43,154 bases of DNA, from assembly GCA_025062325.1 (NCBI GenBank), contig JANXAL010000127.1:68358-111511 (forward strand), in the 5' to 3' direction. The notes below the pieces were generated by a model, which was not told the origin of the DNA, did not search any database, and was given only the letters and a program-made list of their open reading frames with translations. The translations under genes and the position numbers were made by a program. Origin of the DNA: Roseiflexus sp. (GTDB lineage: Bacteria; Chloroflexota; Chloroflexia; Chloroflexales; Roseiflexaceae). The number at the start of each line of letters is the position of its first letter. Position 1 is the stretch's first letter. Shown here one piece after another: positions 1 to 43,154 of this stretch.

Positions 1-1
1 T

Positions 2-1393
2 GCGATCAGTGGCGATATTGACAACTTCGATCCCGCCTATAATCAACTTATTCTATATGAGGCCGTGATCCGCAACACAGTCTTCAGCCCGCTCGTCACC
101 CTCGATAAAGACATGCAGATCGTGCCAGCCCTGGCCACATCGTGGGAACAAAAGGATGAAACCACTTGGATTTTCAACCTGCGCAAGGGCGTCACCTTCC
201 ACAATGGCAAGCCTTTTAGCGCTGAGGATGTGCTCCACACCTTTGATCGGACGATCAAGCAAAAGATGACCTTTGCCTCTAAGCTTGAACCAATTGAGCG
301 GACTGAAGTGATCGACGACCATACGCTAAAGATCACGCTCAAGCGTCCGGTTGCAACCTTCCTCGACGATCTGTACGATGTTGCTATCACGCCGTCGAAT
401 GTCAGCGATGAGGAGCTAAAGCGGAAGCCGGTCGGCGCTGGTCCGTTTCGCTTCGTGAGTTGGACGCCGAATGAAGCGATCGTGCTTGAACGCAACCCAA
501 ACTACTGGGAACCTGGCAAGCCGCGCCTGGATCGGCTCACCTTTCGCGTGCTGCCGGATACCACGGCAGCGATCCTCAACCTGCTCGCTGGCGAGATTGA
601 CGCAATTTACGATGTCCCTGTCGCCGACGCTCAGGCAGTCAAGGACAATCCGAATATTGTCTTCCACAGACCATCGGCAAGCGGCAGTCTGTTCCTGATC
701 GAACTCGGTATTGCTAATAATCCTGCTTTGCAGGATGTTCAGGTGCGCCGGGCGCTCGCGCATACGATTGATCGCGCAACAATTAACCAGACGGTCTATT
801 TTGGCGAGGGCCAGGTTACCTGCACGCCGCTGCCAGCCTTCTCCTGGGCTTATGTTGAACAGGAGTGCCCTGCGTACGACCTGGAGCGCGCCCGTGCACT
901 CCTCAAAGCAGCCGGCAAGTCGGATCTGACGTTCAGCATCGAAGTTATCAGCGGACTTAAGGCAATGGAGGACATTGCCACCATCTGGCAGGCGTCGCTG
1001 CGTCAGATCGGCGTCACTCTCGAAATCAACAAGAGCGAACTGAATACTTGGCTGGATCGCTATGTCAACAAAAACTACGATACCATTGCAAACTGGTTCA
1101 ATACGTCGAGCGATCCAAACTCGATGTTCGACATTATCTACAAACCGCTGCTCGCCTCAGTCTATAACAATCCAAAGATGAATCAGTTGATTCTGGACGC
1201 AGCGGCTACGTCGGACCGGTCTGCGCGCAAGGCGATGTATGCTGAGCTACAGCGGATGACAGTCGATGAGACGGCGCCGCTGATCGTGGTGATGGGTCAG
1301 CCTATGCTGGCGCTCACCTCCAGGAAGGTGACCAACTGGGAGATGAACGGACGCAACGTTATTTTGTTCCAGAACGTGACAGTCGCGCCGTAG
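2..1393 (+). CDS. ABC transporter substrate-binding protein, family 5 (5'-truncated)
   Basis: Extracellular solute-binding protein of the DppA/OppA/NikA family (SBP_bac_5), which captures peptides or similar solutes for an ABC importer. The reading frame is open from the first bases of the window (AISGDIDNFDPAYNQ...), so the start codon and signal peptide lie upstream; the GTG at 65 is internal. The typical family signatures are present: the VPALATSWE segment, FNLRKGVTFHNGKPFSAEDV, the VGAGPFRF turn and the RRALAHTIDRATI segment of lobe 2. About 463 residues are visible, close to a full family member minus the leader. Two permease genes follow at once in the same direction, supporting one importer operon. 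The substrate cannot be told from sequence. Confidence 0.9.
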   Translation, partial: AISGDIDNFDPAYNQLILYEAVIRNTVFSPLVTLDKDMQIVPALATSWEQKDETTWIFNLRKGVTFHNGKPFSAEDVLHTFDRTIKQKMTFASKLEPIERTEVIDDHTLKITLKRPVATFLDDLYDVAITPSNVSDEELKRKPVGAGPFRFVSWTPNEAIVLERNPNYWEPGKPRLDRLTFRVLPDTTAAILNLLAGEIDAIYDVPVADAQAVKDNPNIVFHRPSASGSLFLIELGIANNPALQDVQVRRALAHTIDRATINQTVYFGEGQVTCTPLPAFSWAYVEQECPAYDLERARALLKAAGKSDLTFSIEVISGLKAMEDIATIWQASLRQIGVTLEINKSELNTWLDRYVNKNYDTIANWFNTSSDPNSMFDIIYKPLLASVYNNPKMNQLILDAAATSDRSARKAMYAELQRMTVDETAPLIVVMGQPMLALTSRKVTNWEMNGRNVILFQNVTVAP

Positions 1394-1469
1394 CGAAAAC
1401 GGAATTGCCTGCCAATGCACAGGGCGGACGCTCCCTGAGGGTACGACTCGTCCGGTTCGAGAGGCGACA

Positions 1470-2426
1470 ATGCTCGCATTTGCGCTGCGTCGTTTGTTGG
1501 AGACGATCGTTACGCTGCTCATTCTCAGTATGCTGGTATTTGGGATGCTGCTGGCAGCTCCGGGAGACCCGGCAGTTGCACTGCTTGGACGGGCTGCAGC
1601 CCGTCCAGAGAATCAGGAATTGCTTGAACGGCTGCGCCGCGAGATGGGGCTCGATCAGCCGGTGTACGTTCAATATCTGCGCTGGATCGGGCGCGTCATC
1701 CAGGGTGATCTGGGCGTCTCCAACCGTAATGGAGAGCCGGTGATCACCCTGATCGCCAGCCGCTTCCCGGCCACGCTCCAATTACTGACGTGTTCAACCA
1801 TTGTCTCGCTGATCATCGCCATACCGCTGGCGGTTGCCGCCGCGGTATGGCGCGGCTCATGGTTCGATCAGACGTTAGTGTTCCTGTCGGTCGCTGGCGT
1901 TGCTATTCCCGGCTTCTGGTTCGGGCTGATCCTCATCCTGGTTTTCTCAGTGTATCTGGGCTGGCTGCCGCCCTCCGGGCATACCCCGCTCTTCGAGGAT
2001 CCAATTGACAGTCTGCAGCGCTCGGTGATGCCGGTCATCACTCTCTCTGTCTATCTGGTTGCTGCGTTCACCCGTTTTTTGCGCGCGGACCTCATCGAGG
2101 TGCTGAGCCAGGATTACATTCGTACTGCGTATGCTAAAGGACTGAGCCGACGCACAGTGATGTGGCGTCATGCGATGAAGAATGCCTTGCCTTCACTATG
2201 GACAATGGCAGGCATCGAGGTCGGCACGCTGCTCGGAGGCGTCATCATCATTGAACAGGTCTTCGGTTGGTCGGGCATCGGCTGGCTGGCAGTCCAGGCA
2301 GTCAACAACCGCGATTACCCCCTCGTCCTCGGCACTGTCCTGGTCGTCGCCGCTGGCTTCTCGTTCGTCACCCTGATCACCGACCTGGGCTACGCCTGGT
2401 TGAACCCTGAGTTGAGGTATTCGTGA
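1470..2426 (+). CDS. ABC transporter permease, DppB/OppB-like
   Basis: Inner-membrane permease subunit of a peptide/nickel-type ABC importer, 318 residues, normal for the family. An N-terminal membrane helix (LLILSMLVFGMLLAAPGDP) is followed by the family's extended region (RREMGLDQPVYVQYLRWI) and then five further hydrophobic segments. The cytoplasmic EAA loop that contacts the ATPase is recognisable at YIRTAYAKGLSRRTVMWRHA. The ATG at 1470 follows a GAGAGGCGAC ribosome site. The stop overlaps the GTG start of the next permease (GTGA), indicating translational coupling. It works as a heterodimer with that protein. Confidence 0.93.
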   Translation: MLAFALRRLLETIVTLLILSMLVFGMLLAAPGDPAVALLGRAAARPENQELLERLRREMGLDQPVYVQYLRWIGRVIQGDLGVSNRNGEPVITLIASRFPATLQLLTCSTIVSLIIAIPLAVAAAVWRGSWFDQTLVFLSVAGVAIPGFWFGLILILVFSVYLGWLPPSGHTPLFEDPIDSLQRSVMPVITLSVYLVAAFTRFLRADLIEVLSQDYIRTAYAKGLSRRTVMWRHAMKNALPSLWTMAGIEVGTLLGGVIIIEQVFGWSGIGWLAVQAVNNRDYPLVLGTVLVVAAGFSFVTLITDLGYAWLNPELRYS

Positions 2427-3295
2427 GCGCTCCGATGAGCCAGACTTTTCCAGTTCGGGGCTACTGGCGCCGGTTCAGGCGCCGCATGACACCCTTTTCG
2501 CTCTCAACGGGATTAATATTTCTCTGGGCGCCGATTATGGGACTGATGGTTATCGCGCCACAAGCGCTGGCGCCTATCCCTCCCGAACAAATGTCGCCTG
2601 CTGAACGACTCCAGGGTCCGAGTCTGACACACCCGCTGGGTACCGATGAATTCGGACGTTCAATCCTGAGCCGGGTGGTCTATGGTGGACAGACCTCGCT
2701 ATTGATAGCGCTGAGCTCGGTCGGGCTGGCGATGCTCTTCGGCGTACCATTGGGGACAATCGCTGGCTACTGCGGCGGTTGGATCGACTCACTCATAATG
2801 CGCCTTCAGGATGTGCTGCTGGCTTTCCCGGCCATCCTCTTCGCAATCCTGCTGATTGCCACCTTCGGTCCCTCGCCACTGAACCTGGTGTTGACAATTG
2901 CGGTGGTGCACATCCCCCGGTTTGCGCGCCTGCAACGCGGCAGCGTCCTGATGGTGAAGTCGCGGCCCTACGTCGAAGCCGCACGCGCCTGCGGCATCCC
3001 GCCGCTGGGCATTCTCATGCGCACCATTCTGCCCAATACTACCTCGCCGCTCATTATTCAGTCGACACTGAGCCTGGCAATTGCCGTCCTGATTGAGTCT
3101 GGGCTAAGTTACATGGGTCTGGGCATTCAGCCTCCCGACCCTACCTGGGGCGTGATGCTCAAAACGTCGCAGACCTATATACGCCTGGCGCCGCATTACG
3201 TGCTGGCGCCGGGCGTATTCCTTTTCCTGACCGTCCTGAGCCTCAATCTGCTCGGCGATTGGCTACGCGACCGGCTTGATCCGCGGTCCCGGTGA
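2423..3295 (+). CDS. ABC transporter permease, DppC/OppC-like
   Basis: Second permease subunit of the importer, 290 residues. It has the N-terminal helix of the OppC_N type, the hallmark HPLGTDEFGRSILSRVVYGG segment, about six membrane helices and an EAA loop at YVEAARACGIPPLGILMRTI. The start is GTG, overlapping the preceding stop codon by four bases. No ATP-binding subunit follows before the next, unrelated-looking gene, so the ATPases must be encoded upstream of the window, elsewhere, or be shared with other importers. Confidence 0.93.
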   Translation: MSAPMSQTFPVRGYWRRFRRRMTPFSLSTGLIFLWAPIMGLMVIAPQALAPIPPEQMSPAERLQGPSLTHPLGTDEFGRSILSRVVYGGQTSLLIALSSVGLAMLFGVPLGTIAGYCGGWIDSLIMRLQDVLLAFPAILFAILLIATFGPSPLNLVLTIAVVHIPRFARLQRGSVLMVKSRPYVEAARACGIPPLGILMRTILPNTTSPLIIQSTLSLAIAVLIESGLSYMGLGIQPPDPTWGVMLKTSQTYIRLAPHYVLAPGVFLFLTVLSLNLLGDWLRDRLDPRSR

Positions 3296-3421
3296 AAGGT
3301 TTCCCATGCCTGCACAGATAATGCTAACGAGTCGAGCCTAACGGTCGCAAGCACCTTATTGCGTTGCGGCCTTCCGTAACCAGAGCGGCCCGATACACAT
3401 CATCTGATCAGGAGGAGGACA

Positions 3422-3745
3422 ATGTTCTGGCGCAAATCACGGGTGCAGGCGCCGCACATATCGGCGCCATCAGAGTCTGAGCTGCAGTGGCTGCACGAGC
3501 AGGCGGTCAGCCGACGATACGACCTGCGCGTCTGCAATCCGGCGCACGGCGGCTTCTACACATTCATGGCGCGGTACAAAGATGCCGTAGACGATGCAGA
3601 CGCGCTCGAACAATTGGCTGAGGAGATTGCTGCACGCCAGGTGCGCCTGACGCACGACGCCGGACTCTATGAGTCGTTCGGGCGCCTGGCGGATCTTGCG
3701 CGCTGGCGCGCCCGGATGCTGCGCGCGCAGCGTGCGACGGCGTAA
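3422..3745 (+). CDS. Small hypothetical protein
   Basis: I do not recognise this 107-residue protein. It starts at an ATG nine bases or fewer behind a very strong ribosome site (AGGAGGAGG), which together with GC-rich third positions supports it as real. It is soluble, basic at the N terminus (MFWRKSRVQ), has a central acidic helix (DAVDDADALEQLAEEIAARQ) and an Arg/Ala-rich C-terminal helix. No signal peptide, membrane segment or metal motif is seen. It stands 126 bases behind the ABC permease and may be its own unit. Function unknown. Confidence 0.7.
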   Translation: MFWRKSRVQAPHISAPSESELQWLHEQAVSRRYDLRVCNPAHGGFYTFMARYKDAVDDADALEQLAEEIAARQVRLTHDAGLYESFGRLADLARWRARMLRAQRATA

Positions 3746-3861
3746 TGCTTTACCGTCCACACCAGCATTCAACCTCCACTATGCGTGGCGCGCAGCCATG
3801 CCACGCCCACAAGAAACGCGCCCGTCGGAACCAATGCACACGTTGCCAGTTGCGTCGAGTT

Positions 3862-4028
3862 CTATCGCAGTTCCGGTATCCCTGCGCCGCTGCGTCATGC
3901 ATCCTCATGCGCTGCAGGCTCAAGCCATCGCTCAAGACGGAGAAGCCCTGTAAGGGCTTGCACGATCTCAGCAAGGTCTTTCGCCCACTGCGCCCCGATG
4001 CCAGACTATTCTCCAAGAATTGCGATAG
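3862..4028 (+). repeat. Hairpin repeat element, copy A
   Basis: This is the most degenerate of three copies of a dispersed element (others near 17850 and 28022). The shared core, about 3875-3992, begins GGTATCCCTGCGCCGC and contains a long imperfect hairpin at 3916-3986 with AAGCCCT/AGGGCTT at its tip. Just outside the core lies an imperfect inverted pair, CTATCGCAGTTC at 3862 and GAATTGCGATAG at 4017. It has no coding capacity, so it is REP- or MITE-like. The rest of the 3746-4277 gap shows no convincing gene. Confidence 0.6.
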
Positions 4029-4219
4029 CGGTCAGCGCTGTCACAAATAGCATCCCGCTTCCTCCGAATCAGGTCGAGCGGCGCCAGGCACCTCCCTGCG
4101 ATCCGATATCGAGCAGCGGCGCCATCAGAACAGCCGCGTTGACTGACCTCACTTAACGGATCACTTTACACTTCCAGAATATGCAAAGCGATAGCATAGG
4201 GCAGATTCGCATATTCCTA

Positions 4220-4248
4220 TTGCACAACTGCCATGCATAGCGTATAAT
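4220..4248 (+). promoter_or_regulatory. Sigma-70-type promoter of the sortase gene
   Basis: A TTGCAC -35 box (4220-4225) and a perfect TATAAT -10 box (4243-4248) are separated by 17 bases. Transcription would begin near 4255, leaving a leader of about 23 bases before the GTG at 4278. It probably drives both the sortase and the surface-protein gene. Confidence 0.75.
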
Positions 4249-4277
4249 CATTCAAGATGTGACGCAAGAAACGGGTT

Positions 4278-5192
4278 GTGACCCAAACCATGGCTGCACG
4301 GCTCTCTCGCCAGCGCGGAACGACGCCATCAGACGACGAAACGCTGCTTGAAACGCTGATCAGCACGCCGCTCGCACCGGCCAAATCGTGGCAGAAGCCG
4401 ATAGCGTTGCGTTCTCTTGATGAGCACCGTCATCAGGCGCTTCGAGGATACCTCCTGCGCACGTGGATCGATCACTGGCTCCATCATGCCGAGCGTTTGT
4501 TTGGCATTGCCGCGCTGATCATCTTTGGCTGGTGGGTTCTGGATGGACCAGTGCGCGATTGGTGGCACGCCCAGCAGGCGCTCCGTCACGCGCCGCCGGT
4601 AGCGGCGTTCCCTCGCGCAACCGCAGTTGTACGTCCGCTGGCGCCGGTAGTGTCGGAACGCATCGTGCCTGCCAGCGCGCCGCTTCCATTCACCACGCCA
4701 GATATGCAACAACCGTTGCTCAGTGAAGGATTCCTAGCGCCGCGCTCGCCGGTCGCAGCGGCGAAAGAGCAGGGGACGCCGCTGCCCTATCGCCTGATTA
4801 TCCCAGATCTCGGTCTCGATATTCCAGTTGTTGAGGTTTTTATTGTTAACGGCGCCTGGCAGGTCGCCGATTACGCCGCCGGGTATCTGCATGGCACTGG
4901 TCTGCCAGGCGATCCGGGCAACATGGCGCTAGCGGGTCACGCCGGTTTGCGCGGCGCTGTCTTCCGCGATCTGGGGCGCCTGAGCCCCGGAGCGGATATT
5001 TTCGTCGATGCGGGAGGTTGGCGCTATCAGTATCGGGTTCGCGATATGCGCAATGTCTGGCCCACAGAAGTCAATGTGCTCGATCCAACGCCAACGCCGA
5101 CCATCACGCTGATCACCTGTACGAACTGGGACACCCAGCGCCTGATCGTCATCGGCGATCTGGTCGGAGCGCAGCCGCTGACAGGCGAATAG
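4278..5192 (+). CDS. Sortase, class D/E-like
   Basis: Membrane-anchored transpeptidase that cleaves a C-terminal LPxT-type signal and attaches surface proteins to the envelope. It has 304 residues: a cytoplasmic N-terminal part, one membrane helix at about 72-88 (LFGIAALIIFGWWVLDG), a Pro/Ala-rich spacer, then the beta-barrel catalytic domain from about 170. The catalytic triad is visible: His221 (LAGHAG), Cys281 (LITCTNW) and Arg288 (QRLIVIG). I used the GTG at 4278; an in-frame ATG at 4290 is possible. The next gene, 34 bases on, has a C-terminal sorting signal and is its likely substrate. The exact sortase class cannot be settled by eye. Confidence 0.88.
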   Translation: MTQTMAARLSRQRGTTPSDDETLLETLISTPLAPAKSWQKPIALRSLDEHRHQALRGYLLRTWIDHWLHHAERLFGIAALIIFGWWVLDGPVRDWWHAQQALRHAPPVAAFPRATAVVRPLAPVVSERIVPASAPLPFTTPDMQQPLLSEGFLAPRSPVAAAKEQGTPLPYRLIIPDLGLDIPVVEVFIVNGAWQVADYAAGYLHGTGLPGDPGNMALAGHAGLRGAVFRDLGRLSPGADIFVDAGGWRYQYRVRDMRNVWPTEVNVLDPTPTPTITLITCTNWDTQRLIVIGDLVGAQPLTGE

Positions 5193-5226
5193 CGCAGCGC
5201 CTGGATCGCTAAGGAGGAACGTCACC

Positions 5227-7239
5227 ATGCAACGTCTCCCTGACCGCCATCGTTCGCCGCATTCCGGGCGCGGGCGCGCGCCAGCGCGCTGGACGATCTA
5301 CGAGATTCTGCTCGTCGCATTGAGCGTGGCGCTGATCATTTTCCCGCTCTATGCGGAAGTCTACCGCTGGGTGTATCCCGCCTTCGCACCAGCCGCACCA
5401 CGTGCGCAGGAAGCGCCAACCGAGGCGCGAACCAGCGCTCCGGCTGAGCCGACGACCGGGGCGCCAACCGATGTTCCGACTGAGGCGCCGCAGGAAGCAG
5501 CGACAGGCATCCCAACCGAAGCATCAAATATTCCGGTTGAGACGCCAACCGATACCCCTGGCGCCGAGCCGCAGGCACGCGCGACTGAAACCCCTGAACC
5601 CAGTCCGACGGCAGGTCCAAGCCCGACGAGCAGCCCAACGCCGACGGATACCGCGACGCCGACGCCAGGCGATACGCCGACCGTGACGCCAGGCAACCAG
5701 ACGCCAACGCCAACAAATACGCCGACGGCAACCAGTGACGCAGTGGCGTCTCCCACCCTTATTCCAACGTTCTCGCCAACCAGAACGCCGACCCCGACAT
5801 TTACGCCTGGTCCCAGTCCGACACCAGTGCTTGGCGTACCGCCGCTGACCCTCTCAAAGTCGGCTTCGGTCCAGTTTGCCTCGCCAGGGCAAGAGTTCAC
5901 TTATTCGCTAGCGGTCGGCACCAATTCATCGGTTCCGATCCAGATCGAGGTACGCGATCCGATCAATGCCCAACTCGAAGTGACAGGAACGAGCGCATCA
6001 AACGGGTCGTGTCAGTTGAGCGGCAACACCGTCGTGTGTAATGTCACCGCCGTTGTCAATCAACCGGTGTCGATCAACATTAACGTCCGTGTGCGCCCTG
6101 CCATTCAGTCCGAAATCATTATCACCAACCAGGCGGCGGCGCAAGACACACGTGGTTTTACGGCCGCCTCTGATCCAGTGACGGTGCGGATACCGGCAGG
6201 CGGCCCTGTTCCTCCAACTCCGTCGCCTGACCCTAATCGCCCGACGCCGCCGCCAGCAACACCGGTGACACCCGGCGTTCCCACGCCGCCGCCTGTGCCG
6301 ACGCAGCCGCCAGCGCCCCCGCCGCCTGGCGGGGATGGCGGCGCTCCCCCAGAAGGCGCCCCGCTGCCGCCGCCTCCGGTGATCGACCTCATATTGCCGC
6401 CCACCCCTGCACCGGTTGCGCCTGCGACCCGCGTGGCTCAACAGCCGCGCCCGACCCGTCCTGCCGGCGCGGGAGGCGTTCGTACCGCAACTCCAGTAGC
6501 GTCACCGACGCTGATCGCACCTACCGATGCGCTTTTCTTCCGCATGGCGAGCAACTGGGGCAGCGCCTTCCCCGGCGACGCAGTGACATATGTGATTGCC
6601 GTGCGCAATACGCATCCGACCAACCCCCTCCGCGACCTGGCGCTGCGCAGCGTGTTTCCGGCAAACCTGGAAATAACCGGCGTCTCCGCCGGTCCGATTG
6701 ATCGCACTACGCCAGGAGCGTTTACCCCGGGTGATCCATCGCGCACTGGTAATCGTATCTCTCTTGGAATTACCGAGTTGCCTGCCGGTCAGGGGTTCGA
6801 GGTGATCGTCCAGACCAGGATCAGGCCAAATGCGCCTGCGGGAACGCGGATCGTCGCTCAGGCGGAACTGACCTTCGCCGGTCTCGCTATCCCGCTCTAC
6901 TCAAATATTGTGACGGTCGAAGTAGTTAACGCAGCGCAGGCGCAGGTTCTGCCGACGAGTACAGCGACGGCGGCGCCAACGAGCGCGCCAACGGCGACGC
7001 CGACCGCAACGCCGACACCTGTACCGACCACCGCACAGCCAACTGTGATCGTGGAAGCAGCGCAACCGGCGGCAGTCGCACCAACAGCGACTCCTGGAAG
7101 AACCAGCGCAGTCGGTCCGGCAGCAACTGCACCGCTGCCAGCGACCAGCACCGGCGTTCCCCTGGCAGGGTTCGCACTGCTCGGCGCTACGCTCCTAGCG
7201 CGCACGTGGCGGCTCCATCGCGCCAAGTCGCGCATCTGA
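5227..7239 (+). CDS. Surface protein with DUF11-type domains and LPATST sorting signal
   Basis: Probable cell-surface protein of 670 residues, likely processed by the adjacent sortase. An N-terminal hydrophobic helix at about 21-42 (ILLVALSVALIIFPLY) serves as signal or anchor. A long Pro/Thr/Ala linker (about 50-200) follows, then a first DUF11-like beta domain (about 205-320), a Pro-rich linker (320-430), a second DUF11-like domain (about 437-570) and another Thr/Pro linker. The C terminus carries LPATSTG at 637-643, a hydrophobic stretch (VPLAGFALLGATLLA) and a basic tail (RLHRAKSR), the order of a sorting signal. The ATG is behind AAGGAGG. The linkers are low complexity, so length may vary among relatives. 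Binding target unknown. Confidence 0.85.
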   Translation: MQRLPDRHRSPHSGRGRAPARWTIYEILLVALSVALIIFPLYAEVYRWVYPAFAPAAPRAQEAPTEARTSAPAEPTTGAPTDVPTEAPQEAATGIPTEASNIPVETPTDTPGAEPQARATETPEPSPTAGPSPTSSPTPTDTATPTPGDTPTVTPGNQTPTPTNTPTATSDAVASPTLIPTFSPTRTPTPTFTPGPSPTPVLGVPPLTLSKSASVQFASPGQEFTYSLAVGTNSSVPIQIEVRDPINAQLEVTGTSASNGSCQLSGNTVVCNVTAVVNQPVSININVRVRPAIQSEIIITNQAAAQDTRGFTAASDPVTVRIPAGGPVPPTPSPDPNRPTPPPATPVTPGVPTPPPVPTQPPAPPPPGGDGGAPPEGAPLPPPPVIDLILPPTPAPVAPATRVAQQPRPTRPAGAGGVRTATPVASPTLIAPTDALFFRMASNWGSAFPGDAVTYVIAVRNTHPTNPLRDLALRSVFPANLEITGVSAGPIDRTTPGAFTPGDPSRTGNRISLGITELPAGQGFEVIVQTRIRPNAPAGTRIVAQAELTFAGLAIPLYSNIVTVEVVNAAQAQVLPTSTATAAPTSAPTATPTATPTPVPTTAQPTVIVEAAQPAAVAPTATPGRTSAVGPAATAPLPATSTGVPLAGFALLGATLLARTWRLHRAKSRI

Positions 7240-7335
7240 GGCGAAGCGTAAGGAGCATGAGGCAAGAAGCGAAGCCTGCCTTAGGGACGAGACCAGGCGA
7301 TGTCGGGTTTGTTGCGCAAAGACCAGAGAACGGCC

Positions 7336-7412
7336 GACGCAAAGGCGCGAAGACGCAAAGGTATATCGTAGTGATCGCAGAACATTGCACTTTGCGTCTT
7401 CGCGTCACCTTT
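7336..7412. repeat. CGCAAAG-type inverted repeat
   Basis: Perfect 15-bp arms, CGCGAAGACGCAAAG (7346-7360) and its complement (7390-7404), with further imperfect pairing outside and a spacer of about 29 bases. The same kind of hairpin recurs at 31566 and 33498, with a one-armed copy at 26520. It lies between the surface protein and pth; it shows that the reading frame upstream of the pth start is not coding. Confidence 0.75.
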
Positions 7413-7442
7413 ATTCAAGAAATGGTAGAGAGGAGCAGATGT

Positions 7443-8102
7443 GTGTGGCTGATCGTTGGCCTTGGCAATCCGGGCGAGACCTACGCCCGGACGCGCCACA
7501 ACATCGGGTTTCGCGTGGTGACCGAACTGGCGGACCGACATTGCCTCAAATTCACGCACCAACGCGCCAATGCACAGGTCGCAGAAGGGATCATTGCCGG
7601 TCAGCGCGTGGCGCTTGCCCTCCCTCAGACGTACATGAACCTCAGCGGGCAGGCCGTCGTCGGGTTGCGCCAATGGTACAAGATCGATCCGGCGACTGAA
7701 TTGCTGGTGGTATATGACGATGTCGATCTGCCGTTCGGCGTACTGCGCCTGCGCGAACGGGGCAGCGCCGGTACGCACAACGGCATGCGGTCAATTGTCA
7801 CCCTCCTGGGTTCGCAGGTCTTTCCACGATTGCGCATTGGCATCAATCGACCGCCAGCGGCGTGGGATCTGGCGGACTATGTACTGGCGCGGTTTTCGCC
7901 AGAGGAGGAGGCGCAGTTGCCGGACGTCATTCGGCGTGCGGTGGATGCGCTGGAGTTGGTGTTGCGGGAGGGTGTCACGGTTGCCATGAACCGCGTCAAT
8001 GCTCCATCGCCGAAACCGGAAGCGCAGGATCAAAAACAGGCGCTAGACGACTCTGAGCCGTCTGGCGCCGTAGGAGACGGTGGGGAAGGAGGGGCGAGAT
8101 GA
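7443..8102 (+). CDS. pth: Peptidyl-tRNA hydrolase
   Basis: Cytoplasmic enzyme that frees tRNA from prematurely released peptidyl-tRNA. I choose the GTG at 7443 because it yields the normal family start, MWLIVGLGNPG, and has GAGAGGAG eight bases upstream; an ATG at 7422 is the alternative, and the longer open frame runs through an intergenic hairpin. The result is 219 residues, with a roughly 30-residue extra C-terminal tail rich in Pro, Gln, Asp and Gly. Catalytic and binding residues are visible: Asn9 (GLGNPG), His19 (TRHNIGF), the TYMNLSG loop, the DDVDLPFG segment and GTHNGMRS. It is a single-gene unit. Confidence 0.95.
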   Translation: MWLIVGLGNPGETYARTRHNIGFRVVTELADRHCLKFTHQRANAQVAEGIIAGQRVALALPQTYMNLSGQAVVGLRQWYKIDPATELLVVYDDVDLPFGVLRLRERGSAGTHNGMRSIVTLLGSQVFPRLRIGINRPPAAWDLADYVLARFSPEEEAQLPDVIRRAVDALELVLREGVTVAMNRVNAPSPKPEAQDQKQALDDSEPSGAVGDGGEGGAR

Positions 8103-8140
8103 GCCGAGTGACGAGTGATTGGGAAAACCTCGTCCCATCC

Positions 8141-8240
8141 TCCTCTCGCCTCGCGCCTCACGCCTCTCTGTCTGCGCAACCATCCGCGCGGTTTCGTTTC
8201 ACTTCTCTTGCCTCTCGCCCCTCGCCTCACGCCTCTCTCA
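8141..8240. repeat. Direct repeat CCTCTCGCC...CTCACGCCTCTCT
   Basis: Two near-identical copies of a roughly 28-base C/T-rich phrase (8141-8168 and 8211-8238) lie between the convergent pth and phoU genes; a looser relative occurs at about 21061-21113. No terminator-like hairpin with a T run was found here. Confidence 0.5.
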
Positions 8241-8894
8241 CGGATTCAGCTCCACCATGCGCGCCTGGACAAGGTAGACCACTCGCTCGCCGATATTGGT
8301 CGCGCGGTCGGCCATCCGTTCAAGATAGTGCGCCGCAAACAGCAATCCGGCAAACCACTGCGCCGTTTCACGCTCAGTCATCTGGCGCGTTAGCATCGCC
8401 TCCACCTGTTCGTACAGCGCATCGACCTCGTTATCATCCGCCGCAAGCGTTTCGGCTGATACGCTGTTCTTGCCGATAAATGAGTCGAGCGCCTTCCGGA
8501 GCATTGCAATTGCCAGATGCGCCATCCGCTCCATGGCAGCGGGTAGGGCGGGCAGCGGCGCAGGCGCGTCGCGCAGCGCCATTCGCGCAATCCCCTTGGC
8601 ATAATCCGCGACGCGCTCAAGCTCACCAGCGATTTCGATAGCAACGATCAACCGCCGCATATCGGATGCCACTGGTTGCTGCGTAGCGATCAGGCGCAGC
8701 GCGTGCGCTTCGATGTCGCGCTCAGCCTGATTGATAGTCCGGTCGCCCTCGATCACACGTTGCGCACGGTGGATATCGCGCTCCCGCAATGCCTGGAACG
8801 CCTCCTGAACTGCATCAATGACCGTGTTGCCGAGCTGCTGGAGTTCATCCGTCAGGGTCGCCAGATCGTGGTCGAAGTGGACTCGCGCTCTCAT
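8238..8894 (-). CDS. phoU: Phosphate signalling protein PhoU
   Basis: Soluble helical regulator that links the Pst phosphate transporter to the PhoR/PhoB system and holds the Pho response down when phosphate is plentiful. The 218 residues form two PhoU three-helix repeats; each carries the expected E-xxx-D metal-binding helix, ELERVADYAKGI in the first and YLERMADRATNIGE in the second. The ATG at 8894 follows AGGTGAAC. No pst or pho genes are nearby; it is convergent with pth. Regulation cannot be judged from the short upstream region. Confidence 0.93.
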   Translation of the reverse strand: MRARVHFDHDLATLTDELQQLGNTVIDAVQEAFQALRERDIHRAQRVIEGDRTINQAERDIEAHALRLIATQQPVASDMRRLIVAIEIAGELERVADYAKGIARMALRDAPAPLPALPAAMERMAHLAIAMLRKALDSFIGKNSVSAETLAADDNEVDALYEQVEAMLTRQMTERETAQWFAGLLFAAHYLERMADRATNIGERVVYLVQARMVELNP

Positions 8895-9050
8895 AGTTCA
8901 CCTCCCGAGCGCGAGGGGGAATGTGCCGCGCTGCACCCGACGCCGCCATTGGTCCCTCGCTGCGTCTATCGTACACCTTTGGACATCATACGCCCGGAAA
9001 TCCTTCGCTACGCATCGAAAACATCCGTTGACCGTTGCGTAATTCACGGT

Positions 9051-9078
9051 TGTGATATTGATCACATTTCGTGATCAA
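9051..9078. promoter_or_regulatory. Overlapping palindromic operators upstream of the chemosensory operon
   Basis: TGTGATATTGATCACA (9051-9066) fits the CRP/FNR-superfamily consensus TGTGA-N6-TCACA exactly. Overlapping it, TTGATCAC-ATTTC-GTGATCAA (9058-9078) is a perfect 8-bp inverted repeat. Both sit about 95-120 bases upstream of the first cheW start. The regulator is not in the window. The site could also serve the divergent phoU gene, whose start is about 160 bases away. Confidence 0.6.
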
Positions 9079-9172
9079 ATTGTACGTCCACATGTATTAC
9101 CTTTGTAGTAGAGTTTGTACCTTGAAAAAACCTGCCAGCGCCGGTAGAGAATGCAAGGAAGCAAGCACTACT

Positions 9173-9721
9173 ATGGACACGACCGATCTCCGAACATTTC
9201 AGTCACACCCCGAACGACGCGCTCTGCTGGAAGAGCGCGCCCGCACCCTGGCAACACAAAACGTCACCGAGATTGCCGCTAGCGGCGATCTGATGATCCG
9301 CTTCCGCCTTGGCAATGAACGCTATGCCCTGCCAGCGCACTGCGCGCGCGAAATCCAACCGCTCAGGGCGTACACGCCGCTCTTCGGCGTCCCGCCATTC
9401 ATTGTCGGTCTGGTCAACATGCATGGTCGATTGCTGACGTGCGTTGATCTGCGCCCGCTGCTTGATCTCCCAGTCAGCCCTCCCGCTCCCGGATCGTTCT
9501 TGATCCTGCTTCAGGATGGGGGAAATGAACTAGTGCTGCTAGCGGACAGCATTCTGGGGATGACAACCGATGCGCTCGAACTGAGTCCAGCGCCGATCAC
9601 GGCGTCTAACTCCTCCACTTCATGGATTCGCGGTGTGGACCGAGACCTGTCCCTCGTGATTGATCCAGGCTCGCTGCTCATCGATCCGCGTCTGATCGTC
9701 GAACATAAAGCTGTCGCCTGA
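9173..9721 (+). CDS. cheW: CheW-like adaptor, first gene of the chemosensory operon
   Basis: Scaffold protein that couples the chemoreceptor to CheA. I start at the ATG at 9173 (MDTTDLRTF), 12 bases behind AAGGAA, giving 182 residues; the frame is open further up but that part covers the operator region. An N-terminal helix of about 40 residues precedes the CheW domain (about 43-178), seen in MIRFRLGNERYALPA, the VPPFIVGLVNMHGRLLTCVD segment and the final VIDPGSLLIDPRL. The N-terminal extension is longer than in a minimal CheW. It is the first of eight co-directional genes. Confidence 0.9.
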   Translation: MDTTDLRTFQSHPERRALLEERARTLATQNVTEIAASGDLMIRFRLGNERYALPAHCAREIQPLRAYTPLFGVPPFIVGLVNMHGRLLTCVDLRPLLDLPVSPPAPGSFLILLQDGGNELVLLADSILGMTTDALELSPAPITASNSSTSWIRGVDRDLSLVIDPGSLLIDPRLIVEHKAVA

Positions 9722-9808
9722 GCGATAGCGCGCATATCGCCCTGCTTCCCTGTGACGCGGTGCGCACAGGGCGTGGACTCATGAACTCACGTGCTAAGCG
9801 AGGACGCT

Positions 9809-11635
9809 ATGAAACTCTCTATCCGACTCAAACTCCTCGGCGTCTCCGGGCTGACGCTGCTGCTGATGATCGTGCTGGGCGTGCTTGCGCTCTATCAGAT
9901 GGAACAAATGAATAGTCGCGCCCAGCATTTGAGCGATAACATCGTTCCTGCAACGCGCATCTCCAGCGATATGCGCCGCATCGTCACCCGCCATCGCAGC
10001 CTGGCAGCGGTGCGCATCGCCGATCCACGCCCTGAGCAGTTGACCCGCACCAATGTCGAACGGCGCGAGCTCGAATCCGAGATGGATGGGCTGTTGCAGA
10101 AGTACGAAGCCTATATCGTCACCGATATCGAACGTGACCTGTATACACGCATCCGTAAAAACTGGACTACCTACGTGGAGGAGATCAACAAAGGCGTCTT
10201 TACCGTCGATGACCCGCAAGCTGCGCTGATCTCCTTCAACGGTCTTAAGCCGCTCTTTGATCAGTTGAGTCAGGATACGACCGCGCTTGAACAGGAAAAC
10301 AATCGCCAGGCGCTTGAGGCGACGGGCGCAGTTCAGGAAGCCTATCACAACGCGCGCACCACGATCGCCAGCCTGCTCGTTTTTACTCTGGCGATTTCGG
10401 GCGTCACCGGGTTTACCCTTTCAACCCTCATCGCCCGCAGTCTCGGACGGTTGACCGAGGCGACAAATGCTGTCGCCCGCGGTGATCTGTCGCGCAACGT
10501 CGAAGTGACATCGGGCGATGAGATTGGAACGCTCGCTGCCGCCTACAATCAGATGGTCGCCAGTCTGCGCGCCAGCCGCGCTGCCGAAGCAGAGGCGCGC
10601 GAAGCTGAGGCGAAACTGCGCCAGGCGGAAATCGAGAGCCGCCGCGTGCTGGAAGAAACGGTCGCTGAGTACCTGGCGTTTACCCGGCGCATTGCCGACG
10701 GCGATCTCTCACAGCGCCTGGAGATTCGTCAGAACGGGGCGCTTGGTCAGCTAGGCGAAGGGTTGAACGCTATGGTCGCCAGCCTGCACGCCATGACGCA
10801 CCAGATTCAGCAGGCAAACGCCGCCATCGCCTCGGCAGCCGCCGAGATCCTCGCCGCCACTACGCAACAGGCAGCGTCGGCGACGGAACAATCGGCTGCA
10901 GTGACGCAAACCTCAACCACCATCGAAGAAGTCAAGGCGATTGCGCTGCAGACGGCTCGTCAGGCGGCGCAGGTGGCGCAGGATAGTCAGACGGCGCTTC
11001 AACTGGCGCGCCAGGGCGCCAAGGCGGTGGAAGAGACGATCAACAGTATGGGGCAGATTCGCGGGCGCGTTGAAAGCATTGCGCAGACGATCCTCTCTTT
11101 GGCGGAGCAGACTCAGGCGATCAGCGCGATTACCACTACCGTCGCCGAACTGGCGGACCAGTCCAACCTGCTGGCGCTGAACGCGGCCATCGAGGCCGCA
11201 CGCGCGGGCGAGCAGGGCAAGAGTTTTGCCGTTGTCGCGCAGCATGTGCGCGATCTAGCGGAACGCTCGAAAGCGGCAACCGTTCAGGTGCGCGAGATTC
11301 TGGGCGAGATTCAGCGCGCTACCAATGCAGCCGTGATGGTGACCGAGGAAGGGACGAAGAACGTTGAGCAGGGCGTCGCTCTGGCAACCCGCGCCGGACA
11401 GGTGATCCATCAGATGTCCAGCGAAGTTGAAAGCGGCGCCCAGGCGAATGTGCAGATGGCTGCTGCTGCGCAACAACAAACAGCGGGAATGGATCAGATC
11501 GCTCAGGCGATGACCGCGATCCAGCAGGCGACGACCCAGGCGTTGGCGAGCACCCGGCAGGCGGAGCGCGCAGCGCAGGACCTGCACACGCTCGCGCAGT
11601 CGCTGCAGAAGACAATTGCCCGGTATCGGCTGTAG
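9809..11635 (+). CDS. Methyl-accepting chemotaxis protein
   Basis: Transmembrane chemoreceptor of 608 residues. Membrane helix 1 is at about 9-31, a helical extracytoplasmic sensor domain follows (four-helix-bundle type), helix 2 is at about 184-208, then a HAMP domain (about 208-260), a helical linker with a second HAMP-like stretch (DGDLSQRLEIRQNG region) and the signalling coiled coil (about 350-600). The invariant hairpin tip that touches CheA/CheW is clear at LLALNAAIEAARAGEQGKSF. Start: the ATG at 9809 is preferred over a GTG at 9791 because GCGAGGA lies directly upstream. The ligand is unknown. It lies between cheW and cheA. Confidence 0.95.
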   Translation: MKLSIRLKLLGVSGLTLLLMIVLGVLALYQMEQMNSRAQHLSDNIVPATRISSDMRRIVTRHRSLAAVRIADPRPEQLTRTNVERRELESEMDGLLQKYEAYIVTDIERDLYTRIRKNWTTYVEEINKGVFTVDDPQAALISFNGLKPLFDQLSQDTTALEQENNRQALEATGAVQEAYHNARTTIASLLVFTLAISGVTGFTLSTLIARSLGRLTEATNAVARGDLSRNVEVTSGDEIGTLAAAYNQMVASLRASRAAEAEAREAEAKLRQAEIESRRVLEETVAEYLAFTRRIADGDLSQRLEIRQNGALGQLGEGLNAMVASLHAMTHQIQQANAAIASAAAEILAATTQQAASATEQSAAVTQTSTTIEEVKAIALQTARQAAQVAQDSQTALQLARQGAKAVEETINSMGQIRGRVESIAQTILSLAEQTQAISAITTTVAELADQSNLLALNAAIEAARAGEQGKSFAVVAQHVRDLAERSKAATVQVREILGEIQRATNAAVMVTEEGTKNVEQGVALATRAGQVIHQMSSEVESGAQANVQMAAAAQQQTAGMDQIAQAMTAIQQATTQALASTRQAERAAQDLHTLAQSLQKTIARYRL

Positions 11636-11652
11636 CAGGCAGGTGCGACGAT

Positions 11653-14019
11653 ATGGCGACCGACGATGACATTATGGCGCAGGTCTTCGCTGCGTTTTGC
11701 GAAGAGCAGGCGGAGCATCGCACTGCAATCGCGTCATTGCTGCTTGAACTGGAGCAGCATCCCGATCACCCCGACGCCCGCGAGATGATTGACCGTCTCT
11801 TCCGCGCAGCGCACAGCCTGAAAGGAGGCGCTCGCGCCGCCGGATTGCCCGACATTGAGCGGATTGCCCACGCGATGGAGGACCTATTCGCCGCGCTGCG
11901 TCACCGGCAGGCGTCTATCACGCCTGCATTCTGCGATCCGATCTATGCAGCGCTCGACGTCATCGGGCAACTGGTCGATCAGGCAACCGCCCGCCAACCG
12001 TTCGATGCAGCGCTGATTGATACGACAGTTCACCAGTTGCGCGCTGCACTGTCGTTGTCGTCGGCGGGCGCAGCGACGCCGGATCGCAACGCCCCTCATT
12101 CCGCCGATGCGCCCCATGCTACGCCAGGCGCTCCTGCATCCTCAGCATCGTTGCGGAGTGCATCAGGCGACGGCGCGTCACCATTTGGCAGCGGCGAAGC
12201 AACCACCGTTCGGCTGGCGATAGATGTGCTGGACACGCTGCTCAACGATGTCGGCGAATTGATGACCGGAACTATGCGCATTCGTGATCGACTGCGCCAA
12301 GCGCAGGAGATCGCTGGCCTGTCAACACGCTGGAAGCGTCTCTGGCGTCAGGTGCGTCCGCTTGCTATTCGCGCTCAGGCGCGGAACAACGGATCGCCGC
12401 ACATCGATTCGCTGCTCGATCCGCACGCAACGTCTACGGCGCTTGATGGACGAGAAGCGCGTGCGCTGACGGACGCGCTGATCCAGGCGGCAGACCTGAT
12501 CGAGACCATCGAGCAGCGCATGACAGCCTTTGTGCGCGACTTGAATGCCGATCAGTCAATGCTCAGCGCGGTAACAGATCGCCTGCATACCCGCGTCCGG
12601 CGCACCCGCATGCTGCCGTTGCACACTATCTTTCAGTCGTTGCGCCTAGTTGCGCGCGAGGTCAGCCGGAGCGCTGGCAAGCCGATTGATCTGCTGCTCG
12701 ATGACGGCAGCGCTGAAGCCGATCGGCAGGTGCTTGAGCTGCTGCGTGATGTGCTGACCCATTTGCTACGCAATGCCATCGATCACGGGATTGAGGATGC
12801 AGAAACGCGCCAGCGTCGCGGCAAACCGGAACGCGGACAGGTGCGCCTGACCGCCGCTGTCGAAGGCGACTGGCTGACTATCGAGGTAGCAGACGATGGC
12901 GCCGGGCTGGACGATGAGGCAATCCGGCGCCGCGCTCTGGAATTGGGACTGCTGACTGCGACCGATCTAGAGCGCCTGAGTCCGACAGATATTCATCATC
13001 TCATTTTCCTGCCGGGCTTCTCGACGCGCGCCAGCGTTAGCCATCTCTCGGGGCGCGGCGTTGGGCTGGATATTGTGCATTCGCATATTGAGCGCATGCA
13101 GGGGCGCATTCAGGTGCAGAGCACGCCCGGCAAAGGGTGCCGGTTTGTGCTGAACCTGCCGGTGTCGCTGACCAGTTCGCACGGCTTGCTGATCCGGTTG
13201 GGGCGCCAGGTCTGCGCTGTACCGCTCGAGTCGATCCAGCGCATCATTTCGGTGGCGCCCGGCGATGTGCACATGCTGGAAGGACGAATGATCGTGTTTG
13301 TTGACGAGCGACCGGTCATGCTGGTGCACCTGGCAGACCTGCTTGGCGCTAGCGGCGGGACAGCGCTGTTCCCTGAGGGCGCGATGCGGTGTCTGGCGCT
13401 GGTGTTAGGCAGCGGTGCGGAGCGCCTGATTGCATGCGCGGTTGACGCAGTGGCCGGTGAACAGGAGCTGGTTGTCCACCGCCTACCGTTTCCGTTGAAG
13501 CGTGTGCGCTTTGTCGCGGCTGCGGCGATTCTTCCCGACGGGACGGTGGCGCCGATCCTGGATACGGTTGACATCGTGCGGGCTGCGTCCGGGGCGCAGC
13601 GCACCGTCATGTCGGTGCAGCCGGAGCACAGCGTGCAGCGGCGCACGCCGCAGATTGTTGTCGTCGATGACTCCTTGACGACCCGAATGCTGGAAAAGAA
13701 CATCCTCGAAGCGGCAGGGTATCAGGTGCACCTGGCGACCGACGGCGCGGAAGCGCTGGACCTGGTGCAGCGTCTGGCTGCGAATGGCGGGTGCGATCTG
13801 GTGATCAGCGACGTCGATATGCCGCGACTGAACGGATTCGAACTGACCGAGAAACTGCGCGCAAGTGAGCGCTTCAAGCACCTGCCGATCATACTGGTGA
13901 CATCGCTCGATGCGCCAGAACATCGTGAACGCGGGGTGGCTGTCGGCGCGGACGCCTACATCGTCAAGCGCGCCTTCGATCAGCAAACCCTGCTCGACAC
14001 CATTGCTCGCTTAATCTGA
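11653..14019 (+). CDS. cheA: Hybrid chemotaxis histidine kinase CheA with receiver domain
   Basis: Central kinase of the chemosensory system, 788 residues. Domains in order: Hpt with phospho-accepting His54 (AAHSLKGG), a low-complexity linker (about 135-185), a dimerisation region (about 195-330), the ATPase domain (about 370-500; LLRNAIDHG N box, VADDGAGLDD G1 box, FSTRASVSHLSGRGVGLDIV), a CheW-like domain (about 507-645) and a C-terminal receiver (about 666-787; VVVDDSLTTR, LVISDVDMPR). A fused receiver is typical of CheA proteins of type IV pilus or alternative-function chemosensory pathways. There is only one Hpt. A separate receiver gene follows 13 bases later and may be the output. Confidence 0.95.
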   Translation: MATDDDIMAQVFAAFCEEQAEHRTAIASLLLELEQHPDHPDAREMIDRLFRAAHSLKGGARAAGLPDIERIAHAMEDLFAALRHRQASITPAFCDPIYAALDVIGQLVDQATARQPFDAALIDTTVHQLRAALSLSSAGAATPDRNAPHSADAPHATPGAPASSASLRSASGDGASPFGSGEATTVRLAIDVLDTLLNDVGELMTGTMRIRDRLRQAQEIAGLSTRWKRLWRQVRPLAIRAQARNNGSPHIDSLLDPHATSTALDGREARALTDALIQAADLIETIEQRMTAFVRDLNADQSMLSAVTDRLHTRVRRTRMLPLHTIFQSLRLVAREVSRSAGKPIDLLLDDGSAEADRQVLELLRDVLTHLLRNAIDHGIEDAETRQRRGKPERGQVRLTAAVEGDWLTIEVADDGAGLDDEAIRRRALELGLLTATDLERLSPTDIHHLIFLPGFSTRASVSHLSGRGVGLDIVHSHIERMQGRIQVQSTPGKGCRFVLNLPVSLTSSHGLLIRLGRQVCAVPLESIQRIISVAPGDVHMLEGRMIVFVDERPVMLVHLADLLGASGGTALFPEGAMRCLALVLGSGAERLIACAVDAVAGEQELVVHRLPFPLKRVRFVAAAAILPDGTVAPILDTVDIVRAASGAQRTVMSVQPEHSVQRRTPQIVVVDDSLTTRMLEKNILEAAGYQVHLATDGAEALDLVQRLAANGGCDLVISDVDMPRLNGFELTEKLRASERFKHLPIILVTSLDAPEHRERGVAVGADAYIVKRAFDQQTLLDTIARLI

Positions 14020-14032
14020 GGAGGCACAGGGT

Positions 14033-14413
14033 ATGGCGCCATATGTTCTGCTGGTAGAAGACAGTCGCACGCAAGCGTTGCGTTTTCAGCTCGAACTTCA
14101 GCGCTGCGGCGCGCGCGTCGACGTCGCGCATGACGGCGTCGAGGGGCTAGAACGCGCGCGTGCTCGTCCCCCCGACGCAATCGTCCTTGATGTGGACCTG
14201 CCCGTCATGGATGGATATACGCTCTGCCAGCGCTTGAAAGAGGAGCGCGACACCGCCGCCGTGCCGGTGATTATGCTGACGCACCGCGATGATGTCCGCA
14301 GCACGCAAGCCGGTCTTGAGTCCGGCGCCGATGACTACATTCCCAAAGACGAGTTCGCCGAACACAATCTCATTGAGTCACTGCGCGCCCTTGGCGTGTT
14401 GCAGCGGACGTGA
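14033..14413 (+). CDS. Single-domain response regulator, CheY-like
   Basis: A 126-residue receiver domain with no output domain. The acidic pocket (LLVEDS), phospho-accepting Asp in IVLDVDLPVMDGY, the conserved Thr (VIMLTHRDD) and Lys (DDYIPKDEF) are all present. The ATG follows GAGGAGG. Placed straight after cheA, it is the likely diffusible output or a phosphate sink. The sequence resembles PilH/PilG- or FrzZ-type receivers as much as flagellar CheY. Confidence 0.92.
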   Translation: MAPYVLLVEDSRTQALRFQLELQRCGARVDVAHDGVEGLERARARPPDAIVLDVDLPVMDGYTLCQRLKEERDTAAVPVIMLTHRDDVRSTQAGLESGADDYIPKDEFAEHNLIESLRALGVLQRT

Positions 14414-14420
14414 GGGGAAT

Positions 14421-14798
14421 ATGATGCATTCGACGCTTTCTGAGGCACGGAATGTCCACGTGGGATCGGGATACGATGTCGTGCTCGTTCGCCAGCATGT
14501 GCGGCAGATGGCGCGCCAGGCCGGTTTCTGCCTGACCGCGCAGGCGCGTATGACGGCGATCGTCAGCGAGGTTGCGCGTGCCGCGCTCGAACGGCACTGG
14601 AATGCCGATTTTCTGTTTCGTCTGATCCCGCACCACCACGGGCGATATGAAATTGAAGTGATCTGCCATGCTGATAATCTGCAGCGCGATGCGGAGTACC
14701 TTTCGCAGCTCAGACGCGGGTTGCAGGAAATCGCAGGCAGCGCTGCGCTGGCTATGCAGCAGCAGACAGGGCAGTTCATTCTGCGTTTCTATATGTAG
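14421..14798 (+). CDS. RsbT-like anti-sigma-factor-type ATPase, degenerate
   Basis: Small protein of 125 residues, encoded between the receiver and the second cheW. The N-terminal half (GYDVVLVRQHVRQMARQAGF, then QARMTAIVSEVARAALE) resembles RsbT/RsbW-type GHKL kinases, including the N-box region, but the Asn normally found there is not evident. The second half lacks the glycine-rich G1/G2 boxes needed to close over ATP, and the chain ends with QTGQFILRFYM. The ATG at 14421 follows GAGGGG, seven bases after the receiver stop codon. It may be a non-catalytic binding module or a divergent kinase. I am fairly sure it is a gene, less sure of the family. Confidence 0.7.
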   Translation: MMHSTLSEARNVHVGSGYDVVLVRQHVRQMARQAGFCLTAQARMTAIVSEVARAALERHWNADFLFRLIPHHHGRYEIEVICHADNLQRDAEYLSQLRRGLQEIAGSAALAMQQQTGQFILRFYM

Positions 14799-14807
14799 GT
14801 GATGCCC

Positions 14808-15263
14808 ATGAGTCAGGCGTTATTCTCTGCGCCTGCCTCGCAGGCGCTGGTGATCTGCCGTATTGGCGCTCAAGACTACGCCTTGCCGCTCGAAGCGACG
14901 CTGCGCGTCGTTCGTCTGCCAGCGCTGACGATCCTGCCTGACAGCAAACCAGAGGTATGCGGTCTGCTCAACCTCAATGGACGCCACCTGCCGGTCATCG
15001 ATGGACGGCGACTGGTTGGCGAAACGCCGCACTATGATCTCACCAATCAGATCATCATTGTCAATGCTGGAACGAACGCCGCTGACGTTCCCACGCTAGG
15101 GTTGCTGGTTGATGAGGTGTATGGCCTGGCGCACCTCTCATCAGGCGGCATCCATATGCTGAACATGCCTTACGCTGGCCGATTCTTTTCCGGCATCGTC
15201 TTGCTGGATCACCGTTCCTGTCTGATCTTCAACGTTGCTGAACTGCGAAGGATAACGGCGTGA
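14808..15263 (+). CDS. cheW: CheW-like adaptor, second copy
   Basis: CheW-domain protein of about 151 residues: LVICRIGAQDYALPLEATLRVV, then EVCGLLNLNGRHLPVIDGRRL and a C-terminal CLIFNVAELRRI. I use the ATG at 14808, six bases after AGGTG; GTG 14799 and ATG 14802 are in-frame alternatives, and the first abuts the preceding stop. Its sequence differs from the first CheW of the operon, so the two may serve different receptors or array positions. The stop overlaps the start of cheB. Confidence 0.9.
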   Translation: MSQALFSAPASQALVICRIGAQDYALPLEATLRVVRLPALTILPDSKPEVCGLLNLNGRHLPVIDGRRLVGETPHYDLTNQIIIVNAGTNAADVPTLGLLVDEVYGLAHLSSGGIHMLNMPYAGRFFSGIVLLDHRSCLIFNVAELRRITA

Positions 15264-16309
15264 GCAGTGCGGCGCCGCCGATACGTGTGTTGTTGGTTGA
15301 AGACTCGCTCAGCCAGCGCGAGTTGCTGATCCGGCTGCTCAATGCAAGCGGCGCGTTCATCGTGGTCGGCGTGGCAGGCAACGGGCGACAGGCAGTGCGG
15401 GAGACGCTGCGTCTGCGACCGGATGTCATTGCCATGGACATTCATCTCCCGGTGATGGACGGCTACGAAGCGACGCGCGAGATTATGCGCCGTTGCCCGA
15501 CCCCTATCGTTCTGATCAGCGCCAGCGCAAGCGAACGGAAGTCGATAGATGCGCTGGCGGCCGGCGCTCTGACCGTCATTCGCAAGCCCGGCGGACGCTC
15601 CGCCGACCCCGCCGACAGCGAGACTTTTCTCAAGACGCTACGGATCATGGCAGGGGTGCGGGTAGTCACCCGCTTCACGCCACGCGTGCGCCTAGCGTCG
15701 CCACCTAGTCAGACGTCTCCGGCGATGCTAGCGTTCCCATCCGGCAGCGCGCAGGCGCTGGCAATTGCGGCATCGACCGGCGGACCGGCGGCGGTTCAGA
15801 CGGTTCTCAGCGGACTAGGAGCGCAGTTCCCGCTGCCAGTGCTGCTCGTGCAGCATATTGCGCGCGATTTTACGCCCGCGCTGCAGGACTGGCTTCAGCG
15901 AACGACGCCGCTGCCGGTACGGATTGCCGTCCACGGCGAACGACTGGCGCCTGGGCATGTGTATCTTCCGCCCGACGGCTTTCATCTGCTGGCGGGGGAG
16001 CGCGGACTGATCGCTCTGCGTCCGGCGCATCCCGACGACCGATACTGCCCCTCAGCCGACCTGCTGTTTCGGTCGGTGGCGCAGGCATATGGCGCACGCG
16101 CGATTGGCGTCATCCTGACCGGTATGGGTGACGATGGCGCGCGCGGTTTGCGGGAACTGCGCGACCGTGGCGCGGTGACGATCGCCCAGGACGAGGCGAG
16201 TTGCGTGGTCTATGGCATGCCGCGCAGTGCTGTAGAGGCTGGCGCCGTCGCGCATGTTGCGGCGATCGATCAGATCGCGCCGTACATCATGACGTTGGTG
16301 ACTGTATGA
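15260..16309 (+). CDS. cheB: Protein-glutamate methylesterase CheB
   Basis: Removes methyl groups from the receptor and so resets adaptation; 349 residues. An N-terminal receiver (about 8-125; LLVEDSLSQ, AMDIHLPVMDGY) controls a C-terminal methylesterase domain (about 165-349). The catalytic Ser172 lies in IAASTGGP, the His in LLVQHIARDF and the Asp in LTGMGDDGARG. The GTG start at 15260 overlaps the cheW stop codon by four bases, and its own stop overlaps the cheR start, so translation is coupled through this part of the operon. Confidence 0.96.
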   Translation: MSSAAPPIRVLLVEDSLSQRELLIRLLNASGAFIVVGVAGNGRQAVRETLRLRPDVIAMDIHLPVMDGYEATREIMRRCPTPIVLISASASERKSIDALAAGALTVIRKPGGRSADPADSETFLKTLRIMAGVRVVTRFTPRVRLASPPSQTSPAMLAFPSGSAQALAIAASTGGPAAVQTVLSGLGAQFPLPVLLVQHIARDFTPALQDWLQRTTPLPVRIAVHGERLAPGHVYLPPDGFHLLAGERGLIALRPAHPDDRYCPSADLLFRSVAQAYGARAIGVILTGMGDDGARGLRELRDRGAVTIAQDEASCVVYGMPRSAVEAGAVAHVAAIDQIAPYIMTLVTV

Positions 16310-17766
16310 AGACGCCATTCAGCGACGATATCCTTCGGCGATTCCGTGATCTGCTGCTGGCGCGCAGCGGCATCTACTTCTCCGATCACCGGCAGGGCGA
16401 TCTCTATCACAGTCTGTCCATGATTCTGTCCGCCACTGGCCACGCCTCGCTCGAAACGCTCTACGCCGCTGCCAGTAGCGATGAGCGCGTGTTGCACGCC
16501 GTCATCGAAGGCGTGACGGTCGGTGAAACCTATTTTTTTCGCAATGCGGCGCAGTTTGCCGCTCTGCGGGACAGTATTCTTCCCGATCTGATCGCCCGAC
16601 GCGCGGCAATCCGGTCGTTGCGTTTCTGGAGCGCCGGCTGCGCCACGGGCGAAGAACCCTACTCACTGGCGATCCTGCTCCGCGAGGTTCTTCCTGACCC
16701 TGCGTCGTGGCAGGTCACCATTCTGGCGACCGATATCAACACGACCTTTCTGGAACGGGCGCGCGCGGGCGTGTACGGCGCCTGGTCATTCCGTGAAACG
16801 GACGTATCGGTGCGGGATCGCTACTTCGAGCGAGTCGGAGAAGCGCGCTGGCGAATCCGCCCCGACCTTCGCCGTCAGGTGCTATTTACCCGATTGAATC
16901 TGGTCGAAGACGAGTACCCTGCGGTGATGAACGGCACCGCCATGCAAGATGTCATTCTCTGCCGGAATGTGCTGATCTATTTCGACGACAACACAATTCG
17001 CGCAGTGGTGCGCCGATTGTATCGCGCCCTCATTCCTGGCGGTTGGTTGATCGTCGGGCACGCCGAAGCGCGTTCCGACTTCTTTGATGACTTCGAGGTC
17101 GTCAATTTCCCCGGAACGGTGATGTACCGCAAGCCGTCGACAGCGCCGCTCTTCGATGAGATGGTCGCTCTTCCGCAGGCGCCTGGGCGCCAGTGGGAGA
17201 GCGACCCGCCATGCTCCGACGCTTCAACCCCACATGCTGACACGCCGCCGCTGTTGCTGACCGATCCTGCCGCCACGTTGTCGGCATCTCCCCCTGATGC
17301 TTCAGAGCGTGAGACGAACGCCAGCGACGACGTGCCAGACCTGTATGCCGCAGCGCGTCGGGCCGCTGATCGCGGCGATCTGGAAACGGCGCTGCGCCTG
17401 TGCGCTACGGTGACCGAACAGCAGCCACTGCGTGCAGAGGCGCACCTGCTCACCGGTCAGATTATGGAACAACGGGGGCGCCTTGAAGAGGCGCTCGCCG
17501 CTTACCGACGCGCCCTTTACCTCGATCACACGCTCTACTTCGCATCCCTAGCGATGGCTGGCATCCTGCATCGCACCGGTCGCAGCGCCGATGCCCGCCG
17601 CGTCTACCAGCGACTGCTTCGCGCCCTTGCGGCGCTTCCGCCTAACGCGCCTGTTCCTTCGCTGGAAGAGGCGACTGCGGCGGAACTTCAAGCGTTTCTT
17701 CAGCGCCAGTTAGCGGCGCTGAACGCCCCGGCATCCAGCGGATCGTTCCTGGAACGACCGTCCTAA
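16306..17766 (+). CDS. cheR: Chemotaxis methyltransferase CheR with C-terminal TPR domain
   Basis: SAM-dependent enzyme that methylates receptor glutamates; 486 residues. The ATG at 16306 overlaps the cheB stop (ATGA). The all-helical N-terminal domain (1-75) is followed by the catalytic domain, with the SAM-binding SAGCATGEEPYSLAI and the family motif ILCRNVLIYFDD. After a variable linker (about 285-345) come tetratricopeptide repeats (about 350-455; AHLLTGQIMEQRGRLEEALA). TPR-bearing CheR proteins are common in non-flagellar chemosensory systems. Last gene of the operon; no terminator with a T run is obvious, but hairpin repeat B follows. Confidence 0.95.
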   Translation: MKTPFSDDILRRFRDLLLARSGIYFSDHRQGDLYHSLSMILSATGHASLETLYAAASSDERVLHAVIEGVTVGETYFFRNAAQFAALRDSILPDLIARRAAIRSLRFWSAGCATGEEPYSLAILLREVLPDPASWQVTILATDINTTFLERARAGVYGAWSFRETDVSVRDRYFERVGEARWRIRPDLRRQVLFTRLNLVEDEYPAVMNGTAMQDVILCRNVLIYFDDNTIRAVVRRLYRALIPGGWLIVGHAEARSDFFDDFEVVNFPGTVMYRKPSTAPLFDEMVALPQAPGRQWESDPPCSDASTPHADTPPLLLTDPAATLSASPPDASERETNASDDVPDLYAAARRAADRGDLETALRLCATVTEQQPLRAEAHLLTGQIMEQRGRLEEALAAYRRALYLDHTLYFASLAMAGILHRTGRSADARRVYQRLLRALAALPPNAPVPSLEEATAAELQAFLQRQLAALNAPASSGSFLERPS

Positions 17767-17830
17767 CTCCCTGCTGGCTCGCCCGGTGGTCGATGAACGT
17801 CACAAGTCTGGCATATCTGGGATGCCAGAT

Positions 17831-17923
17831 CGCGCGTCCCCTGAGCTGCGGGTTGAAGCCCTTGCTCAGGACGCGGAAGCCCTACAGGAGCTTGTACGAT
17901 ACTCAGCAAAGGCTTCAGCCCCA
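17831..17923 (+). repeat. Hairpin repeat element, copy B
   Basis: Second copy of the dispersed element. The hairpin at 17850-17921 pairs GGGTTGAAGCCC with AGGCTTCAGCCC at its base. The tip (AAGCCCT/GGAGCTT) carries mismatches relative to copy C. It lies about 80 bases behind cheR. Confidence 0.7.
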
Positions 17924-18002
17924 CATCGCTTATCCTCATAAGCTGAGGGCTGTAGATGCGAAGCGCATAGGTGCAGGCCGGACCAGGCGACGCGGAAATT
18001 GC

Positions 18003-18043
18003 GCAAACTCCGCGAGTTGCGGGCTTTGCAATGCAAATCCCGC
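18003..18043. repeat. Two adjacent short hairpins
   Basis: GCAAACTC-CG-CGAGTTGC (18003-18020, one bulge) is followed by GCGGGCTTTGCA-A-TGCAAATCCCGC (18019-18043, one mismatch). They lie in the 440-base gap between cheR and the glycosidase, which otherwise holds only repeat B and no credible gene. Confidence 0.5.
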
Positions 18044-18209
18044 CTGTGCGGGTCGGCGCGGGGAATGCCGGATTGCGTTCTCAACGACTGCGCCTGACGA
18101 TCCGCACAAGAGATACTGAACGGAGTCGCGCCGGTTCTCGTGTACAATAGTTTCGGTTGTGGACGAATGCGCCTCCTGCTGTATCTGCTCCCGTGATAGT
18201 GAGGTTTTC

Positions 18210-20960
18210 ATGCTTCCCTATCATATGCCGCTCCCCGGTCCCTGGGAGTTCCGTTTCGACGATCAGTCCGACTGGCGCCCGATCGCTGTTCCCGGATGCT
18301 GGGAAGACGCTGGTTTCCCAAAGGATCGCGCCGGTCCAGCGTGGTATCGCACGTCGTTTACTATTCCGCACGAACTAGAAGGGCGACGTCTCTTTCTGCG
18401 CTTCGGCGCGGTCAGTTACGCTTGCGAAGCGTTCATTGTGCGCGACTCAGGCGATATGCGGAGCATTGGCACACACACGGGCATGTGGGATGCGTTCGAT
18501 CTCGAGATCGGCGACGCTGCGGCGCCGGGCGATCGCGTGACCTTGCTGGTGCGAGTCGAGAAGCCAGCGAGCCTGACTGGCGGACCGGAGTCGACATCGC
18601 TGCCGGGGCGCTTCCCACTGCGTGAAACCCTGGCTGGGTTTCTTCCGTATGTCTGGGGGCATAGCCATGGCGGAATCTGGCAAGACGTCACCCTGATCGC
18701 CAGCGGAGCGACCCGCTTCCTCGACGCCTGGGTACGCGGCACGCCCGACGGGCATGTCTTCGTTGAAGCAGAACTCGATGGCCCAGCGCGCGTGAGGCTG
18801 GAACTCTATCGTCCAGACGGCAGTTTTCTGCTGTCTGCCGAAGAAGACGCCGTGCGCGTGGAAACGGCAGGCGGCATTCGCTATCGGCTCCATATGGACG
18901 GTCCAACGCCCGACCCGCGTCCCTGGTCGCCTGCCGACCCGGCGCTCTACCGCGCCGTGCTGCGCGCCGGTGATGATGACCGTGTCGAACTGCGCTTTGG
19001 GTTGCGTTCATTCGAGGCAGATGGCGCGACACTGCGGCTCAACGGTCATCCCATCTACCCACGCATGATTCTGTCGTGGGGATGGCGCTGGGAGACCTTC
19101 GCCCCTAATCCAGGACCGGAACGCGTGCGCACCGATTTCGAGCGCCTCAAGCGTCTAGGGTACAACGGCGTCAAGTGCTGTCTGTGGTTCCCACCGCAGT
19201 ACTATCTCGACTTGGCAGACGAGATGGGCATGCTGTTGTGGATTGAGCTGCCGATGTGGCTGCCCCGCGTCACCGAGCACTTTCGCCGTCAGACGCCAAT
19301 CGAATACGAGCGCCTGATCCGTCAGGCGCGACGGCATCCGTCAGTTGTCATCTACAGCCTTGGGTGCGAACTGGGCAAGGACGTCGGCGCCGACATCCTT
19401 GGTGCGCTGTACGCTATGACGCGCAGGATGTGCGGCGACGCCCTGGTGCGCGACAATAGCGGGTCCGGGGAAGCCTATGGCGGCCTGCTCAACGAGTTCG
19501 CCCAGTACTACGATCATCATTTCTACGCCGACCTGCACTTCTTCCGCGGACTTCTCGACGCCTTCTCACCGCGCTGGCGCCCTGCGCAACCCTGGCTGCT
19601 CGGCGAGTATTGCGACTACGACACATTCCGTGATCTGCGGCGCTATCGCCTGGCGGACGGTTCGCGCCCCTGGTGGCTGAGCGCCGACCCAGCGGTCAAC
19701 CCGACTGGCGCCCGTTGGACGAATGAAGCGCCCTTTCTCGAAGAGCGACTGCGTGCCCAAGGGTTGTGGGAGCGCAGCGCCGAACTTGAGGCATTCTCGT
19801 ATGCGCACGGTTTGCTTCACCGCAAATGGACCATCGAGACGACGCGCACGTATCGTGAGGTGTCAGGCTATGTCATCACGGGCGAAGCGGATACTCCAAT
19901 CACCAGCGCTGGCATGTGGGACGCAACCGGCGCACTCAAGTATGATCCCGCCGAGTTTCGACGCTTCAACAATGACGTGGTGGCGCTTATTGGATGGGAT
20001 CGACGACGCGAATGGATACGCGGCGGCGACCGCGTGGCGTTCTGGGATGTCTGGAGTTACAACGCTGGGGCGCTCGTCCGACCGCATGTGATCGTATCGC
20101 ACTACGGGATGCAAGGCGGAACAGCGCGTGCTGCCTGGAGCGTCGCCTTCGACGATGAGACGCCGTTTGCATCAGGAGAAATCGTGACCGACCGCGACGT
20201 GCTGCCCGGCGAGGTGCGTGAAATTGGCGTGGCGGAGTTCACTGCACCCGATGTCAGTGCGCCGCTGCGCGCAACGTTCCGGGTACTGCTCACTATTGGC
20301 GATCAGAAGACGGACAATGCCTGGCCCCTCTGGTTCTTCCCGGCAAATCCCTGGGCAACCGCGCGTCACATCGCGGTTTACGACCCGCTGGGACGGTTGC
20401 GTGATCTCTCCCGTCTCGCGCCACACGCGGTGGAAGTGACCCACGCCGACCTGCGGGGCGAAACCGGAGCGCGGGTCGATGTGCGCGCAGCGCCATTTGT
20501 GGTGGTCGCCAGCGCCTGGACGCGCGCATTATCGGCATACACGCGCGGAGGCGGGCGCGTGGTGCTGATCCAGGACGGCGATGGTCCGCCAGGACCGGTT
20601 GCAACGGCAGCGATGCCGTTCTGGCGCGAGGCGCTGCGGATCTGCGAGCCGCACCCGGCATGGGGCGATTTCCCGCACGACGGATGGGCTGGTCTTCAGT
20701 TCTTCGGCTGCGCCACTGATTATGCGCTTGATACACAACCGCTTGGCGCGCTGGCGCGCCCGATCCTGCGCCGGATCGACACTCGCACGGCGAGCGTCCA
20801 CGACTATGCTGCCGAGGTCACGTGGGGCGAAGGTCGACTGATCGTCAGCACCCTGCGCATCTATGGCGGCGCTGGCGAGCAACCATCCGGCATCGGGCGC
20901 AATACTGCCGCTGCGTACCTGCTCCTGTGCTGGGTAAAGCACCTGGCAGGCGAGAGGTGA
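18210..20960 (+). CDS. Glycoside hydrolase family 2 protein, divergent
   Basis: Probable exo-glycosidase (beta-galactosidase/mannosidase/glucuronidase type), 916 residues, with no evident signal peptide. The N-terminal jelly-roll sugar-binding domain (about 5-175; [26 protein letters not shown]) is followed by an Ig-like domain (about 175-270), the TIM barrel (about 275-610) and a further C-terminal region. Glu387 in SLGCELG is the likely acid/base and Glu466 in LLGEYCDYD the likely nucleophile; the usual Asn before the acid/base Glu is Cys here. I use the ATG at 18210 behind GTGAGGT. A TACAAT at 18143 could be a -10 box, without a clear -35. Substrate unknown. Confidence 0.85.
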
Positions 20961-20970
20961 CGGAGGAAAT

Positions 20971-21039
20971 ATGCAGGGCGCTGCTCGCCATGCGTGCCGC
21001 GCCTGCGGGATCATCCACGAAGAACACAAAGCGGCGTGA
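20971..21039 (+). CDS. Possible 22-residue peptide with Cys/His motif
   Basis: An ATG three to four bases behind GGAGGAAAT opens a frame reading [19 protein letters not shown] and ending KAA. The pattern C-x2-C-x3-H-x2-H is suggestive of metal binding. It follows the glycosidase stop by ten bases. However, its 3' part merges into a CACGAAGAACACAAAG-like intergenic repeat, so it may be chance. I report it only because of the strong ribosome site. Confidence 0.25.
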
Positions 21040-21121
21040 AGGTCTTTCCGTAGTCGCTTGCCTGTTCGCCCTTCCCGCCTTGCCCCTCACACCTCGCGCC
21101 CCGCGCCCTGCCCCTTTTGTA

Positions 21122-21130
21122 TGCTATAAT
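21122..21130 (+). promoter_or_regulatory. Extended -10 promoter of nrdR
   Basis: TGCTATAAT is a perfect extended -10 element (TGnTATAAT) with no recognisable -35 box. It would start transcription near 21137, about 36 bases before the nrdR ATG. Confidence 0.65.
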
Positions 21131-21172
21131 GCTTCATTGAAGGGATGGAGCGTAATACAAGGGACGAGATCA

Positions 21173-21631
21173 ATGCGGTGCCCCTACTGTCAGCATCCTG
21201 AGAGTGATGTCATCGATACGCGCAGACTCCATAATGGTGAAATGATCCGTCGGCGGCGCAAGTGTGAGGCGTGCGGGCGACGGTTCACCACCTATGAGCG
21301 AGTTGAGACGGTCAGCATTACCGTGGTCAAGAAAAACGGCGAGCGAGAGCCGTATGATCGGGAAAAACTGATGCGCGGGGTGCGCACTGCATGTTACCGT
21401 CGTCCTGTCCCGGCGCAGGCGCTTGAAGCCCTGGCAAACGACATAGAAGCAGAATTGATGGCGCTTGACGAGCCAGAAGTGCCATCCTCGCTCATCGGCG
21501 ATATGGTCATGCAGCGACTGCGCGCCATTGACGATGTCGCCTACATCCGATTCGCCTCAGTCTATCGTTCATTCGCCGATATTGGCAAACTGCGTGAAGC
21601 AGTCGACGAATTGCTGGGGCAGGGTCGTTGA
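21173..21631 (+). CDS. nrdR: Transcriptional repressor NrdR
   Basis: Zinc-finger/ATP-cone repressor of ribonucleotide reductase genes; 152 residues, the usual length. The N-terminal zinc ribbon has Cys3, Cys6, Cys31 and Cys34 (CPYCQ and [14 protein letters not shown]); the ATP-cone domain follows from about residue 46 ([20 protein letters not shown]) to the C terminus ([14 protein letters not shown]). The ATG at 21173 is chosen because MRCPYC is the family start. The next gene lies 13 bases downstream. No ribonucleotide reductase gene is in the window. Confidence 0.96.
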
Positions 21632-21644
21632 AAGAGAGTCGTCT

Positions 21645-22538
21645 ATGGGGATCGATGTGTCCGACCAACCAAAGACGACATCGCGGGAAGAGCGGCGATC
21701 CAATCCGGTTGCGCGTTTTTTTGGAGAAATAAGCACAGGACTGCGCGAGGTTCGCTGGATTATTGTGCTGCTCTACGCGATCGGCGGCGGCCTACTCATG
21801 CCGCTGTCGCTTACGGCTGGCGGAATTGCCGGGTTTCTAGCGGGCATCGTACCGGTTGGCGTCGGATTACTGCTGGCACGTAATGTGTCCGGTCACTATG
21901 CGTTGCACGGATTTCTGACCGGCACGCTCGCATCGATCGTTGCTGCTGGTACGCTGTGGTACTTTATTTTTCAAACGCAGCTCGGCGTAAGCGGCGCGGG
22001 CATGGTCGAACCTGGCACGCCGCCATGGGATGCCTGGATAGTGCTCAGCGGCTTTTTTGGATTTTCATTGATTGTCTTCTGCACCTTTGGCGCAAGTACC
22101 GCCGGGCGGATAGAGGAGCGCAATCGCGCCTTACGTGAAGAGATCAGGCAGCGTGGCGGCGCCCTCGAACGACCCGGCGCCATCCGCGAGCCGGACGATA
22201 TTCGTGGTCTGTCGCTGCCGCAACTGGGCTACTACGTCAACAACCTGTTCAAAAAGCAAGGGTTCACCTTCAAAGATTACCGTTTTCTGCACAATGACAA
22301 ATACCTGGATATCTGGCTCGAATACAAGAACGAGCCGTGGCATCTGCGCCTGTCGGTCGCCGACAAAGTCGCTCCTGGCGCGGTCGAGAGCCTGCTGCAG
22401 GAGATGAAACGTGAGGGTTGCACCAAAGGCGTAGTCATCACCTCGACCGAGTTTACCCCCGCCGCAATTAAGGCAGCCAAAGACCGACCCATCGTCCTGA
22501 TCGATGGCGCAACGCTGTATCAGATTGCCGAGAAGTGA
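21645..22538 (+). CDS. Membrane protein with Mrr/DUF2034-like restriction-endonuclease-fold domain
   Basis: Protein of 297 residues. Two to four membrane helices occupy about 30-150 (VLLYAIGGGLLMPLSL, IAGFLAGIVPVGVGLLLA, LTGTLASIVAAGTLWYF, VLSGFFGFSLIVFCTFG). After a basic linker comes a domain (about 185-297) resembling the Mrr/DUF2034 restriction-endonuclease fold: LGYYVNNLFKKQGFTFKDYR, then DIWLEYKN, which could supply the D and ExK of a PD-(D/E)xK site, and TKGVVITSTEFTPAA. The glycines usual around the active Asp are missing, so nuclease activity is doubtful. The ATG at 21645 is behind AAAGAGAG. Likely co-transcribed with nrdR and fabG. Confidence 0.7.
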   Translation: MGIDVSDQPKTTSREERRSNPVARFFGEISTGLREVRWIIVLLYAIGGGLLMPLSLTAGGIAGFLAGIVPVGVGLLLARNVSGHYALHGFLTGTLASIVAAGTLWYFIFQTQLGVSGAGMVEPGTPPWDAWIVLSGFFGFSLIVFCTFGASTAGRIEERNRALREEIRQRGGALERPGAIREPDDIRGLSLPQLGYYVNNLFKKQGFTFKDYRFLHNDKYLDIWLEYKNEPWHLRLSVADKVAPGAVESLLQEMKREGCTKGVVITSTEFTPAAIKAAKDRPIVLIDGATLYQIAEK

Positions 22539-23312
<774 letters not shown>

Positions 23313-23318
23313 CTGCCT

Positions 23319-23346
23319 TGACGCTCACCTCGAAAGACGGTAGAAT
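23319..23346 (+). promoter_or_regulatory. Promoter of the Asp23-nusB unit
   Basis: TTGACG (23319-23324) and TAGAAT (23341-23346) are separated by 16 bases. The predicted transcript starts near 23353, about 30 bases before the preferred ATG at 23383. Confidence 0.65.
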
Positions 23347-23382
23347 ACCGCGTCGAAGCGCATGTATGTTGAAGGAATACGC

Positions 23383-23736
23383 ATGGTGTCGCAACCGTTG
23401 GGACATGTGACGGTCGCTGCGCCTGTGTTGCTCGCGCTGGTGCGCGCTGCTCTCCGCGAAACGCCAGGCGTTGTACGTCTGGCGAGCGTTCCGTCAGTCC
23501 AGGGTGAGCCATGGGCTTGTACTGGCCCTGGCGCGGCTGTCGCAATCGGCGCGACAGGCGTGCGTGTCGCGTGTGCCATCGTTGCAGCGCAGGGTATGCG
23601 CCTGAGGCAGGTTGCAGCAACCGCTCAGGCAGCGGTTGCAACTGTACTGCGTGAACTCGCTGGCGTTGACGTTTCGGTTGTCGATGTCTCGATAGTAGAC
23701 GTTGCTACAAGAGAAAAGACGCGCGACCATGGCTAG
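23383..23736 (+). CDS. Asp23/Gls24 family protein (YqhY-like)
   Basis: Protein of 117 residues resembling Asp23/Gls24 envelope-stress proteins: [19 protein letters not shown], then [12 protein letters not shown] and the C-terminal [11 protein letters not shown] strand. The ATG at 23383 is chosen because GAAGGAA precedes it; ATG 23362 would add seven residues. The end overlaps the nusB start by eight bases. The same neighbours, a YqhY-type Asp23 protein just upstream of nusB, are known in Firmicutes, which supports the assignment. Its precise role is not known here. Confidence 0.8.
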
Positions 23737-24157
23737 TCTGCGTCGTCGAGTGCGCGAAATCGCGCTCCAGATCCTCTTTGAACTCGATGCGACCGACCAT
23801 CCGCCCGATCAGGTGGTGACTCGGCGTCTCGAGGAAGAGCGCCTTCCGCCAGAAGGCGAACGCTTCCTGCGACGGCTGGTCTTCGGCGCGTGGGAACATG
23901 CGTCGTATCTTGACCGGATCATTGAGGAGGCTGCGCCAAACTGGCCCGTTAGCCAGATGCCGGGGGTTGACAAGGCTATTCTGCGAATTGCCCTCTTCGA
24001 GGCCCTGATTGACGAAGAGGAAAGAACGCCGATCAAGGCGATCATTAACGAAGCAGTCGAGCTCGCCAAGCAGTATGGCAGCGACAACTCGAGCCGCTTT
24101 GTCAATGGCGTTCTCGGCACGGTCGTCAGTCGCTACCGCGAGCGACGCAAGGGGTAG
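23729..24157 (+). CDS. nusB: Transcription antitermination factor NusB
   Basis: RNA-binding helical protein that, with NusE/S10, promotes processive rRNA transcription; 142 residues, usual length. Recognised from [17 protein letters not shown] at the start, the central [20 protein letters not shown], and the conserved RIALFEAL and [18 protein letters not shown] segments, ending with the FVNGVLGTV helix. The ATG lies inside the end of the Asp23 gene, implying coupling. Confidence 0.95.
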
Positions 24158-24208
24158 CTCGCGTTCGTCAGGCATTCGCTCATCAAGGCTGTCGAAAGGA
24201 GTACGTGC

Positions 24209-24457
24209 ATGCCCTCTCCCGAAATGGAGGCTCGGCTCAAAAAGATCGTCGCAGAACAACTCGGAGTCGACGAAAGTAAGATCGTGCCGACCGCACGGTT
24301 CACCGATGATCTCAACGCTGACTCGCTCGATCTGGTCGAAATGATTATGGAACTCGAGGAGGCGTTCGGCATTGAGATCCCCGACGAAGATGCCGAGAAA
24401 ATCGTTACAGTGCAGGACGCGCTGAACTATATTGAGCAAAAGCTGCAGGCGGCCTGA
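24209..24457 (+). CDS. acpP: Acyl carrier protein
   Basis: Carries growing acyl chains on a phosphopantetheine arm in fatty acid synthesis; 82 residues. The attachment site is Ser39 in [10 protein letters not shown]. The acidic helix II ([17 protein letters not shown]) and a normal C terminus ([14 protein letters not shown]) are present. The ATG lies behind GAAAGGAG. A strong inverted repeat follows directly. Confidence 0.97.
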
Positions 24458-24475
24458 GGAGTGGCAGCGGTGAGA

Positions 24476-24547
24476 CGCGCCACAGCAGGCCGTCCCTCGT
24501 CCAGTCCGGTGATTGTGGCCTGGCAGTTGGCGGTCTGCTGTGGCGCG
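24476..24547. promoter_or_regulatory. Long-arm inverted repeat between acpP and the tat genes
   Basis: The arms CGCGCCACAGCAG (24476-24488) and CTGCTGTGGCGCG (24535-24547) are perfect over 13 bp and extend further with one mismatch, around a spacer of about 46 bases. In RNA this would be a stable structure that ends 41 bases before the tatA/B start. It has no T run, so it is not a standard terminator. It may be a leader or processing structure, or a repeat. Confidence 0.55.
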
Positions 24548-24588
24548 CTTATGTGCTGAAGGCAGCGCAGCAGACGAGGAATCGGGCA

Positions 24589-25548
24589 ATGGAACTGTTA
24601 GGCGTCGGTCCTGGTGAAATTCTGCTGATCCTGGTGATCATGCTGCTGGTCTTCGGTCCAGAGCGTTTGCCTGAATTTGCGCGTCAGGCTGGCCGTTTCG
24701 TCGTGCGAGTGCGCGACTGGATTCAGCGCTCGCCCGATGCCGCCCTGGTGCTGCGCGCACGAGCGGAGCTTGAGAGCGAACTGCAGGCGATCCGCGCCGA
24801 ATTGACACGTGAGGTCGAAAGCATGCGCCAGGATCTTCAGAGTGTGCGGTCTGATCTGGCGGATGCCGGGAAGTTGCTCGAACAGTCGGCGCAGGAAGCG
24901 GCCAGGGTCTCGAAGATTGAATTGCCCGACGGGAAATTCGAAGAACCGCCTTCTCTTCGTCCACCCGTATCTGCGACCGCTGGTCAGGCGCCCACATTGC
25001 CAACTCAGAGCACAGCCAGCGCCCCTGCGCTAGCGGCGCAGTCCGCTGACGGCGCGGCTGCTTCGGTCGCACAGGCAGCCGACAGTGCAGTACTGTCCGA
25101 GTTCGAGGTCGATCCGGGTCCGATCGGCGCGCGCCGCGCGCGTATTGCCGAGGTCTCGGCGGCACGATCATCCGCTATGCTACAACACGCGCCAACCATC
25201 GCTGGCGGCGAAACGGTCGCGCGCGGCGCACGCAGCGCGCCCGCGTCGCCGCCAGCGCACGTTGTACCTGATGACTCGCCCCTCGCCGCTGATATAGCAC
25301 GGATTGACGCTCTTAGTCGTCAGGTGTCGAGTATCGCCGAGGAACTCGCTCGTCTACGCGCGACTCTTGTGCAGCGGATGGCGGAAGAGAAACATCGTCA
25401 GAACGACGGCGATCATGCGTCGACATCGCTCAACGGGACAGACGGCGCCGACGGGTCGCTTGGCAAAAGCGCGGCATCGCCTGCCGCTGAACCAGCGCCT
25501 GCCAATGATGCCCTGGCGATGTCGCGCTATGTCGAGTCGTCATCCTGA
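24589..25548 (+). CDS. tatB: Twin-arginine translocase subunit TatA/TatB family
   Basis: Component of the Sec-independent export system for folded proteins; 319 residues. The N-terminal short membrane helix (about 8-20, ILLILVIMLLVFG) ends in the hallmark FGPERLPEFAR, followed by an amphipathic helix. A coiled-coil region (about 55-110) and a long Ala/Ser/Pro-rich tail follow, much longer than in typical TatA. GPERLPE is more like TatB, and tatC is next. ATG 24589 is behind ACGAGGAA. Confidence 0.85.
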   Translation: MELLGVGPGEILLILVIMLLVFGPERLPEFARQAGRFVVRVRDWIQRSPDAALVLRARAELESELQAIRAELTREVESMRQDLQSVRSDLADAGKLLEQSAQEAARVSKIELPDGKFEEPPSLRPPVSATAGQAPTLPTQSTASAPALAAQSADGAAASVAQAADSAVLSEFEVDPGPIGARRARIAEVSAARSSAMLQHAPTIAGGETVARGARSAPASPPAHVVPDDSPLAADIARIDALSRQVSSIAEELARLRATLVQRMAEEKHRQNDGDHASTSLNGTDGADGSLGKSAASPAAEPAPANDALAMSRYVESSS

Positions 25549-25560
25549 GGGTGCACCCTA

Positions 25561-26493
25561 ATGGAGCTCACAACGACTCAACTGATCGTTATTGTCAGCG
25601 TCCTCACCTTCCTCATCCTATTGCCCCTAGTCGTCATTGTATTGGTGCGCCTCTTCATCAAGGACGAAGCGCCCGCCAACGGCGAAGAGGTTGTGTCGAG
25701 CCTGACCGAATTCACCAGCCTCGGCGATGTTTGGCGCGCGTTCGTGCCCCACCTGGTCGAACTGCGGGATCGGATGATCAAGGCGCTGATTGCAATTGCC
25801 ATCGGCACGATTATTGGGTTCTGGATCGTCAACAGTCCGATGCTTCTGGGCGATCCGCTGCCTGTCTTTCTGGTGCGTCATCTGGCGCCGCCGGGCACGC
25901 AGTTGCAGGGCATCGACACCGGCGAAGTGTTCTTCGCCTACATGCGCATGGCGCTGGTGGTTGGCATTACGCTGGCGATGCCGTTCGTCCTGTATCAGAT
26001 TGTGGCATTTTTCCTGCCGGGGCTGCTGCCGCACGAGAAGCGCATCCTGTTTATTGCCCTGCCGATTGTGACTGAGTTGTTCATTGCTGGCGTAGCATTT
26101 GGCTGGTTCTTCACGGTTCCCGCCGCATTGGGCTTTCTCCTGGGATTCGGCGTCGATGGAACCACGATTGTGACACAGCCGCGTGTTGATAGTTTTATCG
26201 GCACAGTCGCAACCTTGCTTCTCTGGAATGGTTTGATCTTTCAATTGCCTGCGGTTGTGTACATCCTGGCGCGTCTTGGCGTCGTCACCGCAGCGCGCCT
26301 GGCGGCAACACGCCGGTATGCCGCTGTGATCATCTTCATCATCGCCGCACTAATTACCCCGACTGGCGACCCGTACAACTTGCTGTTGCTCGCTATCCCA
26401 ATGTATCTGCTGTACGAACTGGGTATTATTCTGGCGCGCTTTGTTCCCAAACGCAACAACGAAGGACAGATGACGGCAGCTTCGACAGGTTAG
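25561..26493 (+). CDS. tatC: Twin-arginine translocase subunit TatC
   Basis: Polytopic receptor for twin-arginine signal peptides; 310 residues. The family core runs from about 55: HLVELRDRMIKALI, the periplasmic loop, FFAYMRMALVVGITLAMPFVLYQ (long loop and helix), FFLPGLLPHEKR, and ALITPTGDPYNLLLLAIPMYLLYELG. Unusually, there is an extra N-terminal hydrophobic segment (about 8-31, VSVLTFLILLPLVVIVLVRL) before the first canonical helix, so seven membrane spans are predicted instead of six. The ATG is 12 bases after the tatA/B stop. Confidence 0.93.
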   Translation: MELTTTQLIVIVSVLTFLILLPLVVIVLVRLFIKDEAPANGEEVVSSLTEFTSLGDVWRAFVPHLVELRDRMIKALIAIAIGTIIGFWIVNSPMLLGDPLPVFLVRHLAPPGTQLQGIDTGEVFFAYMRMALVVGITLAMPFVLYQIVAFFLPGLLPHEKRILFIALPIVTELFIAGVAFGWFFTVPAALGFLLGFGVDGTTIVTQPRVDSFIGTVATLLLWNGLIFQLPAVVYILARLGVVTAARLAATRRYAAVIIFIIAALITPTGDPYNLLLLAIPMYLLYELGIILARFVPKRNNEGQMTAASTG

Positions 26494-26519
26494 GGGGCTA
26501 CAGCATTGCTCAAAGAGGT

Positions 26520-26549
26520 CGATGCAAAGACGCAAAGGCGCACAGCCTC
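26520..26549. repeat. One-armed CGCAAAG-type repeat
   Basis: GATGCAAAGACGCAAAGGCGCAC matches the left arm of the inverted repeats at 7336 and 31566 but lacks a matching right arm. The remainder of the 26494-26666 gap holds a direct repeat (GTCACCCGCC at 26602 and 26642) and a small hairpin before the next gene. Confidence 0.5.
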
Positions 26550-26632
26550 GTAACCCTGTACTATACCCCTTAGCGTTCGCCGTCTGCTTGCACAGGCGAC
26601 GGTCACCCGCCTGGTGATGCCGGAGGTTTCCA

Positions 26633-26659
26633 GGTTGCTGCGTCACCCGCCAGGCAACC
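26633..26659 (+). promoter_or_regulatory. Hairpin just before the rRNA methyltransferase start
   Basis: GGTTGCTG (26633-26640) pairs with CAGGCAACC (26651-26659) with one bulged G, leaving three to seven bases to the ATGs at 26663 and 26667. No Shine-Dalgarno sequence lies between, so the hairpin could limit ribosome access. Function is inferred only from position. Confidence 0.4.
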
Positions 26660-26666
26660 ATTATGC

Positions 26667-27629
26667 ATGTCTCAAATGTCTGTCAACACCGGACACAGTT
26701 CATCAGAGCGCCTGGCATCCCCCGATGCCTCTCAGATTGACGAAGTCGTCGCTACCGTGCTGGCAGCGCCGAAGTATCGCACTATCGCCCCATCGCTGGT
26801 GCGCACGCTGGCAATGCGCGAACTCGCCGCGCGCAGGAGCGTTAAAGCGGCGATCAAGGCGACGAAGAACAAGCTGCACCAGGTTGCTGGCGCTTATGTC
26901 GAGCAGCGGATCGACGTCGCCGACTGGCTGCGACGGTTGCAGTCGCACGACGCTTCGTCTCCCTCCGCCGCGCCTGATGATGCACTGGTTCAGGCAGCGC
27001 TGGCAAACTCCCGCGTCGCTCATCTCGGCGAATCTTTCGTTCGCGCCTCGCTTGATCTGATGGCGCGCCACGCCTCCACCCGTGAACGCCTGCCGATCGT
27101 ACAGCAGTTCTATGCTGACATCTTCGCCTGTCTCCCTCCGATCCGGTCTGTCCTTGACGTTGGATGCGGGCTGAACCCGCTTGCTATTCCTTGGATGCCG
27201 CTTGCGCCCAACGCGGTTTACCACGCTAGCGACATTGATCGCGCCATTGTCGATTTCATCGCACGCTACCTGACGCTCCTCGGCATCCCCGGCAGCGTCG
27301 AGGTGCGCGACCAGGTGAGCGATCCGGGCGGACCGCCGGTCGATCTGGCGCTGGCGCTGAAGATGTTGCCAGTGCTGGAGCAGATCGAGCGCGGCGCTGC
27401 GGCACGGTTGCTCGATGCACTCGATGCATCGTTCGTCCTGGTCTCGTATCCCGTCCACACACTCGGCGGTCGTCGGAAGGGAATGGGCGCCACCTACGAG
27501 CGACAACTGGAAGCGCTCGTTGCCGGTCGAGAATGGGAAGTGCGGCGATTCATCTTCCCCGGTGAACTCGCGTTCCTGATCAGGAAAGGAAGCAGGCAAT
27601 CATGGAAATCATCAGCGTCATCCTGCTGA
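26667..27629 (+). CDS. 16S rRNA (guanine1405-N7)-methyltransferase-like protein, FmrO/ArmA/Rmt family
   Basis: Protein of 320 residues resembling the aminoglycoside-resistance methyltransferases that modify G1405 in the ribosomal A site. An N-terminal helical region (about 20-110; VVATVLAAPKYRTIAPSLV) precedes the SAM-binding domain: motif I VLDVGCGLNPLAIPW (about 163-177), ASDIDRAIVDF for the ribose/adenine contact, LALALKMLPVLEQIERG, and the family-typical SYPVHTLGGRRKGM (about 257-270). It is longer at both ends than ArmA. It lies alone behind tatC with no drug-synthesis genes nearby, so it may be a housekeeping or intrinsic-resistance homologue. Family recognition is good; specificity for G1405 is inferred. 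Confidence 0.8.
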   Translation: MSQMSVNTGHSSSERLASPDASQIDEVVATVLAAPKYRTIAPSLVRTLAMRELAARRSVKAAIKATKNKLHQVAGAYVEQRIDVADWLRRLQSHDASSPSAAPDDALVQAALANSRVAHLGESFVRASLDLMARHASTRERLPIVQQFYADIFACLPPIRSVLDVGCGLNPLAIPWMPLAPNAVYHASDIDRAIVDFIARYLTLLGIPGSVEVRDQVSDPGGPPVDLALALKMLPVLEQIERGAAARLLDALDASFVLVSYPVHTLGGRRKGMGATYERQLEALVAGREWEVRRFIFPGELAFLIRKGSRQSWKSSASSC

Positions 27630-27963
27630 TTGTGCAGTCATCTGCCTGTGGGGCTGGCGCCAGCAGCAGGCCATACTCGCAATGATGAGATCGACCGGGA
27701 CGTATACCGCTGCACTGGTGGAGAACATCTACCGGCGAATCGCAGCAGCGGTCGGCGCCGATGCGCCGGGCGCAGCGCTGCAAGGTCAGCGTCGGCGTCG
27801 AGATGGATGCGCCGCTCTCGGGCAGAGTCAGCGGCGTCGCGTGCGCTGCCTGTTGCCTCACTTCATCACGGATGCCGAGCGCAGCGTGTGCCATCTGGTG
27901 ACTGCCGCTGCGGTCTGCGGCGCTCTGGGGGTCATGGTGTTCGTGCAGGAATCTCATATATGA
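27602..27963 (+). pseudogene. Frameshifted small membrane protein gene
   Basis: The ATG at 27602, behind AGGAAGCAGG and inside the end of the methyltransferase gene, encodes MEIISVILLI and then loses its frame. Removing two bases from the TGTG at about 27631-27634 would restore IAVICLWGWRQQQAILAMM, joining a single N-terminal membrane helix to the frame that continues RSTGTYTAALVENIYRR and stays open to 27963. The Arg-rich middle suggests a second lesion. The dinucleotide repeat is a classic slippage site; a sequencing error is an alternative. Product not recognised. Confidence 0.4.
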
Positions 27964-27981
27964 GGATTAAGAAATGAATCC

Positions 27982-28101
27982 CGTATCCCTGCGCCGCCAA
28001 GTCGCGCATCCTCTGAGCTGCGGGCTAAAGCCCTTGCTCAGGACGTGGAAGCCCCAAAGGGGCTTGCATGACCTCAGCCAGGGCTTCAGCCCGAAGCGCC
28101 C
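27982..28101 (+). repeat. Hairpin repeat element, copy C
   Basis: Best-preserved copy of the dispersed element. The hairpin spans 28022-28092: base GGGCTAAAGCCC/GGGCTTCAGCCC (11 of 12 paired), middle TTGCTCAGG/CCTCAGCCA (imperfect) and tip AAGCCCC-AAA-GGGGCTT (perfect). The left flank, GTATCCCTGCGCCGC, is shared with copy A. From here to 28364 I see no gene. Confidence 0.7.
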
Positions 28102-28330
28102 AGGAAGATTGAACTATTTTCTTCCTCTTCATCAACCGTCGGGCGCAGCGCGAATGTCGGATGATGTTGTGAATGTTCATCAGTCCGTAGCGCTCCGGAA
28201 TACCGGGCTATTTGAAGCTGGTGCGGAATGGGCGCCGAATCCGGGAAGGTTCCTGTGGCAGAATGGGTATTCCTACCCTATCGCATGCTGGCGCGCTGCG
28301 GTATCATACGAGTGCGTGAAGAAGGACACA

Positions 28331-28348
28331 ATCCGGTTATAGCCGGAT
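28331..28348 (+). promoter_or_regulatory. Small hairpin ahead of the htpX ribosome site
   Basis: ATCCGG-TTATAG-CCGGAT ends three bases before the AGGAGGG ribosome site of htpX. It may tune translation or mRNA stability; position is the only evidence. Confidence 0.35.
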
Positions 28349-28364
28349 GCAGGAGGGTTCCTGT

Positions 28365-29249
28365 ATGGGCAAGAACGTTATAAAAGTATTCATATTGATG
28401 GCGGCATTGACCGCCCTGTTTCTGGTTATCGGAAACGCTTTGGGCGGAACGTTCGGTCTGATCATCGCCGTCATCCTGGCAGCGGTGATGAACCTGGGGG
28501 CGTACTGGTTCTCCGACAGCATCGTGCTGCGCATGGCCGGCGCCCGTGAGGTGAGCCGCGAAGAAGCGCCGTGGTTCTATCAGATCGTTGAGCAGCAGAT
28601 TGCGCGCGCCGGGCTGCCGATGCCCAAACTGTATATCATCGACGAAGACGTTCCAAATGCGTTCGCCACCGGTCGCAGCCCCAGCAAAGGGGTCGTGGCG
28701 GTCACCACTGGCATCACCCGCCTGTTGACGAAAGATGAGCTGGCAGGGGTAATTGCTCACGAACTGGCGCACATCAAGAACCGCGACACGCTCATTTCGG
28801 CAATAACGGCGACAATTGCCGGCGCTATTGCAGGGATTGCCGATATGTGGATGTGGAGCCAGATCTTCAGTATGTTCGGCGGCGGTGACGACGAGGAAGG
28901 CGGCAACCCCATCGGTGAACTGCTGCTGGTAATTGTTGCGCCGATTGCTGCGACTCTGATTCAGCTCGGTATTTCACGCGCGCGGGAGTTCCAGGCGGAT
29001 GAACTCGGTGCGCGGATTATGGGAGACCCGCTGCCGCTAGCGAGCGCGCTCGAGAAGATCGAATGGGCGGCGCAGCGTGGTTTCATGCATGTAAACCCGG
29101 CAACAGCTTCGCTCTACATCGTGAACCCGCTGAGCGGCGCAGGCGGGATGATGCGCTGGTTCAGCACCCACCCGCCAACCGAAGAGCGTATTGCACGCCT
29201 ACGGGCGATGGCGCGCCAGGGCAACGGACGCGGCGCACTGGCAGCATAG
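28365..29249 (+). CDS. htpX: Membrane metalloprotease HtpX
   Basis: Zinc endopeptidase that degrades damaged membrane proteins; 294 residues. Two membrane helices lie at the N terminus (about 7-50). The zinc site is His132, Glu133 and His136 (HELAH) with the third ligand Glu208 in REFQADELGAR. Two further hydrophobic segments (about 145-165 and 180-200) lie between. The ending FSTHPPTEERIARL is typical. I use the ATG at 28365 because AGGAGGG lies seven bases upstream. A terminator follows. Confidence 0.95.
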   Translation: MGKNVIKVFILMAALTALFLVIGNALGGTFGLIIAVILAAVMNLGAYWFSDSIVLRMAGAREVSREEAPWFYQIVEQQIARAGLPMPKLYIIDEDVPNAFATGRSPSKGVVAVTTGITRLLTKDELAGVIAHELAHIKNRDTLISAITATIAGAIAGIADMWMWSQIFSMFGGGDDEEGGNPIGELLLVIVAPIAATLIQLGISRAREFQADELGARIMGDPLPLASALEKIEWAAQRGFMHVNPATASLYIVNPLSGAGGMMRWFSTHPPTEERIARLRAMARQGNGRGALAA

Positions 29250-29278
29250 CCGGATTGAGCAGACCAATTTTCGTGGTA

Positions 29279-29310
29279 GCAGGCGGCCCGCCGGTCGCCT
29301 GCGTCTTTTT
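29279..29310 (+). terminator. Rho-independent terminator of htpX
   Basis: GCAGGCG (29279-29285) and CGCCTGC (29296-29302) form a perfect 7-bp GC stem with a ten-base loop, followed by GTC and five T residues (29306-29310). It separates htpX from the two-component genes. Confidence 0.8.
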
Positions 29311-29363
29311 GCGCTAGAATAGGGGTTAAGGGTTAGGGGTTATAAGGTTAGGTATCGTAGGTC

Positions 29364-30743
29364 ATGGTTGAGACTGAGTTGGAACAACGCGCTGGCGAGG
29401 CGCCGAAGATGTACTGGCAGGTGCTGTTGCGCCTGCGGTGGCTCCTTGGCGGCACTATTGGTCTGACGTTCGCCATTGGGCGCATGATTGAGGCGCTCTG
29501 GTTCGATCCCAATGTTCCAATCATGCGCATCGTGGGCGACGTGACAGCCTGGGGACTGCTTGGCGGGCTGGCAGTCTGGCTGACACTGACGTGGGTCAGT
29601 CGCCAGGAGCAGCGCTACCAGGCCGGGCTAGAGCAGGCGTTGCGCGACCAGCAGCGCGCTTACAGTCAGCTTGCGTTGCTCAGCGAGGTCAACCGGCGGA
29701 TCGTCGACTCGGCGACGCTCGATGAGATTCTCGACGCGGCGCTCACTTTTCCGCGACGACTGGTTCCGGCGCGCGCTACGGCAGTGATGCTGATCGATCC
29801 CACAGGCATTGTCGAGACGCGGGCGCATGGTGCGCCAGTCGATGAGCTTGCCCGTCTGCGCAAGGCATTGAATATCGCCGATCGGATGGCGACTGCTCGT
29901 CATCCACAGATGATCGAAAGCGTCGATTGCACGGGCGTCTGCCTGGCGCTTCCACTCCACGACGGCATGGCGCCGCTCGGGTGGATCGAGCTGCATCTCG
30001 AGCGACCAATGACCATTGCCCAGGACGAACTGGCACTGCTCGAAACAATCGCAAATGAGATTGCAGAAGCGATCGCCAGCGCACGGCGCCGTTCACGCGA
30101 GGAACGGGCGATTTATCAACTGGAGCGCGCCATCGCTGAGGAGCGCGCCCGTATTGCCCGCGATATTCACGATGGAATCGCCCAGAGCCTGGCGTTTATG
30201 CGCATGCGCATCGATCTCTGGAACGAGTGGATCGAGAGCGACCCACAGCGCCTGCGCGCTGAACTAACAGAGTTGAAAAGTACGCTGCGCGAACAGATCC
30301 GCGAGTTGCGGCGGGCCATCTTCGCGCTGCGTCCGGTGCAGTTCGACGAACTCGGCTTTGTCGGCGGATTGCGGCGCTACATCGTCGAGTTCGCGGGTCA
30401 GCACAACTGGGACATTCATGTCGATCTGTCAGGGGCGCCGTCCGCCATTTCGCCAGAAGTTGAAGCGGTGGCATTCCGGGTGGTGCAGGAGGCGCTGACC
30501 AATGTCGCCAAGCACGCGGCGGCGTCGCGGGTTGAAGTCATCATCGGGCAAGCGGACGAAGGGTTGCAGCTCATCGTGCGCGACGATGGCCGGGGGTTCG
30601 ATCCCGGTACGCTTCCCGAAGCGCCGGGGCACGTCGGGCTGCGCCAGATGCGCGAACGCCTGGCTGCGCTGCGTGGCCAGCTAACAATCCTTTCGCGCCC
30701 GGGCGCCGGGACAGAATTGCGGGCATGGATACCGCTTCGCTGA
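29364..30743 (+). CDS. Sensor histidine kinase, NarL-type (HisKA_3), with GAF domain
   Basis: Membrane sensor kinase of 459 residues. Two N-terminal membrane helices (about 18-38 and 53-75) are joined by a short loop, then a GAF domain (about 110-240), a HisKA_3 dimerisation domain with phospho-accepting His269 (ARDIHDGIAQ) and the ATPase domain (about 365-458; EALTNVAKHA N box, VRDDGRGFDP, HVGLRQMRERL). Almost nothing lies outside the membrane, so the signal is probably read in the membrane or by the GAF domain. A TAGAAT at 29315 and short GGGTTA-like repeats (29321-29352) precede the ATG. The partner regulator follows. Confidence 0.93.
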   Translation: MVETELEQRAGEAPKMYWQVLLRLRWLLGGTIGLTFAIGRMIEALWFDPNVPIMRIVGDVTAWGLLGGLAVWLTLTWVSRQEQRYQAGLEQALRDQQRAYSQLALLSEVNRRIVDSATLDEILDAALTFPRRLVPARATAVMLIDPTGIVETRAHGAPVDELARLRKALNIADRMATARHPQMIESVDCTGVCLALPLHDGMAPLGWIELHLERPMTIAQDELALLETIANEIAEAIASARRRSREERAIYQLERAIAEERARIARDIHDGIAQSLAFMRMRIDLWNEWIESDPQRLRAELTELKSTLREQIRELRRAIFALRPVQFDELGFVGGLRRYIVEFAGQHNWDIHVDLSGAPSAISPEVEAVAFRVVQEALTNVAKHAAASRVEVIIGQADEGLQLIVRDDGRGFDPGTLPEAPGHVGLRQMRERLAALRGQLTILSRPGAGTELRAWIPLR

Positions 30744-30863
30744 CTCATTCGTTTATCCGTTGACCCATTCGTTTATTTGCTGACCCATTTGTTGACCCAT
30801 TCGCTTATTCGCTCACTCATTCGTTTATTCGTTGACCCATTCGTTGATCCATTCGTTCATTCG
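30740..30863 (+). repeat. Modular tandem repeat between kinase and regulator
   Basis: The sequence decomposes exactly into units of 20, 20, 12, 20, 20, 12, 12 and 8 bases. The 12-base module is like TTGACCCATTCG and the extra 8-base module like TTTATTCG. The first unit contains the TGA stop of the kinase, and the last ends five bases before the GAGGA ribosome site of the regulator. Confidence 0.85.
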
Positions 30864-30877
30864 CTATCGAGGACCGT

Positions 30878-31546
30878 ATGAACACCAATCCCATCCGTAT
30901 TCTGCTTGCCGACGATCATCGCATGTTTCGCCAGGGATTGCGCGAACTGCTCGAACGCAAAGGCGGGTTTGTTGTCGTCGGCGAGGCGTCTACCGGGCGC
31001 GAGGTGCTAACGCAGGTGGCAGCGTTGCAACCCGATATCGTGCTGCTCGACATCCAGATGCCGGAGCTCGACGGCGTTGCGGTTGCGCGGCAACTGGCGC
31101 AGGCGCACCCGGATGTCAAAGTTATCATGCTGACGATGTACCGCCAGGATCAGCACCTGTTCGAGGCGATCAAAGCGGGCGCGCGCGCTTATCTGCTGAA
31201 GGACGCTGATGCTGACGAGTTGATCGACGTGATCGAACGGGTATATCGCGGTGAAGCGGCACTCGACCCCACCGTAACGTTGCGGGTATTCGACGAGTTT
31301 CGCCGCCTGAGCGCCGATCAGGACGCCGAACAGTTGACAGAGCGCGAGCGCGATATTCTGAGGCTCCTGGCAGCCGGGTATGACAATCGCACAATTGCGC
31401 AACGCTTGTTCCTGTCGGAAAAAACCGTCGGCAACCGCCTGAGTGAAATCTTTCAGAAACTCGGTGTTAGCAACCGCACTCAGGCAGCGCTGGTGGCGGT
31501 GCAGCGCGGGCTGATCGCGCCACCAAAGCCCGAGTCGACCGAGTGA
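30878..31546 (+). CDS. Response regulator, NarL/FixJ family
   Basis: DNA-binding partner of the upstream kinase; 222 residues. The receiver domain (about 5-122) has LLADDHRMFRQG, phospho-accepting Asp58 (VLLDIQMPE) and AYLLKDA. The C-terminal LuxR-type helix-turn-helix (about 150-210) reads LTERERDILRLLAAG, then NRTIAQRLFLSEKTVGNRLS. The ATG follows GAGGACC. Target genes unknown. Confidence 0.95.
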   Translation: MNTNPIRILLADDHRMFRQGLRELLERKGGFVVVGEASTGREVLTQVAALQPDIVLLDIQMPELDGVAVARQLAQAHPDVKVIMLTMYRQDQHLFEAIKAGARAYLLKDADADELIDVIERVYRGEAALDPTVTLRVFDEFRRLSADQDAEQLTERERDILRLLAAGYDNRTIAQRLFLSEKTVGNRLSEIFQKLGVSNRTQAALVAVQRGLIAPPKPESTE

Positions 31547-31565
31547 CGGCGCTTTTCAAAAGGGT

Positions 31566-31635
31566 TGACGCAAAGACGCAGCGGCGCAAAGGCGCACAGT
31601 ATGGCGCTCCTTTGCATCTCCGCGCCTTTGCGTCA
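31566..31635. repeat. CGCAAAG-type inverted repeat
   Basis: TGACGCAAAGACGCAGCGGC... (from 31566) and ...CGCGCCTTTGCGTCA (to 31635) form a long imperfect hairpin between the convergent response regulator and transporter genes. It might end transcription from both sides, but no clear T run is present. Confidence 0.6.
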
Positions 31636-31653
31636 GACATTCTGTGCAAACCT

Positions 31654-32622
31654 CTAGATACCGTAAATGATGCGCGTTATCGCCAAGTAGAGCGGCAAAC
31701 CCAGCGTCAGGTTGAACGGGAAGGTAATCACCAGCGAGGCGGTCAGGTAGTAGCCGGGATTGGCTTGCGGCAGCGCGATGCGCACGGCGGCAGGCGCCGC
31801 GATGTACGACGCGCTGGCAGCCAGCACTCCCAGGACCATGCCGCCGCCTGGCGACAACCCCGCGAGATTGCCGAGCAAAATGCCGATGATGGCGTGCAGG
31901 ATAGGAATGATGATGCCGAACCCGATCAGGAACTTGCCAGCTTTCGCTACCTCGCGGAACTGACGCGCGGCAACCATGCCCATCTCGAGCAGGAAGAAAG
32001 TTAGGGCGCCCTTGAACGGATCGACGAACAATGGCGTCACCTGAGCGAAACCCTCCTTGCCAGCCGCCGCACCAATGACCAGGCCGCCAAACAGCAACAG
32101 GATACTTTTACCGGCCAGCACCTCGTGCAGCACAGCACCCCACGACTCTACCCCGCCAAGACGCATACGCGCAATGATCAGGGCGACGATGATACCAGGG
32201 ATTTCCATAATGGCGAGCAGCGCCGGGACGAACCCTTCATACGGCATTGGAACGTTTTCCAGAAACGTCAGGCTGGCGCCGAACGTCACCGCCGAGACGG
32301 AACCGTAGTGCGCCGCAATGGCTGCCGCATCGGCGACGCTGAACTTCCCCAGTTTGCGCAGAATGGCATAGCACCAGATCGGAATAGCGGCGCCGAGAAG
32401 GAAGGCGACCAGGATAGGCGCCCACAATTGAGCGATTGGCGTCGCCGATAATTCGGCGCCGCCTTTCAATCCAATCGCTAGCAGCAGGTAGATGGAGAGC
32501 GCGGTGTACAATGCATCTGGAAAGTGGAGATCGCTTCGCACCAGGGTCGCAACGATTCCCAGCAGGAATGCCAGCGCCATCGGTGAGAGCAGGTTGAGAC
32601 GTATCAGTTCAAAGAATTCCAT
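31654..32622 (-). CDS. Sodium-dependent bicarbonate transporter, SbtA family
   Basis: Probable Na+/HCO3- symporter of the SbtA (DUF897) family, 322 residues with about ten membrane helices. Recognisable pieces are LNLLSPMALAFLLGIVATLV, AIGLKGGAELS, DAAAIAAHYGSVSAVTFGAS and the mirrored VLGVLAASASYIAAPAAVRI, the two helix-breaking half-repeats. The start ATG at 32622 (MEFFELI) is preferred because AGGAAA precedes it; the longer frame upstream runs through a hairpin. Bicarbonate supply would suit an autotroph using the 3-hydroxypropionate cycle, an inference from the presumed organism. No SbtB regulator gene is adjacent. Confidence 0.85.
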   Translation of the reverse strand: MEFFELIRLNLLSPMALAFLLGIVATLVRSDLHFPDALYTALSIYLLLAIGLKGGAELSATPIAQLWAPILVAFLLGAAIPIWCYAILRKLGKFSVADAAAIAAHYGSVSAVTFGASLTFLENVPMPYEGFVPALLAIMEIPGIIVALIIARMRLGGVESWGAVLHEVLAGKSILLLFGGLVIGAAAGKEGFAQVTPLFVDPFKGALTFFLLEMGMVAARQFREVAKAGKFLIGFGIIIPILHAIIGILLGNLAGLSPGGGMVLGVLAASASYIAAPAAVRIALPQANPGYYLTASLVITFPFNLTLGLPLYLAITRIIYGI

Positions 32623-32642
32623 AGCAGCGTTTCCTGTCAAAC

Positions 32643-32691
32643 AACCTGTATCACCACGTACCCCGGCATACGTGGTGAACACATACAGGTT
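32643..32691 (-). promoter_or_regulatory. Long hairpin in the sbtA leader
   Basis: TCACCACGTA (32651-32660) and TACGTGGTGA (32669-32678) are perfectly complementary around CCCCGGCA. An outer stem, AACCTGTA/TACAGGTT, adds eight pairs across a five-base bulge. It lies 20 bases before the ATG and close to the predicted transcript start, so it could be an operator or an RNA switch. Confidence 0.6.
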
Positions 32692-32706
32692 CAGGCGTCG
32701 CTACCC

Positions 32707-32712
32707 ATTATA
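32707..32712 (-). promoter_or_regulatory. Likely -10 box of sbtA
   Basis: Read on the minus strand this is a perfect TATAAT. No good -35 box was found at 16-18 bases. Transcription would begin near 32700, just outside the hairpin. Confidence 0.45.
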
Positions 32713-32747
32713 GCGATAAGGTATACGCAATCAGTTCATTAGCGCGC

Positions 32748-33455
32748 ATGCGTGATATTGAAGCGTTACACGAACCGCTGAAGCCGATCCTGACCGTGCT
32801 CCTGGCGACCCTTGCACCGTCCGAAGGTCCGCTGCTCGACGTCGGGTGCGGCACAGGCGCCAAAGCGCCATTGCTGCGATCGACGCTCGAGCTGTCGGCG
32901 CCGCTCATCGGTCTGGATTGCGACCTGGAGGCGCTCCAGGAAGCCGTGACCCACGCCGGATTACTGGCGGTCGCCGGAGATGCGCACGCGCTGCCGCTGC
33001 GCTCTGCGTGCTGCGGCGCGGCGGTGTGCATCGCCACGCTCGGGTTGCTGCGCGATCAGCGCGTAGCGCTCCGCGAAATGCGGCGCGTCGTGCGTCCAGG
33101 CGGATGGGTGTTGGTCGTGACTGCAACAACCGCCTGGGTTCCCTGGTCGGCTCATATGCGCGATTGGACGGCAAGGCTGGGCAATCGGGGTGATCTGCCC
33201 GGAGAACTGCTGTTCACGATGCCTGAAGCGGCTGCCGATCTCGGCGCACTGCTGCGGGAGACTGGCTGGAGCGAGGTGCGCACCGGGGCGTTCGTGATTG
33301 AGGCGGGCAGCGCCACTCAGCCGGTGTTGCCGCTGCTGACACGGGAACATGTGCGGCGCCACCTAACGCCTGCGAAAGCGGAGGAATTCGAGGCAATCGT
33401 CGCCTGCGCCGATGTGGCGCTTCTGCCGTTGATGCTGGCGGCGGCGGGAGTCTGA
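32748..33455 (+). CDS. Class I SAM-dependent methyltransferase
   Basis: Protein of 235 residues with a Methyltransf_11-type fold. Motif I is LLDVGCGTGAKAPLL (about 28-42), the acidic motif II is LIGLDCDLEAL, motif III AVAGDAHALPLRS, and RRVVRPGGWVLVVTATT is the post-motif strand. The C-terminal third (about 150-235) is helical and does not reveal a substrate. It stands alone, divergent from sbtA; only about 125 bases separate the two starts, so they may share control elements. Confidence 0.85.
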   Translation: MRDIEALHEPLKPILTVLLATLAPSEGPLLDVGCGTGAKAPLLRSTLELSAPLIGLDCDLEALQEAVTHAGLLAVAGDAHALPLRSACCGAAVCIATLGLLRDQRVALREMRRVVRPGGWVLVVTATTAWVPWSAHMRDWTARLGNRGDLPGELLFTMPEAAADLGALLRETGWSEVRTGAFVIEAGSATQPVLPLLTREHVRRHLTPAKAEEFEAIVACADVALLPLMLAAAGV

Positions 33456-33497
33456 GGGTTTTTCACCTGCGCACTTTCACCTCTGGGTGAGGCGTTT

Positions 33498-33571
33498 TCA
33501 CGCATACAAAGGCACAGAGGCGCAAAGGCGCGGAAAGGTTGTTCCCTTTGCGCCTTGGCGCCTTCGTGTGA
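33498..33571. repeat. CGCAAAG-type inverted repeat
   Basis: TCACGCATACAAAGGCACAG (from 33498, continuing GGCGCAAAGG) pairs imperfectly with CCCTTTGCGCCTTGGCGCCT (from 33544, continuing TCGTGTGA). It lies between the convergent methyltransferase and DUF1232-like genes, the third gene-end position where this family occurs. Confidence 0.6.
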
Positions 33572-33590
33572 GATAACGTCAGGCGATTGC

Positions 33591-33839
33591 TCACCTTGCT
33601 GTCTGCTCCGACTTTGCGCTGCCGCGAACCGGCGGGGCGGGGAGGGCGGAAGCGGCCTGACGCCATGCCTGAATACCCCAGATGATCAGCGCGGTCGCTG
33701 CCGCCTCGTCGAGATTGCCGATGACCGGCAGGGCATCGGGGATCATTTCGAGAACGCCAGCCGTCGGGTTGATCAGATAGACGACGCCGAGCGCAATGGC
33801 GCCAAACGCGACTAGACGACGTTGCCAGGGACGATTCAT
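33591..33839 (-). CDS. Small membrane protein, DUF1232-like (YkvA type)
   Basis: Protein of 82 residues. The pattern YLINPTAGVLEMIPDALPVI and then GNLDEAAATALIIWGI resembles the DUF1232 core (YLISPIDLIPDFIPVLGYLDD), with an N-terminal hydrophobic helix. The ATG at 33839 is behind AGGAAGAGG; upstream frame extensions lack such a site. Function of the family is unknown. Confidence 0.7.
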   Translation of the reverse strand: MNRPWQRRLVAFGAIALGVVYLINPTAGVLEMIPDALPVIGNLDEAAATALIIWGIQAWRQAASALPAPPVRGSAKSEQTAR

Positions 33840-33920
33840 CGAAGACCTCTTCCTGATAAGAAGCTGCGTGTCACCGCAGAAAAAGACGTTGAAAAACGGT
33901 ACAAAGTTGCATGAATAGAA

Positions 33921-34005
33921 CACGGATTGGCACGGGTGCGACGGATTCGCACGGATGGAAGGCAATCCATCCGTGTGAGTCCGTCTCAATCCGCGAGGAT
34001 CCGTG
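33921..34005. repeat. ACGGAT-type inverted repeat, left copy
   Basis: CACGGATTGG...CACGGATGGA (33921-33960) pairs with TCCATCCGTG...ATCCGTG (33966-34005); the inner ten bases are perfect. A second member lies at 42370-42463, beyond the CHAT operon. No gene is seen from 33840 to 34965. Confidence 0.7.
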
Positions 34006-34083
34006 CGCTTCCACTCACCGCGCAAACCGGAGCATTCCGTTTCCTACCCTCTCAAGGCTTTTTAGTGTGCGAAGCGAGTTTGC

Positions 34084-34560
34084 CGCATCGTGACGCCCGT
34101 TTTCCCCCTCATCCCCCAACCCCCTTCTCCCACACGGGGAGAAGGGGGCGCCTCTCACGTGGAGGCTTTTTGGCGTGCACAGCGGGCATGCCGCATCCTG
34201 ACGCCCGTTTTCCCCCTCATCCCCCAACCCCCTTCTCCCACCAGGGGAGAAGGGGGCGCCTCTCACGTAGAGGCTTTTTGGCGTGCACAGCGGGTGTGCC
34301 GCATCCTGACGCCCGTTTTCCCCTCATTCCCCCAACTCCCTTCTCCCACACGGGGAGAAGGGGGCGCCTCTCACGTGGAGGCTTTTTGGCGCGCACAGCG
34401 GGTGTGCCGCATCCTGACGCCCGTTTTCCCTCATCCCCCCGTCCCCCTTCTCCCTCTCAAGTGTAGGCTTTTTGGGGGCCGAAGCAGGTTTGCCGCATCC
34501 TGACGCTCTTTTCCCCTCATCCCCCCGTCCCCCTTCTCCCACAAGGGGAGAAGGGGGAGT
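34084..34560 (+). repeat. 108-bp tandem repeat array
   Basis: Units start with CGCATC(C/G)TGACGCCCGTTTT at 34084, 34192, 34300 and 34408, an exact 108-base period, then a shortened unit to 34494 and a partial unit. Each holds CCCTTCTCCCACACGGGGAG (hairpin-forming with AAGGGGG) and CTCACGTGGAGGCTTTTTGG. The open frames across it are repetitive translations of DNA repeats, not genes. Confidence 0.9.
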
Positions 34561-34614
34561 TGGGGCGTCCTAACGCTCCAAACAGGCGATGCGACGGAAG
34601 GGCTTGCCAAAAAC

Positions 34615-34815
34615 CTACACTTGTGAGCTCCCTTCTCCCACCCCCTTCGCCCCCCGCATGCGGGGGGTTGGGGACGACCACCGGCGCGGCGCTCCTGGCG
34701 CGGCGCTTCGCCCCCGCATGCGGGGGGTTGGGGGGAGAAGGGGGAGTTGGGGCGTCCTGTGGCCTGAAACGGGCGATGCAACATACAGGCTTGCCGAAAA
34801 ATCTACACTTATGAG
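34615..34815 (+). repeat. Related repeat fragments with CTACACTTGTGAG and GCATGC palindromes
   Basis: CTACACTTGTGAG (34615-34627) and CTACACTTATGAG (34803-34815) bracket two copies of a CCCCCGCATGCGGGGG palindrome each followed by GTTGGGG. The first motif recurs inverted at 42704-42716. Confidence 0.7.
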
Positions 34816-34857
34816 GTCTCCTGAAGATCCGGGACTGCACCCGCTCTGCTAGCATGA

Positions 34858-34958
34858 GCTTCGGTCCACCGAAGCATGGTATACGCCATCCTTCTCCTCG
34901 CTATTATCACTATCCTCGCTACTAGCACGAGCGTCGGTCCACTGACGCATGGTATACT
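34858..34958 (+). promoter_or_regulatory. Duplicated hairpin and extended -10 element before tgt
   Basis: GCTTCGG-TCCA-CCGAAGC followed by ATGGTATACGCC (34858-34887) is repeated 73 bases later as GCGTCGG-TCCA-CTGACGC and ATGGTATACTCC (34931-34960). The second copy contains TGGTATACT, an extended -10 box; its predicted start, near 34965, coincides with the ATG at 34966. Confidence 0.55.
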
Positions 34959-34965
34959 CCCAGGT

Positions 34966-36054
34966 ATGCCTGCCTATCCTGATATGCTATCCACCCGTCA
35001 CGGGACGTTGCCGCTGCCCGCTTTTCTGCCGGACGCCACCTTCGGCACGGTGCGCGCCGTCGATGCTGGCGATGTGCGCGCCGCCGGGGTGCGCGCGCTG
35101 GTGATGAATACGTTCCACCTCATGCAGAAGCCGGGTTCATCGACCATTCAGGCGCTCGGCGGGCTGCACGCCATGACCGGCTGGGACGGTCCGATCATGA
35201 CCGACTCGGGCGGCTTTCAGGCGTACTCGCTCATTCGCCAGAACCCGAAGCAGGGGCGGATCACCGATCAGGGAATCATCTTTCAGCCGGAAGGCGCCGG
35301 GCGCAAATTTCAATTGACGCCGGAGAAGTGCATTCAACTGCAACTGGCATACGGCGCCGATATTGTCGTCTGTCTCGACGACTGTACGCACGTCGACGAT
35401 CCCACCGCCGAGCAGCGCGCCTCGGTGCGGCGCACGATTCGCTGGGCAGCGCGCTGCAAACAGGAGTTCGAGCGTCAACTGGAGATGCGCCGCCTTGGCG
35501 ACGAGCGACCGCTGTTGTTCGCCGTGGTGCAGGGGGGCGGCATTCCCGAACTGCGGCGCGAATGCGCTGAGGCGCTGCTCGAGATCGGGTTCGACGGGTA
35601 TGGGTACGGCGGGTGGCCCCTCGATGCGCAGGGCAGCCTGCTGACCGACATGCTGGCGCTCACCCGTGAACTGATCCCGCCGCATCTGCCGCTGCACGCG
35701 CTCGGCGTCGGCCATCCCGAGTACGTGGCGACGTGTGTGCGTATGGGGTATCGGCTGTTCGACAGCGCCCTGCCGACGCGCGACGCGCGCAACGGTCGGC
35801 TCTACGCCTTCGCCGCCGATCCGCGCGATCCGGCGTTTCGCCTGATCGGTCGCTGGTTCCACGCCATTTATGTGGAGGACGACCGGTACATCAAATCCGA
35901 CGCGCCGATCTCGCCTGGCTGCGACTGTTACACCTGCACCCGCTACTCCCTCGGCTATCTGCACCATTTGCAGGCCATCGGCGAGACCCTCTTCTACCGC
36001 CTGGCGACGATCCACAACCTCCGGTTTATGAGCGTGCTGATGGGGTTGCTGTAG
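34966..36054 (+). CDS. tRNA-guanine transglycosylase family protein (variant)
   Basis: Base-exchange enzyme of the Tgt family, which inserts a 7-deazaguanine (preQ1 in bacteria) into tRNA; 362 residues. Catalytic Asp80 (MTDSGGFQ) and nucleophile Asp266 (LFDSALPTR) are present, as are LDDCT, the VVQGG loop and the zinc site Cys319, Cys321, Cys324 and His350. The usual GGLSVGE loop is replaced by GGWPLD, and the KPRYLMGVG region is HLPLHALGVG, so it is not a standard Tgt. I use ATG 34966; ATG 34984 is possible. The gene ends two bases from the end of the convergent CHAT operon. Substrate could be tRNA or, less likely, DNA. Confidence 0.85.
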   Translation: MPAYPDMLSTRHGTLPLPAFLPDATFGTVRAVDAGDVRAAGVRALVMNTFHLMQKPGSSTIQALGGLHAMTGWDGPIMTDSGGFQAYSLIRQNPKQGRITDQGIIFQPEGAGRKFQLTPEKCIQLQLAYGADIVVCLDDCTHVDDPTAEQRASVRRTIRWAARCKQEFERQLEMRRLGDERPLLFAVVQGGGIPELRRECAEALLEIGFDGYGYGGWPLDAQGSLLTDMLALTRELIPPHLPLHALGVGHPEYVATCVRMGYRLFDSALPTRDARNGRLYAFAADPRDPAFRLIGRWFHAIYVEDDRYIKSDAPISPGCDCYTCTRYSLGYLHHLQAIGETLFYRLATIHNLRFMSVLMGLL

Positions 36055-36056
36055 GT

Positions 36057-37856
36057 CTACCACACCAGCCGGGCGTTCGGATGGGCGTAGAGGGTATATG
36101 CCAGGAACATGGGGTCGCCGGGGAATGCCGCATGCGTCCTCTGGCGCGCCCGCTGCAGCGACACTGCCAGCGTCGCACCCGGCTGCTGCGTCGCCTGGTA
36201 GAAGGTCTCGGCGAAATGGCGCGCCGCGCCGTCAGGAATCCGCCAGAGCGGTGCGATCAGCGCGCCAACGTGGCAATCCTGCACCAGCGTCTTCGCCCAG
36301 CCCCCCATCCCGGTCAGCGCCAGCCCGCTCTGCCCCGCCCGGCATGCGTTGAGAAAGACCAGGGGCCGGTCGGTCCGGAGGCGCGTCTGTGCCGGGCCGA
36401 CCACATCGTGAGGGCGCAGGCGGCGACCGCCCTCCAGGATCAGCGGCGAATTGCCGGGCGCAGCCGCGTCGTATTCGCCATGGCAGGCGAAGTGCCACAG
36501 ATGCACCGGATCGTTGCCGGTGAGCAGCGCCTCGACCAGGTCGCGCCGCGCTGCCGCCGGGGAGCGATCAACCCGGTGCGCAGGATTGGCCAGTCCACGC
36601 ACAAATGCCGCTTCGTGCTGCGCCTCCGTCAACCCGGAGTCGGTCGGCGCGATGCAGGCAAGGCTCTGCACGGCGATCTCGGCGGCTGGCGCCGCGCCGC
36701 CGCTGACCCAGCGGCTGAGGTCGTACTGCATGCAGAGGAAGTCGTCGTCAACGCCGTCGTCGAAGGGACGGATCAGTTCCCACGGAATCCATGGCTCGTC
36801 GGAGACGATCTCAATCGTGCGCACCCTGCCGCGGATCCGCTCGCGGTACTCAAGGCGCATGTCGTCGTTGAACAGTTCGTTGTAGAGTCGCCAGCCGATC
36901 TTGCGCATACCAGATAGCAAATCGCCGCTATCCAGCCGATACCCGTCAATGTCAAGCCCTTTCGCTAACTGTTCGATCTCACGGATGGTCTGATAACGGT
37001 ACTGCTCCGGGTCGCCGCGCAGCACGCCGCCGTTGATGATCCGCTCTTCGGTCGTGGCGTAGTTCAGGGTATAGGTCAGACGATTGTCCTTCGTGACTAC
37101 CCGCAGCACCAGGTCGGGAAAGGGCGCGCGGTAATCGCCGATGGTGACGGGCTGCCCTGGCAGTTTGCCCGGCTCGCCGCTGACCTCCACTGTCTGCGCT
37201 TCCAGCGTGTGGGTGATGCTGGCCAGCAAATGACTCTGGCGGTAGAAGTCGATCACGACCGAGTGCAGCCCGACCTCTGTTGCGCGCAGGTAGAAGACGA
37301 CCGGCTGGCTGTCTCCCTCTTCCACCCGCAGGGTCTGCACCGGTTCGCTCAACAGTTCCGGTCCGCGCGGGGTCAGCACGACCCTGATCAGCTCATTGAG
37401 CCGCGCCTGGATCGCTCTGCTCTCCTGATCATCGGCGGGTGAGCGGGTCAGCCCGACGACGACCGGGAAGCGCGCGCCGACCGTGACCCGCGCAGGGGCG
37501 TAGATGTCGGTGTAGCGGGTGACGGCGGGCGGGTCAAGGATGTCGTGCAGGCGGCTGGCGGCTTCAGTGGGACCGAGCAGCCCGGCAGGCGCCGCGCCAG
37601 AGCCAACCACGTCGCCGCGCTGCCCGCTGGCAGCTTCGAGGTAGCGGCGCAGCGTGGCGCGCCCGTCGGGCAGATCACGAAGCAGGCGCTGCACTTCCAA
37701 CGCAACTGCGGATCGCTCTTCGCTATCGCGCGCGGCAGCGTAGCGGCGCAACAGATCAAGCGCCCGCCAGTAGCGCGCCGGATCGACTGCGCTGCGGGAA
37801 AGATCAGTCCACAGGTCGAGCAGCGCCCGCACTGCCGGATGTTCGATGATCATCAC
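36057..37856 (-). CDS. CHAT-domain (caspase-like) protease, second gene of operon
   Basis: Protein of 599 residues. A short helical N-terminal part (1-85) leads to a beta-rich region (about 120-240; YTDIYAPARVTVGARFPVVV), a middle domain (about 250-400) and a C-terminal CHAT domain (about 400-599). The predicted catalytic dyad is His459 (WHFACHGEY) and Cys505 (LNACRAGQSG), the order and spacing of clan CD caspase-type peptidases. It starts at GTG (37856), overlapping the upstream stop (GTGA), behind GAGGAGGTG; an ATG three bases on is also possible. It has no TPRs, unlike its partner, and may be its substrate, co-protease or executioner. Confidence 0.85.
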   Translation of the reverse strand: MMIIEHPAVRALLDLWTDLSRSAVDPARYWRALDLLRRYAAARDSEERSAVALEVQRLLRDLPDGRATLRRYLEAASGQRGDVVGSGAAPAGLLGPTEAASRLHDILDPPAVTRYTDIYAPARVTVGARFPVVVGLTRSPADDQESRAIQARLNELIRVVLTPRGPELLSEPVQTLRVEEGDSQPVVFYLRATEVGLHSVVIDFYRQSHLLASITHTLEAQTVEVSGEPGKLPGQPVTIGDYRAPFPDLVLRVVTKDNRLTYTLNYATTEERIINGGVLRGDPEQYRYQTIREIEQLAKGLDIDGYRLDSGDLLSGMRKIGWRLYNELFNDDMRLEYRERIRGRVRTIEIVSDEPWIPWELIRPFDDGVDDDFLCMQYDLSRWVSGGAAPAAEIAVQSLACIAPTDSGLTEAQHEAAFVRGLANPAHRVDRSPAAARRDLVEALLTGNDPVHLWHFACHGEYDAAAPGNSPLILEGGRRLRPHDVVGPAQTRLRTDRPLVFLNACRAGQSGLALTGMGGWAKTLVQDCHVGALIAPLWRIPDGAARHFAETFYQATQQPGATLAVSLQRARQRTHAAFPGDPMFLAYTLYAHPNARLVW

Positions 37857-40800
37857 AGTCGCACCTCCTCAGCGCCAGTGAACGTAAAGGGCGCCCAGTA
37901 GTTTGGGCTGGCATACGGACGTTCCTGCTGCGGATTCTCGGCAGTCGTCACTTTGCCAAACAACTCCTCGATCAGAGTCACAGGCATGCGCCGACCACTT
38001 TCGAGACGGGCGCGGGCGATGGCTTCGTGGCGTTCCAGGTATGTTTCGAGTTCCGCCGCAGTCACATCACGCAGCCAGCGCTGCGCCCGCCGCACCGCTC
38101 GCGCAGCGGGCAATCCTTCCTGCTGCATATACTCATAGATGCGGGTGACCAGCAGCGCGGTTGCGGCGTCGTCCACACTCCACAGCGTGCCGATCACCCC
38201 CGGCACACCCGCCTGCAAGAAGCCAGCCGGCAGCCCGATCGACTCTTCGGGCAGGTTGCGGAAATCGGTGATCGCCGTCTGGCAGGCTGAGAGGGTTGCC
38301 AGCCGGGTGTGGCGCAGCGTGGTCTGCTCCATGTCGAGCAGATCGCGCAGGGTGAGCCGTTCCTCCTGCCCGGCGGCGTTGTAGAGCAGCAGCCCCGACT
38401 CGAGCGGATCATCCGCTCGAAAGACGCCGTGGCAGGAGAGGTGCAGCGCGGTCGCGCCATCCATCCGCTCCCGCAGCGCCGCCAGCGTCGCTGACTGCTC
38501 ATAGAGCGCCGTGGCTGCGCTGGCGGGCAGCAGATCAATCACGCTATCCAGTTCCGCCTTCGCATAGCGCAGACTGCTGGGCCACTGCGCAGCCAGTTGC
38601 CGAAGCTGCTGCACCGCGTCGCCCCACGCATCTGGCAGCTCTCTGATCTGGCGCTGCAACTCAAATCCTTCGTGGATCAACTGCCCGGTCGGCAGCGCTA
38701 CCAGACTGCGCAACTCCTTCGCTGCCGGATCGTCGGGCAACGCCGCCGCTGCCGCCAGCAACTGCTGGTGCAATTCGGCGAGCGCGGCGACCGGCGGCAG
38801 CGGGTTGCCCACCCCGGCGAGGCGCAGTGGCGCAGCGCGCCGTTCGGCGGCGTGGCGGCGCGCCTCGCGCAGCGCCAGCGCGCTGGGGGCGTAACAGACC
38901 GTGACGTGATCGATGACGTGCGTGCCGTCGGGCAGTTGCGCCGCGTGCAGCGGCAACAGTGCCAGCCGCCCGGTGGGGATGAGGATGATGGTGTTCGCGC
39001 CCGCTTCTCCCTCTTCCCGCTCCCGCAGTGCGGGAGAGGGCAGGGGACCGGAGGGAAGAGTGAGGGCATCCAGCACCGGTCCCATCACCTTCGCGCCCAA
39101 TTCCGGCAGCAACCGCGCCAGCGCAGCGGGCATCCAGTCTGTGACTGCCAGTTGCGCTGGCAGGTAGCCGCCGGTCACATTCTTTCCTTCCGCATCGGTC
39201 TCAACCAGCCAGCCGTTCAGGGCAGCCTCAGTCAACTCCGGCAGATCCACCGCCTGCACGCCGCCAGCGTGGACGATCAGCGCCGCGCCGCCGACCGGCG
39301 TGGCAAGCAGGTAGACCAGCGGCGCGATTTGAGCGATGGATTGGATGTCGGGGAAGGTGGGATCGCTCATGAAGGAACGAAACGCTGGATCGTGCACACC
39401 GGCCTGTTCGCGTATCGCGCGCCCGGCATCGCTCAGAGCCTGTCGCGCGGCCTCAATACGAGTGTGCCAACTGGGCGGGCGCGTTTCGCTCTGCGCCAGC
39501 ACCAGCAGATCGCTATACTCCTGGCGCGCGCGCAGATAGGCGGAAAGGAGATCGGCAAACCCCATTGCTGGCAACCGACTCAGATCGCGGCGGTTCTGCT
39601 CCAACGCCTCGCGCAACAGACGGGCACGCCCCGTTTCCAACGCCGATAACGCCTGTTCTGGCTGACGTTGCTGAATGAAAGCATACGCCAGGCGAACAGG
39701 AACTTCTTGTGCATCCCTGAGCCAGAGCAACTTTTCTTCGCGCCGATACTGGATTGCAAACAAGCGCCTAACCGCCTGCATTGCATATGTATATGCTGCG
39801 ACTGTCTCGTCCCACGCATGACGATTGAATGTCCAATCACCCCAGTTGCGACCCGCCCTCAATACGTCTTCTAGCGATGTTTCTAGTCCTGATACGCATG
39901 CCGTGCGAAATGCCTCCTGTGCCGCTTGCAAATCGGCGCGTGTACTAGTTCGAGCATAGCGGTCGCGTAGCCCATTCCCCAAGTTGTTCAAGATTGTAGA
40001 ACGTTCGGGGGCATCAGGCGGGGTGGCTTTGAGAGCGTCCTCGAAGTTCTTGATAGCGACATCAAGGTCTGCGAGATTGCCAGTGCGGACATAGCGGATG
40101 CGCAGCTCATTCCCTAGATTGTTCAGGATCGCGGCACGGCGGGGAGCGTCGGACGGAGTAGCATCGCGAGCCTCCTCAAAGCGCATAATGGCTTCATTGA
40201 GGTCTGCCAGGTTACCGCTGCGGGTGTAACGGTCGCGTAGCCCTGTCCCTAGGTTGTTCAGGTATATCGGACGGTCGAGGGCATCAGGCGGAGCGGTAGC
40301 GAGAGCCTCCTCGAAGAGTGCAATGGCGGCATTGAGGTCTGCCAGGTTGCCGGTGCGAGCATAACGATCACGCAGTCCTGTTCCCAGGTTGTTCAAGCGA
40401 GAGGAGCGGTCGGGGGCATCAGGCGGAGTAGCAGCGAGAGCCTCCTCGAAGCGCGCAATAGCGGCATCCAGATCTGCAAGATTACCGGTACAGGCATAAC
40501 GGTCGCGCAGCCCCGTCCCCAGGTTGTTCAGGTACATAGGGCGGTCAGGGGCACCAGACGGAGCAGCAGCAAGGGCGTTCTCATAGTGCGCAATAGCGGC
40601 ATTCAGATCTGCAAGATTACCGGTACGGACATAACGGTCGCGCAGCCCATTCCCCAGGTTGTTCACGCGAGAGGGACGATCTGGGTCGTCGGGCGGAGTA
40701 ACGGCAAGGGCCTTCTCATAGTGCGCAATAGCGGCATTCAGATCTGCAAGATTACCAGTACGGGCATAACGGTCGCGCAGCCCATTCCCTAGGTTGTTCA

Positions 40801-42226
40801 GGATTACAGGACGGTCGGGGGCATCGAACGGGGCGGCGACGAGGGCCTCCTCGAAGCGCGCAATGGCAGTATCGAGGTCGGCGGGGTTACCGGTGCGGGC
40901 ATAACGGTCGCGCAGCCCATTCCCCAGGTTGTTCAAGATTTTAGGACGACCAGGGGTATCGAACGGGACAGCGACGAGGGCCTCCTCGAAGCGCGCAATA
41001 GCAGTATCGAGGTCAGCGAGATTGCCAGTGCGAGCGTAGCGGGCGCGTAGCCCATTCCCCAGGTTATTCAGGATTGCGGAACGAACAGAAATGTCAGACG
41101 AACTGGTGGAAAGGGCAGTTTCCCATAAGTGTAGAGCGGAGTTCAAATCGCTGACACGCCCCTGCCGCCAGTAGCGCCGTAAATATGCGCCACCGGCATT
41201 ATTTAAAACTATCCGACAAAACCACTGCTCAGTCCGCCCAAACTCAGCATGATTGAGTATCCGCTCCCACGCTGCCACAGCCTCATCGAGCGCTTCGATG
41301 TCACTGCTCCGCTCGTAGCGCACCAATGCTTCGGCAGCAATCTGTACATCGGCAGCGAAGGCAGGAGGAACGACAAGACCGCCAGCATCAGCAGCGGCCC
41401 GCATCAGCTTCTCAAGCAGATCGGGATGTTCCTGCAATGCCTGTTCCAGGTCCTCAGGAGAGCGAACCTCAACGCCTGCGACTGCCAGTTGCTCGAGCAC
41501 TTCACGGAGCGCCTGCGCGATCTCCGGCGGCAGGTTGGCGCTCTCTGCAGTGATGCCAGAAGGAGCAGGCGTGGTTGTCTTCTCCGCAAACGCCTGCTCG
41601 ATCCCGACCTTGCGGCAGCGGCGCAACAGGGCGCGGTGCTCCTCAAGGATGCGCTGCGCATTCTCATCGCCCTGCGCGCGGAAGGCGGCGCTCAACCGCT
41701 CGAGCAGCATATCGGCGACAGGGCTGAACAGTTCCGGGTGTTGTTCGAGAATGCGGCGCGATTCGTCCCATGTGCGGGCATTGATAAATTGCTCGAGGAG
41801 ATCTGCCAATCGGCGCACTGCCTGCTCCAGGTCATCACTCAGCGCCAGCGGCAGCAGTTCGCGTCGCGCGTTTGTGATCCGTTCCAGCCACTCGTCGCGC
41901 CATGCGTCGCCAGACGCGTTGCGCAGGCGAGTGAGCAATTCCACGGCGTGGCGCTGGTCCTCTTCGACGCTGGTACTCCGCGCTGGCGAAAAGATCAGGC
42001 GCGCATCGGCGTCGGCGGTCGGCGGAACATAGACCAGCAGCGGCGCGTCGATGTCAACGCTGTTCCCGCAGTGCGGACAGGCGAGGCGGTGCAGCGTCCC
42101 GTTGCGCAGGCGGTCGATCAGGTCGGGGCGGGCGGCGGCGTCAACAATCAGCCAGAGGTCGGCGGTGAACGTGCGACCGCAGGCGGGGCAGGTGAGGGAT
42201 GCCGGGATGCTCTCTGAACAATCCAT
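37853..42226 (-). CDS. CpXC zinc-ribbon / TPR / CHAT-domain protein
   Basis: Very large protein of 1457 residues. The N terminus is a CpXC-like zinc ribbon (Cys13, Cys16, Cys50, Cys53). A charged helical region (about 85-340) follows, then a tetratricopeptide array: one divergent repeat and eight consecutive 45-residue units from Ile385 to about 744, plus a partial ninth, with consensus LNNLGNGLRDRYARTGNLAD. After a further helical part (about 800-960) comes the C-terminal CHAT protease domain (about 1100-1440) with His1266 (LSCHGVF) and Cys1315 (TLSACQT). The ATG is at 42226. The TPR-plus-CHAT design is shared with Csx29 of type III-E CRISPR systems, but no CRISPR gene is here. Confidence 0.88.
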   Translation of the reverse strand: MDCSESIPASLTCPACGRTFTADLWLIVDAAARPDLIDRLRNGTLHRLACPHCGNSVDIDAPLLVYVPPTADADARLIFSPARSTSVEEDQRHAVELLTRLRNASGDAWRDEWLERITNARRELLPLALSDDLEQAVRRLADLLEQFINARTWDESRRILEQHPELFSPVADMLLERLSAAFRAQGDENAQRILEEHRALLRRCRKVGIEQAFAEKTTTPAPSGITAESANLPPEIAQALREVLEQLAVAGVEVRSPEDLEQALQEHPDLLEKLMRAAADAGGLVVPPAFAADVQIAAEALVRYERSSDIEALDEAVAAWERILNHAEFGRTEQWFCRIVLNNAGGAYLRRYWRQGRVSDLNSALHLWETALSTSSSDISVRSAILNNLGNGLRARYARTGNLADLDTAIARFEEALVAVPFDTPGRPKILNNLGNGLRDRYARTGNPADLDTAIARFEEALVAAPFDAPDRPVILNNLGNGLRDRYARTGNLADLNAAIAHYEKALAVTPPDDPDRPSRVNNLGNGLRDRYVRTGNLADLNAAIAHYENALAAAPSGAPDRPMYLNNLGTGLRDRYACTGNLADLDAAIARFEEALAATPPDAPDRSSRLNNLGTGLRDRYARTGNLADLNAAIALFEEALATAPPDALDRPIYLNNLGTGLRDRYTRSGNLADLNEAIMRFEEARDATPSDAPRRAAILNNLGNELRIRYVRTGNLADLDVAIKNFEDALKATPPDAPERSTILNNLGNGLRDRYARTSTRADLQAAQEAFRTACVSGLETSLEDVLRAGRNWGDWTFNRHAWDETVAAYTYAMQAVRRLFAIQYRREEKLLWLRDAQEVPVRLAYAFIQQRQPEQALSALETGRARLLREALEQNRRDLSRLPAMGFADLLSAYLRARQEYSDLLVLAQSETRPPSWHTRIEAARQALSDAGRAIREQAGVHDPAFRSFMSDPTFPDIQSIAQIAPLVYLLATPVGGAALIVHAGGVQAVDLPELTEAALNGWLVETDAEGKNVTGGYLPAQLAVTDWMPAALARLLPELGAKVMGPVLDALTLPSGPLPSPALREREEGEAGANTIILIPTGRLALLPLHAAQLPDGTHVIDHVTVCYAPSALALREARRHAAERRAAPLRLAGVGNPLPPVAALAELHQQLLAAAAALPDDPAAKELRSLVALPTGQLIHEGFELQRQIRELPDAWGDAVQQLRQLAAQWPSSLRYAKAELDSVIDLLPASAATALYEQSATLAALRERMDGATALHLSCHGVFRADDPLESGLLLYNAAGQEERLTLRDLLDMEQTTLRHTRLATLSACQTAITDFRNLPEESIGLPAGFLQAGVPGVIGTLWSVDDAATALLVTRIYEYMQQEGLPAARAVRRAQRWLRDVTAAELETYLERHEAIARARLESGRRMPVTLIEELFGKVTTAENPQQERPYASPNYWAPFTFTGAEEVRL
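39890..41077 (-). repeat. 135-bp internal repeats encoding the TPR array
   Basis: Eight full 135-base units and a partial ninth, in perfect register and very similar at the DNA level (for example GGTCGCGCAGCCCATTCCCC recurs almost unchanged). Such similarity at DNA level points to recent duplication or ongoing homogenisation. Confidence 0.9.
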
Positions 42227-42369
42227 AGCACGCTCTCCCTGGTGGGCGCATATCAGGTCTGTTTCTTATCAGAACGCTGCTGCGCGGCAAAATGGAACGC
42301 TGAGTTGACCATATTTTATGTGAAGTATGACAATAATGGAAGGGCTTGCGCAAAGGCGCCTGGAATGGG

Positions 42370-42463
42370 GACGCGGATGGACACAGATGCGACGGATTTT
42401 CGCGGATCGATGTGGGGCGGAGGGCGTCCGTGAGAATCCGTCTCGATCCGCGGCAATCCGTGT
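42370..42463. repeat. ACGGAT-type inverted repeat, right copy
   Basis: ACGCGGATGGACACAGATGC and GACGGATTTTCGCGGATCGA on the left pair with GTCCGTGAGAATCCGTCTCG and ATCCGCGGCAATCCGTGTGC on the right. It belongs to the same family as 33921-34005. The 42227-43026 region holds repeats and no convincing gene. Confidence 0.65.
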
Positions 42464-42478
42464 GCCCCGGCATCCTCT

Positions 42479-42700
42479 GCGGGCGCCCACAGGGGGGCGC
42501 CCCTACGACGGCAGGCGCCCACAAGGGGCGCCCCTACGGTGACGATCCTGCAGCACCTGCGGCAGTGCGCGTCTCCGCCAAGGTAGGGACATGCCCCCGT
42601 GCCTGCCCACGACGGGCGCCCCGACCGTGCCCACCGCCAATGCGTAGGGGCAGGCCCCCGCGCCTGCCCGCGACGGGCGCCAACAACAGGGGAGCGACCC
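42479..42700. repeat. Cluster of GGGCGCCCCTAC / GTAGGGGCAGG repeats
   Basis: GGGCGCCCCTAC occurs twice (ending about 42501 and 42537) with CAGG or CAAG spacers, followed by two copies of GTAGGG(G/A)CA(G/T)GCCCCCG(C/T)GCCTGCCC...GACGGGCGCC at about 42582 and 42645. Non-coding, palindrome-rich. Confidence 0.65.
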
Positions 42701-42703
42701 TAC

Positions 42704-42920
42704 CTCACAAGTGTAGATTTTTCAGCAGCCCTTCCATTGTACCGCCCGTCTTGGGCGTTAGGATGCCCACACTCCCCCTTCTCCCCTGGTGGGAGAAGGA
42801 GGCTGGGAGAATGAGAGGGAAAAGGGCGTCAGGATGTCGGCAAACCCGCTCCGCACCCTAAAAGCCAACACCCGAGCGTTGTGAGCGGCCCTTCTCCTCT
42901 GCATGCAGGAGAAGGGAGCG
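42704..42920 (-). repeat. Inverted relatives of the 34.1-34.8 kb repeat family
   Basis: CTCACAAGTGTAG (42704-42716) is the exact complement of the motif at 34615, and GGGCGTCAGGATGTCGGCAA (from 42824) is the complement of the 108-bp unit head, followed by the matching AACCC. A GGAGAAGG/CCTTCTCC pair and CTCCTCTGCATGCAGGAG are also present. Confidence 0.65.
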
Positions 42921-43026
42921 CTGAGGCTTCTTGGCGCCTGAAACAGGCGATGCATCACAAAAGAACCTGTTCTGGCGAAGTGAGATTCCCCCAGTTCGCG
43001 CCGATTATTTTCACTATTCTACCAGA

Positions 43027-43066
43027 TGAAACTTGACAAAGTTTCAATGTTAGAGTAATCTAACAT
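43027..43066 (+). promoter_or_regulatory. Promoter with two adjacent perfect palindromes
   Basis: TGAAACTT-GACA-AAGTTTCA (43027-43046) and ATGTTAGA-GTAA-TCTAACAT (43047-43066) are both perfect 8-4-8 inverted repeats, back to back. A TTGACA -35 box (43033-43038) lies in the first and TAATCT (43056-43061, 17-base spacing) in the second. This looks like a repressor-controlled promoter for a gene running out of the window; frames after it are open to the end, but no ATG start is seen. Confidence 0.7.
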
Positions 43067-43154
43067 CGCAGGTTAACCTTTGCTCATCATTCGCTGGCGC
43101 GCCGCGAGAGCACGTTGCAGGCAACTATTGCGGTCGATCTGCAACGTCATTGGT

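Follow-up and report, generated by a model that had tools for sequence, protein, structure and literature searches.

Two overlapping genes, here called A and B, lie on the minus strand at positions 36057-42226 of the window (the whole stretch of 43,154 nucleotides that was analysed, from Roseiflexus sp.) and constitute, as judged from homologous loci, a conserved two-protease module. It is proposed, with a probability of about 0.45, that A is a sensor or initiator protease and B a docked executioner activated by A, and that the two form a horizontally mobile module for growth arrest or killing. The proposal is drawn from sequence, namely from the pairing, the catalytic dyads, the predicted folds, the module borders, transfer, array variation and the co-inheritance of the N-terminal domain of B with A; from these we infer docking, the direction of activation, the cleavage site, the trigger and the outcome. 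If A does activate B, the pair would be a compact natural counterpart of the initiator-executioner caspase cascade of animals, operating without CRISPR or a nucleotide messenger.

Organization of the gene pair and domains of the proteins

Gene A (37853..42226, minus strand) starts with ATG and encodes 1457 amino acids, comprising a zinc ribbon, a helical region, a TPR array and a CHAT protease domain. Gene B (36057..37856, minus strand) encodes 599 amino acids with a helical N-terminal domain, an Ig-like beta-sandwich and a CHAT protease domain, and its GTG start overlaps the stop of A by 4 nt. The surroundings of the pair are housekeeping in character and, in agreement with the initial annotation, no defence genes were recognised among the main window ORFs read by eye. 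A second copy of the pair, decayed, is located on contig C111 of the same genome.

The CpXC-type zinc ribbon of A (CPAC...CPHC, residues 11-94, 41945..42196) matches Pfam PF14353 with an E value of 9.5e-13 and is also present in the A homologues of genomes G047 and G057. It is followed by a helical region (residues 101-330, 41237..41926) which is conserved in relatives and has no Pfam family above cutoff. The TPR array (residues 341-790, 39857..41206) comprises ten 45-aa units when counted by eye from residue 341, and about 8.3 copies of a 135 bp period according to TRF; the Pfam matches and this repeat unit bear out the ribbon and TPRs previously ascribed to A. Among relatives of A the number of TPR copies ranges from about 2 to 13, and in G047 the copies are 93% identical. 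Diversifying positions within the units were sought, and no hypervariable columns stood out, the variation being a change in copy number only. The pair also makes it possible to test what extended, nearly identical TPR arrays do in CHAT proteins of bacteria. The CHAT caspase-like domain of A (residues 1062-1451, 37874..39043) scores 181 bits against PF12770 (E 3.6e-53), where the Pfam cutoff is 24 bits. A short palindrome at 39016-39040, inside this region, is common to other sites of the genome. In an AlphaFold2 model of residues 801-1457, with a pLDDT of 77 for the C-terminus, the putative catalytic residues H1266 (codon 38429..38431) and C1315 (38282..38284), both invariant columns in alignments of relatives, are placed within a predicted caspase fold.

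Protein B begins with the helical domain (residues 1-82, 37611..37856), which is the proposed docking domain for A; a flexible linker with a conserved Arg follows at approximately residues 80-111. No homotypic contact with the helical region of A was indicated, as neither hhalign (probability 1%) nor hmmsearch detected any resemblance between the two. The Ig-like beta-sandwich (residues 108-240, 37137..37535) is recognised by the strands of the AlphaFold2 model and by complement-type Ig-like matches in Foldseek. The initial annotation had described the N-terminal part of B as beta-rich, which holds for the sandwich, but it missed the separate helical domain ahead of it and likewise passed over the palindrome and the decayed second copy on C111. 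The CHAT caspase-like domain of B (residues 347-597, 36066..36818) reaches 69.8 bits in Pfam (E 3.5e-19, match 347-573). The model of B has a pLDDT of 83 and places H459 (36480..36482) and C505 (36342..36344), invariant columns in the alignment of B relatives, within a predicted caspase fold; C505 is kept in every B compared. By domain score and His/Cys dyad, both proteins are classed as members of the CHAT (clan CD, PF12770) protease family, and the overlapping genes and both dyads were correctly located at the outset.

Pairing, horizontal transfer and partner exchange

In 158 genomes of the class, a B-type gene adjoins A in all ten strong A homologues (>600 bits), and further pairs were found in an Anaerolineae MAG and in the actinomycete Sphaerisporangium melleum. 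The pair is also retained in G842, with the two genes in the opposite order. Every A tested retains the His/Cys dyad, as do all paired B proteins except B' on contig C73 of G028, where Tyr replaces His; proteolysis by B may therefore not always be needed. The initial annotation had suggested that the module would be put in doubt by homologues that never occur in pairs or by loss of the catalytic residues in most relatives; strong A homologues always stand beside a B-type gene, and the dyads persist in nearly all cases. The distribution of the pair is patchy, and several copies are frameshifted or truncated.

Genomes G003 and G047 belong to different families and share A and B at about 93% DNA identity. 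The homology spans exactly the region from the ATG start codon of A to the stop of B, the flanks are unrelated, and the groEL genes are 78.6% identical (groEL identities are quoted from same-orientation sequence pairs only); therefore the module moves horizontally. The transferred unit consists of A and B with no third gene. These observations also bear on a somewhat unlikely alternative in which A and B are stably bound in a complex and both CHAT domains act on a third, unlinked cellular substrate without cutting each other. Such an arrangement would agree with the constant pairing and the retention of both dyads, and the closest folds, Csx29 and separase, each cut a separate protein. As no third gene is transferred, the substrate would have to be a common host protein; a conserved substrate gene was not found, and a complex of this kind alone predicts neither a sharp exchange border inside B nor the divergent, His-less B' of G028.

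The exchange border is seen in three recombinant copies, in which the first ~100 residues of B stay with the CHAT domain of A and the Ig-CHAT part of B is swapped. When G001 is compared with G003, the zinc ribbon (82-88%) and the Ig-CHAT part of B (82-93%) are retained, and between them lies a foreign block of TPR, CHAT and the B N-terminal domain (42-69%); the G001 contig, which measures 5.2 kb and carries frameshifts, may be a chimeric assembly. In G831 versus G824, A and the N-terminal domain of B are retained and the Ig-CHAT part is different. In B' of G028 the N-terminal domain is still recognisable, with the rest just ~10-24% identical to other B proteins. The N-terminal domain of B occurs in 8 of 400 genomes of the phylum and adjoins A in seven of these eight. 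Its distances correlate with those of the CHAT domain of A at r 0.89, and for the rest of B the value is 0.40-0.44; the excess stems from the three recombinants and is gone when they are removed. The global correlation of A and B distances is modest (r 0.53, 63/5000 permutations) because of partner exchange. The 3' end of A adjoins the 5' end of B, and this adjacency could by itself hold them within one recombination tract, which is a counterpoint to docking.

It can be said that the tracking of A by the N-terminal domain of B through three recombination events gives indirect support to a sensor-partner relation: the start of B appears to evolve with A, which suggests that a sensor protease may switch on its partner protease. 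The same tracking would be expected of an inhibitory pro-domain and so fits a reverse order, in which B is sensor-side or constitutive and A is the effector, or in which B resembles an inhibitor that holds A off until its N-terminal domain is cut; the persistence of the pair where B' of G028 has lost its His is also in keeping with this. However, the reverse order is considered quite improbable, for the zinc ribbon and repeats of a ligand-binding type sit in A, whose array varies most, and B is the part that recurs with other CHAT partners and in fusions with TIR. If A activates B, the natural domain exchanges mark the sites at which recombined proteins could reveal how the trigger is coupled to the effector.

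Genomic context of B relatives

Elsewhere, relatives of B follow CHAT-PD40 (CHAT-propeller) partners or CHAT-SIR2 and nSTAND-WD40 partners; others are fusions with TIR. The initial annotation had raised the question whether the pair is conserved and lies in defence islands. Conservation was found; no defence island surrounds the pair in the window or in the other close-relative loci read, and clusters of CHAT, TIR and caspase genes were seen only around more distant relatives of B, carried on plasmids of Agrobacterium and Hymenobacter. Phage records had no match to B, and a phage origin was discarded.

The housekeeping surroundings of the window and other loci would suit a regulatory or developmental protease pair outside any conflict system, comparable to HetF, a CHAT protein of cyanobacteria, or to an anti-sigma factor that undergoes proteolysis. 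A related CHAT-PD40 partner is weakly HetF-like (109 bits, cutoff 1200) and the fold matches include the anti-sigma factor DdvA. This explanation is given a low probability, since the patchy distribution, recent inter-family transfer, frequent decay and rapid change in repeat number, together with the TIR, SIR2, nSTAND and plasmid settings in which relatives occur, are more in keeping with conflict genes.

Proposed mechanism

According to the preferred reading, with A as initiator and B as executioner, a trigger would bind the zinc ribbon and the changeable TPR array of A and turn on its CHAT protease. The N-terminal helical domain would serve B as its dock on A, and A would in turn activate B, cleavage of the flexible linker around residues 80-111 with its conserved Arg being the most likely means. 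The released or rearranged Ig-CHAT part of B could then cut cellular proteins, leading to growth stop or cell death; this would probably constitute a response of the anti-invader or self/non-self kind. As a tentative extension, the pair may be a mobile bacterial initiator-executioner pair of caspase fold whose rapidly changing TPR sensor cassette, along with the docking domain of B, is exchanged against a constant executioner, coupling new triggers to one death protease.

Comparison with known systems

The AlphaFold models of A and B match Csx29 and separase strongly. Csx29 is the closest solved structure for the C-terminal half of A (VIA Z 33.8, rmsd 2.6, 343 residues, 18% identity), its TPR-CHAT layout is like that of A, and it matches B with a VIA Z of about 22. 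In type III-E CRISPR (Craspase), Csx29 is triggered and cuts a separate protein, Csx30 (PMC10028731, PMC11106740). Membership in Craspase was rejected, as A scored 35.2 bits with the Csx29 model NCBIfam NF041237 (cutoff 300) and B gave no match. Unlike Csx29, A carries a CpXC ribbon and a long array of 45-aa units and has a second CHAT protease as its partner; neither Cas7-11 nor Csx30 was recognised among the main window ORFs read by eye, on a contig that ends 928 bases past A. Separase, which cuts a separate partner protein, matches both CHAT domains in fold, that of B with a Z of about 22 and that of A with a Z of up to 27, and, like A, has helical repeats ahead of the protease. In contrast to separase, A and B are bacterial and provide two proteases per operon, their sequence identity to separase is about 15%, and we know of no securin-like inhibitor for them.

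SAVED-CHAT of type III CRISPR (PDB 8tl0) is a CHAT protease of a signalling cascade and matches B with a VIA Z of 18.8 and A with 16.6. Steens and co-workers reportedly found in 2024 that it cuts another caspase-like protease, and this cascade may be regarded as the closest precedent for activation of B by A; the module differs in lacking a SAVED domain, a cyclic-nucleotide synthase and CRISPR genes. Borvo (BovA) is a CHAT anti-phage system (PMC10952713). Its PADLOC model matches A weakly (E 0.0011, 74 residues, 69/720 model positions) and in part of the CHAT domain only, so membership was rejected; unlike Borvo, A and B are two genes with a ribbon, a TPR array and helical and Ig-like domains.

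Caspase/CHAT conflict systems of multicellular bacteria, including MoxR-vWA VMAP, iSTAND and EACC1, are described in the consulted parts of Kaur et al. 2020 and 2021 (PMC7159879, PMC8195603), where the architecture of A and B was not found. In contrast to the VMAP and EACC1 systems, the unit of A and B has no MoxR, vWA, VMAP or EACC1 gene; by eye, no MoxR, vWA or EACC1 was recognised in the gene lists around A and B pairs. CATRA is a further caspase/CHAT-based conflict system of such bacteria. In the VMAP, iSTAND, EACC1 and CATRA systems, as far as the consulted parts of the sources describe them, caspase-type proteases are associated with sensors and with genes of the TIR, STAND and alpha/beta-hydrolase types. 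Core domains of CATRA, VMAP and EACC1 were absent from the Pfam matches of A and B up to E 0.1, in a library that may not include every one of these models. A literature search on CHAT proteins returned no description of the pair, in line with the earlier suggestion that the module may be undescribed.

Gene arrangement and pairing

The two open reading frames of the initial annotation are indeed found on the minus strand of the window, gene A at 37853-42226 and gene B, which has a GTG start, at 36057-37856, and the GTG of B shares 4 nt with the TGA of A. According to Pfam, A comprises a CpXC zinc ribbon (residues 11-94), TPRs and a CHAT domain (residues 1062-1451, 181 bits), and a CHAT domain occupies residues 347-573 of B (70 bits). 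The His/Cys dyads proposed earlier, H1266/C1315 in A and H459/C505 in B, are invariant columns in alignments of relatives. The loss of catalytic residues in most relatives, named in advance as counter-evidence, did not occur: both are retained in all A compared and in all paired B except the divergent B-type protein (B') on contig C73 of genome G028, where Tyr replaces the dyad His.

Relatives of A were sought in 158 class genomes, and those of B among 60 relatives, 400 phylum genomes, 158 class genomes and 395 genomes of Sphaerisporangium's class. An A homologue above 600 bits occurs in ten class genomes (G047, G003, G831, G824, G058, G057, G028, G842, G000 and G001), and a B-type gene adjoins it in every one, which answers in favour of conservation the earlier question of whether such homologues are ever paired. 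The remaining A matches reach 360 bits or less and include a relic in G054 with no adjoining B. An Anaerolineae MAG and the actinomycete Sphaerisporangium melleum hold two further pairs, whose B is 70% and about 40% identical respectively. The gene order is reversed in G842, where B precedes A and another B lies upstream. Judging from these genomes, A and B are consistently paired with their catalytic residues kept, and the probability that they are functional partners can be put at about 0.9.

Module borders, decay and repeats

In G003, of family f1, and G047, of family f4, the A and B genes are about 93% identical at DNA level. The homology is bounded by A's ATG and B's stop codon, and the flanks outside are unalignable; groEL of the two genomes, compared as one copy, is only 78.6% identical. 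Within one genus, groEL of G003 and G001 is 93% identical and the B genes just 80%. The second, decayed pair of the window's own genome (contig C111) is nearest to that of G824, another family (84%). High identity across families, sharp ends and the affinity of the C111 pair together indicate, at the level of DNA comparison, that A and B are a mobile accessory module limited to these two genes. Of the copies examined, six are broken or truncated (A of G003, A of G831, A and B of G001, C111, the Anaerolineae MAG and G054), which fits costly genes of rapid turnover, and some of the frameshifts could be draft-genome sequencing errors.

The TPR array of A consists of ten 45-aa units (residues 341-790), seen in DNA as a 135-bp tandem repeat. 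TRF counts 8.3 units in the window (77% alike), 12.7 in G047 (93% alike), 2.9 in G831, 1.9 in C111 and 13.4 in G842 (unit 138 bp). No array is called in G003, where about two units are readable before a frameshift and the rest of the module is about 93% identical to G047; A of G057 and G058 has TPR of another kind. As read from these sequences the array grows and shrinks quickly, and such length variability is sensor-like.

Within the CHAT region of A, in a segment missing from most relatives, an in-frame palindrome of 25 bp, CCCTCTCCCGCACTGCGGGAGCGGG, occupies window 39016-39040. It has four matching sites in the genome, and similar sequence flanks the pairs of G003 and G047; one possibility is a REP-like element that the gene tolerates. 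A repetitive ORF-like stretch just upstream of tgt (window 34090-34503), in which PSPTRGEGGASHVEAFWRAQR is repeated, has related sequence in locus L038 and looks like an intergenic repeat family.

Predicted structures and exchange within B

The AlphaFold2 model of B (19 sequences, pLDDT 83) contains a helical N-domain (1-107), a beta-sandwich (112-240) and a caspase-type fold, with linker residues 82-88 at very low confidence. It is matched best by the structures of separase and Csx29, with Z about 22 across some 300 residues. For the C-terminal 657 residues of A, modelled at pLDDT 77, the match to Csx29 reaches Z 33.8 and spans 343 residues. At the level of predicted fold both proteins resemble Csx29/separase, a likeness which by itself is uninformative on activity.

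Sliding identity between G001 and G003 is 82-88% across the zinc ribbon and first ~250 residues of A, 42-69% across the TPRs, the CHAT of A and the N-domain of B, and 82-93% from the start of the Ig-like domain to the end of B. Between G831 and G824 it is 70-93% across the CHAT of A and the first ~300 nt of B and 43-68% thereafter; no comparable drop inside B was seen between G824 and G058. B' is less than 25% identical to other B outside the N-domain, and its N-domain, 29-35% identical to the main clade, is still recognised by the profile. Among 400 phylum genomes this profile has matches in eight, seven being B-type genes adjoining A and the eighth belonging to a G401 operon that also encodes nSTAND-WD40 and CHAT-SIR2. 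When distances are compared across twelve pairs, the CHAT of A and the N-domain of B are correlated at r 0.89 (0/3000 permutations), as against 0.40 for the Ig and 0.44 for the CHAT of B; with the three recombinants omitted the values are 0.94, 0.94 and 0.93 and the difference is gone, so the evidence consists of these three events and no general trend. In these three cases the exchange borders show that the N-domain is inherited along with A, and on the simplest reading it is a putative docking part for A, the Ig-CHAT part being exchangeable.

An initiator-executioner model, with A acting on B, is held tentatively, at slightly less than even odds, and a scaffold model for the same two proteins is considered unlikely. 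Under the initiator-executioner model B would dock on A, A would activate B through cleavage in its linker, and the outcome would be cell arrest or death. All ten aligned sequences have an Arg in the linker just past the N-domain, mostly within a TRG, TRS or TRK triplet. Cleavage at this residue is conjectural; it draws some support from the statement that orthocaspases prefer positively charged residues (PMC6426788).

Genomic context and comparison with known systems

By eye, the pair's neighbours in the window serve housekeeping and chemotaxis. More distant relatives of B are preceded by a CHAT and PD40 propeller partner (G026) or by CHAT-SIR2 and nSTAND1-WD40 (G401); in G041 the relative is fused to TIR. 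Alpha/beta hydrolase-like sequences stand before or after several of them (by eye; one weak Pfam match). A Hymenobacter plasmid and plasmids of Agrobacterium and Rhizobium carry B-like CHAT genes, in some cases with more CHAT, TIR, caspase and metallophosphoesterase genes. The Hymenobacter operon (L107 3334-8434, NZ_CP095052.1) encodes a TerB-type protein, a short CHAT, an alpha/beta hydrolase-like protein and the CHAT B relative; a recombinase comes next and, farther along, a DNA methyltransferase and a helicase. The Agrobacterium cluster (L108 4507-14626, NZ_CP039902.1) holds three CHAT genes, a caspase-family gene, TIR genes and a metallophosphoesterase. By gene context the B branch belongs with conflict-type genes, a placement which does not in itself give its function.

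Several side observations were made. Downstream of the G026 CHAT-PD40 and B genes, a frame with HPHACGDD/PPRVWG repeats (L032 9788-10648) resembles a CRISPR array, its repeats being type I-E-like. In L109 and L110 the neighbours are an S8 peptidase and an ATP-binding protein. TPR-CHAT proteins in L170 (5550-9254) and L171 (6128-9691) are followed by a conserved 116-aa protein with no Pfam match, possibly another two-gene CHAT system.

Many caspase-based conflict systems, including paired caspase domains in VMAP systems, are reported by Kaur et al. (PMC7159879), and PMC8195603 mentions CATRA systems. No description of a CpXC-TPR-CHAT and helical-Ig-CHAT pair was found in the open-access papers searched. 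Protein A was considered as Csx29 and as Borvo, and was rejected as either because it falls short of the criteria for each. Csx29, Borvo and SAVED-CHAT are the nearest functional relatives.
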